Assembly: GCF_013342145.1 (NCBI RefSeq)
Contig: NZ_JABUQZ010000001.1
Location: forward strand, 2,418,001-2,482,000
DNA: 64,000 bases
Direction of reading: 5' to 3'
From: Haloterrigena gelatinilytica
GTDB lineage: Archaea > Halobacteriota > Halobacteria > Halobacteriales > Natrialbaceae
A program made the translations under genes and the position numbers. The stretch's first letter is position 1, and each line of letters begins with the position of its first letter. Of the stretch, positions 1 through 64,000 are shown in pieces. Below the pieces are notes generated by a model. The model did no database searches. It had not been told where the DNA came from and saw nothing but the letters and a program-made list of their open reading frames with translations.

Positions 1-329
<329 letters not shown>

Positions 330-566
330 CGGGACGCCCTCGAGCGCCGGTTTCGCCGCTCGGTTCCCGAAACCGCGCGACCCGAGCCCCCACTCCGATG
401 AGCGACGGCGCCGATCATCATCGGCCCGTCGGCGGATCTCGGGAGTCTCGAGGTGGTCGACGGAACTTTCGAGGACGGTCCGACGTCGGCCTCGGTTGCC
501 GACGGAACCCTTATCCATATATTCTCTCGAAATACATAATCATGCATAAATTTCAAAACAGAATAT

Positions 567-1227
567 ATGTTCAGCGGTCGCAGCCGCCGCGACCTGCTCT
601 CGGCCGCGGGAGTGGCGCTGACGACCGGATTGACGGGCTGTCTCGGCGCGCTCGAGGGGAACGAGGGCGAAACCGAGAACGTGAACTGTGGGGACGGCGA
701 CACCGAATCCGACGGGGAATCGACTGACTCGTCCGACGAGACGGCCGAACTGCGGGACACGCTGGCCGCCGCCGACCGTCACCGACGACGCCTGCTACGT
801 CCCGCTCGGCGACGGGACCGTCGCGGCGCTCGAGCGCGACGGCGCGCTGCGCTGGCGCCGACAGGTCGAACGCGGCGGCCACGGCTCGGGGATGAATTTC
901 GTCACGTCGCCGGCGATCGCCGGCGGGACACTGTACGTCACGAACGCGTGGCAACTGACGGCACTCGACGCAGAGACCGGGAGGGAGCAGTGGTCGGTCG
1001 AGACCGGCAACGACCATCCCGTCATCGCCGACGGCGTCGTCTACGTGAGCGGGCTGAACGCGATCGCGGCCTACAACGGGAGCGACGGGAGCGAACTGTG
1101 GCGGTATCGACCCGGGGCGACGAGCGGTGGCGGGGAGCGAGTCGCCCCCGTCGTCGGCGGCGTAGTTTTCTACCCGAGCGCGGGACTTCACGCGCTCCGC
1201 GGATCGGACACGAGCGATTCGACCTGA
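567..1227 (+). pseudogene. Frameshifted, shortened PQQ-like beta-propeller lipoprotein remnant
   Basis: An ATG at 567 opens a typical haloarchaeal Tat lipoprotein signal: SRRDLL twin arginine, hydrophobic stretch and lipobox LTGC, followed by an acidic linker. The propeller part is in a different frame: from about 770 to 1227 the frame reads PTVTDDACYVPLGDGTV, DGALRWRRQV and ETGREQWSVE, which are PQQ-repeat blades. The change of frame falls near 760-780. The sum is about 220 residues, against the 350-450 usual for such proteins, so a deletion probably accompanied the frameshift. An AT-rich stretch at 511-555 contains TATA-like elements. I read it as a decaying gene. Confidence 0.7.
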
Positions 1228-1330
1228 CTGATGCTCCCTCGAGTCGACCGGTCGGAGTCCGGTTCCGACCTCGATGGAACCCGTCCGTTCGCGACTGCCG
1301 CCGCGCCGTCGGGCGGTCGGAGAGACGAAA

Positions 1331-1341
1331 GGTCCTTAAGT
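1331..1341 (+). promoter_or_regulatory. TATA box of the SRP RNA gene
   Basis: GGTCCTTAAGT, preceded by a purine-rich BRE-like GACGAAA, lies about 25-28 bases before the predicted 5' end of the SRP RNA. The spacing matches archaeal promoters. Confidence 0.5.
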
Positions 1342-1361
1342 CACCTTCCCCTACGAAGAGA

Positions 1362-1670
1362 TGGATAGGTCGGGCAGTTAGGCCCTGCTCGTTACCCGCG
1401 ATATGGCCTTTAGCGGGGACCAAACACCGCGGGCGTCCGGTCAGACCGGCCGGGGCCCCGGGAGCCAACGCAGAAGCCTCGTCCGTCGGGGACAGCGGTC
1501 CGCGATGGCCGTCCGCAGGGACGTCCCATCGCGGTTAGTCGGCGACAGCCCATCAGGCGCGGAAGCGAGCAGTGGACCGCCGGACACCTGTCGCTCGACG
1601 GGTCGCGGGGTGGAGGAGGCAACCGGGATTCCCCCGGCCGGAACGCCGGGCAATCGCGGCTTCCACATTC
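1362..1670 (+). ncRNA. ffs: Signal recognition particle 7S RNA
   Basis: The hallmark domain IV (helix 8) is at 1552-1572: ATCAGGCGCGGAAGCGAGCAG, with the GGAA tetraloop and the flanking symmetric-loop bases bound by SRP54. Helix 6 appears as CCGCGATGG ... CCCATCGCGG with an apical GTCC-GCAG-GGAC stem at 1511-1522, a GNAR loop as bound by SRP19. Long-range helix 5 pairing is visible between CCGCGAT near 1396 and ATCGCGG near 1650. The 5' domain TAGGTCGGGCAGTTAGG resembles other halobacterial 7S RNAs. The length of about 305 nt matches the family. The ends are approximate. The RNA targets membrane and secreted proteins to the translocon. Confidence 0.92.
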
Positions 1671-1676
1671 ATACTT

Positions 1677-1795
1677 CCGAAATTTCACTCTACGCGAGCG
1701 GCGGCGCTACCGCGTCTTGCTCGCTCGGTGAAATTTCGATCAAAAGCACCGGAAGACGCTTCGCGTCTTCCGAGCCCTCGTTCACTACGTTCACG
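1677..1795 (-). repeat. Palindromic intergenic element, copy C
   Basis: Read on the minus strand this copy has GAACGTAGTGAACGAG, then a perfect 9-bp stem GGAAGACGC-GAA-GCGTCTTCC (1751-1771), then CTTTTGATCGAAATTTCAC, an internal GAGCGAGC-rich stretch, and the closing arm GTGAAATTTCGG (1677-1688 pairs with 1728-1738). The same order of parts occurs at 35997-36137 and 46611-46735. It lies just downstream of the hydrolase gene on that gene's strand and beyond the 3' end of the SRP RNA gene, so it could end transcription from either side. Confidence 0.65.
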
Positions 1796-1898
1796 AGGAC
1801 GCTCCTCCTTCCGTTCGTTCCTCCGTCACTCACAACAGTCGTCGGCCCGCTCGCTCAGCCTACGGCTTCGCTCGCGGCTGATACGACGTGGGACTTCT

Positions 1899-2726
1899 TC
1901 AGGCCGCACTGGCCGTCTCGAGGAACGTCTCGCTCGCGGTGTTGAACGCGTTCGGACGGTCGAGATTGACGAGGTGGCCCGAGTCGGACAGTTCCAGGTG
2001 TTCGGCGCCGCCGACCTCCGAAACGAGCTGTCGCCCCTGTCGTTTGACCAGCGGCGCCTCCTGCTCGCCGTGGACGACCAGCGTCGGCGTCTCGACGTGC
2101 GAGAGGTTCGACGGCTCGTACCGGTAGAGCGCGTCGAACACCTTGCGGAACTCGTCGCGACCGATCTCGTCGACGGCGTCGAGCGCCTGCGCCTGGATCT
2201 CCGGATTCACCGAGAGCCAGCGCTCGCCGGTCGTCGCCCGGATCGAACACAACATCGACCGGAACGTCGTCTTCGACCCCGTCAGCGACAGCGACGTCGT
2301 GAGCGCGGGCAGCGGCGACATGAAGGGTTTCAGCCCCTCGGGCATGTCCAGCGGCGGCATCGATCGCACCGCACCGCCGAGGATCGCTCCCGCGGCGCGG
2401 TCGGGGTGGCGGTCCATGAACTCCTGGACGACCATCGACCCGAGCGAGAGGCCACAGAGGAGCGGCGCCTCGAGATCGAGGTGCGCGAGGAGCGCCTCGA
2501 GGTCGTCGGCGAAGAGTTCGACCGAGTACTGGTCCGCCTCGGTCGCCCCCGTCTGGCCGTGGCCGCGAACGTCGAAGGTGACGACCTCGTAGTCGTCGTC
2601 GAAGCGGTCGACCTGGGGCCGCCAGGCCTGCCCGTTCATCCAGCCGCCGTGGATGAACACCAGCGGCCGTCCGTCGCCGCGCGTCTCGTACCAGAGCGTG
2701 CCGTCCTCGAGCGGGAGTTCTGCCAT
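1899..2726 (-). CDS. Alpha/beta hydrolase fold protein
   Basis: The 275-residue protein has the full alpha/beta hydrolase pattern: an oxyanion HG segment (VFIHGGWMNG, about residues 24-33), DVRGHGQT, the nucleophile elbow GLSLGSM at about residues 91-97 with the catalytic Ser, a central Asp region, and the C-terminal SDSGHLVNLDRP with the catalytic His. Length and layout match small-molecule esterases, lipolactonases and haloperoxidase-like enzymes. The substrate cannot be told from sequence. It is a single gene transcribed away from the permease pair, with copy C of the palindromic element downstream. Confidence 0.85.
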   Translation of the reverse strand: MAELPLEDGTLWYETRGDGRPLVFIHGGWMNGQAWRPQVDRFDDDYEVVTFDVRGHGQTGATEADQYSVELFADDLEALLAHLDLEAPLLCGLSLGSMVVQEFMDRHPDRAAGAILGGAVRSMPPLDMPEGLKPFMSPLPALTTSLSLTGSKTTFRSMLCSIRATTGERWLSVNPEIQAQALDAVDEIGRDEFRKVFDALYRYEPSNLSHVETPTLVVHGEQEAPLVKRQGRQLVSEVGGAEHLELSDSGHLVNLDRPNAFNTASETFLETASAA

Positions 2727-2843
2727 CGGGAGTATTGTAGGCGTCGGTACATATAGGTCGCCGGGTTGCAGTGACGGTTCCGTCTTGTAGGCGTGGAAGA
2801 AAGCGCTCGCGCTCGAGGGCCGAGACGATCCCGGTCCGGTGGG

Positions 2844-4454
2844 TCAGTCCCCTCGTTCGGCGTCGACCGCGGCGTTATCGGCCCCGAGCCAGCGGTCCCA
2901 GAAGCTCTCGAACTCGGACTCGTCTTCGGTGATCCGGTCCCAGTGGGCGAGGCCGCGCTCCTCGCGGCTGCCCGGAATCGTGTTGTCGAGCACCAGCGCC
3001 GCGAGGCCGCCGACGGCCATCCCGGTCGAGCCGATGATAAATATCGTGTCGACGACGGCTTGTGCCGCGGCCTCGAGCCACCCCGGCTGGCCCGCGAGCG
3101 CGGCCTCGAGGTCGATCGCCTCGCGGAACGCGATCGTGCTCTCGAAGTTCCCCATGTAGGCCGGAATCGCCAGCCCGACGAACAGCGCGAAGCCGATGAC
3201 GAAGGTGTTTCTCGAGGAGTCCAGATCGACGTGCCGGAGGTTCGAGACGCCGACGGCGACGATCTGGGCGAACATAGCGATAAAGAGGCCGCCGACGATC
3301 GGGTCCGGAATGGTCGCGACCAGTTGCCCGAAGTAGCCGATGAAGCCGAAGACGATCATAACGACGGCGCCGAGCTGGACGACGTACCGCGAGGCGACGC
3401 CGGTCAGTCCGATCGCGCCGATGTTCTCGGAGTAGGACGTCGAGCCCGCGGAGCCCATAATTCCGGAGAAGACGTTCATCAGCCCCTCCATGCCGATGCC
3501 GTGGTTGATTCGCTTCTCGCTCGGTGCGGCGGAACCGGTCAGATTAGCGACGGCGTAGTAGTCGCCGATGCTCTCGACGATCGACGCCAGTACGCCCGCG
3601 AACATCCCGATAACGAACGCGGTCGTGATCTGGGGCGTCCCCCACTGGAACGGGTAGATCGGCAGGATCGGATCCGTGTTCGTGACCTGCTCGAGCGGGA
3701 CGTAGCCGGGATGGGCGTCGGCGATGAGACCGCCCGCGGACAGCGTCGCGGCGACGACCCACGCGATCACGAGCGCCAAGATAACGGGATAGAGCCGGAA
3801 CGCTCGAGCTTTGACGTCGAGATACTGCGAGAACAGCAAGATCAGGCCGAGCGTCAGCCCCAGCAGCGGCCAGCTCTGCTCGGCACCAGTGATCTGGGGC
3901 GCGTCGAACAGCGCGAGACCGATCAGCGCGATAGTCGGTGCGATGACCACCGGTGAGAGGAAGCGGCGGAGTTTGCCGACGAGGCCGAGATACCCCATCG
4001 CGACCTGTACCGTCGCGGCGACGATGATGGCACCCTGTAGTTGTACCAGCGCGGCTTGCCAGTCGGAACCGCCGCCGACGCCGCCGTTCGTGACGACGAA
4101 GACGATCGCCAGCGCCGGCGCGAGCATCGAGAACGGTGCGCCCTGCACGATCGGGTAGCGGTTCCCGAAGGTCGTCTGGGCCAGCGTCGCGATCCCCGAG
4201 ACGACGAAGAAGGTGCCGATGAACCGCGCCGTTACGTCGGCTGGCATCTCCATCGCACCCGCCAGAATCAGCGGCACCGCGATGTTCGCCCCGACCATCG
4301 TCAGGTAGTGTTGGATCCCCAGCACGAACGATTCGCCCAGCGGCGGTTTGTCGTCGATCCCGTACTCGATATCGTCGCTGACGGCGACCTCAGAATCCGC
4401 GTCGGTGCCGCTGCCAGTATCCCGATTACTGAATTCGTCCCCCGCGTTGCTCAT
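2844..4454 (-). CDS. NCS2-family nucleobase (uracil/xanthine) permease
   Basis: This is a 536-residue polytopic membrane protein of the nucleobase:cation symporter-2 (UraA/PbuX) family. After an acidic cytoplasmic tail (residues 1-35) come KPPLGESFVLGIQHYLTMVGANIAVPLIL in TM1 and about 12-14 hydrophobic segments. The family signature region near residues 300-345 reads SIGDYYAV ... GINHGIGMEG-like followed by GSAGSTSYSENIGAI. It should import uracil or a purine base with a cation across the cytoplasmic membrane. The exact base is not determined by visible residues. No other pyrimidine or purine gene lies beside it. Confidence 0.88.
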   Translation of the reverse strand: MSNAGDEFSNRDTGSGTDADSEVAVSDDIEYGIDDKPPLGESFVLGIQHYLTMVGANIAVPLILAGAMEMPADVTARFIGTFFVVSGIATLAQTTFGNRYPIVQGAPFSMLAPALAIVFVVTNGGVGGGSDWQAALVQLQGAIIVAATVQVAMGYLGLVGKLRRFLSPVVIAPTIALIGLALFDAPQITGAEQSWPLLGLTLGLILLFSQYLDVKARAFRLYPVILALVIAWVVAATLSAGGLIADAHPGYVPLEQVTNTDPILPIYPFQWGTPQITTAFVIGMFAGVLASIVESIGDYYAVANLTGSAAPSEKRINHGIGMEGLMNVFSGIMGSAGSTSYSENIGAIGLTGVASRYVVQLGAVVMIVFGFIGYFGQLVATIPDPIVGGLFIAMFAQIVAVGVSNLRHVDLDSSRNTFVIGFALFVGLAIPAYMGNFESTIAFREAIDLEAALAGQPGWLEAAAQAVVDTIFIIGSTGMAVGGLAALVLDNTIPGSREERGLAHWDRITEDESEFESFWDRWLGADNAAVDAERGD

Positions 4455-4583
4455 AGTTCTCGTCGGATAACGAGCGAGGGCGCTGAAATGGATATTGATC
4501 CGCCGTCGCGGACGTTTCGCCCGGGCTAAAAGTGGCCTTGGTTGACTCGACTGGATCCGAACGGCGTCCGATCGGCGTCGACG

Positions 4584-6830
4584 CTATCGCTCGTCCGCGG
4601 CCCGCTCGGCCGCGGCGCGGACCGTTTCGGGCGACAGCGCCTCGAGGGCGACCACGTCGCCACCCGTCTCGCCGGCGACCAGTTCCGAGAGGCCGGCCCG
4701 AGCGTCGTCGCCGGCGTCGACGACGATCACCGTCGCGTCCTCGGCCGCGAGGCCCCGCGCGGCCCGCCGGGTCGCCTCGGTCGGACTCCCGTCGGCGACG
4801 TTCGCCCGGCCGTCGGTCACGAGGACGACGACCGAGGCCTCCGTCTCCGCGCGCTCGAGGACTCGCCGCGAGGTCTCGAGGCCCGCGGGCAGGGGCGTCC
4901 GATCGCCGGAGGGAAGCTCCTTGAGGTGGCGCGCGGCCAGCGAGACGCTGTCGGTCGGCGGCAGGAGGACGTCGGCGTCCTCGCCGGCGAAGGCGACGAA
5001 CGCGACCCGATCGCGGTGTTCGTAGCTGTCCCGAAGGAGGTCCAACACTACGCCCTTCGCGGTGCGCATCGCCGGGCGCATCGACGCGCTGGCGTCGACC
5101 GCGAAGACGATCGTGGCCGCGGCGTCGCCGCGGCGCACCGACTGCCGGAGGTCCCGCTTCCGAACGCGGGAGTCGCCGCGGGCCGCGGCGGAGCGAACCG
5201 ACGCCGCCGCGTCGATGGGGCCGTCGCCCGACGCGGGTTCGGTCCGGACGCGGGCGCCGCGGTTGTCCGTGCTGGGGTCCGTGCTCGCCCGCGAACCGCC
5301 CGCCGTCGCCGCGTCCGCGCTCTCGGCGTCGGGCGTCTCGAGGTCGGGCGCCGCCGCCTCGCCGACCTCGGCGACGTCGGCGCGCCGCTGGCCCGGGACG
5401 AGCGGCTGGGCGTCCTCGTCCTCCTCGTCGCCGCTTCCGTCGTCTCCGTCGCTCCCGTCGCCGTCGTTCGAATCGGTGTCGCTCGAGCCGTCGTCCCCGG
5501 TCCCGTCGTTCCCGCTACCGGCTTCGGCGGGCGACGGTTCGCCGCCGGTCGGGTCGTCGGCCTCGTCGGGCCGGCGTTCGGGTCCCGAATCGTCGGTCTC
5601 GGAATCGGCGTCGCCGTCGCTCCCATCGGATTCGCCGTCGTCGCCGTCACCGTCGCTGCGCTCGCCGCCGGATTCGGTTCCCGTCTCACCGTCGTCGCTC
5701 TCGGTCTCGGATTCGCCTCTGTCGCCTCCGTCCGCGGATTCGTCGCCGTCCGCATCGTCTTCGCGCTCGCCCTCGTCCGGCGACTCCTCGTCGAACCGAT
5801 CCTCGAGCAGGTCCTCGAGGTCGGGTTCGTCTTCGAACGGCGTGCTCCGGAGCCGGTGGGGAAGCGTGTAGCCGGCGGCCTCGTGAACGTCCGATTCGAT
5901 GACCGTCGTTCGGCCCTCGAGCGCCGCGATGGTCATCGCGGTTCTGGCGGTCGCCACGTCGCCGCGGTGGCCGTCGACGCCGGCCTCGAGGCAGAGGTCG
6001 GCGATTTCAGCCTTGAAATCGTCCGGGAGCGTGACTTCGGTGAGGCGGTCGCGGGCCGCCGCGAGTTCCTCGCGCAGGGTCGCCGTCTCGTCGGCGTACT
6101 CGGTCCACGGGTCCGCGCTGTCGGCGCCGTTGCCGGCGTCCGCCTCGAGCGCCCGATCGATGACCTCGACGCGCTGGTCGATCTCCCGGCAGCCCTCGAC
6201 GGTGGCTTGCAGGGCGAATCGGTCCCGCAGTTGGGGCCGAAGGTCGCCCTCCTCGGGGTTCATCGTCCCGACGAGGGTGAACTCGGCGGGATGAGAGACG
6301 CTGACTCCGTCTCGTTCGACCGTATTGACCCCGCTGGCGGCCGCGTCGAGGATGACGTCCACGAGGTGGTCGTTCAGCAGGTTGACCTCGTCGACGTAGA
6401 GGATGCCCCGATGCGCGCGGGCGAGCAGGCCGGGATCGAAGTCGGCCGCGCCGGCCAGCGCGTCCTCGACCGAGAGGGTGCCGACGACGCGGTCTCGAGT
6501 CGCGCCCAGCGGGAGGGTCACGAGCGGCACGGGACGGGTCTCGACGGGCAACTCTTCGCGGTCGCGGTCGCGGCAGTCGCCACACTGCAGGCTCGGGTCG
6601 TCGGGCGCACAGCCGTATGGACAGTCGGCCACGGCCCGCTGGTCGGGGAGGAGATCGACCAGTCCGCGCACGGCGGTCGACTTCGCGGTCCCCTTCTCGC
6701 CGACGATCAGGGCGCCGTCGAGGCCGTCGTTTGCGGCGACGGCGAGCAGCGCCCGCTTCAACTCGTTCTGGCCGACGATGGCCGGAAAGGGGAGTGACGA
6801 CAGCTTTTTGTCTCCGGACTCTGCAACCAT
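4584..6830 (-). CDS. chlID: ChlI/ChlD-fused chelatase ATPase subunit, partner of CobN
   Basis: The 748-residue protein joins an N-terminal AAA+ domain like magnesium chelatase subunit I (Walker A GEKGTAKST, Walker B ILYVDEVNLL, PEEGDLRPQLRDRF near residues 195-210) to a C-terminal von Willebrand A domain (MIDAS motif DASAS, then VLVTDGRAN). A long Asp/Glu/Ser/Gly-rich linker of about 200 residues separates them. A four-Cys cluster (CPYGC ... CGDC, residues 70-86) could bind metal. It starts 35 bases from cobN in divergent orientation. In the family, this motor energises metal insertion by a CobN/ChlH-type subunit, here cobalt into the corrin ring. Confidence 0.88.
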   Translation of the reverse strand: MVAESGDKKLSSLPFPAIVGQNELKRALLAVAANDGLDGALIVGEKGTAKSTAVRGLVDLLPDQRAVADCPYGCAPDDPSLQCGDCRDRDREELPVETRPVPLVTLPLGATRDRVVGTLSVEDALAGAADFDPGLLARAHRGILYVDEVNLLNDHLVDVILDAAASGVNTVERDGVSVSHPAEFTLVGTMNPEEGDLRPQLRDRFALQATVEGCREIDQRVEVIDRALEADAGNGADSADPWTEYADETATLREELAAARDRLTEVTLPDDFKAEIADLCLEAGVDGHRGDVATARTAMTIAALEGRTTVIESDVHEAAGYTLPHRLRSTPFEDEPDLEDLLEDRFDEESPDEGEREDDADGDESADGGDRGESETESDDGETGTESGGERSDGDGDDGESDGSDGDADSETDDSGPERRPDEADDPTGGEPSPAEAGSGNDGTGDDGSSDTDSNDGDGSDGDDGSGDEEDEDAQPLVPGQRRADVAEVGEAAAPDLETPDAESADAATAGGSRASTDPSTDNRGARVRTEPASGDGPIDAAASVRSAAARGDSRVRKRDLRQSVRRGDAAATIVFAVDASASMRPAMRTAKGVVLDLLRDSYEHRDRVAFVAFAGEDADVLLPPTDSVSLAARHLKELPSGDRTPLPAGLETSRRVLERAETEASVVVLVTDGRANVADGSPTEATRRAARGLAAEDATVIVVDAGDDARAGLSELVAGETGGDVVALEALSPETVRAAAERAADER

Positions 6831-6864
6831 AGTTGCGCTAATACAACAGAGGTTTAAAAACGCG
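6831..6864. promoter_or_regulatory. Divergent promoter region between chlID and cobN
   Basis: Only 34 bases separate the two start codons. On the minus strand TTTTAAAC (about 6852-6859) sits 22-28 bases before the chlID ATG, which fits a TATA box with a leaderless transcript. The cobN promoter must lie inside the chlID coding sequence, since no box is correctly placed in the gap. Confidence 0.5.
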
Positions 6865-9800
6865 ATGACTACGATCGGGATCTACACCGCCACGGAGAAC
6901 GAACTCGGCTCGATCGGCCGGGCCGCCCAGCGACTCGAGGACATCGACCTCGTGGTTCGCTCGGAGAGCGACCTCGAGGACGAGGCCGCCGTCGAGGAGT
7001 TCGTCGAGGAATTGACCGACGCCGCGGCAGCGATCTTCTGGCTGCACGGCGCCGAGGACAGCATGCCGGGCTACGACTACGCGACGGGCGCCCTCGAGGA
7101 GGCGGGCGTGCCGCTGATCGTCAAGGCGACCGGCGACGCCTTCGCCTTCGAGGACACGACCGTCTCGGAGGCCCATCGCGACCTCGTCTACGACTATCTG
7201 GAGAAGGGCGGCACGATCAACGTCGCCAACCTGTGCCGGTTTCTGGTCTCCGAATACGAGGGCCGCGACGTCGAGTACGACGACCCCGCCGAACTCCCCA
7301 CGGAGGGAGTCTACCACCCCGACCATCCGGGGATCGAGTACGAGGGCCTGCTCGAGACCCACGACCCCGGGAAGCCGACGGTCGCGATCTGGTTCTACGA
7401 GTCTCACTGGACCCACGAGAACACCCGCTACGTCGACGCGCAGGTCCGGGCGCTCGAGGAGCAGGGCGCCAATGCCCTGCCGATCTTCTGTAACCCCGCG
7501 ACGGACACCGACGAGCAGGAGGACGCCGAGTGGGTGACCGACAACTGGCTCGTTGACGACGACGGGAATCCCGTCGTGGACGCCGTGCTCTCCTCCTTTA
7601 TGTTCTCGCTCTCGATGGACGAGCGCGGCCGCAGCGCCAGCGACGAGGGCGATTCCGCCGAGGACGTCTTCCTCGACCGACTCGGCGTCCCCGTCTTGCA
7701 GACGGTCACCACGATGCGCTCTCGCTCCCGGTACGAGTCCAGCGACACGGGCGTGATGGGCTTCGAACTCGCGCTCTCCGTGGCGCTGCCGGAGTTCGAC
7801 GGCAACGTTATCACCCACCCGATTTCGGGCAAGGAGCGCACCGACGACGAGGCCGGCATCGGCTCGGCGCCGAAACACCACTTCCCGATCGAGGACCGGA
7901 TCGACCACGCCACGCGGCTGGCGGTCAACTGGGCCGAACTTCGGCACACGCCCAACGAGGACAAGCAGGTCGCCGTCGTCCTCCACAACTACCCGCCGAG
8001 CGACGACGGGATCGGGACCGCGTTCGGCCTCGACTCGCCCGAGTCGACCGTGAACCTGCTCGAGGAACTCGACGAGCGAGGCTACGATCTCGGCGAGGAG
8101 CTGCCCGAAGACGGGCAGTCGCTCGTCGAGAAGCTGACCGCACAGCTGACCCTCGAGGACCGGTGGGTCGCCCCCGAAGACGTCCGGGATCTCTCCGTCG
8201 ACGTCGTCTCGCCGGATACCTACGAAGAGTGGTTCAACGAGGCCGACGAACGGTTTCAGGAGAACGTCGTCGAAGAATGGGGCGACGTCCCGGACCGCCC
8301 GTTCGCGATTCCGGGCGTCGAGTTCGGCAACGTCCTCGTCACCGTCCAGCCCCCGCGCGGGTTCGGGATGGATCCCTCGAAGGTCTACCACGATTCGGAC
8401 CTCCAGCCGCCACACGACTACTACGCCTTCTACGGCTGGCTGCGCAACGCGTTCGGGGCCGACGGGGTCGTCCACCTCGGGACCCACGGCAGCCTCGAGT
8501 GGCTCCCCGGCAAGACGGTCGGTCTCAACGGGGCGAGCGCGCCCGACCAGTTGATCGACGACATCCCGAACGTCTACCCGTACATCGTGAACAACCCCGG
8601 CGAAGGGACCCAGGCCAAGCGCCGCTCCTACGCCGCAATCGTCGACTACCTCACGCCCGTGATGCGTTCGGCCGGGACGTACGACGAACTCTCGGAACTC
8701 GAGGAACTCGCGAACCAGTACCGCGAAGCGGGGATGGAAGACGCCCGCGCCGACGACGGCGACCACCTCGAGACGCTCATTCGCGAGAAGGTCGAGGAAC
8801 TGGACCTCGCGGTCGAGTTGGGTATCAAAGGGACCATCGACGAGAAGGCCGACGTCCGCGGCCCGGACGAGGCCGGCTCCACGCTCGCCGAAGGTGAAGT
8901 CTCGGGAGACGAAGTCGACGTCGACGAACTCGTCGAACGCGTCCACGAGTACCTCACCGACGTGAAGACGACCCAGATCCGACTCGGACTCCACACGATG
9001 TCCGAGCCGCCGGCCGACGAGCGCCTCGTGGAGTACCTCGTCGCGCTCACCCGCCTCGAGAACCCCGGCGCGCCGAGCCTGCGCGAGAGCGTGGCCGGCG
9101 CGCTCGGCGTCGACTACGAGACGATGCTCGAGTCGCCCGGCGAGTACGACGAGGACCTGGGCATGACCCACGCCGAGGCCGCCGACGTGGTCCACGAGAC
9201 CAGCGTCGATCTGATCGAGACGCTCGCCGAACACGACTTCGACGTGCCCGAGTCGGAGCGCGAAGCCGGTCCCGAGGACGAGGTGAACATGAATCTCCTC
9301 GTCGTCGACCTCGAGACGATCGGCGACGCGCGGGCCAAATCGCGCGCCCACGACGACCTCCGCGACGTCCTCGCGTACATCTGCGAGGAGGCCCAGCCCC
9401 GCGTGCAGGGCGCCGAGGACGAGATCCCGCGCACCGCGGACGCCCTTTCGGGCGAGTACGTGCCCCCCGGCGGTTCCGGCGCACCGACCCGCGGCGGCGT
9501 CGACCTGCTGCCGACCGCGCGGAACTTCTACACGCTCGACCCGCGGAAGGTTCCCGCGAAGGCCGCCTGGCAGGTCGGCAGCGAAGTCGCGGAGGGCGTC
9601 CTCGAGCGCCACCATTCGGAAAACGGAGAGTACCCCGAAGAGATCGGCGTGGTCGCCTGGGGCACCCCCACCGTCCGCACCCGCGGCGAGACGATCGCCC
9701 AGGTGCTCGCGATGATGGGCGTCGAACCGCAGTGGACCGACGCCGGCCGGATCGACGACGTCGAGCCGATTCCGCTCGAAGAACTCGACCGGCCCCGAAT

Positions 9801-10773
9801 CGACGTGACGACGCGCGTCTCCGGGCTGTTCCGGGACGCCTTCCCCGCTGCCGCGGGCGTCATCCACGACGCCGTCGACGCCGTGGTCGACCTCGACGAA
9901 CCCCTCGAGATGAACTACGTGAAGAAACACGTCGAGGAGGAGGCCGAAGAGCTGCAGAAGGAGGAGGATCTCGACGAGTCCGACGCCCGCAAGGCCGCCA
10001 AACACCGCGTCTTCACGACCAAACCCGGCGGTTACGGCGCCGGGACGAACAAGGCCGTCGACGAGGGCAACTGGGACGACCGCTCCGACCTCGCGAGCGT
10101 CTACGTCCAGTGGGGCGGCTACGCGATGGGGTCGAGAGGCCGCGTCTCCGACGCCCACGACGCCTTCGAGCGTCGGCTCTCGAGCGTCGATGCGACGGTC
10201 AAAATCGAGGACACGATGGAGCAAGACGAGTTCGACTCCTCGGACTGGTACGCCTTCCACGGCGGCTTCATCTCCGCGGTGTCCGAAATCTCGGGCGAGG
10301 AACCCGCCTCCTACGTCGGCGACTCCTCGGACCCCGACAACGTCGACGTCTACACGAACGAGGAGAAGGTCCGCAAGGCGATGCGCTCGCGCGTGCTCAA
10401 CCCGGACTGGCTCGAGTCCATGGAGGAACACGGCTACAAGGGCGCGGGCGACCTCTCGACGACCGTCGACGTGACGCTGGGCTGGGACGCGACCACCGGC
10501 GTCGTCTCCGACACGCTGTGGGAGGAAGTCGCCGAGAAGTTCGCCTTCGACGACGATCGGCAAGAGTGGATGCGCGACGTGAATCCGTGGGCGCTGGAGT
10601 CCATCACGGACACCTTACTCGAGGCGATCGAGCGCGACCTCTGGGACGCCGACGAGGAGACCGTCGACCGACTGCGCGATCTGAACCTCGAGGTCGAGGG
10701 CGACCTCGAGGCCAGAACGACTAACGACGCCGTGGGTCCAGACGCCGATGCGGAGGTGGCGAACGATGACTGA
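6865..10773 (+). CDS. cobN: CobN-type cobaltochelatase large subunit
   Basis: This is a 1302-residue CobN/magnesium-chelatase subunit H family protein. The family core is visible: QPPRGFGMDPSKVYHDSDL, HLGTHGSLEWLPGKTVGL with the metal/porphyrin-site His, and GEGTQAKRRSYAAIVDYLTP near residues 490-600. The C-terminus has the usual KPGGYGAGTNKAVDEGNW and VTLGWDATTGVVSDTLWEEV. I start at ATG 6865 because the upstream open frame is antisense to chlID. It should catalyse ATP-dependent cobalt insertion with ChlID; in the aerobic pathway the substrate is hydrogenobyrinate a,c-diamide. It overlaps cbiC by 8 bases. Confidence 0.93.
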   Translation: MTTIGIYTATENELGSIGRAAQRLEDIDLVVRSESDLEDEAAVEEFVEELTDAAAAIFWLHGAEDSMPGYDYATGALEEAGVPLIVKATGDAFAFEDTTVSEAHRDLVYDYLEKGGTINVANLCRFLVSEYEGRDVEYDDPAELPTEGVYHPDHPGIEYEGLLETHDPGKPTVAIWFYESHWTHENTRYVDAQVRALEEQGANALPIFCNPATDTDEQEDAEWVTDNWLVDDDGNPVVDAVLSSFMFSLSMDERGRSASDEGDSAEDVFLDRLGVPVLQTVTTMRSRSRYESSDTGVMGFELALSVALPEFDGNVITHPISGKERTDDEAGIGSAPKHHFPIEDRIDHATRLAVNWAELRHTPNEDKQVAVVLHNYPPSDDGIGTAFGLDSPESTVNLLEELDERGYDLGEELPEDGQSLVEKLTAQLTLEDRWVAPEDVRDLSVDVVSPDTYEEWFNEADERFQENVVEEWGDVPDRPFAIPGVEFGNVLVTVQPPRGFGMDPSKVYHDSDLQPPHDYYAFYGWLRNAFGADGVVHLGTHGSLEWLPGKTVGLNGASAPDQLIDDIPNVYPYIVNNPGEGTQAKRRSYAAIVDYLTPVMRSAGTYDELSELEELANQYREAGMEDARADDGDHLETLIREKVEELDLAVELGIKGTIDEKADVRGPDEAGSTLAEGEVSGDEVDVDELVERVHEYLTDVKTTQIRLGLHTMSEPPADERLVEYLVALTRLENPGAPSLRESVAGALGVDYETMLESPGEYDEDLGMTHAEAADVVHETSVDLIETLAEHDFDVPESEREAGPEDEVNMNLLVVDLETIGDARAKSRAHDDLRDVLAYICEEAQPRVQGAEDEIPRTADALSGEYVPPGGSGAPTRGGVDLLPTARNFYTLDPRKVPAKAAWQVGSEVAEGVLERHHSENGEYPEEIGVVAWGTPTVRTRGETIAQVLAMMGVEPQWTDAGRIDDVEPIPLEELDRPRIDVTTRVSGLFRDAFPAAAGVIHDAVDAVVDLDEPLEMNYVKKHVEEEAEELQKEEDLDESDARKAAKHRVFTTKPGGYGAGTNKAVDEGNWDDRSDLASVYVQWGGYAMGSRGRVSDAHDAFERRLSSVDATVKIEDTMEQDEFDSSDWYAFHGGFISAVSEISGEEPASYVGDSSDPDNVDVYTNEEKVRKAMRSRVLNPDWLESMEEHGYKGAGDLSTTVDVTLGWDATTGVVSDTLWEEVAEKFAFDDDRQEWMRDVNPWALESITDTLLEAIERDLWDADEETVDRLRDLNLEVEGDLEARTTNDAVGPDADAEVANDD

Positions 10774-11551
10774 GGACGAGCGACCCGAGACCGACGGCGG
10801 CCAGGAGTTCGAGCGGGAGTACGCAGATCTAGGCGCGACGACGCAGAACGCGATGGACATCGCGGAGACCAGCATGGACATCGTCCGCCAGTTCGTCCCG
10901 GATGAGACGCTGGCCGACCGCATTCGACAGAAGTCGGTCCACTCGATGGGCGACATCGAGTTCCAGCACCTGATCGAGTTCACCGGCAGCGACGACCTCG
11001 GCGACGACGAGGACGCGCCGGTTCGGGCCGGCGCTCGAGCGGTCCTCGAGGAGGCGACCATCGTCACGGATATCACGATGTCCAAGGCCGGGATCACCTC
11101 CCGCGGGCACAACTGCGAGAAGCGCAAGGCGATCGGCAACGGCGCCGAACTGGCAAAGGAAACGGGGATGACCCGCACTGCGGCCTCGGTGCTCGAACTC
11201 GACAAGCAGGGCGTCTACGACGGCGCGATCGCGACGATCGGCAACGCGCCGACGGCCGCCTTCGCGCTGGCCGACTGCGTCGAGAACGGCACCCGACCCG
11301 CCGCCGTCGTCGCGACGCCCGTCGGCTTCGTCAAGGCCGAGGAGAGTCGCCAGCGCATCCGCGAGGTCAGCGAGGAGTACGACGTGCCGGCAATCACGAA
11401 CGTCGGCCGCCGCGGCGGCAGCGGACTGGCCGCGGCGCTGACGAACGAACTGATCCACGTCGCCAAGGACGTGCGGACCGACGACCTCGAGCTCGAGGTG
11501 ACGGCCGAGACTCGAGCGGCGCGGGCCGGATCCGACGGCGAGGACGAATGA
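10766..11551 (+). CDS. cbiC: Cobalt-precorrin-8 (precorrin-8X) methylmutase
   Basis: The 261-residue protein moves the C11 methyl group to C12 to form cobyrinate. Family features include SFRHSMGD-like QKSVHSMGDIEFQHLIEF, VTDITMSKAGI with the invariant region before the catalytic site, IGNAPTAAF, and TPVGFVKAEESR. The start ATG 10766 lies inside the cobN stop region (ATGACTGA), which indicates translational coupling. The N-terminal 20 residues are an acidic haloarchaeal extension. The 3' end overlaps cbiE by ATGA. Confidence 0.93.
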   Translation: MTEDERPETDGGQEFEREYADLGATTQNAMDIAETSMDIVRQFVPDETLADRIRQKSVHSMGDIEFQHLIEFTGSDDLGDDEDAPVRAGARAVLEEATIVTDITMSKAGITSRGHNCEKRKAIGNGAELAKETGMTRTAASVLELDKQGVYDGAIATIGNAPTAAFALADCVENGTRPAAVVATPVGFVKAEESRQRIREVSEEYDVPAITNVGRRGGSGLAAALTNELIHVAKDVRTDDLELEVTAETRAARAGSDGEDE

Positions 11552-12357
11552 GCGACGAGTACGACCTCGAGGCGGGGCCGGATCCGGCGACGTTCGCCGC
11601 GGAAGTGGCGGAGCCGGACATCGATGAGAAAACGGACGACCCCGTCTACGCCGTCGGCGTCGGCCCGGGCAATCAGGAGTATCTCACGCCCCGCGGCGAG
11701 CGCGCGATCCGCGAGGCCGACGTCGTCGTCGGCTTTACCACCGTCGTGGAGTTCGTCGAGGACCTGACCGACGCCGAGCTGCTGACCTGCGGGTACAAGG
11801 ACGAGGCCGAGGCGCTCGAGACGTTCGGCGAACGCGTCGCGGCCGGCGAGTCGGGGACCGCCGTGGCGATGGGCGACCCCAATCACTCGGGCTACCAGTT
11901 CGTCGGGAAGGTACAAGACGCCGTGGAGCGTGAGGCTCCCGATACCCCGGTCCGTATCGTCCCCGGCATCTCCTCGCTCCAGCTGGCCGCCAGCCGCGCC
12001 CGCACGCCGATGGAGGACACCGAGTTCGTCACGCTGCACAAGAGCGGCGACCTCGAGACCGACATGGAGCGGCTCGCCGCCGCGGTCGTGGACGACCACC
12101 GACACCTGCTCGTGCTCCCGCGGCCCTACGACCGAATGCCCGGCGATATCGCTGCCTTCCTGCTCGAGCGGGGCGCCGACCCCGACCTCGAGGCGCTGGT
12201 GCTCGAGAAGCTGACCCACGAGGACGAAGCGATCCACCGGTTCACGCTGGCGGAGTTGTCCGACCACGCCGGCGGAACCGGAACGGACGACACGCCGTTC
12301 TCGGATCTGGTCGTGCTCGCCGTTCGACAGCCGGTCGAAGCGAAGGCCACAACGTAG
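11548..12357 (+). CDS. cbiE: Cobalt-precorrin-7 (C5)-methyltransferase
   Basis: This 269-residue SAM-dependent tetrapyrrole methylase has the VGVGPGNQEYLTPRG N-terminal loop, MGDPNHSGY in place of the usual GDP motif, and IVPGISSLQLAASR. This set is characteristic of CbiE, which methylates C5. The decarboxylating C15 partner CbiT is encoded separately at 18.7 kb rather than fused as in CobL. It is the last gene of the cobN-cbiC-cbiE unit (ATGA overlap upstream). A 35-residue acidic N-terminal extension precedes the catalytic domain. Confidence 0.9.
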   Translation: MSDEYDLEAGPDPATFAAEVAEPDIDEKTDDPVYAVGVGPGNQEYLTPRGERAIREADVVVGFTTVVEFVEDLTDAELLTCGYKDEAEALETFGERVAAGESGTAVAMGDPNHSGYQFVGKVQDAVEREAPDTPVRIVPGISSLQLAASRARTPMEDTEFVTLHKSGDLETDMERLAAAVVDDHRHLLVLPRPYDRMPGDIAAFLLERGADPDLEALVLEKLTHEDEAIHRFTLAELSDHAGGTGTDDTPFSDLVVLAVRQPVEAKATT

Positions 12358-12441
12358 ACGCAGCGCTGAAACCGACGATTCCCGCCGGCGGTTCGTCGGA
12401 GTGCGTCGCGATCCGCCGACGGCTCGACGCCGTCTCTTTCG

Positions 12442-13110
12442 TCAGTCTGCCAAGCGCCAGCCGAACTCGAGCCACGCGACGCCGAGACAGAACGCCAATA
12501 TCCCGATCGTGGCACCCGGAGTGGCACCGTGGGCGACGAGGCCGATCGGCGAACCGGCGAGCAGGACGACCGGGACGAGCGGCGCGCCCGAGCGCCGAAG
12601 CAAAACGGCGATCGCGAGCACGGCGACGAGGTTACCGACGGTCCCGACGACCGCCAGCAGGCCCGCGACGCCGTCGACCGGCTCCGTCAGCACGACGTCG
12701 ACGACCGCTGCGACGCCGTCTCGTTGGGCGGCAGCGAGGTCGTTCGACTCCCGAATCAGGACGGCCGTCGCGATGCCGGCGATCGCTTCGAACGCGAGAT
12801 AGCAGACGAGATACACCGCGACGCCGATCCGTCCGACGGTCGCGACGGTCCCGCGGTACTCGCTCAGCAGTACGTAGAGGCCGATCCCGAGGAGACCGAA
12901 GAGCGGTAACAGGAGCGCGTGGACGAGAAACCACGTGTCCACGACCGGCGAGAGGGTCGCGAACGGCTCGTCGCCGGCGCTCGGATGGAACCACAGGACG
13001 ACAGCGAGGAGAAACGGCGCTCCGACGAGGAGGAGCCCTCGTCCGACGACTCGCGGATCGCGGATCGATCTCGCAGTCTCTCTCGGCTTCGATTCCGTGT
13101 CGGTCGTCAT
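12442..13110 (-). CDS. Predicted six-helix membrane protein of unknown function
   Basis: The 222-residue protein has a charged N-terminal tail (about 22 residues) and then about six hydrophobic helices: GLLLVGAPFLLAVVLW, HALLLPLFGLLGIGLYVLL, VAVYLVCYLAFEAIAGIATAVL, VDGVAGLLAVVGTVGNLVAVL, APLVPVVLLAGSPIGLVA and GILAFCLGVAWLEFGW. No catalytic or transport signature is recognised. It faces cbiE convergently with an 84-base gap and need not belong to the cobalamin genes. Confidence 0.7.
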   Translation of the reverse strand: MTTDTESKPRETARSIRDPRVVGRGLLLVGAPFLLAVVLWFHPSAGDEPFATLSPVVDTWFLVHALLLPLFGLLGIGLYVLLSEYRGTVATVGRIGVAVYLVCYLAFEAIAGIATAVLIRESNDLAAAQRDGVAAVVDVVLTEPVDGVAGLLAVVGTVGNLVAVLAIAVLLRRSGAPLVPVVLLAGSPIGLVAHGATPGATIGILAFCLGVAWLEFGWRLAD

Positions 13111-13229
13111 TCGACGGTCCCCATCGTGTGTTCCCGCCGAGTACGTGTCAACTCATAAAACTCTAGCAGATCGGATCGGTGGCATCGAGGGCGGTCCCTC
13201 CGTCTCCGTTCGGTCTCTCCCGTCCCGTC

Positions 13230-13910
13230 TCACTCCGGAACGTCGCCGGCGACGACGTACTGCTCGTAGTTCGGCTCTTCGCCCCAGAGCACCGACTCCA
13301 TCAGCGGCTCGTACTCGACCCGTTCGAGCCCGTGTTTCTCGAGTACGTCGACCAACTCTCCCGGCGGCCGGCCGTCGTACAGCGGCAACTCGTCGTGGAT
13401 CTCCCGATACCCGTCGAACGCCTCGTCGAAGTCCCAGTGCCCTTCGATCAGGACGATCCGGCCGCCGGGACGGACGACCCGTTGCCACTCTCGAAGCGCC
13501 GCCAACGGGTTCGGCAGCGTCCAGACGAGGTGCCGGGCCGTCACCAAATCGTACGCGTTTTCGGGATCCGAGATCGATTCCGCGTCCCCGTTTCGGAACT
13601 CGACCGACCGGTCGCGTTCGCGGGCTTTCGCTCGAGCGCGCTCGAGCATGTCCGTCGAGAGGTCGACTCCGGTGACGTCGTGACCGATTTCGGCCAGCAA
13701 CAGCGAGATGACGCCCGTGCCACAGCCGACGTCGAGGATTCGCCGGGGTGGATCGCCATCACCGATCCACTCCCGGAGGATCGACAGCCAGGCGTCGCGC
13801 TGCTCGTCGCCGTGTATGGCGTGGTGGCTGTCGCCGTCGTACGACGCCGCACGGCCGTCCCAGTACTGCTGAACTTGCTGCTTAACGGCCTCGTCGCCCC
13901 CATTCGTCAC
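13230..13910 (-). CDS. Class I SAM-dependent methyltransferase
   Basis: The 226-residue protein has a complete class I Rossmann methyltransferase pattern: motif I ILDVGCGTGVISLLLAEIG (about residues 58-76), motif II GVDLSTDMLERAR, acidic motif III GDAESI, motif IV YDLVTARHLVWTLPNP, and VVRPGGRIVLIEG. It resembles UbiE/SmtA-type small-molecule methyltransferases. The substrate is unknown. A 28-bp inverted repeat lies 65 bases upstream. Nothing ties it to corrin methylation, which uses the unrelated class III fold in this locus. Confidence 0.85.
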   Translation of the reverse strand: MTNGGDEAVKQQVQQYWDGRAASYDGDSHHAIHGDEQRDAWLSILREWIGDGDPPRRILDVGCGTGVISLLLAEIGHDVTGVDLSTDMLERARAKARERDRSVEFRNGDAESISDPENAYDLVTARHLVWTLPNPLAALREWQRVVRPGGRIVLIEGHWDFDEAFDGYREIHDELPLYDGRPPGELVDVLEKHGLERVEYEPLMESVLWGEEPNYEQYVVAGDVPE

Positions 13911-13974
13911 GACTGTTCACCTCTCGCCCCGCTCGCGAATCGGTTCGAACCGAACCGACGGTCTCCGATCGTCA

Positions 13975-14002
13975 TTGTTCTGTACAATCCCATGGTGAAC
14001 AA
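13975..14002. promoter_or_regulatory. Inverted repeat upstream of the methyltransferase gene
   Basis: TTGTTC and GAACAA form 6-bp arms 16 bases apart, with the small palindromes TGTACA and CCATGG between them. It sits in the AT-richer patch 65-92 bases before the minus-strand start at 13910, where a promoter is expected. A dimeric regulator could bind here; its identity is unknown. Confidence 0.35.
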
Positions 14003-14070
14003 AATAACTGTTTCGCGACCGAGGACACGTCACGCGAGGTCGAGACGTCCCCGTCCCAATCGGCCCGGCC

Positions 14071-14244
14071 TCACTCGTCCTGCTCGTACTCCCGCAGCAC
14101 CGTCGAGACGGTGTTCTCGACTTCCTGGAGCGCGACGGCGTTGGTCTTCCGGAGGTCGTCGGCGTCGCGGGCCGCGCTCAGGTGCTGCAGCGCTTCCCGG
14201 AGGTGGTGCTCGATCTCGGTGTCGCTCCCAGTTTCCCCACTCAT
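14071..14244 (-). CDS. Small acidic helical protein (57 aa)
   Basis: A 57-residue ORF runs on the minus strand from ATG at 14244 to TGA at 14071. It begins MSGETGSDTEIEHHLREALQ and ends TVLREYEQDE. Codons end mostly in G or C as in true genes here. The sequence is acidic and predicted almost entirely helical, with heptad-like leucine/valine spacing, so it may be a coiled coil. It lies 72 bases downstream of the DUF1802-like gene on the same strand. Function unknown. Confidence 0.6.
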   Translation of the reverse strand: MSGETGSDTEIEHHLREALQHLSAARDADDLRKTNAVALQEVENTVSTVLREYEQDE

Positions 14245-14316
14245 GGTTCGATCCGACGGTCGTAGCCGACTCGAGCGGTTAAGTTCGTCGGTGGTTCGGA
14301 ACGACCGCCGGACGAA

Positions 14317-14883
14317 TCACTCGAGGGCGTCCCGAACGGCGGCCCGGCGCTCGGCGAAGGTCGCGTCGTCGAGGACGGGCGTCGCGGCCTCGGGGTCGAC
14401 GTCGGCGTCCGCCTCGAGGTCGATCCAGGCGCGACAACCGCGGTAGCTCCCCCGTTCCTCGATGAGGTGGGGCGACTCGAGTTCGCGCACTCGGAGCAGG
14501 AGCACGCGCAGTTCGCCGTCCTCGTCCGGGTCGTACTTGTCGCGCAGGCCGTCGGGCGTGTAGACGTAGTGGCGAGCCAGCGCGTCGAGAGCGGCGCTCG
14601 AGACGGCGTACTCCTCGCGGACGTCGGCGACGGCCCGGATCGGTACGCCGTCGTCGGGCTTGGCACTCGAGCGGTGGTAATACTGCTCGTATCGGGACTG
14701 GTAGCGAGCCGGGTCCTGATGGCTGTACGCCGGATAGAGCGCGAACCGCTCGTCGATCGTCCCCGGATCGAGCGTCGGGTGGCGGACGAGGACGGTCTGG
14801 GCGCCGTCGAGAAGGGCGTTGACGACGCCGGCGCGCTCCTTCAGCGCCGACACCGTCTCCGCGGTCGTCGTCGCGTCGCTCAT
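14317..14883 (-). CDS. DUF1802-like protein
   Basis: The 188-residue protein has VVNALLDGAQTVLVRHPTLD near the N-terminus and FALYPAYSHQDPARYQ (about residues 48-63). This recalls DUF1802, whose members carry a 'VxALLxGxQxVLLRKGG' start followed by 'F.L(F/Y)PT(Y/F).HQ'. The family assignment is from memory of the pattern and is moderately sure. The C-terminal half has VLLLRVRELESPHLIEE. The function of the family is not known. The small helical gene at 14071 follows on the same strand. Confidence 0.65.
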   Translation of the reverse strand: MSDATTTAETVSALKERAGVVNALLDGAQTVLVRHPTLDPGTIDERFALYPAYSHQDPARYQSRYEQYYHRSSAKPDDGVPIRAVADVREEYAVSSAALDALARHYVYTPDGLRDKYDPDEDGELRVLLLRVRELESPHLIEERGSYRGCRAWIDLEADADVDPEAATPVLDDATFAERRAAVRDALE

Positions 14884-15258
14884 TGGTCTCGGGTTCTCGA
14901 ACGCGGACCACTCCTAACTCGGTTTCGGTCGCCTCGGACTGCTTCTCGGGTATCGATTGCTGTGTCCCGTACAGATCGCTACAGAACGGTTTGATCCCGA
15001 ACTCGGTTTGCGGTGGCGCGCGCCGACGATCGGTCCGAACGACTGTGAGGGCCGATTGACGAAATCGTGCGAGGGATGAGCGAGTGAACGAAGTGAATGA
15101 GCGAATCGGCTGGGGAGGGTGTGGCGATTCCCTATTGCCATGATAGCGGAACGCTCATTTTCACTCGAACCCTTCTCGAGGTTCCTCGCACAGTACTCGT
15201 CGAGCCGTTCGTACTCCTCACCGACGGATTCAAGTTCAGTTGTGCGAACGCAACCACA
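14884..15258. other. 375-base gap without a convincing gene
   Basis: The region between the divergent DUF1802-like gene and cbiA has no ORF with haloarchaeal codon use. It contains GATGAGCGAGTGAACGAAGTGAATGAGCGAA-type repetitive purine sequence near 15075-15105 and must hold the promoters of both neighbours. No clear riboswitch-like fold was found. Confidence 0.5.
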
Positions 15259-16575
15259 ATGATGAACGGATTCGTCCTCGGCGGCGTCAGCTCCGGTGTC
15301 GGGAAGACGGTCGCGACGCTGTCGATCGTACAGGCCCTCGAGGACGCCGGCTACGCGGTCCAGCCGGCCAAGGCGGGCCCGGACTTCATCGACCCGAGCC
15401 ACCACGAGGCGATCGCGGGCCGGCCGTCCCGAACGCTCGATCTGTGGCTCGAGGGAGAGGACGGACTCCGGCGCAACTACCGGCGCGGCGAGGGCGACGT
15501 CTGCGTCGTCGAGGGCGTCATGGGCCTGTACGACGGCGACGGCTCGAGCACGGCGATGGTCGCCGAAGCGCTCGACCTCCCCGTCGTCCTCGTCGTCGAC
15601 GCCAAGGCCGGCATGGAGAGCGTCGCGGCGACCGCGCTGGGGTTCAAGGAGTACGCCGACGCCATCGGCCGCGATATCGAGGTCGCCGGCGTCGTCGCCC
15701 AGCGCGCCCACGGCGGCCGCCACGAGCAGGGCATCCGCGACGCCCTCCCCGACGACCTCGAGTACTTCGGTCGGATCCCGCCGAACGACGACCTCGAGAT
15801 TCCCGACCGACACCTGGGCCTCGAGATGGGCGCGGAGGCCGCCCTCCCCGAAGACGCGCTGCGGGAGGCCGCCGAGTCCCTCGAGGCCGAACGGCTGGCC
15901 GCCGTCGCGAGCGAGCCGCCCGCACCAGAGACGCCGCCGGTCGACGACGGCGCCGAGACGGTCGACGCCACGATCGCCGTCGCCAGCGACGCCGCCTTCT
16001 GCTTCCGGTATCCGGCGACGATCGAGCGGTTCCGCGAGCGCGCCGACCTCGTCACGTTCTCGCCGATCGCGGGCGATCCCCTCCCGGACTGCGACGGCGT
16101 CTACCTCCCCGGGGGCTATCCGGAACTCCACGCCGACGCCCTCGAGTCGAGCGACACGCTCGACGAACTCCGTCGACTCGCGAGCGAAGGGCTCCCCGTT
16201 CTCGGCGAGTGCGGCGGCCTGATGGCCATGAGTCGGTCGCTGACGACGACCGACGGCGACCGCCGCGAGATGGCCGGCATCCTCCCCGCGGACGTCACCA
16301 TGCACGACCGCTATCAGGCGCTCGACCACGTCGAACTCGAGGCCGTCGAGGGGACGTTGACCGCCGCTCGCGGCGAGACGATTCGGGGCCACGAGTTCCA
16401 CTACTCGAGCGCCGACGTCGACGCCGACGCCCGCTTCGCCTTCGAGACCGTGCGGGGCGACGGGATCGACGGCGACCACGACGGCCTCACGGAGCACGCG
16501 TCGCTGGGGACGTACGTCCACGTCCACGCCGAGAGCGGCGCGTTCGATCGGTTCCTCGAGGAGAGCAGTCGCTGA
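15259..16575 (+). CDS. cbiA: Cobyrinate a,c-diamide synthase
   Basis: The 438-residue protein has the two expected domains. The N-terminal dethiobiotin-synthetase-like ATPase shows the P-loop GGVSSGVGKTVAT (residues 7-19), KAGPDFIDPSHH and EGVMGLYDG. The C-terminal class I glutamine amidotransferase shows LPGGYPELHA and the nucleophile Cys in GECGGLMAMS. It amidates the a and c side chains of cobyrinate. The start is ATG 15259 or the next codon 15262. It has no overlapping neighbours, so it is a single transcription unit apart from the other cobalamin genes. Confidence 0.93.
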   Translation: MMNGFVLGGVSSGVGKTVATLSIVQALEDAGYAVQPAKAGPDFIDPSHHEAIAGRPSRTLDLWLEGEDGLRRNYRRGEGDVCVVEGVMGLYDGDGSSTAMVAEALDLPVVLVVDAKAGMESVAATALGFKEYADAIGRDIEVAGVVAQRAHGGRHEQGIRDALPDDLEYFGRIPPNDDLEIPDRHLGLEMGAEAALPEDALREAAESLEAERLAAVASEPPAPETPPVDDGAETVDATIAVASDAAFCFRYPATIERFRERADLVTFSPIAGDPLPDCDGVYLPGGYPELHADALESSDTLDELRRLASEGLPVLGECGGLMAMSRSLTTTDGDRREMAGILPADVTMHDRYQALDHVELEAVEGTLTAARGETIRGHEFHYSSADVDADARFAFETVRGDGIDGDHDGLTEHASLGTYVHVHAESGAFDRFLEESSR

Positions 16576-16695
16576 CCGCGGCGGTCCGTCCCGATCGATC
16601 GTCAGTTCGGATCGCCGCTCGAGAGGTGGAGTCGAACGTCGATTTCGCCTCCGAGAACCTATCATTTCATCACCAGGTGGGTCGATAGCGAGGAT

Positions 16696-17616
16696 ATGGC
16701 AGATCCGACGCCGATCAGCGTCATTCTACCCACGACGGGGTGGAACGACGCCTGCGAGGAGATCGCCGCGCAACTGCGCTCGGGGGACGAACTCCTCGTG
16801 GTCTGTGACGCGGCGGCCGAGTCGGTCGCCGAGCGAATCGACGACCGTCCGGACGAGGTCAGGCTGGTGGTCGCGGGCGAACCCGAGGGCTGCTCCGGGA
16901 AGGCGAACGCGATCGCGGCCGGGATGGACGCGGCCGAGTGCGATCGCCTCGTCTGGTCCGACGACGACTATCACCACCCTCCCGACTGGCTCGACGGGTT
17001 GCGAAGCGACTACGAGCGGTACGGGCCGACCACTGAAGTCCCGGTGTTCGTCGGCCGGGATCCGCTCGCCAAACTCCTCGAGCCGACGCACGTGATCAGC
17101 GGAACGCTCGCCGTCTCCCTCGCGGGCGTTCCCTGGGGCGGGTCGCTCGTCTTCGAACGCGACGACATCGACGAGGAGGCGTTCCTCGCGGACCTCCGGC
17201 GGACGGTGAGCGACGACGGCCTCCTCATGGAGTACGCCGATATCACGAGCGTCGATCGGACGCGCCGCGTCGAGATCGGGGGTTCGGTCCGCGAAACGCT
17301 CGAGAATCAGGTTCGGTTCGCGAAGATCGTCCGTCACCACGAACCGACCGCTATCGTCGGCCAGTTCGTCCTCGGAACGGTACTCACCGCCGGCTGCGTG
17401 CTGTTTCCGCTCCCCGCGCTGGTGCTACTGACGGTTGCGATGGCCGGCGTCTACGCCGCGTTCGGCGTTCGCCGGTGGACGTTCCTCGCGGCGTATCCGG
17501 TCGCGTTGGCGGCGATTCCGCTGCTCGCGTACGGCCTCGTCCGGCGGACGTTCGTCTGGGGCGGGCGGCGCTACCGGTGGCGCGGAAAGTTCGATGTCTC
17601 GGTCAAGATGGAGTGA
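16696..17616 (+). CDS. Family 2-like glycosyltransferase with C-terminal membrane anchor
   Basis: The 306-residue protein starts with ISVILPTTGWNDACEE, a GT-A nucleotide-binding strand, then GCSGKANAIAAG and VWSDDDYHHPPDWL with the DDD metal site (about residues 96-98). The C-terminal part has two to three hydrophobic helices (residues about 215-285) and a basic end RRTFVWGGRRYRWRGKF. This resembles membrane-bound GT2/GT21 enzymes that use a lipid acceptor. Acceptor and donor are unknown. It lies between cbiA and the SDR gene without overlap. Confidence 0.78.
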   Translation: MADPTPISVILPTTGWNDACEEIAAQLRSGDELLVVCDAAAESVAERIDDRPDEVRLVVAGEPEGCSGKANAIAAGMDAAECDRLVWSDDDYHHPPDWLDGLRSDYERYGPTTEVPVFVGRDPLAKLLEPTHVISGTLAVSLAGVPWGGSLVFERDDIDEEAFLADLRRTVSDDGLLMEYADITSVDRTRRVEIGGSVRETLENQVRFAKIVRHHEPTAIVGQFVLGTVLTAGCVLFPLPALVLLTVAMAGVYAAFGVRRWTFLAAYPVALAAIPLLAYGLVRRTFVWGGRRYRWRGKFDVSVKME

Positions 17617-17738
17617 AAGGGTTGCCTCGAGACGACTCGAATCCGTTCGCTCGACCGGAGGGAACTCACGAAGTGGTATTCACGGCTATTGATATACAGT
17701 CAAATAGTTAACACGAATGGGAGGATAGTGTCGCCCGT

Positions 17739-18521
17739 ATGTCAGAAACCACCTCCCGACTCGAGCCGCTGGAGCGAAGGCCGCTGACCGATCGCACCTG
17801 CCTCGTCACCGGATCGTCCCGCGGGATCGGCCGCGATATCGCGTTCGAACTCGCTCGCGCCGGCGCCGACGTGGCCGTCAACTATCGCTCGGCCGAGGAT
17901 CGCGCCCTCGAGGTCACGGAGACGATCGAGGCCAACGGCGAGGCGGCCGTCCCCGTACAGGCCGACATCTCCGACCCCGAGCAGGTCGAGCGAATGGCCG
18001 CGACGGTCCGCGACGAACTCGGCGAGATCGACGTCCTCGTCAACAACGCCGGAATCACCGTCGACCGGACGTTCGAGGACATGACCTACGAGGACTGGCA
18101 GACGGTTATCGACGTCAACCTGAACGGGACGTTCAACTGCACCAACGCCTTCTACGAGGACGTCAAGCACTCGGAGCATGGCCGCCTCATCAACATCTCG
18201 AGCGTCGTCGGCCAGCAGGGCAACTACGGCCAGGCCAACTACGCGACCTCGAAGGGCGGCCTCTTCGCCTTCACCCGCACGCTGGCGCTGGAACTGGCCA
18301 GCCACGGCACGACGGCCAACTGCGTCGCGCCCGGCTTCACGGAGACGGACATGCTCGAGAAGGTTCCCGAGCGCGTTCAGGAGAAGATCCGCGAGGACAT
18401 CCCGCTGAATCGGTTCGCCACGACCGAGGATATCGTCGGCATGGTTCGCTTTCTCGCCAGCGATCAGGCGGAGTACATGACCGGGCAGGTCCTCGGGATC
18501 AACGGCGGCATGGAGTGGTAA
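17739..18521 (+). CDS. SDR-family 3-oxoacyl/acetoacetyl-CoA reductase (FabG/PhaB-like)
   Basis: The 260-residue short-chain dehydrogenase has the NAD(P)-binding TGSSRGIGRDIA (about residues 27-38), LVNNAGIT, and the catalytic Ser in INISSVVGQQGNYGQANYATSKGG with the YxxxK pair. It ends MTGQVLGINGGMEW, as FabG and PhaB enzymes do. Haloarchaea lack bacterial fatty-acid synthesis. Related proteins act as acetoacetyl-CoA reductases in polyhydroxyalkanoate synthesis, but no PHA synthase is in this window, so the substrate is open. An AT-rich promoter with GATATAC lies about 50 bases upstream. Confidence 0.85.
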   Translation: MSETTSRLEPLERRPLTDRTCLVTGSSRGIGRDIAFELARAGADVAVNYRSAEDRALEVTETIEANGEAAVPVQADISDPEQVERMAATVRDELGEIDVLVNNAGITVDRTFEDMTYEDWQTVIDVNLNGTFNCTNAFYEDVKHSEHGRLINISSVVGQQGNYGQANYATSKGGLFAFTRTLALELASHGTTANCVAPGFTETDMLEKVPERVQEKIREDIPLNRFATTEDIVGMVRFLASDQAEYMTGQVLGINGGMEW

Positions 18522-18673
18522 CGCGGCGCTCATCGCGCATCGCTTCTCGACCAACCACGAGACGACGCTTTTTCGCCCGTGTTCGACGCGCTCGAGTCGG
18601 TCCTTCCGCTCCGCAGAACAAGTCCTCTTGAACTACTCCAACCGCAACTGAGCAACCGAACTTGCTCTACACC

Positions 18674-18690
18674 AAACAAAATTGTTTTAG
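18674..18690 (+). promoter_or_regulatory. Promoter with embedded dyad for the cbiT operon
   Basis: AAACAA-AA-TTGTTT is an inverted repeat with 6-bp arms, followed by TTAG. The TATA-like part (about 18681-18689) is 26-33 bases before the cbiT ATG 18715, so transcripts would be leaderless or nearly so. A repressor bound to the dyad would block TBP. Which regulator uses it is unknown. Confidence 0.5.
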
Positions 18691-18714
18691 GGGAGGCTGC
18701 TGTTGCCACGGGTG

Positions 18715-19323
18715 ATGCCACCCATCGCGCTTCCACACGACGCGAAGGCCGGGCCGACGAAGTCCGAGGTCCGCGCCGTCGTCGCCTCGAAGCTCGCGCT
18801 CGAGGACGACGACCACTTCGCGGAGGTCGGCTCCTGTACGGGGGCCGTCACCATCGAAGCCGCACAGCGGGCCGGGCGAGTGACCGCCCTCGAGCGGAAG
18901 GCAGAACGGCTCGAGACGACCGAGCGGAACCTCGCCGCGAACGAGGAATCGGTCTCGGCCGACGTCGAGTTGCGCAACGCGGAAGCCCCCGAGGGGCTGC
19001 CCGACGACGCCGACGCGCTCTTCCTGGGCGGGAGCCGCAACTTCGAGGCCGTCCTCGACCACGCCGTCGAGACCGAAGTCGACCGCATCGTGATGAACGT
19101 CTCGCGACTCGAGGTCGCCGGTCAGGCGACGGAGGCGTTTCGCGAGCGCGATATCCTCGAGGAGGTCGTCCAGTTTCAGGTGAGCCACGGCTACGAACTC
19201 GCCGGCGCGACGAGTTTCAATTCGGATAATCCGGTGTACATGCTGGTCGGGAGCGCGACGGCCGATTCGGAGTCGGACGACGGTGAGAAAGTCGCAGCAG
19301 ATGGCGGCGAGGTGACTCGATGA
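18715..19323 (+). CDS. cbiT: Cobalt-precorrin-6B C15-methyltransferase (decarboxylating)
   Basis: The 202-residue class I methyltransferase begins PPIALPHDAKAGPTKSEVRAVV, the CbiT-typical GPTK(S/E)E(V/I)R motif, then EVGSCTGAVTIEAA (motif I), VTALERKAERLE and ALFLGGSRNFEAVL. It methylates C15 and removes the acetate carboxyl at C12. I prefer ATG 18715 over TTG 18703 or GTG 18712 because the TATA element lies at leaderless distance. A 20-residue acidic C-terminal tail precedes the ATGA overlap with cbiL. Confidence 0.9.
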   Translation: MPPIALPHDAKAGPTKSEVRAVVASKLALEDDDHFAEVGSCTGAVTIEAAQRAGRVTALERKAERLETTERNLAANEESVSADVELRNAEAPEGLPDDADALFLGGSRNFEAVLDHAVETEVDRIVMNVSRLEVAGQATEAFRERDILEEVVQFQVSHGYELAGATSFNSDNPVYMLVGSATADSESDDGEKVAADGGEVTR

Positions 19324-20135
19324 CCCTCTACGGCGTCGGACTCGGCCCCGGCGAGGCCGACCTCGTCACGGTCCGCGGAAGGGAGATTCTCGAGAACGCT
19401 GACGTGGTCTACTCGCCGGGACGGCTCTCGCGAACCGTCGCGCTGAAACACGTCGACGAGTCGAAGATCGGGGACCTCGACTTCCCGATGACCAGAGACG
19501 AGGAGAAACTGCGGGCCGCGTGGAAGGAAGCCGCGGCGGAGATCGCGCCGAACGCACGCGACGGCGACGTCGCCTTCGTCACGCTGGGCGATCCGAACGT
19601 CTACTCGACGTTCGGCCACCTGCGCCGGACGATCGACGCCTTCCATCCCGAGGTCGAGTTGGAGATCGTCCCCGGCGTCAGCGCCGTGACGGCCTTCGCG
19701 ACCGCGATGGGCGTCGAGATCGAGGCCGGTGCCGGGCTCTCCCTTCGGGAGGCCGCGTCCGGACACAGCCCCACGGGCCCGGATCGGATGATCCTGTTCA
19801 AGGTCACCGACGCGCCGGCGACCCACGAGGGGCTCGTCGAGGCCGGCTACGACGTGACCTACGGCCGCCGACTGTTCATGGAACAAGGCGAGACGATCGT
19901 CACCGACGATCCCGCGGAGATCGACGAGCGCGACTACTACACGCTCGCCTACGCCGAGAAGGAGAGCCTCGAGGTCGAGCAGGCGACGGCGGCGTTCCTC
20001 GAAGAGGACGACGCGGACGACGCGACTGCGAACGACGGCGACTCGAGCGGCGAACCCGTCGCGGACGGCGGAGAAGTCGCCGCTCTCGAGCACGCCGAAG
20101 GCTGTGAAAGCGGCGACTGTGGGGGCCACCGATGA
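19320..20135 (+). CDS. cbiL: Cobalt-factor II C20-methyltransferase
   Basis: The 271-residue tetrapyrrole methylase has YGVGLGPGEADLVTVRG, VVYSPGRLSRTVA, TLGDPNVYSTFGHLRRTI and EIVPGVSAVTAFA, the set seen in CbiL/CobI. It adds the C20 methyl that is later lost on ring contraction. The last 45 residues form an acidic, probably disordered tail ending CESGDCGGHR, which has two Cys and a His that could hold a metal. The coding sequence overlaps cbiT and cbiF by ATGA at both ends. Confidence 0.9.
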   Translation: MTLYGVGLGPGEADLVTVRGREILENADVVYSPGRLSRTVALKHVDESKIGDLDFPMTRDEEKLRAAWKEAAAEIAPNARDGDVAFVTLGDPNVYSTFGHLRRTIDAFHPEVELEIVPGVSAVTAFATAMGVEIEAGAGLSLREAASGHSPTGPDRMILFKVTDAPATHEGLVEAGYDVTYGRRLFMEQGETIVTDDPAEIDERDYYTLAYAEKESLEVEQATAAFLEEDDADDATANDGDSSGEPVADGGEVAALEHAEGCESGDCGGHR

Positions 20136-21031
20136 CCGAGGACACACCGAACGATCCGCAGGACGCGATCGACTCCCAAAGCGAACGCCGCCGCGAAGAA
20201 CTCGACGACCGGATCTTCGAACACAGCGCCGGCGACGAGCAGGAGGGCGTTCCCTTCGTCGGGGCCGGCCCCGGCAACCCGCGCCTGCTGACCGTCGCCG
20301 GGAAGGAACTGCTCGAGGAGGCCGACCTCGTCGTCCACGCGGGCTCGCTGGTCAACAGCGAACTGCTAGACGAGTACTGCGGCCACGCCGAGTTGGTGAA
20401 TTCGGTCGGCAAGGACCTCGAGGAGCTGATCCCACTGATGCGGGACGCCTACGAGGAGGGACGGAACGTCGTCCGCCTGCACAGCGGCGATCCGGCCATC
20501 TACGGCGCGGCGCTCGAGCAGATGGACGCGCTGGAACACGAGGGCGTGCCGACCTACTTCGTGCCCGGCGTCACCTCTGCCTTCGCCGCGAGCGCGACGC
20601 TGCGGACGCAGTTGACGTTGAACGAAGTGTCGAACCACGTCGCCTTCACCCGGCCGCAGGGGAAGACCCTGAGCCCGGAGGAGGACCACATCTCCGACTT
20701 CGTGGAGATGGGCGACGTGACGACCTGCATCTACCTCGGAACCCACGCGGTTCGGGACACGATGGATCGGCTGCTCGAGGACGGTCGCGACCCCGAGACG
20801 CCGGTCGCGGTGATCTACCACGCCTCGTGGCCGGACGAGGACGTGATCGTCGGCGATATCGGATCGATCGCGGACAAGGTCGAGGAGGCCGGCTACCGCG
20901 CCTCGGCGCTGGTCGTCATCGGCGACGCCGTGACCGGCGCGGGCTACGAGCGATCCTTCCTCTACGGCGACTGGGCGAACCGTGGATCGTCTTCGGAATC
21001 GACCGGAGAACCGGAGGCGAGCGATGACTAA
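20132..21031 (+). CDS. cbiF: Cobalt-precorrin-4 C11-methyltransferase
   Basis: The 299-residue class III methylase has VPFVGAGPGNPRLLTVAG, DLVVHAGSLVN, RLHSGDPAIYGA and YFVPGVTSAFAASATLRTQLT, followed by VAFTRPQGKT. This is the classic CbiF/CobM pattern. It methylates C11 of cobalt-precorrin-4. A 45-residue charged N-terminal extension precedes the enzyme domain. Its stop (21029-21031) lies inside a following 44-codon ORF, and cbiG begins 124 bases further on. Confidence 0.92.
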   Translation: MTEDTPNDPQDAIDSQSERRREELDDRIFEHSAGDEQEGVPFVGAGPGNPRLLTVAGKELLEEADLVVHAGSLVNSELLDEYCGHAELVNSVGKDLEELIPLMRDAYEEGRNVVRLHSGDPAIYGAALEQMDALEHEGVPTYFVPGVTSAFAASATLRTQLTLNEVSNHVAFTRPQGKTLSPEEDHISDFVEMGDVTTCIYLGTHAVRDTMDRLLEDGRDPETPVAVIYHASWPDEDVIVGDIGSIADKVEEAGYRASALVVIGDAVTGAGYERSFLYGDWANRGSSSESTGEPEASDD

Positions 21032-21158
21032 GATGGATCGACCGCGGTACCGCAAACACGGCGAAAGCCCCCAGTCCCACCCCCGCGGTGGCCTGGACGG
21101 GTCCATAGCACACGGGCAGAGCGGTTTTGCTACGATTAGGACGGTGGTTTCAACATGA
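21024..21158 (+). CDS. Possible 44-aa protein bridging cbiF and cbiG
   Basis: This ORF starts in the cbiF stop region (ATGACTAA) and ends with TGA overlapping the cbiG ATG (ATGA), as coupled genes in this operon do. It begins MTKMDRPRYRKHGESPQ and is basic, unlike its neighbours. The first half uses GC-ending codons; the second half uses ATA, TTT, GCT, AGG and TCA, which are unusual here and look non-coding. The stretch could instead be a spacer with an internal promoter (GGTTTTGCTAC near 21123). I treat the gene as doubtful. Confidence 0.3.
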   Translation: MTKMDRPRYRKHGESPQSHPRGGLDGSIAHGQSGFATIRTVVST

Positions 21159-22147
21159 GTTCAGATACTGAGAACACGGACACGACGAACGAATCGGACT
21201 CCGGCGGCGGACACTGTTCCACGCCGGATTCGGACGGCGAAGTCGCCGAGGAGATCGCGATCATCTCCTTCGGACGGAAGATGGACACCGCCGAGGAGAT
21301 CAAAGCCGAGATCGGCGATCGCTACGAGGCGATCGACATCATCGAGTACCACGGCGACGTCTTCGAGGAGCACTGGGGCGAGTACGACTGCTTCGTCGGC
21401 CTGATGGCCTCGGGCATCGCGATGCGGAAGACGGCCCACCTGCTCGACGACAAGTGGGACGACCCCGCGATCTGCGTCGTCGACGAGGAACTGACGTGGG
21501 CGATTCCGATCACCGGCGGCCACCACGGGGCGAATCAGGTCGCACAGGACTTAGCGACGATGGGCGCCGTCCCGGCGATGACCACGGCCTCGGAGGCCGC
21601 GGGCAAGCAGGGCGTCGAGTCCCGCGCGAAGGCGATGGACACCCACGTCGTCAACGGCGACTCGACGGTCAAGACCAACCTCGCCGTGCTGGACGATAAC
21701 CTCGGCCCCGTCGAGCGACTCGAGGGCCCGAAGGCCGTCCTCGTCGGCGACGACGTGACCGTCCTCAAGCGCAACAAGGACGAGGGCGTCGTCCTCGGCA
21801 CCGGCAGCGTCTCCGGCGCCGACAAGGAGGCGTTCCTCGCCGCGTGGGAGGAAGCCCTCGAGCGGACCGACTACGACCTCGACGACGTCGAGTTCGTCGG
21901 CACCGCGACGCGAAAGGAAGACGAGGAGGGCCTGCTCGAGGCGGCCCAGGAACTCGATCTGGGCGTCGTCGCCTTCGACAAGGAGACGCTGCTCGACCAC
22001 GAGGGGCCGACGCCCTCGAAGTCCAAGGAGCTGATCGGCTGGCCGGGCGTCTCCGAGGCCTCCGCTATCGCCGGCGGGGCTGAACAGGAACTGATCCTCG
22101 AGAAGATCAGCTACGAGAACGAGGTCACGGTGGCGATCGGTCGATGA
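21155..22147 (+). CDS. cbiG: Cobalt-precorrin-5A hydrolase
   Basis: The 330-residue protein has the CbiG layout: an N-terminal domain with [48 protein letters not shown], a central linker, and a C-terminal domain with [13 protein letters not shown] and [12 protein letters not shown]. The enzyme opens the C20 lactone and releases acetaldehyde in the anaerobic route, so it fits a cobalt-early pathway. The N-terminal 30 residues are acidic, with [11 protein letters not shown] carrying a His-Cys pair. It overlaps cbiH by ATGA. Confidence 0.92.
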
Positions 22148-23016
22148 GCGTCGAGGACGCAGCTACCAGCGGCGACGGCACCCCCGACGACCACGGCACC
22201 CTCTACGTCGTCGGCATCGGTCCCGGCCTGCCCGACCACATGACCAAGCGGGCCAAGGAGGTCATCGAGTCCTCGGAGGTCGTCATCGCCTCGAGCCTCT
22301 ACCAGGAGTTCCTGCGCGACGACGGCACGATCCCCGCGGAGGAGCGAACGGACGAGGACGGGATCGCGACCCGCGAGGACGGCTTCGAGCAGGAGATCGT
22401 CCGCTCGACGATGGGCCGTCAGATCGAACTCGCCCGCGCGGCGTTCGACTACGTCCGCGAGGGGAAGGACGTCGCCCACGTCTCCGGCGGCGACCCGTCG
22501 GTCTACGGCAAGTCCGACCTGATCTTTAAAATGGCCGACGAAGAGGACGCCACGGACGTCCCGATCGAGATCGTGCCCGGCATGACGGCGGCGCTGGGCG
22601 GCGCGGCCAACGTCGGCGCGCCGCTGTGTAACGACTTCTGTACGATCTCGCTGTCGGACAAGTGGCGCGGCTGGGACGAAATCGAGGAGAAACTGCGCGC
22701 CGCGGCGATCAGCGACTTCGTGATCGTCCTCTACAACTGCTGGCGAAACTACGAGAAGGCGGTCGAGATCGTCCGCGAGGAGCGGACCGACGACGCCCGC
22801 GTGGCCATCGTCAACGACGCGGGCCGCGCCGACGCCGGCCGGAACGGCGAGAGCCAGTTCATCACGACGCTGGGCGAGGCGGCCGACCACGACGACAAGG
22901 TCTCCGGGATGGGCACCTCGCTGATCATCGGCAACCACGAGACCGAGACCTGGCGCAACGACGACCGAACGTACCTCGTCACCCCGCGGGGCGGGCGTGA
23001 CGTCGACGACTTCTGA
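22144..23016 (+). CDS. cbiH: Cobalt-factor III / precorrin-3B C17-methyltransferase
   Basis: The 290-residue class III methylase has LYVVGIGPGLPDHMTKRA, HVSGGDPSVYGKSDLIF and EIVPGMTAALGGAANVGAPL, then DFCTISLSDKW and VLYNCWRNYEKAVEI, typical of the CbiH/CobJ family. The family methylates C17 and drives ring contraction. It overlaps cbiG by ATGA and is 17 bases before a second cbiH-like gene. Which of the two performs the C17 reaction cannot be told from sequence. This one has no Cys-bearing N-terminal tail. Confidence 0.88.
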   Translation: MSVEDAATSGDGTPDDHGTLYVVGIGPGLPDHMTKRAKEVIESSEVVIASSLYQEFLRDDGTIPAEERTDEDGIATREDGFEQEIVRSTMGRQIELARAAFDYVREGKDVAHVSGGDPSVYGKSDLIFKMADEEDATDVPIEIVPGMTAALGGAANVGAPLCNDFCTISLSDKWRGWDEIEEKLRAAAISDFVIVLYNCWRNYEKAVEIVREERTDDARVAIVNDAGRADAGRNGESQFITTLGEAADHDDKVSGMGTSLIIGNHETETWRNDDRTYLVTPRGGRDVDDF

Positions 23017-23033
23017 TAATACGCAATCCAACC

Positions 23034-24074
23034 ATGAGTACGGACACCAACGCAGACGCTGACGACGAATCGACGTCCAAGTGCGGCGCCTCCTCGAGCA
23101 CCGATACAGAGGCCGAGACCTCGTCCTCGGAATCGAAGTGCGGCGCCTCCTCGAACGAGACGGACGACTCGAGCGGTTCCAAATGCGGCGCCTCCTCGAG
23201 CTCCGATTCCTCGTCCTCGAGTTCGTGCGGGGCCTCGAGTTCGGACGACTCGGGAAGCAACGAGAAGGAGGTCGGCGCGACGATCGAGGACTTCGACGCC
23301 GAGCCCGGCCAGCTGATCGCCGTCGGCCTCGGCCCCGGCCACCCCGAAGGGATGACCGAGCGCGCGAAAGACGCCCTGCTCGAGGCCGACCACATCGTCG
23401 GCTACACGACCTACATCGAGCTCATTCCGGACGAGATCACCGAGCAGGCCGACGACATCTACGACACGCCGATGTGCGGCGAAGTGTCGCGAACCGAGGA
23501 GTCGATCGACCGCGCGCTGGCGGGCAACGACGTCGCCATCGTCGGCAGCGGCGACCCGAACGTCTACGCGCTGGCGGGGCTGGCCCTCGAGATCCTCGAG
23601 TCGAAGGGCGCGACGGCTTCGATGGTCGACTTCGAAGTGGTGCCGGGCGTTCCCGCGGCCCAATCCTGTGCGGCGCGGCTGGGCGCCCCCCTCGTGAACG
23701 ACACCGTCTCGGTCTCGCTGTCGGACCACCTCGTGCCGATGCCCGAGATCGAGTCGCGCCTGCACTCCGTCGCGAGCGAGAACTTCACGATCACGATCTA
23801 CAACCCGTGGAGCCGCAAGCGCCGCGAGAACTTCCAGAAGGCCTGCGAGATCCTGCTGACCCACCGCGAGCCCGACACGCCGGTCGGGATCGTCCACGGC
23901 GCCGGCCGCGAGGACGAACAGGTCATGATCACCGAACTCGGCGAACTCGAGGAACTCGGCGAGAGCGAGATCATCGACATGACGACGACGATCGTCGTCG
24001 GCACCGAGGACACCTACGTCTGGGACGACCGGATGGTCACGCCCCGGGGCTACGAGACGAAGTACGACTACTGA
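23034..24074 (+). CDS. cbiH2: Second CbiH/CobJ-family methyltransferase with Cys-repeat N-terminus
   Basis: The 346-residue protein has an 80-residue Ser/Asp-rich N-terminal region in which CGASS occurs four times (Cys 17, 36, 51, 65, the first three preceded by Lys). A CbiH-type methylase domain follows: LIAVGLGPGHPEGMTERA, IVGSGDPNVYALAG, EVVPGVPAAQSCAARLGAPL, VSLSDHLVPMPEIE and TITIYNPWSRKRRENF. The last motif is the usual CbiH/CobJ one. The Cys repeats could bind cobalt or another soft metal, or be redox active; this is inference. It may share or split the C17 step with cbiH. Confidence 0.85.
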   Translation: MSTDTNADADDESTSKCGASSSTDTEAETSSSESKCGASSNETDDSSGSKCGASSSSDSSSSSSCGASSSDDSGSNEKEVGATIEDFDAEPGQLIAVGLGPGHPEGMTERAKDALLEADHIVGYTTYIELIPDEITEQADDIYDTPMCGEVSRTEESIDRALAGNDVAIVGSGDPNVYALAGLALEILESKGATASMVDFEVVPGVPAAQSCAARLGAPLVNDTVSVSLSDHLVPMPEIESRLHSVASENFTITIYNPWSRKRRENFQKACEILLTHREPDTPVGIVHGAGREDEQVMITELGELEELGESEIIDMTTTIVVGTEDTYVWDDRMVTPRGYETKYDY

Positions 24075-24081
24075 GATCAGC

Positions 24082-24348
24082 ATGCCACGATACGAAGTCA
24101 CCATCGAGAAGGACGCCTGCGACGGCATCTTCGCCTGCCTGACCCGCGACCCGCGGTTCGTCGAGGGCGGGGACGGCCTGGCGACGATCGATCCCGACGC
24201 GGACCCGGTCTACGACTGCGAGGGTGAGGTCGTCGACACCGCCGAACGGGTCGTCGCGACGTTCGACGACGATCGCATCGACGAGGCCCAGCAGGCCGCG
24301 GCGGCCTGCCCGACGGACGCGATCGTCGTCGAGGAGGTGGGCGAATGA
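24082..24348 (+). CDS. Ferredoxin, [3Fe-4S]-type Cys pattern
   Basis: The 88-residue acidic protein begins RYEVTIEKDACDGIFACLTRDPRF. Cys 13, Cys 19 and the CP Cys 76 give the C-x5-C...CP arrangement known for [3Fe-4S] ferredoxins. An extra Cys 46 could serve as a fourth ligand. It sits seven bases after cbiH2 and overlaps the next gene by ATGA, so it is fully embedded in the corrin operon. It is likely to supply electrons to a reductive step, for example precorrin-6A reduction or cobalt reduction. The partner is not identified. Confidence 0.83.
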   Translation: MPRYEVTIEKDACDGIFACLTRDPRFVEGGDGLATIDPDADPVYDCEGEVVDTAERVVATFDDDRIDEAQQAAAACPTDAIVVEEVGE

Positions 24349-25070
24349 GCGAGACCGAACCGAAAGCCGACGACGGAGACGAAACGCCGCTCGAGATCGC
24401 GGTCCCGTCCGACCCGCTCGCGGGCCACCCCGCGACGGCGTACTTCTGGGGCCACGTCGCCGGCAGCGGCGACGTCTCGGATAGCGGTATCGAAGTCGTC
24501 ACCAACGACGAGGAGTCCGCACAGGTGCTCGCTGCCGTCGCGGGCGGCGACCTCGAGCACGAGACGACGACTCGAGACTACGCCCACGACGCGTCGATCA
24601 CGCGCACGGAGGACGAGTACACGCTCTCGATCGGCGTCGACGATGAAAGCGACGACTCGGGCCTTCTGGGCCGCAGCGGCGCGCTCGGGCTCCCCGTCGA
24701 CGGCCGCGGCAACTACCGCTTCGGCGCGTTCTCGAGCCACGATCGAGAACTCCTGCGGGGCCTGCTCGAGGGCTGTGGCACCGTCTGCTTCAAGTCTTCG
24801 AGCGGCACCGTTGGCATCTCGTTCGTCCACGACGACGCGGAACTGCTCGAACTCGCGCAGGACCTGATCGACGAGAGCCCGGTCGACGCACCCTACGACG
24901 ACCTCTCGGAGACGTCGTCGGGCGGCTACTGGTTCGGCGTCGACGACGGCGCCGCGCCCGACTTCGGCACGTGGCTCTACGAGGACTGCGAGGCGACCGG
25001 CCTCTTCGCGCCGAGTCGCCGCCGCAAACTCGAACGGAGCCTCGAACAGGCGACGGCGTACGACGAGTAA
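24345..25070 (+). CDS. Unknown protein in the corrin operon; duplicated LAGLIDADG-like fold without catalytic acids
   Basis: This 241-residue protein is not a known Cbi enzyme. Two stretches resemble LAGLIDADG helices: FWGHVAGSGD at residues 34-43 and LRGLLEGCGT at residues 137-146. Each is followed by a strand-rich segment and a helix (NDEESAQVLAAV; DDAELLELAQDLI), and the C-terminus has WLYEDCEATG ... RRRKLERSLE, like the end of homing endonuclease domains. The catalytic acid of each motif is replaced (Ser 41, Cys 144), so nuclease activity is unlikely. Overlap with the ferredoxin gene and position before cbiX point to a role in cobalamin synthesis. The fold call is inference. Confidence 0.75.
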   Translation: MSETEPKADDGDETPLEIAVPSDPLAGHPATAYFWGHVAGSGDVSDSGIEVVTNDEESAQVLAAVAGGDLEHETTTRDYAHDASITRTEDEYTLSIGVDDESDDSGLLGRSGALGLPVDGRGNYRFGAFSSHDRELLRGLLEGCGTVCFKSSSGTVGISFVHDDAELLELAQDLIDESPVDAPYDDLSETSSGGYWFGVDDGAAPDFGTWLYEDCEATGLFAPSRRRKLERSLEQATAYDE

Positions 25071-25105
25071 CCGACCGACCCCGATCCCGATTCCGAACTC
25101 CCAAG

Positions 25106-26338
25106 ATGAGCAAATCCGACGAGACCACGCCCGCGACGACGGCCGCGTTCGACGACGAGGCGCTCCTGCTGGTGGGCCACGGCTCCCGCCGGGAGAAGTC
25201 CAACGAACAGGTTCGGGACCTCGCCGCCGGGCTCGAGTCCCGACTCGGCATCCCGGTCGACGCCGCGTTCCTCGAACTCGCGGAGCCGGCGATCGACGAG
25301 GCGCTCGCGCAACTCGCGCCCGTCACCTCGCGGGTAACCGTCGTCCACTGCTCGCTATTTGCGGCGAGCCACGTCAAGAACGACGTGCCGCTGGCGATCG
25401 AGCAGGCCCGGGCCGAACACGACCTCGAGATCACCAACGGCGCCCACCTGGGGATCCACCCCGCGATCTTGGACCTACTCGACGACCGCGCCGCTGACGT
25501 CGAGGCCGACCTGGGCGTCGATCGCGAGGCCGACGACGTCGCCGTCGTCCTCTGCGGCCGCGGCTCGAGCGATCCGGACGCCAACGGCGACGTGCACAAG
25601 CTCGCCCGCCTGCTCTACGAGGGCCGCGAGTTCGACCGCGTCGAGGCGACGTTCATCGGCGTCACCGAGCCGACGCTCGAGGACACCCTCCACGGGCTCT
25701 CGAAGCACCGGCCCGACGCGGTCGTCGTCCTGCCGTACATGCTCGGCGACGGCGTGCTCACCCAGCGGGTCCGCGACTGGACGGCGGAGTTCGACGACGA
25801 CTACCCGTACGTCGACGCACTCGCTGGCGATCCCCTCGGCACCGACTCCCGGCTGCTCGACGTCTTCGCCGACCGCTGGCAGGAGGCGCGCACGGACAGC
25901 GTCTCCATGTCCTGTGACACGTGCAAGTACAAGGTCGACCTCGAGGGCTACGAGGAGGACGTCGGCGGCGCGCGAGCCATGCTGCGCGCGCTGGCCCACC
26001 AGGAGGCCCACGCCGACCGCGAGAACGTCGACGACGAACCCCACAGCCACGACGTGCCCGAAAAGCACGTCGCGGTCTGCATGAACCAGACCTGCGCCGA
26101 GATGGGCTCGCCGTCGGTCCTCGAGCGGCTCCGACAGGAGGTGCGGGATTCCGACCACTGCGACGCGCGGATCACGCGCTCCTCGTGTCTGGGACGCTGC
26201 GGCGACGGACCGATGGTCGCCGTCTACCCGGACGGGATCTGGTACGGCGACGTCGCGAGCGAGGACGCCGAGCGGATCGTCGGCGACCACCTCGATCGGG
26301 ATCGCATCGTCAGCGACCTCGTCGATCAGACGCTGTAG
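25106..26338 (+). CDS. cbiX: Sirohydrochlorin cobaltochelatase CbiX with fused [2Fe-2S] domain
   Basis: The 410-residue protein has two CbiX/ferrochelatase-type halves: LLLVGHGSRREKSNEQV with the metal-site His near residue 27 and VVHCSLFAASHVKNDVP, then VVLCGRGSSDPDANGDV and VVLPYMLGDGVLTQRV. After CDTCKYKVDLEGYEEDVGG comes a thioredoxin-like ferredoxin with Cys 325, 330, 361 and 365 (C-x4-C ... C-x3-C). It inserts cobalt into sirohydrochlorin, the first committed step of the anaerobic pathway. I start at ATG 25106; the longer open frame upstream is a shadow of the preceding gene. Confidence 0.9.
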   Translation: MSKSDETTPATTAAFDDEALLLVGHGSRREKSNEQVRDLAAGLESRLGIPVDAAFLELAEPAIDEALAQLAPVTSRVTVVHCSLFAASHVKNDVPLAIEQARAEHDLEITNGAHLGIHPAILDLLDDRAADVEADLGVDREADDVAVVLCGRGSSDPDANGDVHKLARLLYEGREFDRVEATFIGVTEPTLEDTLHGLSKHRPDAVVVLPYMLGDGVLTQRVRDWTAEFDDDYPYVDALAGDPLGTDSRLLDVFADRWQEARTDSVSMSCDTCKYKVDLEGYEEDVGGARAMLRALAHQEAHADRENVDDEPHSHDVPEKHVAVCMNQTCAEMGSPSVLERLRQEVRDSDHCDARITRSSCLGRCGDGPMVAVYPDGIWYGDVASEDAERIVGDHLDRDRIVSDLVDQTL

Positions 26339-26413
26339 CGGACCGAACCGACCGACGTGCACCGACGCACTCGAGACGAAAAACACGACTCCGAACAGTC
26401 ACTACACACACTC

Positions 26414-26785
26414 ATGAGCTGCTACGAAATCGAAGCGCTACGACTCGGACTGATGAACGTCCTCGGCGTCGGGGACGACAGCGCCCGCGACCACGCGGAG
26501 AACGAACTCGAGGGCTACCTCGATGGCCCGATCGAAGGGCTCGCGAACGCCGAGAGCCTCGCCGAGGTCGAACGCCACCTCGACGCGGCCCTCGTGGATC
26601 TGGAGGAGGAGGTCGCCGCGATGGACGACGACGACCCCGAGTACGACTACACGCGAGGTCGACTGGTAGCGGTCCGCGACGCTGAGCAGGCGGTCCAGCG
26701 GCTGCGCGCGCAGGGCGGGAGTATCGTCGACGGCCTCGGCGACGCTCACGACACCCTCCACGAGACCTTCCCGGTAGAGGACTGA
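26414..26785 (+). CDS. DUF3209-like protein
   Basis: The 123-residue protein begins SCYEIEALRLGLMNVLG and is acidic and predicted all-helical, with helices broken by short turns. The pattern and setting match DUF3209, a family I know from haloarchaeal cobalamin clusters; the assignment is from memory. It lies between cbiX and the propeller gene (2-base gap downstream), so it should be co-transcribed. No catalytic motif is seen. A small chaperone or structural role is possible. Confidence 0.7.
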   Translation: MSCYEIEALRLGLMNVLGVGDDSARDHAENELEGYLDGPIEGLANAESLAEVERHLDAALVDLEEEVAAMDDDDPEYDYTRGRLVAVRDAEQAVQRLRAQGGSIVDGLGDAHDTLHETFPVED

Positions 26786-26787
26786 CG

Positions 26788-28245
26788 ATGGCCGAAACCG
26801 CTGACGCCGACCGGGACGGCGACCGCGAGTTCCGGTCGGTCCCGCTCGGCGAGATCGAGACGGCCCGGAGCCGCCACATGTGGACCCGATCCGCGGTTCA
26901 CGTCGCCGAGGGCGGCGACCTCGTCGTCACCGGCGAGTGGGACGGGACCGTCACCGCCCGCGAGGTCGACTCGGACTCGCTCGAGGCCCGCTGGACGGCC
27001 GACCATCCGGACCACGCGGTCGGAATCGCGACGCTGTCGGGTGGCGGGACCGAGAGCGACGGCGAGACCGCGGAGACGGTGATCGTCGCCGGCCGCGGCG
27101 AGACCGGCACCGTTGCAGCCTACGATACCGAGACCGGCGAGCGACGCTGGCGGTACGACACCGCCGACGACCTCGGCGAGGCCGTCAAGGACACCGTCTT
27201 CTACCTCCCGTACGTGGTCGCCCTCGAGAGCGGCACCGACGCAGACGGCAACGAGTGCCTCTACGCCGCCGCGCGGCGGTACGAGCGCGACGGCGAGACG
27301 CGTCGGTGGCACAGCGCCGTCTACGCGTTCGATCCCGACGGAACGGTGCGCTGGCGCTACGAGACCGACGCCTCGCCGATCGCGATCGATCTCGACGCCG
27401 ACGGCGAGCGACTGGCGGTCGGCTATAACCGCTGTATGGGCGATCACGACGTCGGACTCGTCGTCCTCGAGACGGGGGGCGCGACGACCGAGTCGTCGCG
27501 AAACGGAGGTAGCGCGGAACTCCGTTCCGCGGACCATTCGAGCGGGCCGCGAGGCGGCGAAGCCGCCTCGAACGGGACGGCGGAGCCGTCCCCCGGCCCG
27601 CGAGAAGACGGTGAAACCGCCGAAGGGGGCGACCTCGCGTGGACCTGGGACCCCGGCACCGAGGGCGACCGGCGCGTCGGCGACGTCTCCTTCGACGGCG
27701 ATTCGATCGCGGTCTCGAGCCACGGCGACAAACGGGGCTACCTGCTCGGCCCTCGCGGCGCCGAGCGCTGGTGCGTCGATCTGGCGGTCGAAACCGAGAT
27801 CGACGGCGAGACGCTGTACGCCTATCCGAACCACGCGTACGCGGCCGACGGGCGCGTGACGTTCGTGACCGGCAACACCTACGCCGTCGAGAGCCGCGAG
27901 ACGGAGCGCCGACACCCGAACGAGCACCGGATCGCGACCTTCGACGCCGACGGCGAGTTGGCGTGGGACGACCAGGTCCGGGGCTTCGTTCACGGCCTCG
28001 CCGCTGACGGCGAGACGATCGTCGCGCCCTGCGCGCAGAACTTCCGCGTTCGCGATCCCGAGACCCACGCCGTTCGCCGGTTCGACCTCGAGTCCGGCCC
28101 GGAACGGGTCGACCGACTCGCGGGGATCGCGACCGCCGCCGCCGTCGACGACGGGACGCTGGCGGCGATCGAGGAGCCCGTGGCCTACCACGACGAGGGC
28201 GAGACCCGCGGCGAGTACGCCCTGCACGTGGCTTCGATCGAGTAA
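26788..28245 (+). CDS. PQQ-like beta-propeller protein of the corrin operon
   Basis: The 485-residue cytosolic protein (no signal peptide) has propeller blades with the usual W and AxD repeats: DLVVTGEWDGTVTA, TVAAYDTETGERRWRYD, SAVYAFDPDGTVRWRYE, RIATFDADGELAWDDQV and NFRVRDPETHAVRRFDL. Between about residues 230 and 280 the fold is interrupted by a low-complexity stretch encoded by four adjacent DNA palindromes. It is the last gene of the operon, two bases after DUF3209. It might be a scaffold for pathway enzymes or a cofactor-sensing protein; no catalytic residue supports an enzymatic call. Confidence 0.75.
   Translation: MAETADADRDGDREFRSVPLGEIETARSRHMWTRSAVHVAEGGDLVVTGEWDGTVTAREVDSDSLEARWTADHPDHAVGIATLSGGGTESDGETAETVIVAGRGETGTVAAYDTETGERRWRYDTADDLGEAVKDTVFYLPYVVALESGTDADGNECLYAAARRYERDGETRRWHSAVYAFDPDGTVRWRYETDASPIAIDLDADGERLAVGYNRCMGDHDVGLVVLETGGATTESSRNGGSAELRSADHSSGPRGGEAASNGTAEPSPGPREDGETAEGGDLAWTWDPGTEGDRRVGDVSFDGDSIAVSSHGDKRGYLLGPRGAERWCVDLAVETEIDGETLYAYPNHAYAADGRVTFVTGNTYAVESRETERRHPNEHRIATFDADGELAWDDQVRGFVHGLAADGETIVAPCAQNFRVRDPETHAVRRFDLESGPERVDRLAGIATAAAVDDGTLAAIEEPVAYHDEGETRGEYALHVASIE
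27481..27600 (+). repeat. Cluster of four triloop hairpins inserted in frame in the propeller gene
   Basis: Four perfect stems follow one another: GCGACGAC-CGA-GTCGTCGC (27481-27499), CGCGGAAC-TCC-GTTCCGCG (27513-27531), CGAGGCGGC-GAA-GCCGCCTCG (27550-27570) and GGGACGGC-GGA-GCCGTCCC (27574-27592). CGGGCC (27543-27548) also pairs with GGCCCG (27595-27600) around the last two. The reading frame stays open through all of them. Confidence 0.75.
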
Positions 28246-28387
28246 TCGAACTGTTAGATCCGGCTCGAAATCGTCGCTCGTTCACCCGTTTTCTCGACTG
28301 CAATCTGCCTCGAGCGGTCGATCCAGCCATCAGTCGCATACGCAAGGGAAATTACCACAACGCCCACTCGCATGGGTTTTGCATATA

Positions 28388-29797
28388 ATGACAACGGGTC
28401 TAGGAGATGATGGTTCCGAGGAGTGTTCGGATCCCGTGACAGTCGGGGATCGCTCGAGCCATCGTCACGACGGTGAGCACGCGGAGCGAGCGGGCCGAAG
28501 GGTTCTGACCGACGGCGGTCAGGCAGAGATGGCCGAGGAGGGTGACGACGAGGAATCGACAGCTGATGCTGAAGGGGCATCGGAAGAAGCGGAGGACGAG
28601 GAAGCCGAAGAGGAGGAAGCGGAAGACGAGGAAGCGGAAGACGAAGAAGCCGAAGAGGAGGAAGCAGAAGACGAGGAAGCGGAAGACGAGGAAGCGGAGG
28701 ACGAAGAAGCCGAAGAGGAGGAAGCTGAAGAAGAGGAAGCGGAAGACGAGGAAGCGGAGGACGAAGAAGCCGAAGAGGAGGAAGCTGAAGAAGAGGAAGC
28801 GGAAGACGAGGAAGCGGAGGACGAAGAAGCCGAAGAAGAGGAGCAGGACGTCGGAGACGATACCGGAGAACTCGTCGAGGACAATCGCGAAGAAGGCCAC
28901 GCCGAGGACGCCGAAAAGGTCTACGAGGGCGACGACGCCTCCGGCGTCCTCCACCTCGACCTCGACGGCCTCTTCCTCGATCTGCTCGGGCTCGAGGTCA
29001 ACCTGAACCCGGTCCAACTCGACGTGTCGGCCCGCCCGGGCGAAAACAACCTGCTCGGGAACCTGTTGTCCGCAGTGACGGGGCTGCTGGACGGTCCCGG
29101 CGCCATGCTGGACAAGGCGAAGGACCTCCTGAGCAAGCCGGTGGAGCTGCTGAAGAAACTCCCGGGGAAGGCGAAAGACGTGCTCAGCGGCCTTCTGGAG
29201 AAGCCGAAAGAGCTGCTCAGCGGACTGCTGAGCAAGCCGAAGGAACTGTTCGACAAGCTGCTGGGACTGCTCGGAATCGGCGGCGAAGACGCCGAGGGTG
29301 AGGAGGCAGAAGGCGAGGAAGAAGCGGAATCCGGCGGTCGGCTCTCCTCGCTCGCCAGCTGGGTGACGGGCATTCTCGGCAAGCCGGTCCAGTGGCTCCG
29401 CGGACTCTTCGGCGGCGAAGCGGAAGCGCCGGCCGAGGAGGAAGCAGCAGAAGCCGCAGACGAAGAAGCGCCTGACGAAGCGGACGCGGAGGAAGAGACT
29501 CCCGACGAAGCGGAGGTGGGAGAAGACGAGGAGGCGCCGGACGAAGCGGACGAACAGGAAGACGAAGAGGCGGAGGAAGCGGACGAGGAGGAATCGACCG
29601 AATCGCCGGGACCGATCTCCGCCGTCGGCGACCGGGCCAAAGAGGGGATCGCCGGGCTCGCCCCGAACTTGCCGGTCGAGGAATTCGTCGCGACGGTCGT
29701 CAGTCAGGTGCTCGAGCAGTTAATTGAGCAGCTCGAACCCGACGAGGAGGAAGCGGGGTCCGGTGACCAATCCGACGCCACAGCGGAGGCAGCCTAA
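28388..29797 (+). CDS. Acidic repeat protein with LLGNLL domain and amphipathic repeats
   Basis: The protein has 469 residues from ATG 28388; ATG 28529 is an alternative because a CATATAAT box overlaps 28388. The parts in order are a charged N-terminus, a tandem EEAEDEEAEDEE array (about residues 65-155), and a conserved-looking hydrophobic domain (LHLDLDGLFLDLLGLEVNL ... GENNLLGNLLSAVTGLLDG, about 181-235). Next come amphipathic 11-residue units of the LLSKPxELLxx kind (about 241-296), then a second acidic stretch and a C-terminal helix (EEFVATVVSQVLEQL). The LLGNLL domain is one I recall from secreted bacterial hypotheticals, but no signal peptide is visible. First gene of a four-gene acidic cluster. 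Function unknown. Confidence 0.78.
   Translation: MTTGLGDDGSEECSDPVTVGDRSSHRHDGEHAERAGRRVLTDGGQAEMAEEGDDEESTADAEGASEEAEDEEAEEEEAEDEEAEDEEAEEEEAEDEEAEDEEAEDEEAEEEEAEEEEAEDEEAEDEEAEEEEAEEEEAEDEEAEDEEAEEEEQDVGDDTGELVEDNREEGHAEDAEKVYEGDDASGVLHLDLDGLFLDLLGLEVNLNPVQLDVSARPGENNLLGNLLSAVTGLLDGPGAMLDKAKDLLSKPVELLKKLPGKAKDVLSGLLEKPKELLSGLLSKPKELFDKLLGLLGIGGEDAEGEEAEGEEEAESGGRLSSLASWVTGILGKPVQWLRGLFGGEAEAPAEEEAAEAADEEAPDEADAEEETPDEAEVGEDEEAPDEADEQEDEEAEEADEEESTESPGPISAVGDRAKEGIAGLAPNLPVEEFVATVVSQVLEQLIEQLEPDEEEAGSGDQSDATAEAA
28621..28840 (+). repeat. 60-bp in-frame tandem repeat coding acidic residues
   Basis: Bases 28681-28740 and 28741-28800 are identical. The next 36 bases (28801-28836) repeat the beginning of the unit exactly, and 28621-28680 is a close variant. 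The unit is a multiple of three and encodes 20 residues of Glu/Asp/Ala. The exact identity points to recent unequal recombination or polymerase slippage. Confidence 0.9.
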
Positions 29798-29799
29798 CG

Positions 29800-30441
29800 A
29801 TGAGTGGAGAATCCGAATCTGAATCCGAGTCCGAGTCTACGTCAATGGCACAGCGAATCGACTACGGGAAGATCACCGAGAACATCGACGTCAACGAGCT
29901 GATCGAGGGGACCCAGTGGGAAGACGAGATCGACGAGGATCAGCCACTCGGAGAGGCGCTGGGCGCCCAGATCGGCGCGCTTATCGGCCGGAAGATCGGC
30001 GAGTCCATCGGCCGGACGATCGGCGATATGGTCGTCGAAGAACTACTCGGCGGTAAAGAGGCGGCCGAGGAGGAAGCCGAGGAAGAAGAAACTGAGGCTG
30101 AAGAAGAGGAAGAAGCTGAGGCCGAAGAGGAAGCGGAGGAGGAAGCCGAGGACGAAGGAGCCGAAGACGAAGGAGCCGAAGAAGAGGAAGCTGAGGATGA
30201 GGAAGCCGAAGACGAAGAGGCTGAAGAGGAAGAAGAAGATCTCGAGGAGGAAGCGGACGAATCGGCGGGAGAAGAGAGCGAATCCGAGTCGGCGGACGAC
30301 GAAGAATCGGCGGAATCGACGGACGACGAGTCCGAAGCCGACGACGAGGAGACCGACGACAACCAGGCCGACGACGGCGAGGAGTCCGGCTCCGACTCCG
30401 AGGCCGAGGAAGAGGACGCCGTCGAAGCCGAGGAGGACTAA
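29800..30441 (+). CDS. Acidic glycine-zipper protein I
   Basis: The 213-residue protein starts two bases after the previous stop. After a Ser-Glu repeat tail and QRIDYGKITENIDVNELIEG there is a glycine zipper: Gly at positions 51, 55, 59, 63, 67, 71 and 75 (GEALGAQIGALIGRKIGES ...), seven glycines at exact i+4 spacing with Ile/Leu/Val between. From residue 90 on it is almost pure Glu/Asp/Ala/Ser. Glycine zippers pack helices in membranes and oligomeric rings. The helix here is amphipathic rather than a plain transmembrane span. A later start at Met 16 is possible. Function unknown. Confidence 0.78.
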   Translation: MSGESESESESESTSMAQRIDYGKITENIDVNELIEGTQWEDEIDEDQPLGEALGAQIGALIGRKIGESIGRTIGDMVVEELLGGKEAAEEEAEEEETEAEEEEEAEAEEEAEEEAEDEGAEDEGAEEEEAEDEEAEDEEAEEEEEDLEEEADESAGEESESESADDEESAESTDDESEADDEETDDNQADDGEESGSDSEAEEEDAVEAEED

Positions 30442-30501
30442 CCATGAGACCGAATCAAGCACTCGGCGGCCGTTCGCCGCACCCGTCTCGAGGTGAGCGC
30501 C

Positions 30502-31500
30502 ATGGCTGAGAGCGGACTGCGGAAGCTGGTCGCCCAGGAAGTGAGCGACCAGCTCGACGTGGCCGACGTGCTCGGCGACGGCAGCATCGAGGACAGCATC
30601 GACGGCGGCGAGGTCGGCGCGGCGGTCGGCCGCGAGTTCGGCGAGCAGGTCGGGCGCGAACTCGGCGGGGCGATCGGCCGCGGAATCCACGAGTCGATCG
30701 CCGAAGGCCTCGAGGAGGGAAAGGACCGGAAGGAAATGCAGTCCTCCCTCACGGCCGCGATCCGTGATTCCCTCCGGGAGACGGTCGAAGAAAACGACGC
30801 GAAGGAGTCGGTCCAGTCGCTGGCGCAGGGCGTCTCCGAAGGCAGCGGTCTCGAGGGCTTACTCGAGAGCGATGCTGACGAAAGCGAGGCCGAGAGCGAC
30901 GAGGGCGAGGAAGCCGACAGCGAGGGCGGCACGCAGGAGACCATCGAGTCGGTCGTCGAGAGCATCGGCGAGGAAAGCGGCCTCGGTGACGTTCTCGAGG
31001 GCGAGAGCGAAGAGTCGGAGGGCGAAGCCGAGTCGGAAGAAGGCGACGAGGAAGAGGGAGAAGACGAAGCCGAGTCGGCGGACGAAGACGCCGAGGAGGA
31101 ACCGGAGGACGAGGCCGAGTCGGAAGAGGACGAGGAAGCGGAGACGGAAGGCGACGGCGAGCCGGAAGCTGAAAGCGACGAAGCGGCGGAGGCCGAGGAC
31201 GAATCCGAAGCGGAAGCGGACTCCGAAGAGGAGACCGAGGAGACGGCGGACGAATCCGAGGCCGAAGCGAGCGACGACTCCGAGCCGTCGGTCGAGGACA
31301 TCGAGGATCTGCGCCGGGGTACGCTGGAGGACTTCCTCGGCATCATGTCCTACGACGACCTGCAGTCGGTCGCCAAGGACGTCGGCGTGAAGGCGAACCT
31401 CAGTCGCGACGAGATGACCGAGCAGATCATCGCGGCGGTGACCGACGAGGGCGAAGACGAAGACGGGGCCGACGACGAACCGGAAGCCGAAGCCGAATAA
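30502..31500 (+). CDS. Acidic glycine-zipper protein II with SAP-like C-terminus
   Basis: The 332-residue protein (ATG 30502; GTG 30493 is in frame) repeats the design of its neighbour. LVAQEVSDQLDVADVLGDG is followed by seven glycines at i+4 (positions 35, 39, 43, 47, 51, 55, 59; GEVGAAVGREFGEQVGREL). Then come helical segments, a long acidic stretch (about residues 115-262), and a C-terminal segment MSYDDLQSVAKDVGVKANL-SRDEMTEQIIAAV. That segment resembles SAP/Rho-N helix-extension-helix folds that bind nucleic acid; this call is inference. The 60-base gap to the previous gene suggests one operon. Confidence 0.78.
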   Translation: MAESGLRKLVAQEVSDQLDVADVLGDGSIEDSIDGGEVGAAVGREFGEQVGRELGGAIGRGIHESIAEGLEEGKDRKEMQSSLTAAIRDSLRETVEENDAKESVQSLAQGVSEGSGLEGLLESDADESEAESDEGEEADSEGGTQETIESVVESIGEESGLGDVLEGESEESEGEAESEEGDEEEGEDEAESADEDAEEEPEDEAESEEDEEAETEGDGEPEAESDEAAEAEDESEAEADSEEETEETADESEAEASDDSEPSVEDIEDLRRGTLEDFLGIMSYDDLQSVAKDVGVKANLSRDEMTEQIIAAVTDEGEDEDGADDEPEAEAE

Positions 31501-31585
31501 TCGCCGTCCGTCCTCGAGACTCCGGACGGAAGCGGGCGGCGGACGGCGAACTGCGAACTGCGGTCGCGCGGACGGTGAGGGAACC

Positions 31586-32578
31586 ATGAGTCAGGATAGC
31601 CAGGACCTCCACGATCGGGTGACCGAGATACTGAACGCGGCCGAGACCTCGAGCGGGTCGCTGCTCGGCGACGAGGCCGGCGACGCCGACGGCGCGAGCG
31701 GGAACCTCCTCGAGACCGCCGCGGAGGCCAACGACCTCCTCGAGTCCGCGGAGCCGGACGAACTGCTCGCGGCGGTCGGGCTGGACACGCTGCCCGACGG
31801 CAGCGAGCCGGACTCGATTCCGGCGGCCATCGCGCGGGGCGATCCGGAGCAGGTCGCGGACCTCCAGCGGCTGTTGCACCTCTCGAATCTGGCCGATGAC
31901 GACGACGAGGGAGCGCTCGAGGGCGCCGTCGACGCGCTCCGGTCGTCGATCGGCGACGGCGAGGAAGCGACGGCCGAATCGGACGCCGGCGACGAGGGCG
32001 AGTCGGACGCGGAGGCCGACAGCGAGGGCGATCAGGCAGCGGATGACGAGGCCGAAGACGACGGACTGCTCGAGACCGTACTCGGCTCGGGAGACGAGCG
32101 CGGCGGCGATATCGGCGCCGAGGCGTCGGCCGGCGACGCCGGATCCGACGAGGACGACGCCGACAGCGAAGGCGGCGCGCGAGAGACGGTCGAGGCCGCC
32201 GCCGAAACGGTCGGCGAAGCCAGCGGACTCCTCGAGAGCGACGAAGAAGAGGTCGACGACGAGGACGACGGCGGCTCCGACATCGGCGACCAGCTCCGGT
32301 CGGCGGTCGAGTCCTCGCTGACGGACGTCGGCGACGACCTCGAGGGGCTTCACGAGCGACTGCAGGAGCGAAGCGCCAGTTCCGTCGGCGACGAAGGCGA
32401 CGGTGAGGACGACGCCGACGCGGCGGACGAGGAAGACGACGGGTTGTTCGGTTCCGGGCTCGGCTCGAGCGACGGGGGCGGCGGCGACGGAACCCGGCAC
32501 TCGACGATGGCGCCGCCGCCGTCCAAGCGCGCGGATATGAAGACGACGCGTCACTCGACGATGCCCAAACGCCGCTGA
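31586..32578 (+). CDS. Acidic protein with duplicated RHSTM tail
   Basis: The 330-residue protein begins SQDLHDRVTEILNAAETSSGS and has a leucine-rich helical N-terminal region (about residues 1-115: NLLETAAEANDLLESAEPDEL, LQRLLHLSNLAD), then acidic low complexity. The end is unusual and basic: the pentapeptide RHSTM occurs twice in the last 30 residues, first followed by APPPSKRADM, then by PKRR-COOH. The contrast between the acidic body and the basic, motif-bearing tail suggests the tail is recognised by a partner. Eighty-five bases separate it from the previous gene. No family recognised. Confidence 0.75.
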   Translation: MSQDSQDLHDRVTEILNAAETSSGSLLGDEAGDADGASGNLLETAAEANDLLESAEPDELLAAVGLDTLPDGSEPDSIPAAIARGDPEQVADLQRLLHLSNLADDDDEGALEGAVDALRSSIGDGEEATAESDAGDEGESDAEADSEGDQAADDEAEDDGLLETVLGSGDERGGDIGAEASAGDAGSDEDDADSEGGARETVEAAAETVGEASGLLESDEEEVDDEDDGGSDIGDQLRSAVESSLTDVGDDLEGLHERLQERSASSVGDEGDGEDDADAADEEDDGLFGSGLGSSDGGGGDGTRHSTMAPPPSKRADMKTTRHSTMPKRR

Positions 32579-32673
32579 GCGATCCGTCCGCTCGCACTGA
32601 CGCGCACGGACCACCACGAAACCCCGGCAGGAGACCGCTGAAGGCTTATCCCGACTGCAGCCGTCGCTCTCGT

Positions 32674-33156
32674 ATGACGAGACACGTTAGCGAGACCCAG
32701 GTCCGCCACTGGTTGGACGAAACGGCGATTCGGGGCGTGACGGCCCACTCCGACGAGGACACCGCGTTCAACCTGCAGGTCGAACTCTCGCGGTTGCCCG
32801 TCCACGTCATCAAGGAGGAGGAGTTCGGTCCCGTCCGGATCGTCGGTCGAAGCGGGTTCGACACGGAGCGAACGAAGGAACTGCTCCGCGACGATCAGCG
32901 CCGAAGCGAACTCCTCCAGTACGTCGGGCCGATGCTGGCGGCGACGCCGGGGTTCTACACCTTCCTCGACCCCGGCGGCGCGGCCTGTCAGCTCCGGGAG
33001 GCGGAAACCGTTCAGGTCGAGTACCGCGTCTACCCCGACGAAGCCAGCCAGCAGGCCCTGATGGACGGCATCATGTCGATCGCGACGAGCATGCGGTACG
33101 TCCGAAACGTCGTCGCGACGATCGGCGCCCAAGTGGAACCGGAAACTGATGAGTAA
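32674..33156 (+). CDS. Conserved hypothetical protein, possibly DUF2299-like
   Basis: The 160-residue protein is less acidic than the four before it and looks globular: VRHWLDETAIRGVTAHSDED, NLQVELSRLPVHVIKEEEFGPVRIVG, then a helical middle and YRVYPDEASQQALMDGI. An N-terminal 'WL' helix followed by a two-strand fragment recalls DUF2299, but I am unsure. GGCTTATCC 27-33 bases upstream is a good TATA box for a leaderless transcript, so it has its own promoter after the acidic cluster. Confidence 0.7.
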   Translation: MTRHVSETQVRHWLDETAIRGVTAHSDEDTAFNLQVELSRLPVHVIKEEEFGPVRIVGRSGFDTERTKELLRDDQRRSELLQYVGPMLAATPGFYTFLDPGGAACQLREAETVQVEYRVYPDEASQQALMDGIMSIATSMRYVRNVVATIGAQVEPETDE

Positions 33157-33233
33157 CGCGCGTGACGCTGCCGACCGCCTCGCCGTGCGGTGGAGGCCGA
33201 ACATTTACTTCGGCTGTCGTGTGACATAGCCGT

Positions 33234-33728
33234 ATGACGCTACTCGTGCCCTTCGACGGGTCGAAACTGGCGAGAAAAGCGCTCGAGAAGGCCGCGACGT
33301 TCGGCGACCTGTTAGACGAGGAGGTCGTCGTCCTGACGGTGATCCCCGACGACGCCGACTACGCTCGAGACCGCGGCTGGATCGCCGCGGGGGAGCCGTT
33401 CGACCCGGAGGCCATCGAGGCGGGCATCGAGACGCGGGCGATGGAGGTCGCCCCGGAAGCGACGTTCCAGACCGAGCGCGTCAGTTCCGACGAACCGACC
33501 GCGACGGCGACGAACAACGTCGTCCGCGCGATCCGACGGGTCGCCGGCGAGATCGGCGCGTCGGTGGTCTTCATCGGGTCCGAAAACGCCGGCTCGGTGA
33601 TCGCCCCGCAGTCGAGCGTCGGCAGCCCGGTCGCCAACGACCAGCGCTACGACGTCTACGTCGTCCGCGAGCCCGGCGAGGGCGTCGATCCCGAGGACAT
33701 CACGGACATCGATTCGACCGTCGAGTGA
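33234..33728 (+). CDS. UspA-domain universal stress protein
   Basis: The 164-residue protein starts TLLVPFDGSKLARKALEKAA, the usual UspA strand-loop-helix, with VVVLTVIPDD and IGASVVFIGSENAG later. The ATP-binding G-x2-G-x9-G(S/T) segment of ATP-type Usp proteins is degenerate here (GSENAGSVIAPQSSVGSPV), so nucleotide binding is uncertain. It lies before a CPA2 antiporter whose C-terminus also carries Usp-like segments, so the two may work together. ACATTTACT about 30 bases upstream is a probable TATA box. Confidence 0.8.
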   Translation: MTLLVPFDGSKLARKALEKAATFGDLLDEEVVVLTVIPDDADYARDRGWIAAGEPFDPEAIEAGIETRAMEVAPEATFQTERVSSDEPTATATNNVVRAIRRVAGEIGASVVFIGSENAGSVIAPQSSVGSPVANDQRYDVYVVREPGEGVDPEDITDIDSTVE

Positions 33729-33912
33729 TCTCGCGCCCGCTATCGCGGCGGCGTCAGTCGGTCTCGCCGTTGGGCACTCGAGTTCGCGGCGCGAAAATCG
33801 GAGCCAGTTTGTAGTCGACCGAGGCCGTCTCGAGTAGACGCGTGTTCGGACGGAAGCCGGAATCGACGGAAGTCGAGGGACGACGGCGAGATCGGCCGCG
33901 GAGAGGGTCGTA

Positions 33913-35946
33913 ATGCTGGCGGCGTCGATCCCCGTCGAGGATCCGATTCTCATCTTCGGGCTGGCGATGACCGTCTTCCTGGTCGCGCCGCTGGTGCTCG
34001 ACCGCTACCGGCTCCCCGGGATCATCGGCGTCATCGTCGTCGGCGCGGCGATCGGTCCCAACGGCCTCGGGATCCTCGAGCGCGGGGAGACGATCGTGCT
34101 GCTGGGCGAGGTCGGAATCGTCTACCTGATGTTCGTCGCGGGCCTCGAGATCAACCTCGCCCAGTTCATCGCGTACAAGGACCGGAGCGCCGTCTTCGGC
34201 CTCCTTTCCTTCGCGATCCCGCAAGCGGTCGGGACCGTCGTCGGCTACTACGCCCTCGGGCTCTCCGTCGGCGCTGCGGCGCTGTTCGCCGCGATTTTCG
34301 CCTCGCACACGCTGCTGGCGTACCCGATCGTCAGTCGACTGGGAATCGCGAAGACGGAGAGCGTCACGGCGACGATCGGCGGGACGATCGTCACCGACAC
34401 CCTCGCGTTGCTCGTCCTCGCGGTCGTCATGGCCGGCGAGGCGGGCGAGCTGGGCCCGACCTTCTGGCTCTCGCTGACGGGGAAGCTCGCGCTCTTCTTC
34501 GTCGGCGTCTGGGTGCTCGTCCCCCGGCTGGGCGAGTGGTTCTTCCGAACCGTCGACCAGGAGAGCTACTTCGAGTTCCTGTTCGTGATGGCCGTCCTCT
34601 TCGGCTGCGCCTTCCTCGCCGAACTCGCCGGCGTGGAACACATCATCGGCGCGTTTCTCGCGGGGCTGGTCCTCAACCGGCTGATCCCCGAGAGCGGCCC
34701 CCTGATGAACCGCATCGAGTTCGTCGGCAACGCCCTCTTCATCCCCTTCTTCCTGCTCTCCGTGGGGATGCTCGTCGACGTGTGGGTTCTGACCGAGGGC
34801 CTCGAGACGCTGGTGCTCGCCGTCGCGTTCGTCGGCCTCCTGTTCCCGACGAAGTACGCCGCGGCGTGGCTGACCGCGCGGCTGTACGGCTACTCGACCG
34901 ACGAGACGATGGCGATGTTCGGACTCTCGCTGGGCCAGGCGGCCGCGGCGCTGGCCATCGTGCTCATCGGCTACGAGGCGGGACTGTTCGGCGAGGCGAT
35001 GCTCAACGCCGTGGTGCTGATGATCCTCGTCGTCAGCGTGATCAGTCCCGCAATCGTCGACCGGTACGGACGGAGCATCGCCCGCGCGTCCGAACGCACC
35101 GCGTACGATCCGCGGGCCGCCCCGCAGCGGATCATGGTCCCCTTTTCGCGCGACTCCCGGTACAGCGAACGCCTGCTCGATCTCGCGCTGCTGGTGCGCG
35201 AACCCGACGAGAACCAGCCGCTGTACTCCCTGAGCGTCGCCCGGCCGGGAACCGACGCCGAGGCCGACGTCGCGGAACTCGAGTCGGTCCTCGAGGCGAC
35301 AGAGGCCTACGCGGCCGGCGCCGAGGTGCCCCTCGAGCCGCAGACGCGCGTCGACGCCAACGTGGCCTCGGGAATCGTTCGAGCGACGCTCGAGAACCGG
35401 ATCACGACGCTGGTCATCGGCTGGGACGGCGCGCCGCGCATCCAGCGCGTCTTCGGCCACGTGATCGATCAGGTGTTGCTCCGGACGAAACAACTCGTGC
35501 TGGTCTCGCACGTGCGACAGCCGCTGAACACCACTGACGAGGTCGTGGTCGTCCTCCCGCCGGGGATCGAACACAACGACGGGTTCTCCGAGGCGGTCCA
35601 CACGGTCGAACACCTCGCGGAGCAGGTCGGCGCGCCGGTTCGCGGCCTCGTCGTCGGCGGTACTCCCGGGAAGTTCGAGCGCGTATTCGATCTGATCGAA
35701 CCCGACGTGTCGGCGTCGTTCGAACGAGTCGAAAGCTGGGATGCCCTCGAGGACAGACTCCGCGAGGACGTCGACGAGACGTCGCTGATCGTTCCGGTGA
35801 GCGCCCGCCGGGGGACGATGGGCTGGGACGCGACGCTGCAGACGCTGCCGACGACCGTCGCCGAACTGACCGAGGGGAACTTCGTGGTGATCTATCCGGC
35901 CGTCGGCGAGCGGGGCGACGATCGGCAGTTCCTCCAGTTCCGGTGA
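33913..35946 (+). CDS. CPA2-family cation:proton antiporter with C-terminal Usp-like domains
   Basis: The 677-residue protein has a Kef/NapA-type membrane domain of about 12 helices (residues 10-395): [58 protein letters not shown] with the conserved TD region, and [18 protein letters not shown]. The remaining 280 residues are soluble and show Usp-like strands: [45 protein letters not shown]. It should exchange Na+ or K+ for protons at the cytoplasmic membrane, with the tail as a sensor. Palindromic element A begins 50 bases after its stop. Confidence 0.88.
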
Positions 35947-35996
35947 CCGAACACATCTCTTTGCCACGGATGAACTGCAGTAGGTACGAGTCGACT

Positions 35997-36137
35997 ATCC
36001 GCGAGCGGAGCGAGCGGTTCTCCGCCGGAGCGGGGCGAAGCCCCGCGACGGCGGCCTTTTTTCATCGAAGTTTTTTCACGGGGTTCGACCGAGCGAGCGG
36101 AGCGAGCGAGGGAGGACCCCGTTAAGAAAAGTTCGGA
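35997..36137 (+). repeat. Palindromic intergenic element, copy A
   Basis: The order is ATCCGCGAGCGGAGCGAGCG, then a hairpin with outer arms CCGCC/GGCGG (36022-36026, 36050-36054) and inner GCGGGGC-GAA-GCCCCGC (36030-36046), then CCTTTTTTCATCGAAG. A second long stem follows: CGAAGTTTTTTCACGGGGT (36065-36083) pairs imperfectly with ACCCCGTTAAGAAAAGTTCG. It matches copy B at 46611 and copy C at 1677 in order and in the unpaired bases, while the stems differ. Confidence 0.75.
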
Positions 36138-36179
36138 GGCCAACGCTTATTCCACTGTCTGCCGTCGGTTCGAACGAGA

Positions 36180-38156
<1,977 letters not shown>

Positions 38157-38252
38157 CCGCGGCGCACCTGATTTCGTGGTCTCAAGTAATGCGAAACGCT
38201 CCGTAGCGACGACGCGCACGCCGTATTCGCGATACCACCGGTCTACCGCCGG

Positions 38253-38281
38253 TTCGCGCCGATACAATTATATTCGCGCCG
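38253..38281 (+). promoter_or_regulatory. Promoter of the bat-type gene with flanking direct repeats
   Basis: TTCGCGCCG occurs at 38253-38261 and again at 38273-38281, 20 bases apart, on either side of the TATA-like AATTATA. The start codon is 38298. Two helical turns between copies suggests binding on one face of DNA. Confidence 0.4.
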
Positions 38282-38297
38282 CTGGAATGCGCGAAGC

Positions 38298-40523
38298 ATG
38301 AGTCTCGAGGGGGTGGACGCGGCGGCGCTCGAGCGCGACGAGTACGAGATTCTCCTCGATGCCGCCGAGACGTATCGCGAGGCGCTGGTCGTGCGCCTCT
38401 GTGCCGACGTCGGTCTCCGGCCGCGGGAACTGGCCGAACTCACCGTCGACGACGTGGAGCAGGTCAGGATCGAGCCGCCCCGCTATCTGGTTCGGGTGCC
38501 GGCCGTCGACGGCGGTGACGGCCGAACGGCGTACCTGCCGACTCACGTCGAACGCGAGTTGCGACGCTACGCCCGGAGCAACAGACTGACGACCGACGAT
38601 CGGATCCTCCCCGTCACGGCCCGCCGGCTCCAGATGCTCGTTTCGGACGTCGCGGACCGAGCCGCCGAACTGTTCAACCGCCCGGACCTGTCCGACGTCT
38701 CGACGAGCGATCTCCGCCGGTACTTCGCCCGTCGCGCGCTGGTCGATCGCGGCGTCAACCCGCGGGCCGTCAAGGCCGCCGGCGGCTGGCGGAGCTTCGA
38801 GGCCCTCGAGCCGTACCTCCCCGAACCGACCGACACCGAGATCATCGACGCCTTCGACGCCCTGGAACGGCCGTCCGGAACCGGCCGCGACCGCGACGGT
38901 CCCGTCGTCGGCGACGACAGCGTCATCCGGCTGCTGCTCGCTGCGAGCGACCGGTACGCGCTGTTGCGTCTCGACTCGGACGGCTACGTCGAGCGCTGGA
39001 ACCGGAGCGCGGCCGCGATGTTCGGCTACCGAGCCGGCGAAATCGTCGGCACGCACGTCTCGACGTTCTACACCGACGAAGCGGTCGACGAGGGCGTCCC
39101 CGATCGGGTGCTCGCGACGGCCTTAGAGGAGTCGGGGCACGAACGCGAAGGGTGGCGCGTCGCCGAGGACGGGTCGCGGTTCCGCGCGACCGAGGTCATT
39201 TCGCCGCTGCGGGACGATCAGGGGCGACACCGCGGCTTCGCGGTCTTCGTCCGCGACGTCTCGCCGGCCCACGAGGAACTCGAGGAACTTCGCGCGCGCA
39301 GAGACGAACTCGAGCGCCGATACGACGTCGCTCGATCCCACCGGGCGGTGACGCGTGCGTTGCTGGAGTCGACCGATCACGAGGAGGTAGAGGAAAAGAC
39401 CTGCGCCGCACTGACCGCCGGCGGCGCCTACGAGTACGCCTGGATCGAGCGGGCGACCCACGCGGACCGGCGGACGGACCGGCGCACCGCCAGCGGGATC
39501 GATCCGGACGCCGTCGACCGACTGGTCCCCGAGGCGTGGCGTGACGGCGAGGTCGAGTCGATCGACGTCGACGGGGAGCCGTCCGTCTCGATCGGACGAG
39601 GCGTCTCCCTCGCGATCGACGGCGACGGAGGGGAGGAGGGCGACGGTGGCACCGACGAGATCGGAGCCCTCGCGCGCATCCCGCTCGCGTACGGCGACAC
39701 GGTCTACGGCGCCCTCTCGGTCGCGACCGACGCCGACGACGCGTTCGACGACGAGGAGCGACGCTCGCTCGAGACGATCGGCCAGCAGGTCGGCTACGCC
39801 ATCGCGGCGATCCGGCGGCGGAATCTCCTGCTGTCCGATCGGGTCGTCGAACTCGAACTCGAGTGTCGCGACGACGATTCGTTCTTCGTCGACGCCTCGC
39901 GGCGGCTGGGCTGTCGGTTCGAGCTCGACTCGCTCGTCCCCGTCTCGGAGACGACGCAGCTGTACTACCTGCGCCTCGAGGGGGCGTCGCCGGCCGACGT
40001 CTTCGATCTCGCCGCGGAGGATCCCGGTATCGAAGACTACCGGCTGGTCGAGACCGACGCGGAGGGGTGGCGCGTCGAGTTCGTGGTCGATAGCTCGTGT
40101 CCGATCGTCACGCTCACCGAGTACGGCACTACCGTCCTCGAGGCGCGGTTCGTGGGCGGAACCGCGACGATCACGGCCGAATGCGCCGTCGACGCCGATA
40201 TCCGGACGATCCTGGACGGGCTCCGCGCCGTCTTCCCCGACTCCGAGCTGGTCGGCAAACGCGAGACCGAACGGAACGTCCGGACCGCTCGCGAGTTCCG
40301 CGAGGGCCTCGAGGACCGGCTGACCGACCGTCAGGAGGCGTCGCTGCGGGCGGCCTACTTCGGCGGCTACTACGACTGGCCCCGGGAGAGCACGGCCGAG
40401 GAGATCGCCGACGCGATGGGAATCTCTTCGCCGACGCTGCACAACCACCTGCGGAAGGGCCAGCACGAACTCCTGCGGACCTTCTTCGACGATCCGGGCG
40501 ACGAGTCTCGCGGGACCGACTGA
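38298..40523 (+). CDS. Bat-type transcriptional regulator with integrase-like N-terminal domain
   Basis: The 741-residue protein has four parts. Residues 1-185 resemble a tyrosine recombinase catalytic core (GLRPRELAELTVDDV, DLRRYFARRALVDRGVNPR, LEPYL). Residues about 205-325 form a PAS domain (GYVERWNRSAAAMFGYRAGEIVG). Residues about 350-505 form a GAF domain. The C-terminus is the bacterio-opsin-activator region ending in an HTH-10 helix-turn-helix (LTDRQEASLRAAYFGGYYDWPRESTAEEIADAMGIS, split across turns). The integrase His-x-x-Arg and GH motifs are degraded, so it should bind rather than recombine DNA. Placed between two acs genes, it likely controls acetate use; this is inference. Confidence 0.85.
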   Translation: MSLEGVDAAALERDEYEILLDAAETYREALVVRLCADVGLRPRELAELTVDDVEQVRIEPPRYLVRVPAVDGGDGRTAYLPTHVERELRRYARSNRLTTDDRILPVTARRLQMLVSDVADRAAELFNRPDLSDVSTSDLRRYFARRALVDRGVNPRAVKAAGGWRSFEALEPYLPEPTDTEIIDAFDALERPSGTGRDRDGPVVGDDSVIRLLLAASDRYALLRLDSDGYVERWNRSAAAMFGYRAGEIVGTHVSTFYTDEAVDEGVPDRVLATALEESGHEREGWRVAEDGSRFRATEVISPLRDDQGRHRGFAVFVRDVSPAHEELEELRARRDELERRYDVARSHRAVTRALLESTDHEEVEEKTCAALTAGGAYEYAWIERATHADRRTDRRTASGIDPDAVDRLVPEAWRDGEVESIDVDGEPSVSIGRGVSLAIDGDGGEEGDGGTDEIGALARIPLAYGDTVYGALSVATDADDAFDDEERRSLETIGQQVGYAIAAIRRRNLLLSDRVVELELECRDDDSFFVDASRRLGCRFELDSLVPVSETTQLYYLRLEGASPADVFDLAAEDPGIEDYRLVETDAEGWRVEFVVDSSCPIVTLTEYGTTVLEARFVGGTATITAECAVDADIRTILDGLRAVFPDSELVGKRETERNVRTAREFREGLEDRLTDRQEASLRAAYFGGYYDWPRESTAEEIADAMGISSPTLHNHLRKGQHELLRTFFDDPGDESRGTD

Positions 40524-40782
40524 CGGAGATCCTGTCGATCGATCGGATACTAACCCTCTAGATGAACGGCCTGCACGTGACGGGTCCGACGGCGAACGGC
40601 GGTCGATCGGCTCGCACTCGTTCGTCGCGCGACCGTTCGACCGGGGGGATTCGGGTCGATATAAGCGGCTATATGCTCCTAATACAGTCAATATTCCCTA
40701 GCTATCATCCCCCGTGTCGGGTCGATTTTGCACAACTAGATGGCGGCTTTACTATGCCAGTTGTGTTTGGGTGTGGTGTATC
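40524..40782 (+). promoter_or_regulatory. 259-base control region of the second acetyl-CoA synthetase, with inverted repeat
   Basis: The region has no ORF. It turns AT-rich from 40655 (GATATAAGCGGCTATATGC and AATATTCCCTAGC). CACAACT at 40731-40737 and AGTTGTG at 40759-40765 form 7-bp arms around a TATA-like CTTTACT (40747-40753), 30 bases before the ATG at 40783. A regulator on this dyad would compete with TBP. The adjacent Bat-type protein is the obvious candidate. Confidence 0.5.
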
Positions 40783-42762
<1,980 letters not shown>

Positions 42763-42824
42763 CCCCTCGCACGATCCTTTCTATTACAGGTATTACAGAC
42801 ACAACAACGACACACGGACAAAAT

Positions 42825-43274
42825 ATGACAGATAATAACACGCACTCAGCGGACGACGAATCGTTCGAGACAGACGGTGGCGTTTCGGACGTCGAACGCG
42901 AGAAGCAGATCGACTATTTGGACGTAGAGATCAACCTGCTGAAACCGGCGACGCCGTTCATGCGCGATCACAACAGGATCATCCTACGGGGGTTTGCGAT
43001 CTGGGCGGTCATCGTTTTCGGGCCGATCACGTTGACGCGGCTCTTCCCGGGCGTGATGACGACGACGATGCCGGTACTCGGCTTCCCGTTTCACTACTTC
43101 CTGATCGCGGTCGGTGCACCGGGCGGTGCGCTCTTGCTGTCGGTCTGGTACGTCCGCAAGCGCGACGAGATCGACGAGAAGTACGATATCGAACAGATCG
43201 CGGCGACCGATCTGGAACGGACCGACACCGGCAGCCAAGAGCCAGCGGCGACTGACGGAGGTCTCGACCAATGA
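42825..43274 (+). CDS. DUF4212 small subunit of a sodium:solute symporter
   Basis: The 149-residue protein has an acidic N-terminus, then YLDVEINLLKPATPFMRDHNRIIL and two hydrophobic helices (GFAIWAVIVFGPITLTRLF; FHYFLIAVGAPGGALLLSVWYV). This is the DUF4212 pattern, a family found beside VC2705-type sodium:solute symporters. It overlaps the symporter gene by ATGA. Its likely role is as an accessory membrane subunit. Confidence 0.88.
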   Translation: MTDNNTHSADDESFETDGGVSDVEREKQIDYLDVEINLLKPATPFMRDHNRIILRGFAIWAVIVFGPITLTRLFPGVMTTTMPVLGFPFHYFLIAVGAPGGALLLSVWYVRKRDEIDEKYDIEQIAATDLERTDTGSQEPAATDGGLDQ

Positions 43275-45016
43275 GCGGCCTCGGGTTGGCCGCGATCGAT
43301 GGGCTCGCGGCGACGGGTGACGCACTCGCGGCGCTCCAGGTGGACGTCACGCCGCTCCAAGCGGACGAGGAGTTGCTCCCGGAGGGGCTGAACATCGGCT
43401 TCAAACCGGCCCCCGCGATCATCGTTATCGCCATGATGGGGCTGTTTCTGGCGACCGGAGTGTTCTACAAGGTCGCCGACACCGCCGACATGTGGGTCGC
43501 CGGTCGCTCGATCGGCAACGTCGAGAACGGCATGGCGATCGGCGCCAACTGGATGTCGGCCGCGTCCTACCTCGGAATGGCGGCGCTGATCGCGCTATCG
43601 GGGGTCTACGGGCTGGCGTTCGTCGTCGGCTGGACGACCGGCTACTTCGTCCTGCTCATCTTCCTGGCCGCGCAGATGCGCCGGTTCGGGAAGTACACCG
43701 CACCGGACTTCGTCGGCGACCGATTCAACTCCGACGCCGCCCGGGCGATCGCCGCGATCACGACGTTCCTGATCGGGTTCGTCTACGCGCTCGGCCAGGC
43801 CCGCGGGATGGGGCTGGTCGGCCTGTACATCCTCGGAGATCCCGGAATTCCGGGAATGAGCGGATACCAGGGAATGATGGTCATCTTCATGGTGATCACG
43901 ATCGTGTACCTCGCGCTGTCGGGGATGCTCGGGGCGACCAAGACGATGGTCATCCAGTACGTCATCCTCATCAGCGCGTTCCTGATCGGGCTGCTGGTGA
44001 CCGGCTACGTCAGCGGGTATTCGACGGTCCTGCCGCAACTCGAGTACGGCCAGCTGATCGGCGAACTCAGCGCCGAGTTCTCCGAGCCGTTCGCGGGCGG
44101 GAGCTACTACCTGTGGATCGCGACGGCGTTCAGCCTGATCTTCGGGACCTGCGGCCTACCGCACGTCCTGGTCCGGTTCTACACGGTCGAGAACGAGCGG
44201 ATCGCCCGCTGGTCGTGCACCTGGGGGCTGTTCTTCATCTGCTTGCTGTACCTGTCGGCGCCCGCCTACGCCGCGTTCGGTACCGACCTCTACAGCAGCG
44301 AGGTTGGCCCGGCGTACGGCGATCCTGGTATGAGTGCGGAAGCCGGTGACGTCATCGTCGTGCTGGCGACGCAACTGGCCGGCCTACCGACGTGGCTCGT
44401 TGGCTTCGTCGCGGCGGGCGGCATCGCCGCAGCGATTGCGACGACTGCCGGGCTGTTCATCGCCGGTTCGTCGGCGATCTCCCACGACATCTACGCGAAC
44501 ATCATCAACGAGGACGCGACCCAGCAACAGCAGGTTCTGGTCGGTCGACTCAGCATCATCGCGCTGGGCGTGCTGACTATCATCTTCGCGCTGGACCCCA
44601 CGGCTCCGATCGCCGCGCTGGTCTCATTCGCGTTCTCGCTGGCGGCCATCGTCCTGTTCCCGATGTTCTTCCTCGGACTGTGGTGGGAGAACACGAACCG
44701 ACCGGGGGCGCTCGCCGGGATGATCTCCGGACTGATCGTCTGGCTCATTCCGATGTTCAACGAGGGCCACTTCGGTCCCGGCTTCGACATCGAATTCCTC
44801 GCGACGTGGATGCCCGCGATCGGCTCCGGCCTGATCGGCGTGCCGATCGTCTTCGCCATCACCATCGCCGTCTCGCTGGTCACGGACGAACCGCCGCTCG
44901 AAACGAAGCAGATGGTCCGGCAGTGTCACAGTCCGGAACCGATGCCGAAGGACAAGACGGCTGCCGACGTCGTCGCTGAGAGGAACGGCGATGGACCGAC
45001 CCCTGCGGACGACTAA
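43271..45016 (+). CDS. SSS-family sodium:solute symporter (acetate/monocarboxylate type)
   Basis: The 581-residue protein has about 13 membrane helices. Family features include WVAGRSIGNVENGMAIGANWMSAASYLG (SSS N-terminal core), FGKYTAPDFVGDRF, and GTCGLPHVLVRFYTV. It belongs with ActP/VC2705-type symporters by these motifs and by its DUF4212 partner. Together with the acs copies it should import acetate or a related short monocarboxylate driven by Na+. It is four bases upstream of a UspA gene. Confidence 0.9.
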   Translation: MSGLGLAAIDGLAATGDALAALQVDVTPLQADEELLPEGLNIGFKPAPAIIVIAMMGLFLATGVFYKVADTADMWVAGRSIGNVENGMAIGANWMSAASYLGMAALIALSGVYGLAFVVGWTTGYFVLLIFLAAQMRRFGKYTAPDFVGDRFNSDAARAIAAITTFLIGFVYALGQARGMGLVGLYILGDPGIPGMSGYQGMMVIFMVITIVYLALSGMLGATKTMVIQYVILISAFLIGLLVTGYVSGYSTVLPQLEYGQLIGELSAEFSEPFAGGSYYLWIATAFSLIFGTCGLPHVLVRFYTVENERIARWSCTWGLFFICLLYLSAPAYAAFGTDLYSSEVGPAYGDPGMSAEAGDVIVVLATQLAGLPTWLVGFVAAGGIAAAIATTAGLFIAGSSAISHDIYANIINEDATQQQQVLVGRLSIIALGVLTIIFALDPTAPIAALVSFAFSLAAIVLFPMFFLGLWWENTNRPGALAGMISGLIVWLIPMFNEGHFGPGFDIEFLATWMPAIGSGLIGVPIVFAITIAVSLVTDEPPLETKQMVRQCHSPEPMPKDKTAADVVAERNGDGPTPADD

Positions 45017-45020
45017 CACC

Positions 45021-45488
45021 ATGTACGAACGCATACTCATTCCGACGGACGGAAGCGACGTTGCGGAACTAGCGGTCGAGCACGCGCTCGACATCGCGGC
45101 GCAGTACGACGCCGAGGTCCACGCGTTGTACGTCGTTGACACTAATGCGGTCGCGTACAGTCTAGGCGCCGAACAGGTCGATCGGATCCGATCCGGTAAC
45201 TTCCAAGGCATGACGGAGCTCCGCGAGGACGCGGAAGCGGCGACCGACTACGTCCGCGAACAGGCGGACGCACGCGGGCTCTCGGTGATCGAACACATCT
45301 CGGGGGGACAGCCCCACGAAATGATCGCCGACTACGCCGAAGACCACGACGTCGACCTCATCGTTATCGGGAGCCACGGTCGCTCCGGCGTGAGACGGGC
45401 ACTGCTCGGGAGCGTCACCGAACGGACGCTCCGATCGACGACGGTTCCGGTACTCGTCGTCGACGCACGAGCGGACGACCGCGAGTAG
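45021..45488 (+). CDS. Universal stress protein UspA
   Basis: The 155-residue protein has the full ATP-binding Usp pattern: ERILIPTDGSDVAELAVEHAL and the C-terminal VIGSHGRSGVRRALLGSVTERTLRSTTVPVLVV, split by the usual G-x2-G-x9-G-S/T motif. I chose ATG 45021; the open frame extends 10 codons into the symporter gene. Usp genes next to SSS transporters are common in haloarchaea, and a regulatory role on the transporter is plausible. Confidence 0.9.
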   Translation: MYERILIPTDGSDVAELAVEHALDIAAQYDAEVHALYVVDTNAVAYSLGAEQVDRIRSGNFQGMTELREDAEAATDYVREQADARGLSVIEHISGGQPHEMIADYAEDHDVDLIVIGSHGRSGVRRALLGSVTERTLRSTTVPVLVVDARADDRE

Positions 45489-45670
45489 CGGGCGTACCGC
45501 TTTCCGCGCACGATCAACCGACCGATCACCGTTTCTTCGGTACCGCGTCGATCAGCGGTGGGGCCGGCGACTGCCCATCGCACTCGTTGGGGCACGCGAC
45601 GGTATCGGCCGCCGATCTCGATCCGCTACCGGCCGTCTCCCGACTCGAGCGTTCGTGTCCCCGCGACGGT

Positions 45671-45892
45671 TCACTGCTCTTGGGCGGTTTTCGCCCACTT
45701 GAGACTCGCGAAGAAGCCGTAGTACGCGACGATGCCGGCGAACATGAACATGTAGTACGCCCACCTCGGTCCGTCGACCAGATCGAAGAAGACGCCGACC
45801 ATCGTCACCCAGACGATCGCGAACATCAGATCCGTGAGGATACCCCAGCGCTCCTCTCGGGCGGTTTCGAGCCACTCGGCGATACCGCTCAT
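45671..45892 (-). CDS. Small two-helix membrane protein
   Basis: The 73-residue protein (ATG at 45892) begins SGIAEWLETAREERWG and has two hydrophobic spans, LTDLMFAIVWVTMVGVFFDLV and WAYYMFMFAGIVAYYGFFASL. An upstream extension to 45991 lacks coding character. It follows the cupin gene on the same strand with a 124-base gap that contains a T-rich inverted repeat. Function unknown. Confidence 0.7.
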   Translation of the reverse strand: MSGIAEWLETAREERWGILTDLMFAIVWVTMVGVFFDLVDGPRWAYYMFMFAGIVAYYGFFASLKWAKTAQEQ

Positions 45893-45935
45893 CGATCGAT
45901 CACCCGCAGATCCCCGGTTTCGACCATCGAGTACG

Positions 45936-45960
45936 AGTTTTTTCGGTACCTGAAAAAACC
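45936..45960 (-). terminator. T-rich inverted repeat between the cupin and small membrane protein genes
   Basis: TTTTTTC and GAAAAAA flank GGTACCT. On the minus strand it runs downstream of the cupin gene and 45-70 bases before the next start codon. The T6 run could end cupin transcription. The symmetry could also be an operator. Confidence 0.35.
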
Positions 45961-46016
45961 TATCGGCGCCGTCGGACCGACGAGCGTCCACGTACGCGCC
46001 GTGCGATCGACGATCC

Positions 46017-46496
46017 CTACTCCCAGTAATCGACGTCGTCGCCGATCCGATAGTAGCCCTCGAGCGTCCGCTCCTCGCGACCGCCGGGCGGCGAGCCGAC
46101 GTAGACGCCGAACGTCTCCATCTCCGGATAGACAGTCACATCCGGCTCGACCATCGTCGAGACCATCAGGTACCGCAGCGGATCGTCGCCGTCGTTGACG
46201 ACCCGATGGCCGCCGCGCTCGTCGGCCGAAAAGCTCGCGAAGTCTCCCGCCTCGAGCGGTTTCTCGCCGTCGGCCGCGACGAGCAGCCCCTCGCCGGCCA
46301 GCACGTACAGCGCCTCCTCGTTGGCCGTGTGGTAGTGATAGGGCCACGAGCGCTTCCCCGCCGGGAGTTCGTAGAGGCTACAGCCGAGGTCGTCGGCGTC
46401 GGCGGCGGTCGAGAGTTCCTTGCGGCGAAACGCGGTGTCGTTGGGTTTCGGGTCGTACTCGTTCCACTCGAGGTCCGACTCGTTGATTTTCCCCAT
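46017..46496 (-). CDS. Cupin-domain protein
   Basis: The 159-residue single-domain cupin has the metal-site motif 1 as YHYHTANEEALYVLAGEG (about residues 53-70, G(x)5HxH(x)3,4E(x)6G type) and motif 2 in AGDFASFSADERGGHRVVNDG. The histidines and Glu point to a metal ion. Such proteins include isomerases, dioxygenases and sugar-binding regulators; the substrate is not evident. CTTATAC lies 31-37 bases before the start. Confidence 0.85.
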   Translation of the reverse strand: MGKINESDLEWNEYDPKPNDTAFRRKELSTAADADDLGCSLYELPAGKRSWPYHYHTANEEALYVLAGEGLLVAADGEKPLEAGDFASFSADERGGHRVVNDGDDPLRYLMVSTMVEPDVTVYPEMETFGVYVGSPPGGREERTLEGYYRIGDDVDYWE

Positions 46497-46610
46497 ACCC
46501 AGTTACCGACATCCGTCAACGGTATAAGATTTCTCGCGACTCGACTCGCTTCGGTTCACTGCTGATCAGGGCTCGAGAAGTGAGTGAACCGAGCGTCGGG
46601 CCAATTCAGC

Positions 46611-46735
46611 ATCCGCGAACGAAGTGAGCGGTTCACCGAGCGCGCCGTCGGCGCGCTCGGCCCTTTTTCATCGAAGTTTTTGCGCCGAGAGGTGAGCGAG
46701 CATAGCGAGCGAACCCGAGGCGCAAAAAGTTCGGT
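46611..46735 (+). repeat. Palindromic intergenic element, copy B
   Basis: The order of parts matches copy A: ATCCGCGAACGAAGTGAGCG, a perfect 11-bp hairpin CCGAGCGCGCC-GTC-GGCGCGCTCGG (46636-46660), the linker CCTTTTTCATCGAAG, and a second stem CGAAGTTTTTGCGCC (46672-46686) with GGCGCAAAAAGTTCG. It lies between divergent genes and ends 45 bases before the trm56 start; copy A ends 43 bases before the acs start. Confidence 0.75.
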
Positions 46736-46779
46736 CGGAAAACGAAACCCCCTAACCCCGTCCGAGAGTGGCATTCGGT

Positions 46780-47328
46780 ATGCACGACGACAGCGAGGTC
46801 GCCGTCCTCCGGCTCGGCCACCGCCCCGGTCGGGACGAGCGGATGACGACCCACGTCGGCCTGACCGCGCGGGCGCTGGGCGCCGACCGCGTCCTCCTGC
46901 CCGACAACGCGGGCCAGTCGAAGGAGACCGTCGCGGACATCACCGACCGCTTCGGCGGCCCCTTCGGGGTCGAACTCACCGATTCGCCCCAGGGGATCAT
47001 CCGCAACTGGGCGGGTCGGGTCGTCCACCTCACGATGTACGGCGAGCGCGTCCAGGACGTCGAGGACGAGATCCGGGCGGCCCACGGCGACGAGGGCCAG
47101 CCGCTGCTCGTCGTCGTCGGCGCCGAGAAGGTCCCCTTCGACGTCTACGAGGAAGCCGACTGGAACGTCGGCGTCACCAACCAGCCCCACTCGGAGGTCG
47201 CCGGCCTCGCGGTCTTCTTAGACCGGCTGTTCGAGGGGCGAGAACTCGAGCGCGACTGGGAGGACGCCGACCGTCACGTCATTCCGATGGAGACCGGCAA
47301 GCGCGTCGAGTCGACTGACGAGGAGTGA
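46780..47328 (+). CDS. trm56: tRNA (cytidine-56-2'-O)-methyltransferase
   Basis: The 182-residue SPOUT protein has VAVLRLGHRPGRDERMTTHV, LTARALGADRVLL, VVHLTMYGERVQDV, LLVVVGAEKVPFDVYEEADWNVGVTNQPHSEVAGLAVFLDRL in separate motifs. This is the archaeal Trm56 pattern, which methylates the ribose of C56 in the T-loop of tRNAs. I start at ATG 46780 rather than GTG 46768, which would give MAFG in front of the conserved start. Confidence 0.9.
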   Translation: MHDDSEVAVLRLGHRPGRDERMTTHVGLTARALGADRVLLPDNAGQSKETVADITDRFGGPFGVELTDSPQGIIRNWAGRVVHLTMYGERVQDVEDEIRAAHGDEGQPLLVVVGAEKVPFDVYEEADWNVGVTNQPHSEVAGLAVFLDRLFEGRELERDWEDADRHVIPMETGKRVESTDEE

Positions 47329-47335
47329 GACCCCG

Positions 47336-47992
47336 CTAGCGGCTCGGGATCAGCACCGAAAACGGTCGGCAGAGCCGGCGGATCGCGTCGCGCATCAGCC
47401 CCGAAACGCCCATCTTCGCTTCGTTCACGGTGTATCGATCGTCGCCGACCCGTTCGATCGGGACGTCGTCGCCGAACTCCTCGAGGAGTCGTTCGACCTC
47501 GTCGACCGAGAACTCGCTGCGGGCGGCGATAGCTGCAGGCGAGAGGGCGACCGACGACTCGCGGAGGACCCGGCCGATGGCGCCCGTGTCCGACACGACC
47601 CGCACGTTCTCGCGAAACGAGCGGTCGTCCATGGGGTCCTCGGGCGGGCCCGACCGATCGATCCCGTGGCGGCGGTCGTACAGGGAGTCGAGACAGAGCC
47701 ACCAGCCGACGGCCGAGAGGGCGACGAACACCCACGAGAACCAATTGACTGCGGCGATAGCGGAGCCGACGCCGACCCCGCCGCCGATCAGGACTCCAGA
47801 GAGGTAGTCGGGTGCCTCGAGGGTGTCGATGAGCGCGGTGAGGAACGGGACGCCGACGAGGAGGCCGACGGCGATGCCGATCGCGGTCGACTCGTTACCG
47901 GAGAGCGCGAGAACGGCGCCGAAGCCGGCGGCGGTGGTGACGTCGGCGCGGTCGATCTCGTCCCGGAATCGGGCGGCGAATCGACGGATCAT
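47336..47992 (-). CDS. Membrane protein with winged-helix-like C-terminus
   Basis: The 218-residue protein has three or four hydrophobic segments in residues 15-95 (STAIGIAVGLLVGVPFLTALI; LSGVLIGGGVGVGSAIAAV; WVFVALSAVGWWLCL). The soluble C-terminal part has LRESSVALSPAAIAARSEFSVDEVERLLEEF, which looks like a recognition-type helix-turn-helix, followed by DDVPIERVGDDRYTV as a wing. It starts 208 bases from the divergent acyl-CoA synthetase gene and may regulate it; that is inference. Confidence 0.72.
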   Translation of the reverse strand: MIRRFAARFRDEIDRADVTTAAGFGAVLALSGNESTAIGIAVGLLVGVPFLTALIDTLEAPDYLSGVLIGGGVGVGSAIAAVNWFSWVFVALSAVGWWLCLDSLYDRRHGIDRSGPPEDPMDDRSFRENVRVVSDTGAIGRVLRESSVALSPAAIAARSEFSVDEVERLLEEFGDDVPIERVGDDRYTVNEAKMGVSGLMRDAIRRLCRPFSVLIPSR

Positions 47993-48164
47993 CGTGTATT
48001 AAATCGTATACCATCGGCATTAATACTACTGTTCGGGCGGACGATCGACCGAAGACGCGTCCGGCTCCGGTGGGCTGGCGCCCTCGAGCGCCCCAGCGAA
48101 CACCCGATCGACTGAGCGAGCACGAACGGACCGTCCGGCGATTCGCGGCGAAGGTGTAATCGGG

Positions 48165-48200
48165 CCGAAATTTTATACGCGACCTTCGGTATCATATACC
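48165..48200 (+). promoter_or_regulatory. Promoter of the acyl-CoA synthetase gene with a start-site palindrome
   Basis: TTTTATAC (about 48169-48177) is a good TATA box 24-31 bases before the ATG. GGTAT-CAT-ATACC (48188-48200) is a perfect dyad that abuts the start codon. GTATACC recurs at 48009-48016 near the divergent gene's start. This suggests a shared operator. Confidence 0.45.
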
Positions 48201-49778
48201 ATGGATCTGGACGACGTCGATCCGACCGCGCGAGCGGGGAACGTCGCGAAGCTGTTCGACGAGACGGCCGCACACCACGGGGACGCCCAGGCGATGGAAC
48301 ACCGCGGCGAGCGGACGACCCACGCCGAGCTCCGGGCGCGGACCGCCGCCTTCGCCGGCGGACTCCGCGAGTTGGGTCTCGAGCCCGGCGATCGCATGCT
48401 ACTCTTTCTGCCGAACTGTCCGGAGTACCTCGTGGCCGCGCTCGGCGGGTTCAAGGCGGGCGTCGTCTTCTCGCCGGTCAACCCGCAGTACAAGCGCCGC
48501 GAGGTCGCCTACCAGCTCGCGGACGCCGACGCGAAGGCGATCGTCACCCACCCGCTGCTCCGGGAGGTCGTCGACGAAGCTCTCGAGGAGGCGGATCGAG
48601 AGCCCACGATCGTCACCGTCGAGAGCGAGATGGCGGACCGAGACCCCGACGACGTCTTCTTCGAGGACGTCACCGGCGAGCCGACGCTGGTGGAGCGGGC
48701 CGACGACGACGTCGCCCTGCTACCCTACACGTCGGGAACGACGGGCGATCCGAAGGGCGTCCAGCTGACCCACCGAAACACGCGCGCACAGATGAGCTGG
48801 CCGCTGACGACCTCCAACGTCGACGTCGACGGCGAGGACGTTCGCAGCCTCATCTGGCTCCCGCTGTATCACATCACCGGCTTCACCCACACCGCGCTCC
48901 AGCCGCTCGTCGGCGGCGGGGGGCTGTACTTCCGTAGCGCCCTCGAGTGGGACGCCCAGGAGTGTATGGAACTCATCGAGGCGGAGGGGATCACCCACTT
49001 CGTCGGCGTGACGACGATGTACGCGGACATGGTCGAGGCCGACGGCTTCGGCGACTACGACCTGACGAGCCTCGAGGCCGCGTCCGAGGGCGGCGCGAAG
49101 CTCTCGACGTCGGTTCAGGAACGGTTCGAGGAGACCGCCGGCGTCGACGTCTCCGAAGGGTACGGGCTCACCGAAACCCACGGCGCCACCCACACCCAAC
49201 TGGGCTCGTCGTTCGGCCTGAAACACGGGACGATCGGTCAGCCGCTGCGGCTGACCGACTGCAAGATCGTCGACGAGAGCGGCGACGAGGTGGCCCCCGG
49301 CGAGGAGGGCGAACTCCTCGTTCGCGGTCCGGCGGTCATGAAGGGGTACCACGGGATGCCCGACGCGACCGAGCGGGCGTTCACCGAGCGCGGCTACTTC
49401 CGGACCGGCGACGTCGCCCGACGGGACGAGAACAACTACTACGAGATCGTCGACCGCAAGAAACACGTCATCGTCAGCGCCGGCTACAACGTCTACCCCA
49501 GCGAACTCGAGACCCTGCTGTTGGAACACGAGGCCGTCGCGGACGTCGCCGTCATCGGCGTCCCGGACGACCGCCGCAACGAAGTTCCCAAGGCTTTCGT
49601 CGTTCCCGCGGCCGGGGTCGACCCGGGAACGGACGTGACCGCCGACGAACTCAAGCGGTACAGCCTCGACCGCGTCGCCGAGTACAAACACCCTCGGGAG
49701 GTCGAGTTCGTCGACGAACTCCCCCGGACCACCAGCGGCAAGGTACAGAAGTACAAGCTCGAGTCCGGCGACGCCTGA
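48201..49778 (+). CDS. AMP-dependent acyl-CoA synthetase
   Basis: The 525-residue ligase has LPYTSGTTGDPKGVQLTH (A3), WLPLYHITGFTH, EGYGLTETHGATH (A5), YFRTGDVARRDENNYYEIVDRKKHVI (A7-A8) and the catalytic Lys in RTTSGKVQKYKL. Layout and length match medium/long-chain acyl-CoA synthetases rather than the longer acetyl-CoA synthetases at 36-42 kb. It loads fatty or branched acids onto CoA. The exact chain length is unknown. Confidence 0.88.
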   Translation: MDLDDVDPTARAGNVAKLFDETAAHHGDAQAMEHRGERTTHAELRARTAAFAGGLRELGLEPGDRMLLFLPNCPEYLVAALGGFKAGVVFSPVNPQYKRREVAYQLADADAKAIVTHPLLREVVDEALEEADREPTIVTVESEMADRDPDDVFFEDVTGEPTLVERADDDVALLPYTSGTTGDPKGVQLTHRNTRAQMSWPLTTSNVDVDGEDVRSLIWLPLYHITGFTHTALQPLVGGGGLYFRSALEWDAQECMELIEAEGITHFVGVTTMYADMVEADGFGDYDLTSLEAASEGGAKLSTSVQERFEETAGVDVSEGYGLTETHGATHTQLGSSFGLKHGTIGQPLRLTDCKIVDESGDEVAPGEEGELLVRGPAVMKGYHGMPDATERAFTERGYFRTGDVARRDENNYYEIVDRKKHVIVSAGYNVYPSELETLLLEHEAVADVAVIGVPDDRRNEVPKAFVVPAAGVDPGTDVTADELKRYSLDRVAEYKHPREVEFVDELPRTTSGKVQKYKLESGDA

Positions 49779-49872
49779 GGCCGCGACGGTCGATTCGTCG
49801 CGGCCGCGAGCGGTGGGTACGGCGCCGACCGCGAACGGCTAGTTTTTCACTCCTCGAGGTCCCAAATCGAGT

Positions 49873-50106
49873 ATGGATTCGGACGCGCCGCTTCAGCGGA
49901 CGCCGATCGAGTACTACATGTTCGCCGCGGTGCTGGTCGTGCTCAACATGGTCGTGCTGGTCGCGACCGGCCACAGCCTCCTGGTGGCGATTCCGAGGGG
50001 GCTGTTCTTCGGGCTCTTCCAGGCGACCATGCTCTTGCTGATCGTCGTCACCCTGCGTTTGATACTGGGACGGATGGGCCGGTCGGACGACGGTCCGACC
50101 GAGTAG
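49873..50106 (+). CDS. Small two-helix membrane protein
   Basis: The 77-residue protein has two hydrophobic spans, IEYYMFAAVLVVLNMVVLVAT and LFFGLFQATMLLLIVVTLRLIL, with short charged ends. No family recognised. It stands alone between the acyl-CoA synthetase and tfe genes on the same strand. Confidence 0.68.
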   Translation: MDSDAPLQRTPIEYYMFAAVLVVLNMVVLVATGHSLLVAIPRGLFFGLFQATMLLLIVVTLRLILGRMGRSDDGPTE

Positions 50107-50214
50107 CGGGGCCGCCCGCCGGGCGACGGTTCAACGATCCGGAGACTCCGCCGGGGGCCCGGAACGCGAGGCAGTTAACAAGACTTAATGGCCACATGCC
50201 GTTACACGTAGGTA

Positions 50215-50733
50215 ATGGCTTTTGAGGACCTGCTCGAGGATCCGGTCATCCAGAAGTACTTGCACGAGCTGGTCGGTCCCAAGGGGATGCCCGTCGCGGC
50301 GGCGCCGCCGGACGGGGAAGTGACCGACGAGGAGCTCGCGGAGGAGCTGGATCTCGAGTTGAACGACGTGCGGCGGGCGCTGTTTATCCTGTACGAGAAC
50401 GATCTCGCGACCTACCGACGACTGCGCGACGAGGACTCGGGGTGGCTCACCTACCTCTGGACGTTCGAGTACGACAACATTCCCGAGAACTTAGAAGACG
50501 AGATGTACCGCCTCCACGAGGCCCTCGAGGAACGCCGGGAGTACGAGCGTAACCACGAGTTCTACCTCTGTGAAATCTGCTCGATCCGGTTCGAGTTCGG
50601 CGAGGCCATGGACTTCGGCTTCGAGTGCCCCGAGTGTGGCTCGCCGCTCGAATCGATGGACAACGATCGGCTCGTCAACGCGATGGACGACCGCCTCGAC
50701 GCCCTCGAGGACGAACTTAACCTAGAGGCCTGA
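50215..50733 (+). CDS. tfe: Transcription factor E (TFE alpha)
   Basis: The 172-residue protein has the N-terminal winged-helix domain (DPVIQKYLHELVGPKGM; EELAEELDLELNDVRRALFILYENDLA) and a C-terminal zinc ribbon with Cys pairs LCEICS and CPECGS. This is archaeal TFE, the TFIIE-alpha homologue that helps open promoters with TBP/TFB and RNA polymerase. A TATA box (ACTTAAT) lies about 30 bases upstream. The stop overlaps the DUF2110 start by one base. Confidence 0.95.
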   Translation: MAFEDLLEDPVIQKYLHELVGPKGMPVAAAPPDGEVTDEELAEELDLELNDVRRALFILYENDLATYRRLRDEDSGWLTYLWTFEYDNIPENLEDEMYRLHEALEERREYERNHEFYLCEICSIRFEFGEAMDFGFECPECGSPLESMDNDRLVNAMDDRLDALEDELNLEA

Positions 50734-51434
50734 TGGTCGTACTCGCAACCAAACTGTACGTCGACGGCGACGCCCGCGAGCGGGCGCTGGACTCGCTTCG
50801 CTCGCTGGTCGCCAACGAGATCGGCGAGCTCGAAGTCGAGTTCGAACTCGGCGTGCGCCACGACGACTTCCCGTCGGTGACCATCGAGGGCGAGGACGCC
50901 ACCGTCGCGCGCAACGCCCTCCGCGAGGAGTTCGGCGAGATCGTCCCCGATCTCGAGCCCGGCGAAACGTACGTCGGCACCCTCGAGTCCTGGGACGACG
51001 ACGGCTTCGTTCTCGACGCGGGACAGGGCGAGGGCGTGCGGATCCCGACCGACGAACTCGGACTCGGTCCGGGGTCGCCCGAACAGCTCCGCGAGCGGTA
51101 CGGGCTGGTCCAGCATCTGCCGCTGCGGTTCGTCTACGGCTCGGCTGACGCCGGCGAGGACGGCGAGGGCGAACCGTCCCGGCTCGCCGACGAAGAACGA
51201 GACCGCCTCTACGACTGGACCCGCGGCGACGGTCGGCTCAACGTCAACAGCGCCACCCGCGCCGAAGTGCGGGCGACGCTGAACCGCGCCGGCCACGCCC
51301 AGGACTACGTCACCGTCGAACGACTGGGGCTCCTCGAACAGAGCGTGATCTGTACCGAAGATACCGACCCGCCGGGACTGCTCGCCAGCGTCGGCGAGTA
51401 CCTCCCGGCGGAGCTCCGCTGCGTCGTTCCGTAA
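50733..51434 (+). CDS. DUF2110 family protein
   Basis: The 233-residue protein follows tfe directly (TGATG). VLATKLYVDGDARERALDSLRSLV and GETYVGTLESWDDDGFVLDAGQGEGVRIPTDEL mark DUF2110, an archaeal family often next to tfe. LNRAGHAQDYVTVERLGLLEQSVICTEDTDPPGLL is the conserved C-terminal part. It may act in transcription or RNA handling, but this is known only from gene neighbourhood. Confidence 0.82.
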   Translation: MVVLATKLYVDGDARERALDSLRSLVANEIGELEVEFELGVRHDDFPSVTIEGEDATVARNALREEFGEIVPDLEPGETYVGTLESWDDDGFVLDAGQGEGVRIPTDELGLGPGSPEQLRERYGLVQHLPLRFVYGSADAGEDGEGEPSRLADEERDRLYDWTRGDGRLNVNSATRAEVRATLNRAGHAQDYVTVERLGLLEQSVICTEDTDPPGLLASVGEYLPAELRCVVP

Positions 51435-51435
51435 C

Positions 51436-52215
51436 ATGAATCGACGGCTCGTTCTCGCGGTGATCGCGGTCGGGTTGCTCGTTACCACGGCCGGCTGTTC
51501 GGGCGTCTTCAGCGGGATTTCCGACGAGCAACTCGATCGGGATCAGGAGTACGACGACCTGCGGGGCAACGCGTCCGACGCCGACGTCACCATCGACGTC
51601 GAGGGCGGCAACATGCTCAATAGCGGCGAATTCCGCGCCGTGTACGACCTCGACGGAACGGAAGAGCTCTCGCTCTCCCAGTCGACTCTCTTCAGCGAGC
51701 AGGCGCTCGACATCCACAGCGTCCGCTACTGGTACCCCAACGGAACCGAGGTGACGGGGTCGGAACTTGACATCGAGCAGAGCCGCTCGAGCACCGAGAT
51801 CCGCGTCCCCGACGAGGACGGCACGCTCGCCTTTTCGGGCGAGGCGGGCCGGAAGACGTTCAGCCTGCCGGCGTACGTCGAGGGCTCCCACGAGGTCCGG
51901 CTCCCCGAGAATCACCGGACGACGAACTTCCTCTTCGGCGACGTCAGCCCGAACGGCTACGAGCGGGAGATCGTCGACGACGAGGAACGCCTCTACTGGG
52001 AGGAAGTCGAGAACGAAATCTCGGTCCGCTACTACCTCGCTCGCGACGTCCCCCTGTTCATCGGACTGATCGGCACCGTCGCGCTCATCGGGGGCGCCGG
52101 CATCGCGTACTACTACCGGGAGGTCAAGCGACTCCGCAAGGAACGCGAGGAGATGGGCCTGAGCGTCGATATCGACGACGATTCGAACGACGGCCCGCCG
52201 CCGGGAATGGGCTAA
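51436..52215 (+). CDS. Membrane-anchored lipoprotein, DUF5803-like
   Basis: The 259-residue protein has a lipoprotein signal (RRLVLAVIAVGLLVTTAGC, lipobox Cys 21), an extracytoplasmic beta-rich domain, a C-terminal transmembrane helix (FIGLIGTVALIGGAGIAYYY) and a charged cytoplasmic end. One base separates it from DUF2110. The set tfe-DUF2110-lipoprotein looks like an operon. I recall this family as DUF5803, with moderate certainty. Function unknown. Confidence 0.75.
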   Translation: MNRRLVLAVIAVGLLVTTAGCSGVFSGISDEQLDRDQEYDDLRGNASDADVTIDVEGGNMLNSGEFRAVYDLDGTEELSLSQSTLFSEQALDIHSVRYWYPNGTEVTGSELDIEQSRSSTEIRVPDEDGTLAFSGEAGRKTFSLPAYVEGSHEVRLPENHRTTNFLFGDVSPNGYEREIVDDEERLYWEEVENEISVRYYLARDVPLFIGLIGTVALIGGAGIAYYYREVKRLRKEREEMGLSVDIDDDSNDGPPPGMG

Positions 52216-52276
52216 CCCGGTTCGAGGACTCCGTGCTATCGGCGCGTCGATTTTCGCGACCGGTCGAGACGAATCG

Positions 52277-52735
52277 TCAGCCGTGAATCGCCCGTTCGTC
52301 GAGCCAGAGCACTTCGTCGCCGTCGATCTCGAGTCGACCCTTGACGTGGGCGATCCGAGCGCCGGTCGGCGTCGGCTCGAGGTCGCTCGTCCGCACGGTT
52401 CGCGTGACGTCGACGTCGTCGACGAGCCAGCCGACGTACGCATCGTCGGCGTCGGTCAGCCGAAAGACGAGCAGTTTCGGCGTCTCGATCCGGTTTATCG
52501 TCCGGACCGACGAACTGAACGCTCGCGGGAGGTCGACGACCCGAATGCGGTCGCCGGCGACGGAGACGGTCCCGGCGTTCCACGGGTCGTCGGCCGTCGC
52601 GACGGATCGGTCGTCGCCGACGCCGAGAACGGAGTCGACGGAGGCGGCCCGGACGCAGTACCGGTCTCCCTCGAGGGTAAACGTCAGCACGGAAACCCGA
52701 TCGTCGCCGCGGTCCTGGTTTACGGACGATGCCAT
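52277..52735 (-). CDS. cheW: Chemotaxis adaptor CheW
   Basis: The 152-residue protein is a single CheW SH3-like domain: VSVLTFTLEGDRYCVRAASVDSVLGV, NAGTVSVAGDRIRVVDL, LLVFRLTDADDAYVGWLVDDVDVTRTV. I start at ATG 52735 because the longer open frame is antisense to the divergent gene. CheW couples transducers to CheA. It is divergent from the rest of the chemotaxis cluster. Confidence 0.88.
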   Translation of the reverse strand: MASSVNQDRGDDRVSVLTFTLEGDRYCVRAASVDSVLGVGDDRSVATADDPWNAGTVSVAGDRIRVVDLPRAFSSSVRTINRIETPKLLVFRLTDADDAYVGWLVDDVDVTRTVRTSDLEPTPTGARIAHVKGRLEIDGDEVLWLDERAIHG

Positions 52736-52867
52736 ACTGGTGCGAAATTTAACTGTGTAAAGATAAGGATTTCGGTCGGAATTCGAACAACAAACGACGG
52801 ACGGCGGATCCGCGTCGGCAGCGGGAGTCAACGTTTTAGTGTTGGAATGTGATGCTCGAGCAAGAAC

Positions 52868-53668
52868 ATGACCCCGGATCTCTCCGAGAAGCTTCTCGGA
52901 ATCGATATCGACGACGCCGACGAGAGACGGCAACGCGACGGTAGCGAGACGGACGAACCGCGGGCGGAACTCGAACAGTTCGTCGTCTTCGGACTGGGCG
53001 ACCACCGGTTTGCGATGCCGGTCGCGACCGTACGCACGCTCGCGGAGGTCCCCGACGACGTTACTCGCGTCCCGCGGGCGCCGCCGGCGATCGAGGGGAT
53101 GGTGGACCTGCGCGGGGATATCACGGCCATGGTCGATCCGGGCGTTCACTTCCCGACCGTCGAGCGCGAGGCCACCGCGGGGCGCGAACGGTTGCTCGTG
53201 CTCGACCGGCCGTCCGACCAGCAGTCAGCCGCGATCCACGTCGACGACGTGATCGGCGTGGAGACGGTCTCCGAGGACGATATCGTCGACGAAACGACCG
53301 TCGAGGAGAGCCGGCTCTCCGGCGATGCACTCGACCATCCGCTCGTCGCCGCGCTCTTCGAAACGGAGCGCGAACCCGCCGCCGGGAGGGCCGGCCGCGG
53401 TTCCCAGCGGAGCGCGAGCGCAGTCGATGCCGACCGCGGTGTCGGCGGCAGTGCGCCGTCGGCCGTGCAGCGGTCGGCTTCGGACGGGGCCGACGACGCG
53501 GTCGGGAATCCGTTCGAACTCGAGTCCGCGGACGCGGGAGCGCCGGACGACGTCGACGAAGGGGACGACCGAACGGCGGAGGCGGGATCGACTCGCGAGG
53601 TCGTCATCGAGGCGACACCCGTGGTAGATATCGAACGTCTCCTGTTGGCGTCCGGACAGGGAGAATAG
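52868..53668 (+). CDS. Long CheW-domain protein with acidic insert
   Basis: The 266-residue protein has a CheW fold: LEQFVVFGLGDHRFAMPVATVRTLAEV, APPAIEGMVDLRGDITAMVDPG and RLLVLDRPSDQQSAAIHVDDVIGVETV. An acidic insertion of about 80 residues (about 165-240) separates a short C-terminal CheW-type end, VVIEATPVVDIERLLLA. It is divergent from cheW. It may be a second adaptor with a different set of transducers. Confidence 0.85.
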   Translation: MTPDLSEKLLGIDIDDADERRQRDGSETDEPRAELEQFVVFGLGDHRFAMPVATVRTLAEVPDDVTRVPRAPPAIEGMVDLRGDITAMVDPGVHFPTVEREATAGRERLLVLDRPSDQQSAAIHVDDVIGVETVSEDDIVDETTVEESRLSGDALDHPLVAALFETEREPAAGRAGRGSQRSASAVDADRGVGGSAPSAVQRSASDGADDAVGNPFELESADAGAPDDVDEGDDRTAEAGSTREVVIEATPVVDIERLLLASGQGE

Positions 53669-53812
53669 GGCGACGGAGCCGCCGATTACGGGGTCGACGA
53701 TGTCGCATTCTGGGTGACGTCTCCGTCCCGTATGTATCACTTATCATGACTGATAATCGAGAGACAGCATTTATGGTAGTTGTATTGTTATCAGCGGTTG
53801 GTGTACTACTGA

Positions 53813-54175
53813 ATGTCGACAGGGGTGCTCATCGTGGACGACTCTCATTTTATGCGGAACTTACTGCGCCAAATCTTGGAACAGGATTACCGCATTCTCG
53901 GAGAGGCGTCCAACGGCGCCGAAGCAGTCAAACTGTACAAAGAACACGACCCCGATATCGTCATGATGGACATTGTGATGCCCAAGTGCAACGGCATCAA
54001 GGCGACCGCGGCGATCAAGAAGATCGATCCGGACGCCCGCGTTATCATGTGTACGAGTGTCGGGCAGCGTGAGAAAATGAAACTCGCCGTGAAGGCTGGT
54101 GCGGACGGCTACGTCACGAAACCGTTCGAAGAACCCAGCGTCAGAAAGGCCCTCACAGACGTCGCTGCGGCATGA
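53813..54175 (+). CDS. cheY: Chemotaxis response regulator CheY
   Basis: The 120-residue single receiver domain has the acidic pair Asp 9-Asp 10, phospho-acceptor Asp 53 (VMMDIVMP) and the conserved Lys in VTKPF. It carries CheA's signal to the archaellum motor. CATTTATGG about 40 bases upstream is a likely TATA box. Lower GC at the start suggests strong expression control. ATGA overlap with cheB. Confidence 0.95.
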   Translation: MSTGVLIVDDSHFMRNLLRQILEQDYRILGEASNGAEAVKLYKEHDPDIVMMDIVMPKCNGIKATAAIKKIDPDARVIMCTSVGQREKMKLAVKAGADGYVTKPFEEPSVRKALTDVAAA

Positions 54176-55380
54176 CGCGAGTACTCGTTGTCGACGACTC
54201 GGGGTTTATGCGGACAGTCATCGGCAACGCGCTTACCGGGACTGGCTACGAGGTCGAGACGGCCACGAACGGTTCGGAAGCGATCGAAGCGGTGGCGGCG
54301 TACGACCCGGACGTCGTCACGATGGACGTCGAAATGCCCGAACTCGGCGGTATCGACGCCGTCGAGCGAATCATGGCGACGAATCCGACGCTGATTCTCA
54401 TGCTCAGCGTTCACACTGAGGAGGGCACGGAAGCCACGCTCGACGCGCTCGAGCGCGGCGCCGTCGACTTCCTTCACAAACCCGACGGCGCCGACGAGCG
54501 AACGGTCACCGACCTGACCGACGACGTCGTCGCGAAGGTCGACGAACTCGCCGACGCGAACGTCTCGTCGATCGCCCTCGCTCGCGCGTCCGCCTCCGCC
54601 TACGCGACGCGATCCAACCAGGAGGCGGCCGCCGGCCGGGCCGTCGCCGGCTCCGGAAACGACGCACAGGTCGGCTCCGGTGGCGGTCCCCAGGCATCGC
54701 CGGACGGTCCGGCGGTCGGGCCCCGCGCCGCCGCCGGAACCGAAATCGGCGACTTTCCGCCGGTCGATCTCGAGGGCGAGTACGCGGCCGATCCGGTCGT
54801 CGTCCTCGGCGCCTCGACCGGCGGTCCGAAGATCGTCGAACGACTGTTCGAACGGCTGCCGATCGAGCTCGACGCGAAGGTTCTCGTCGTTCAGCACATG
54901 CCCGCTGGCTTCACCGAGCGCTTCGCCGACCGCCTCGATACGCGCAGCGAGTACGACGTCCGCGAGGCCACCGACGGCGAATCGATCCATCCCGGCGAGG
55001 CGGTGATCGCCCCCGGCGACGCCCACCTCGAGGTCCTCAGCAACGTCAACGGGCGCCTTCGCGTCCGACTCGACGACGGCGAGCGGCTTCACGGCGTGCG
55101 TCCGGCGATCGACGTGACGATGCGGACCGCCGCCGAGCGGGTCGACGACCCGCTCTGTGGCGTCGTGTTGACCGGGATGGGACGGGACGGGGCGGACGGA
55201 ATCGAAGCGATCCACGCCGCGGGCGGACGAACCATCGCACAGGACGAAGCGACGAGTCCGGTCTTTGGCATCCCCTGTCAGGCGATTCAAACGGGCTGTG
55301 TCGACGACATCGCGCCCGCCCCCGAACTCGTTGCGGCGATCGTCGACGCGTTCGATACGGACGGTGAGACCGATGACTGA
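54172..55380 (+). CDS. cheB: Protein-glutamate methylesterase CheB
   Basis: The 402-residue protein has a receiver domain (Asp 52 in VTMDVEMP), a Gly/Ala/Ser linker, and the methylesterase domain with the catalytic Ser in LGASTGGPKIVERL, His in VVQHMPAGFT and Asp in LTGMGRDGADG. It demethylates and deamidates transducers. The end overlaps cheA by eight bases (ATGACTGA). Confidence 0.94.
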   Translation: MTRVLVVDDSGFMRTVIGNALTGTGYEVETATNGSEAIEAVAAYDPDVVTMDVEMPELGGIDAVERIMATNPTLILMLSVHTEEGTEATLDALERGAVDFLHKPDGADERTVTDLTDDVVAKVDELADANVSSIALARASASAYATRSNQEAAAGRAVAGSGNDAQVGSGGGPQASPDGPAVGPRAAAGTEIGDFPPVDLEGEYAADPVVVLGASTGGPKIVERLFERLPIELDAKVLVVQHMPAGFTERFADRLDTRSEYDVREATDGESIHPGEAVIAPGDAHLEVLSNVNGRLRVRLDDGERLHGVRPAIDVTMRTAAERVDDPLCGVVLTGMGRDGADGIEAIHAAGGRTIAQDEATSPVFGIPCQAIQTGCVDDIAPAPELVAAIVDAFDTDGETDD

Positions 55381-58300
55381 CTATCTAACCGACTTCGTTC
55401 AGGAGAGCGAAGAACGAATTACGGAACTGAACAACGCGTTGCTCACGCTCGAGCGCGACCCGACCGACGACGAGGCGATGGAGAACATCTTCCGGGTCGC
55501 ACACACGCTCAAGGGCAACTGTGGCGCGATGGGACTCGAGCCGGCGAGCGATCTCGCCCACGCGATCGAGGATCTGCTCGACGCCGTCCGGCAGGGCGGC
55601 CTCGAGGTGACGCCCGAACTGATGGACGTCGTCTTCGACGCGGTCGACGAACTCGAGACGATGATCGACGAGGTCGCGGCCGGCGGCGAGATCGAGACCG
55701 ATCCGTCGGCGACGATCGCGGCCCTTCGAGACCAGCTCGAGGCCGCCGACGGGCTCGCCGCGATCGCGACGCCATCGACCGACGAGATCGACGCCGTCGC
55801 CGAGCGGTTCGATCCGCCGGCCGACGACGAACACCACGCCTACCTGGTGCGGCTCGCGATCGCCGAGCGGGACGGCGTCAACAGCGGCAAGCTCGTCGTC
55901 GACGCGTTGATCGACGCGTTCGATCTGATCGGAACCCAGCCGCCACGAGACGAGATCGAGGCCGGCGAGTACGACGGCACGTTCGACGCCGTCTTCGGCA
56001 GCGCGGTCGGGAGATCCGCGATCACGTCCGGCCTCGAGCCGGTCGAGGAGGTCGCCGACTTCGAACTCGTCGACATCAGCGACCGGTTCGACGCCCGTTC
56101 CGACGACTCGGACGCGGCCGCCGAACCGGGTGAGGGGATCTCCACGGAAGACGCCGCGGATCTCGAGGTCGACGACCTGCTCGACGAGTTCGACGAGTTC
56201 GACAACTTAGACGAGATGGTCGAGGACGTCGACGACGACGAACTCGAGGCCTTCGAGGAGATGGGCGAGGCCGGCTCGTTCGACGATCTCCTCGACGACG
56301 ACGACCTCGAGGTCGACGGCGAACTCGGGGAGCCGGCGGTCGATCCGATCGAGGACGACGCGACGGCCGACGACGCGAGCGAGCAGGCGGCCGACGATGC
56401 GTCGGCCGACGCCGAAGCGGACGACGTCGACGACGCCAACGCCGTCTTCAACGAACTCAAAGACGAGGTCGAGATGGTCGGCTTCGACGAGCTGCAGGAC
56501 GAACTCGAGGAACTCGAGTTCGACGAGTTCGACAGCGACGACGAGGTCGATATGGACGAACTCCTCGGCGAGGACGCCGACGCCGACGACGCGTTCCTCG
56601 CGGGGCCGGAACCGACCGAGGACGACGTCGACGACCTTCTGGTCGACGCCGGCGACGATGACGAGAACGAGGACGAATCGGCGACCGACGCCGTAACGGA
56701 CGACGAACTCGACGAGTTGCTGGCCGGCGACGAAGAAGCGCCCGCCGATGCAGCGACCGACGAGGGGGTCGACGACCTGCTTGCTGGCGGCGACGACGAC
56801 CCCGCCGACGCGGCGACGGACGACGACCTCGAGGACCTGTTCGCAGGCGACGAGGAAGCGTCCGCTGGCGCAGCGACGGACGATGAGTTCGACGATCTGT
56901 TCGCGGACGACGAGGACGCCGTTGACAAGCCGACGGACGACGCCGATATCGAAGCGGTCGCCGAAACGGATCCGTCCGCAAAAGCGGAGTCGGCGGCTGA
57001 ATCAGCGTCCGCCGCCGAAACAGAGCCGACCACCGACTCGGCGTCAACCGCGGTCGATACGGAGGCGCAAACCGACGCGGCCGACGACGATCTCGAGTCC
57101 GCGACGGTTGCGGAAAGCGATCCCGACCGCGAGGACGACCCCGCGGTCGACGATCCGTCGACGCTACCGGAGTCGGACGACGCGATCGAAGCGACGCCGG
57201 AACCGGGAGACGGCGGCGACGCGCTCGAGGACGAGTCAGACGCCGAGTCGACCGATCTCGAGACGCCCGATACCGCCGTCGAGACCGACGGTACGGACGA
57301 CGAATCCGTCGAGGCGGACTTCGAACCCGAGGAGGCGACCGACGAACGCGACGAGACGTTCGGCGACGACGCCGTCACGGCCGACTCCGCCGGCGACGGA
57401 CAGACCGCGGACGACGCCGAGGGCGAGTTCGCCGACGATCTCGAGACGAGCTTCGAGGACGAGTTCGAGTCGCCGGCGTCGGCCGACGACTCGAGCGACG
57501 ACCCGTTCGCCGCTGACGATGACGAAGACGATCCGTTCGCGGACGACGACCCGTTTGCGGACGAGGACGATCCGTTCGCGGACGACGCGGCGGACGATGC
57601 CTTCGGCGAAGGCGACGCGTTCGCGGCGGACGATCCCTTTGCCGACGAGTCGTTCGACACCGAGTTCGAGTCGCCGGACGACGAGTTCGACGACGTGACC
57701 GCCGCGACCGACGCCGACGCGGGGTCAGTCGACGAGGTCGTCGACGGCTTCGACGATTCGTTCGGTGACGAGGACGGCGAGGCGGCGACCGACTCGAGTG
57801 CGGAAACGCCGTCGTTCGACGACGCCGGGGCCGACGACGGCGACGAATCGGCAGCGGAGGTCGTCCACCGGATCGAGGAACCGACCTTCGAGAACCCCGG
57901 GCTGACGGTTCAGGAGTCGACGGACCGACCGGACGCCGACGAGCAAACCGACGAGATCCAGTCGGTCAGGGTCGACATCGACCAGATCGACTCGCTGCTG
58001 ACCCTCGTCGAGGGGCTGGTCACGAGCCGCGTTCGGCTCCGCCACACCGCGACCGAAAGCGAGGCGACCGACGCGCTCGAGACGGAACTCGACGACCTGG
58101 AGGACCTGACGACGGACCTCCAGGAGACGGTGATGGACATCCGACTGGTCCCCTTGCAGACGGTCGCGAGCCGACTGCCGCGGGTCGTCCGCGACATCGC
58201 GCGCGATCAGGACAAGGAGGTCGCCTTCGAGATGACCGGCGAGGACGTCGAGCTCGACCGCAGTATCCTAGACCGGATCGGCGACCCGCTGATCCACCTG

Positions 58301-59089
58301 GTTCGCAACGCCGTCGACCACGGCATCGAACCGCCCGAGGAGCGCGAAGCGGCCGACAAACCGCGCGAGGGATCCGTCGAGGTCCACGCCGACCGGTCTC
58401 GAGACCGGGTGCGGATCACCGTCGAGGACGACGGGAGCGGCCTCGATCCGGACCGGCTTCGCGACGAAGCCGTCGAGGCCGGCGTCCGCTCCGAGGACGA
58501 GGTCACGAACATGTCCGACGACGAGGCGTACGACCTCATCTTCCACCCCGGGCTCTCGACGGCGGACGAGGTGACCGACGTCAGCGGCCGCGGCGTCGGC
58601 ATGGACGTCGTCAAGCGGACGATCGAAGACCTCGACGGCACGGTCGCGATCGACAGCGAGGCCGGCGAGGGGACGACCGTGACGATGACGCTCCCGGTGT
58701 CGGTCGCCATCGACGACATCCTGTTCATCGAGTGCGGCGGCGAGGAGTTCGGGGTGCCGACGAAGGCCGTCCAAGACATCGAATCGGCCGCCACCCTCGA
58801 GACCGTCGACGGACGGCGGGTCCTCACCGACGGCGACGACACCTACTCCGTCATCGAACTCGACGACGTCCTCGAGACGCCGCGAGCGAGCGCCAACGGC
58901 GACGGGATGGTCGTGCGGATCCGCGACGACGTCCGGTCGGTCGCCCTTCACTGTGACCACGTGTACGGCCAACAGGAAGTCGTCGTCAAGCCCTTCGAAG
59001 GCTTCATGAGCGATATTCCTGGACTCAGCGGAGCGACGGTGCGAGGACGGGGGGAAGTGGTCAACATACTAGACGTGACAACACTATGA
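55373..59089 (+). CDS. cheA: Chemotaxis histidine kinase CheA with very long acidic linker
   Basis: The 1238-residue protein has an Hpt domain (phospho-His 44 in VAHTLKGNCGAMG) and a second Hpt/P2-like segment (about residues 140-245). About 600 residues of Asp/Glu-rich repeats follow (about 245-850), then the dimerisation helices, the HATPase (LVRNAVDHGIEPPEE; DDGSGLDPDRL; SGRGVGMDVVK) and the C-terminal CheW-like domain. Typical CheA proteins have 650-700 residues, so the linker is extreme. It contains a run of D-E-L-D-E-L-L-A-G-like repeats and a cluster of DPFAD motifs. I start at ATG 55373, inside the cheB end. Confidence 0.93.
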   Translation: MTDYLTDFVQESEERITELNNALLTLERDPTDDEAMENIFRVAHTLKGNCGAMGLEPASDLAHAIEDLLDAVRQGGLEVTPELMDVVFDAVDELETMIDEVAAGGEIETDPSATIAALRDQLEAADGLAAIATPSTDEIDAVAERFDPPADDEHHAYLVRLAIAERDGVNSGKLVVDALIDAFDLIGTQPPRDEIEAGEYDGTFDAVFGSAVGRSAITSGLEPVEEVADFELVDISDRFDARSDDSDAAAEPGEGISTEDAADLEVDDLLDEFDEFDNLDEMVEDVDDDELEAFEEMGEAGSFDDLLDDDDLEVDGELGEPAVDPIEDDATADDASEQAADDASADAEADDVDDANAVFNELKDEVEMVGFDELQDELEELEFDEFDSDDEVDMDELLGEDADADDAFLAGPEPTEDDVDDLLVDAGDDDENEDESATDAVTDDELDELLAGDEEAPADAATDEGVDDLLAGGDDDPADAATDDDLEDLFAGDEEASAGAATDDEFDDLFADDEDAVDKPTDDADIEAVAETDPSAKAESAAESASAAETEPTTDSASTAVDTEAQTDAADDDLESATVAESDPDREDDPAVDDPSTLPESDDAIEATPEPGDGGDALEDESDAESTDLETPDTAVETDGTDDESVEADFEPEEATDERDETFGDDAVTADSAGDGQTADDAEGEFADDLETSFEDEFESPASADDSSDDPFAADDDEDDPFADDDPFADEDDPFADDAADDAFGEGDAFAADDPFADESFDTEFESPDDEFDDVTAATDADAGSVDEVVDGFDDSFGDEDGEAATDSSAETPSFDDAGADDGDESAAEVVHRIEEPTFENPGLTVQESTDRPDADEQTDEIQSVRVDIDQIDSLLTLVEGLVTSRVRLRHTATESEATDALETELDDLEDLTTDLQETVMDIRLVPLQTVASRLPRVVRDIARDQDKEVAFEMTGEDVELDRSILDRIGDPLIHLVRNAVDHGIEPPEEREAADKPREGSVEVHADRSRDRVRITVEDDGSGLDPDRLRDEAVEAGVRSEDEVTNMSDDEAYDLIFHPGLSTADEVTDVSGRGVGMDVVKRTIEDLDGTVAIDSEAGEGTTVTMTLPVSVAIDDILFIECGGEEFGVPTKAVQDIESAATLETVDGRRVLTDGDDTYSVIELDDVLETPRASANGDGMVVRIRDDVRSVALHCDHVYGQQEVVVKPFEGFMSDIPGLSGATVRGRGEVVNILDVTTL

Positions 59090-59123
59090 CAACGAACGAC
59101 TACCCACACCCACGGAGGAACCC

Positions 59124-59729
59124 ATGACGCTAATGGTCGATATTCGAAAGCTGAGTTTCATCAACGAAATGGCGAAGGTCGGGACGAACGGCGTCGCCGA
59201 CAACATGAGCAAGCTCACCGGCGAGGACGCCCAGATGGAGGTGACGAAGACGAACTTCATCGACGTCGACGACATCGAGTCCCAGCTGGACTCGGGCAAG
59301 CGAGTCGGCGTCCGCGTCCGGCTGCTCGATCCGCCCCACGGCCACATCCTCATCCTCTTCCCCGAGGCCAGCGCCAAGAAGATCACGGCGATCATGCTCC
59401 GGGACGTCGTCGACGACATGTCGGACGTCTCGGGCAAGATGGCCAGAAGCGCCGTCGAGGAGATGGGCAACATGATGGCGAGCGGCTTCATCGACGGCTG
59501 GGCCGACGTGCTCGGGCGCGCGATCGACATCGCCGCGCCACAGCTCGTCTACGCACCGACGGGCGATATCGTCACCCGAACCGCCGGGCTCGGCGGCGAC
59601 GATCTCGCGCTGTTCTTCGACTCGGATCTGACCGTTCCGAGCTACCAGATCGAAGCCGAAATCTACGCCTTCCCCGACTTGGAGGAGTTCGTCGAGATGG
59701 TCAACGGCATCGAAGTCCAGCACGCATGA
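59124..59729 (+). CDS. cheC: CheY-P phosphatase CheC
   Basis: The 201-residue protein has a CheC catalytic motif ExxN in SAVEEMGNMMASGFIDGWADV and the following Pro in IAAPQL. It dephosphorylates CheY-P and may bind CheD. Thirty-four bases follow cheA and the 3' end overlaps the next cheC-like gene by ATGA. Start could also be Met 4. Confidence 0.9.
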   Translation: MTLMVDIRKLSFINEMAKVGTNGVADNMSKLTGEDAQMEVTKTNFIDVDDIESQLDSGKRVGVRVRLLDPPHGHILILFPEASAKKITAIMLRDVVDDMSDVSGKMARSAVEEMGNMMASGFIDGWADVLGRAIDIAAPQLVYAPTGDIVTRTAGLGGDDLALFFDSDLTVPSYQIEAEIYAFPDLEEFVEMVNGIEVQHA

Positions 59730-60979
59730 AACTCGACGTCAACGCACTCGGAACCTTCTACCGAATGGCCCGAGAGGGCGCCGGACTGGCCGCGGGGCGG
59801 CTGACCCACATGACCGGGGTCGAAACGCAGGTCGGCGTCACGAAACTCAACTTCATGCGCGGCCGCGAGATCCAGCGGGATTTCGAGGATTCGACGGCGA
59901 AAGTCGGCGTGCGAGTCAAGCTCACCGGCGCCATCGAGGGCTACTCGATGATCGTCTTCGAACGCGAGAACGCGTTCCGGATCGTCGAGACGCTGCTCGC
60001 CGAATCGGACGAGGTCGAAATCGACGTCGACGGCGAGTTCGACGAAATGACGCGCAGCGCCGCGACAGAGGTGGGTCACATCATGAACAGCGGCTTCATC
60101 GACGGCTGGGCCGACGTCCTAGAGACCGTCATCGACGTCTCGACGCCCGAGTTCGTCCAGGGGGCGACCGCGGAACCCTTCTTCGGGGACATCAACGAGG
60201 CGCCCGACGACGACGACCTCGCCTTGCTCTTCCAGAGCCGGATCGAGACCGTCGGCACCGAAGTCGGCTTCAGCCACTACCTCTTCCCGAAGCGGGAGTC
60301 GATGTCCGCGCTGCTCGACCGCCTGCGGACCAGCGGCGGCATCGAGTACGACAAACTCGACGGCTTCGACCGCATGGCCGAGCGCGGCGCCGAGGAGGTC
60401 GCGAAGACGGCGACGACGCTGACCGGCATCGACACCAGCGTCGAGATCCGGCGGCTGAACTTCGTCTCGCTCGAGGCGATCCCCGAACAGGTGGCCGACC
60501 AGAAACTCGTCGGCGTCGCCTTCGAGTTCGACGGCATGCCCAGCGGTTATCTGCTCTTCCTGTTCGACGAGGAGTCGGCCCACGAGATCGTCGACGCGAT
60601 GGTTCCGATGGAGGTCGACGAGGACGGGTTCGGCGAGATGGGGACCAGCGCGATCAAGGAACTGGGCAACATCATGGCCAGCGGCTTCCTCGACGGCTGG
60701 GCGAACGTCCTCGACACGACGATCGACCACTCGACGCCGGAGTTCATCCACGACATGGGCGCCGCCGCCGTCGACCCCGTGATCATCCAGCTCGGGGAGA
60801 ACCAGGAGTTCGCGTTCGTCTTCGACACGGTCGTCGTCGCCGACGGCCGGGAGTTCGACTGCGAGGTGTACGCGATCCCGGACGAAGCCGACCTCGAGCG
60901 GGCGCTGAACAACCTCGACGTCGATCGGATCGAAGAGACGCCGACGACGGCCGAGTTCCAGGAAGTCAACAACTCATGA
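59726..60979 (+). CDS. Double-domain CheC protein
   Basis: The 417-residue protein holds two CheC-like domains. The first has SAATEVGHIMNSGFIDGWADV, in which the phosphatase ExxN is ExxH, so the Asn is lost. The second has SAIKELGNIMASGFLDGWANV with ExxN intact. The fusion thus looks half-active, one domain probably being structural or regulatory. Overlaps cheC and cheD by ATGA. Confidence 0.88.
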   Translation: MKLDVNALGTFYRMAREGAGLAAGRLTHMTGVETQVGVTKLNFMRGREIQRDFEDSTAKVGVRVKLTGAIEGYSMIVFERENAFRIVETLLAESDEVEIDVDGEFDEMTRSAATEVGHIMNSGFIDGWADVLETVIDVSTPEFVQGATAEPFFGDINEAPDDDDLALLFQSRIETVGTEVGFSHYLFPKRESMSALLDRLRTSGGIEYDKLDGFDRMAERGAEEVAKTATTLTGIDTSVEIRRLNFVSLEAIPEQVADQKLVGVAFEFDGMPSGYLLFLFDEESAHEIVDAMVPMEVDEDGFGEMGTSAIKELGNIMASGFLDGWANVLDTTIDHSTPEFIHDMGAAAVDPVIIQLGENQEFAFVFDTVVVADGREFDCEVYAIPDEADLERALNNLDVDRIEETPTTAEFQEVNNS

Positions 60980-61497
60980 AGACGTACGGAACCGAACCGG
61001 GCGCGCCGACGCCGGTCCAGGTCGGGATCTCCGAACTGGTCGTCAGCGACGGCGACGATACGCTCAAATCCTACGGGCTGGGCTCGTGTCTCGCGATCGC
61101 CCTCTACGACCCCGACAGCGACATCGGCGGACTGGCCCACGTTATGCTCCCCGACGGCGACACCGCCGACAACAGCGACCGAAAACCCGGCAAGTACGCC
61201 GACACCGCGATCCGGGCGCTGTTGCGACGGATGGTCGAGCAGGGAGCCAGCTACACCACCGTCGAGGCCAAGATCGCCGGCGGCAGCGACATGTTCGAAT
61301 TCGAGAGCTTCGGCGACGGCGTCGGCCAGCGCAACATCGCCGCCGCCAAGGAGGAACTCGAGAAGCTCGGCGTCCCCCTGATCGCCGAGGACGTCGGCGG
61401 CGAGTACGGGCGAACCGTCGAGTTCACGCCCGGAACGGGGACGCTCCTCGTCAAAACGGCCGACGAAAGCGCCGAGAACGGACGGGTGGAGCTATGA
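60976..61497 (+). CDS. cheD: Chemoreceptor glutamine deamidase CheD
   Basis: The 173-residue protein has LKSYGLGSCLAIALYDPDSDIGGLAHVMLP with the catalytic Cys in GLGSC and the His in LAHVMLP, and later AKIAGGSDMFEF and NIAAAKEELEKLGVPLIAEDVGG. It deamidates transducer glutamines and in archaea works with CheC. It overlaps both neighbours (ATGA). Confidence 0.94.
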   Translation: MKTYGTEPGAPTPVQVGISELVVSDGDDTLKSYGLGSCLAIALYDPDSDIGGLAHVMLPDGDTADNSDRKPGKYADTAIRALLRRMVEQGASYTTVEAKIAGGSDMFEFESFGDGVGQRNIAAAKEELEKLGVPLIAEDVGGEYGRTVEFTPGTGTLLVKTADESAENGRVEL

Positions 61498-62339
61498 GCG
61501 ACGCGGCGTTCGACGAACTCCTCGAGTTCGTCGAGGACGAACTCGCCTTCGCGACGAGCCACTACAACGACAGCTACCTCGATCGGCGCGTCTCCTCGCG
61601 AATGCGCCGGACCCAGTCCGAGACGTACGCCACGTACCTCGAGACCCTCCGGGACGATCCCGAGGAACAGACCGCGCTGCTCGAGGCGATGAGCATCAAC
61701 GTCACCGGGTTCTTCCGCAATCCCGACGTCTGGGACGGGATCCGAGAGGTCCTGCAACGGCTGACCGCGACCAACGAGACCGTCCGCGTCTGGAGCGCCG
61801 CCTGCGCCGACGGGCGGGAACCCTACTCCGTGGCGATGCTCGCCCACGACGACCCCGAGATCGACGAATCGTCGGTCTCGATTCTCGGCACCGACATCAG
61901 CGAACCCGCGCTCGAGACGGCCCGGTCGGGCGTCTACGAGGAATCCCGGACCGTCGACCTCGCCGACCAGCTCGGCTATCTCAACGACTACGACGCGTAC
62001 GTCGAGCGCGACGACCGAACCTTCCGGATCGATCCCGCCGTCAAACGGAACGTCACGTTCGCGTGCCACGACCTGATCAACGACGACCCCAAGACCGGAT
62101 TCGATCTGGTCATCTGCCGGAACCTGTTTATCTACATCGACAACGAGTACAAGCAGTCGATGTTGGCGACGATCGCTCAGTCGCTCCGACAACAGGGGTA
62201 CCTCGTTATCGGGAAGGCCGAGACGATCCCTCCGAACCTCAAATCCGCGTTCACCGTCCGCGACGCTCGGCTTCGCATCTACCACCGAGACACGCTGGAA
62301 ACGGCCTCGCTGACCGGCGAACGGACACCGTCGAAGTAG
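61494..62339 (+). CDS. cheR: Chemoreceptor methyltransferase CheR
   Basis: The 281-residue protein has the CheR N-terminal helical domain, NVTGFFRNPDVWDGI, the SAM motif VWSAACADGREPYSVAML, DISEPALETARSGVY and DLVICRNLFIYI. The usual 'A(A/G)CSTGEE' is ACADGRE here. It methylates transducer glutamates. It starts at ATG 61494, overlapping cheD. It is the last gene of the chemotaxis operon. Confidence 0.92.
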   Translation: MSDAAFDELLEFVEDELAFATSHYNDSYLDRRVSSRMRRTQSETYATYLETLRDDPEEQTALLEAMSINVTGFFRNPDVWDGIREVLQRLTATNETVRVWSAACADGREPYSVAMLAHDDPEIDESSVSILGTDISEPALETARSGVYEESRTVDLADQLGYLNDYDAYVERDDRTFRIDPAVKRNVTFACHDLINDDPKTGFDLVICRNLFIYIDNEYKQSMLATIAQSLRQQGYLVIGKAETIPPNLKSAFTVRDARLRIYHRDTLETASLTGERTPSK

Positions 62340-62430
62340 ACCGCGGCCGGTAACCGCGGTACGGTTCGCAATCCGTCTCCTGTAACACACAGCGACGCTT
62401 ACGTATCGGGGCCGCGAAAACGGAATCGAG

Positions 62431-63708
62431 ATGAGTGCATTCGATCTCGACGCGTTCGTCGGTCGCTCTCGAGCGCTCGTCGAGTCCGCGCCGCCCGCGA
62501 CGCGCCGGGAAACGCGTACGTGGCTCGTCGATCCCCTTCTCGAAACGCTGGGCTGGGACGTCCGCGCCGATACCTGTCTGCACGAGACGACCGTCGACGG
62601 TACCCGACTCGAGTACGTCACCGCCGTCGGCGGGGTTCCCGCGCTGTTGGTCGCCGTCGAACCCTACGGGGAGTCGCTGGACCGAGACCGCGCCGTGTCC
62701 CTCCTCGAGACGATGGCGTGGACGGGGATCGACCGCGCGATCTATACCGACGGCCGCGACTTCCTCCTGTTGGCCGGGACGACCGACGCCGATCGGCTGG
62801 CCTGTCGGCTCACCGCGTTACCCGACCACGAGTCGGCGCTCGCCCACTACACGCGCGAGACTATCGGCCAGCGACTCGAGCGCCACTCCCGGCCGTTCGT
62901 CGCCCGCCAACTCGCCGTCGCACGCGACGAGATCGTCGCGTCGATCGTCGACGAACTGACGGCCGTAACCGATCAGGGCGTCGCCTACCGCGCGGAGTTC
63001 GACTCCGCGGCCGGCCGGTTCGTCGAGCGCCTCGTCGCCGCCTTCAGCGACGACGGACAGCGACCCGTGGCCGGCGAGCTGGAGGCCGCCGACGCCGACG
63101 TGTCGTTCGAGTTCTCCGAATCCGGTTCCTCCAGCGACGAGAGCGAAGCGACTCGGGAACCGATGTCGACGGATGAGAGCCGGCCGAACAACCCTTCGAC
63201 CGGCGACCCGGACTCCTCGACGGACGAGACGAGCGCGACCGAGGACTGCGAGACCGACGCCGCCGCAGACGCTGCAGACGGGGACGAGTCACAACCGAAC
63301 GGGGGCGGCGCCGATGCCGCCCGCGCGAGTGCCTCGAGACCCGAACGAAGCGACGCCGACGTCGACGAGGGCGAGTACGTCGTTCGCTTCTTCAACGAGC
63401 GAGGCTCGATCGGCGCGATCGGCCACTCCAGATCCGATCGGGCGCTGGTCGCCGCCGCGGAGTACCTCTTCGAGCGGGGCCTTTCCGGACTCTCGGTCCC
63501 CTGGCGTCCCGACGACGGCGACGATACGCGAGCCGTCCTCCACGAGTCCCCGACGCATCCCGACGAGACACCGATGACCGCTCCCCGACAGCTCTCGAAC
63601 GGGCTCTACCTCGAGACCGGCGGTGACGCCGAGCGACGGGCCGACCGCGTCGAAGCGCTCGCCGCTCGAGCGGGGTTTCGGGCGATGCTGACCGGCGATT
63701 GGGAGTGA
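62431..63708 (+). CDS. Protein with HSDR_N-like degenerate nuclease domain and acidic linker
   Basis: The 425-residue protein has an N-terminal part (residues 1-110) like the type I restriction R-subunit N-terminal fold: RETRTWLVDPLLETLGWDVRAD, LEYVTAVGGVPALLVAVEPYG. The active PD-(D/E)xK form would have D...ExK; here the D is replaced and the ExK is AVEPYG without Lys, so it should not cut DNA. An acidic region (about residues 220-315) leads to a second globular part (YVVRFFNERGSIGAIGHSRSDRALVAAAEYLFERG). It follows cheR with its own short upstream gap. Confidence 0.75.
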   Translation: MSAFDLDAFVGRSRALVESAPPATRRETRTWLVDPLLETLGWDVRADTCLHETTVDGTRLEYVTAVGGVPALLVAVEPYGESLDRDRAVSLLETMAWTGIDRAIYTDGRDFLLLAGTTDADRLACRLTALPDHESALAHYTRETIGQRLERHSRPFVARQLAVARDEIVASIVDELTAVTDQGVAYRAEFDSAAGRFVERLVAAFSDDGQRPVAGELEAADADVSFEFSESGSSSDESEATREPMSTDESRPNNPSTGDPDSSTDETSATEDCETDAAADAADGDESQPNGGGADAARASASRPERSDADVDEGEYVVRFFNERGSIGAIGHSRSDRALVAAAEYLFERGLSGLSVPWRPDDGDDTRAVLHESPTHPDETPMTAPRQLSNGLYLETGGDAERRADRVEALAARAGFRAMLTGDWE

Positions 63709-63731
63709 AACGGACCGTCGGGGTCGACCGC

Positions 63732-64000
63732 TCAGTAGTCGATATCGGCTTCGACGATCGTGACGACGACGCGACCGTCGCCGTCGAAGTCACCGCAGCC
63801 GCCGTCGTCCTCGCTCCATCCCGACAGGATGTCGTCCCAGGCGGCTTCGTACGCGCCGTCGTCTTCGCGTTCGATAGTCACGTTATCGACGCCAGTATAG
63901 ATCTTACTGCTGCGATCTTCGACGGTCATCGTCACGCCGAGCGCGCTGCTAGCTTGGACCGACCGGTCGTCGGCGGAGATGGCGACCAGCGAGATGATCG
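63732..64000 (-). CDS. 3' end of a secreted or pilin-like protein (5' end outside window)
   Basis: The frame is open to the window edge on the minus strand and ends at 63732. The visible 89 residues begin IISLVAISADDRSV and end DGRVVVTIVEADIDY, with VEDRSSKIYTGVDNVTIERE in the middle. They look like a beta-rich extracytoplasmic domain of haloarchaeal pilin-like or secreted proteins, but the diagnostic N-terminus is not in the window. GTG 63935 is only an internal codon. Confidence 0.6.
   Translation of the reverse strand, partial: IISLVAISADDRSVQASSALGVTMTVEDRSSKIYTGVDNVTIEREDDGAYEAAWDDILSGWSEDDGGCGDFDGDGRVVVTIVEADIDY

Follow-up and report, generated by a model that had tools for sequence, protein, structure and literature searches.

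A four-gene set with acidic arms

The window, by which we mean the whole 64,000-nucleotide stretch of Haloterrigena gelatinilytica DNA that was analysed, carries a set of four plus-strand genes, referred to here as A to D, with a short conserved element ahead of gene A. Counted from the first letter of the window, these features lie as follows.

28337–28359, plus strand: conserved upstream element CATACGCAAGGGAAATTACCACA, 28 nt 5′ of the gene A ATG
28388–29797, plus strand: gene A, 469 aa, net charge −154; this ATG agrees with the constant distance from the upstream element
28892–29125, plus strand: conserved core of gene A, HLDLDGLFLDLLGLEVNLNPVxLDVSARPGENNLLGNLLSAVTGLLDG
29800–30441, plus strand: gene B, 213 aa, glycine-zipper-like core and an acidic arm with two EEAE[D/E]x2 sites
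30502–31500, plus strand: gene C, 332 aa, with a glycine-repeat helix, an acidic arm and a C-terminal three-helix domain (31273–31464)
31586–32578, plus strand: gene D, 330 aa, acidic middle between a conserved N-terminal part and a conserved basic tail (32492–32578)

The product of gene A runs from a short N-terminal peptide through an acidic arm into the conserved core and ends, beyond a set of Lys-Pro amphipathic helices, in an acidic tail; translation could also begin at an in-frame TTG (28379), though this is less likely. Within the core, 30 of 78 residues are invariant across a set of 17 sequences. Gene A had no match in Pfam or PHROGs and no credible NCBIfam family, the sole NCBIfam row being PRK14949 (17 bits; cut-off 1016), which covers the acidic arm. 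A PDB sequence search with the core profile returned a single row (E 0.59), and Rfam contained nothing at gathering score over 27000–33500. The AlphaFold model from the core to the stop was poor (mean pLDDT 58), so that the reading of the arm as a disordered spacer rests on its composition.

Relatives of gene A are present in 38 of the 61 genomes drawn around the window, its own genome counted, and in all six species of the genus that were examined. The core profile matched 43 of the 145 genomes of the order, including 21 of the 24 genomes that were listed for the window's own family. A pattern-based scan of species genomes gave 52 loci, mostly Natrialbaceae judging by genus name, in which searches with the window proteins recovered A in at least 49, B in at least 50, C in at least 48 and D in at least 44, these counts being lower bounds due to loci that end at contig ends. 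Gene order was A-B-C-D in every one of the 44 loci holding all four genes, and in each gene short conserved cores stand beside acidic segments whose length varies. Ten further regions, eight of them outside the family, matched A in ten cases, B in nine, C in ten and D in six, with some matches short or weak and with order or strand not always equal. A dependence of the set on the cobalamin-type genes upstream was considered and set aside, since these occur in 27–28 of the 52 loci and A and B in 49–50. Among the matches listed, our literature searches returned nothing on the putative A-B-C-D operon, its repeat or its upstream element.

The core motif of gene A was also seen in an actinobacterial protein, from Planobispora siamensis (L088, 7001–7102). 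This protein resembles gene A in LDLLGLEV...GNLLGNLL (59% over 34 residues, 45% over 65) and differs from it in being without an acidic arm and in having an N-terminus that looks, by eye, like a signal peptide of a secreted protein. No match to B, C or D was found in the surrounding 14-kb locus.

The core of gene B contains seven glycines at 29950–30024, whose exact four-residue spacing recurs in 49 of 50 orthologues and which are invariant in 25 aligned sequences, making up a regular GxxxG repeat. It nevertheless scored below the cut-offs of the Pfam glycine zipper families PF13488, PF05433 and PF13441 (best 15.9 bits versus 25). A PDB sequence search with the start of gene B gave a single row (E 0.78), and PHROGs gave two weak rows for gene B (best E 0.005) and none for A, C, D or the gene at 32674–33156. 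A literature search for calcyanin with a glycine zipper returned no paper. In gene D, the basic tail contrasts with the acidic body and bears two RHSTM motifs; R[HYF]ST[MLV] is found within the last 60 residues of all 44 gene D orthologues.

The C-terminal domain of gene C, modelled as three helices with a mean pLDDT of 80, bears a suggestive resemblance to SAP and Rho_N domains that stays below significance. Such a resemblance would fit a role of the set in nucleic-acid traffic, in which the acidic arms would form an electrostatic filter that keeps non-specific contacts with DNA or RNA away. Among four sequences, Rho_N was matched in two (12.2 and 13.5 bits, gathering cut-off 24.9) and SAP_new25 in three (11.6–15.6 bits, gathering cut-off 26.3), with one sequence giving no match; however, the unrelated DUF7440 scored as well in three of the four. 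At the level of structure, weak VIA-align matches include many SAP and Rho N-domain chains, such as 2a8v (Z 5.4, 45 residues, 1.6 Å), but Z does not exceed 6.6, the top row has an rmsd of 10.9, and a value under 8 may reflect no more than a frequent arrangement; the best Foldseek E was 0.98, none reaching 0.001. PMC8348266 describes an acidic cluster of Nop15 that inhibits non-specific RNA binding. The same source reports, on the other hand, that halophiles, in which salt by itself suppresses non-specific binding, have fewer such acidic clusters than expected. All things considered, we regard the electrostatic filter as rather unlikely.

The arms of genes A to D resemble the electronegative clusters and poly-D/E regions treated in PMC8348266, in being long acidic runs thought to be disordered. 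Unlike the clusters said there to be scarce in halophiles, long acidic segments occur in all four of these haloarchaeal genes, and the arm of gene A is built of DNA repeats. The scarcity so reported is what makes a row of four acid-armed neighbours worth noting.

The element ahead of gene A is 23 bp long, and its pattern CAYACGCAAGGNNAANNNCCACA was found within one mismatch in 40 of 45 upstream regions. In 36 of the 45 it lies 28–29 nt from the chosen ATG, the choice being a Met 25–55 residues ahead of TDGG. Of 101 family genomes, 58 contain the exact consensus, a single copy in each, and none contains the reversed control (0/101). At up to two mismatches there were 72 hits in 70 of the 101 genomes, and 29 hits in 24 of 101 for the reversed control; given this notable chance level, we rely on the exact consensus. 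In the window's own genome, up to three mismatches gave one copy, and two for the reversed control. Relative to the ATG, the element stands in three different frames (33, 9 and 3 of the 45), and for this reason an N-terminal extension of gene A through it was rejected and the element is non-coding. We recognised no TATA-like box within the 23 bp. The element is possibly a dedicated promoter or operator.

The 60-bp array of gene A

The acidic arm of gene A contains a tandem array with the following parts.

28583–28842, plus strand: acidic tandem array, 17 × 15-bp EEAE[D/E] units with a 60-bp higher-order period, 4.3 copies
28620–28679, plus strand: close-variant 60-bp unit, 3 of 60 bases different from the next unit
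28680–28739, plus strand: 60-bp unit, same bases as 28740–28799
28740–28799, plus strand: 60-bp unit, same bases as 28680–28739
28800–28836, plus strand: partial third unit, its 37 bases equal to the first 37 of the full unit

The first-pass annotation had described two identical 60-base units, a partial third and one close variant, all of which are indeed present. It had placed them at 28621–28840; the repeat does lie there, but its left limit has to be moved outwards, as the array begins at 28583. Each of the 17 units is in frame and reads EEAED or EEAEE. The close variant differs from its neighbour by two synonymous changes, at 28639 and 28666, and by one change from D to E at 28672. Run on the whole window, TRF returned a period of 60 with 4.3 copies over 28583–28842 (95% matches; its score of 457 tops the 30 rows of the window) and a period of 15 with 17.1 copies over 28586–28842. 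The exact match at lag 60 extends for 104 bp (28673–28776 against +60), and third codon positions agree in 56 of 65 cases at lag 60 and in 42 of 80 at lag 15. Counted genome-wide as a degenerate motif, EEAE[D/E]x2 has 18 sites in the 4.55-Mb genome, 16 of them in the array and two in gene B.

Few codons are used in the array (GAA 38, GAG 20, GAC 10, GCG 9, GCC 5, GCT 2, GCA 1), and it could be argued that selection on the protein alone favoured EEAE[D/E], the identity of the DNA being a by-product of codon bias. We compare the array with codon shuffles, in which synonymous codons are permuted while the amino-acid sequence and the codon counts stay fixed. None of 2000 shuffles reached the lag-60 run of 104 bp (shuffle maximum 44, mean 18.6), and when any in-frame lag was allowed, none of 500 reached the observed run (maximum 50). 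This refutes codon bias as an explanation for the identity of the DNA in the window array, and selection on the protein alone seems to us hardly credible. The array is more repetitive at the DNA level than its protein sequence requires, and we take it to be a real DNA-level amplification, in line with the recent amplification that had first been read from the third codon positions.

Two side observations belong here. Antisense open reading frames over the array, for instance that at 28519–28884, were put down to the repeat itself, as its mechanical shadows, and discarded. A second tandem repeat of 60/120 bp was found by TRF at 56685–56942 of the window; by eye, it encodes an acidic unit similar to TDDELDDLLAGDEEAP.

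The arm in related species

Among the six species of the genus, the arm measures 124, 134, 135, 160, 227 and 251 aa. The longest exact runs within these arms fall at lags of 60, 48, 42, 30, 90 and 30, and the TRF periods are 60, 48 and 42, followed by 30 in three species, with different consensus units. Unit sequences and copy numbers thus differ from one related species to the next, while the sequence on either side of the array is conserved. The first-pass annotation had expected the number of units to vary, and had named an array of the same count and sequence throughout all strains and related species as the outcome that would speak against this; in our comparison, which was run between species with one genome per species, all six arms differ in length and in unit sequence.

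The exact 45-mers of the window arm recur within that arm at 40 of 109 positions and in the arms of the five other species at none (0/109), and single 45-mer positions favour the window's own arm by 75 to 31. The mean best 45-mer identity, however, is 0.88 within the arm and 0.89 to the five other species, which limits the reading of the arm as rebuilt in each species; an older, protein-level motif is common to the genus. A similar limit is set by the pair L009/L011, whose arms have 24 exact 45-mers each in common; the two arm proteins are alike at both ends and different in the middle.

In comparison with H. salina (L038), DNA identity is 94.1% over one long flank (5.6 kb) and 95.2% over a second (3.8 kb); for the 4.9-kb stretch with the four-gene set it is 85.7%, and the alignment there has 400 gap positions. 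Only four differences occur in the first 180 bases of gene A, and the array can be aligned only with gaps and many mismatches. In L066 and L067, the core DNA is 99.3% identical over 270 bp and there are two differences in the first 108 arm bases, but the arms are 81 and 114 aa long and their 30-bp units differ. The pair L057/L059, with cores 100% identical, has non-repetitive arms of 68 and 67 aa, so that length is nearly constant where there is no array.

Across the wider sample, 64 arms were each compared with 200 of their own codon shuffles, L052 having been dropped for ambiguous residues and copies of one genome merged. Twenty-two arms, all six members of the genus among them, beat every one of their shuffles, and the remaining 42 did not exceed theirs. 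In the 22 arrays, exact runs at in-frame lags span 28–266 bp, and those at lags not divisible by three reach at most 9 bp. Over 63 arms (L082, with its upstream TDGG, was left out of the ranges), length varies from 43 to 251 aa and Asp plus Glu from 46 to 89%. Long arrays stay in frame, and the arm remains acidic despite the replacement of its sequence. Taken together, the comparisons across species speak for a turnover that is recurrent, in frame and charge-preserving. By eye, L104, a relative from outside the family, has another type of repeat in its arm, of the SADEDE type.

Repeat arrays are prone to error in assembly, and a misassembled repeat might have set the number of units. Some of the genomes are drafts, and the arms of L015/L038 and L083 each have an undetermined base, that of H. 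salina within the array. Nevertheless, the array of some 260 bp is below ordinary long or Sanger read length, and comparable arrays are found in many independent assemblies, namely in the 22 of 64 arms just described. Such an artefact is in our opinion very improbable.

Turnover, length and a possible assembly

Intragenic tandem repeats of variable number are known from prokaryotic genes, with examples mostly from surface proteins. The array of gene A shares with them in-frame DNA units that vary in number and sequence from one relative to another, here at the level of species, and it shows the marks of a VNTR-type repeat: DNA units more alike than the protein needs, a frame that is kept and a copy number that differs between species.

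For an acidic repeat, the closest comparison we have is MamJ of Magnetospirillum, which is similarly an acidic protein with a highly acidic tandem motif in its middle and functional regions at its ends. The comparison is one of architecture only; the MamJ unit comprises 20 residues, is Glu-Pro rich and belongs to a bacterial magnetosome protein. According to PMC3905215, magnetosome chains can be restored in a mamJ deletion without the central acidic repetitive (CAR) domain of MamJ, and a title cited there terms the domain hypervariable. By this analogy, the repeat itself would be of a known kind, a hypervariable acidic repeat domain. The more novel part is the putative operon with its upstream element, as opposed to the repeat.

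Overall, we think it likely that the array is a recent in-frame amplification in the arm of gene A, which is acidic and probably disordered, turns over under loose constraint and serves as a polyanionic spacer. In this scenario, arrays would grow, shrink and be replaced by replication slippage or by unequal recombination between the purine-rich units. Selection would hold the frame and the negative charge, and length and sequence only loosely. The arm itself might act as a salt-soluble polyanionic spacer or brush that connects the N-terminal peptide to the conserved core. Against this reading we have to count that three of the six species have a 30-bp period in common.

The copy number might instead be tuned adaptively, as a reversible switch or rheostat, with arm length selected for salinity or for an assembly partner. 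The two-fold difference in arm length within the genus is what one might expect in such a case. So are the correlations of arm length between genes (Spearman: A-B 0.46, n = 44, p 0.0015; A-D 0.42, n = 31, p 0.02; B-C 0.42, n = 46, p 0.003), which would fit functional co-tuning and count against a purely neutral view. These correlations, however, are uncorrected for descent and thus ignore phylogeny, and the other three of the six pairs (A-C, B-D and C-D) are not significant. Moreover, the sequence of the units changes along with the length, and the acidic repeat domain of MamJ is dispensable for restoring chains in the account of PMC3905215. Given the replacement of unit sequence between species and this dispensability, loosely constrained turnover fits at least as well as tuning; it is also the simpler reading, and we consider adaptive tuning improbable, if worth keeping in mind.

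Returning to the arm as a loosely constrained polyanionic spacer, it is tempting to go one step further and suppose that proteins A to D act together, seeing that their genes are co-located, that all four are acid-armed and that two have glycine-repeat helices suited to packing. On this view, the arms might maintain the solubility and spacing of an A-D assembly at molar KCl and curb its non-specific contacts. The full picture would then be that of a haloarchaeal assembly with packing cores and fast-evolving polyanionic arms, expressed from a promoter marked by the once-per-genome 23-bp element, whose charge brush is reset between species by repeat turnover. We offer this picture tentatively and hold it to be possible but doubtful.

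Gene A offers a natural series: across the versions of a single protein, the core hardly changes and the polyanionic arm has been repeatedly rebuilt. Such a series lets one ask what an acidic disordered arm does in a molar-salt cytoplasm, and whether its length matters or only its charge. It also points to a conserved, uncharacterised set of four haloarchaeal genes with an upstream element specific to the putative operon.
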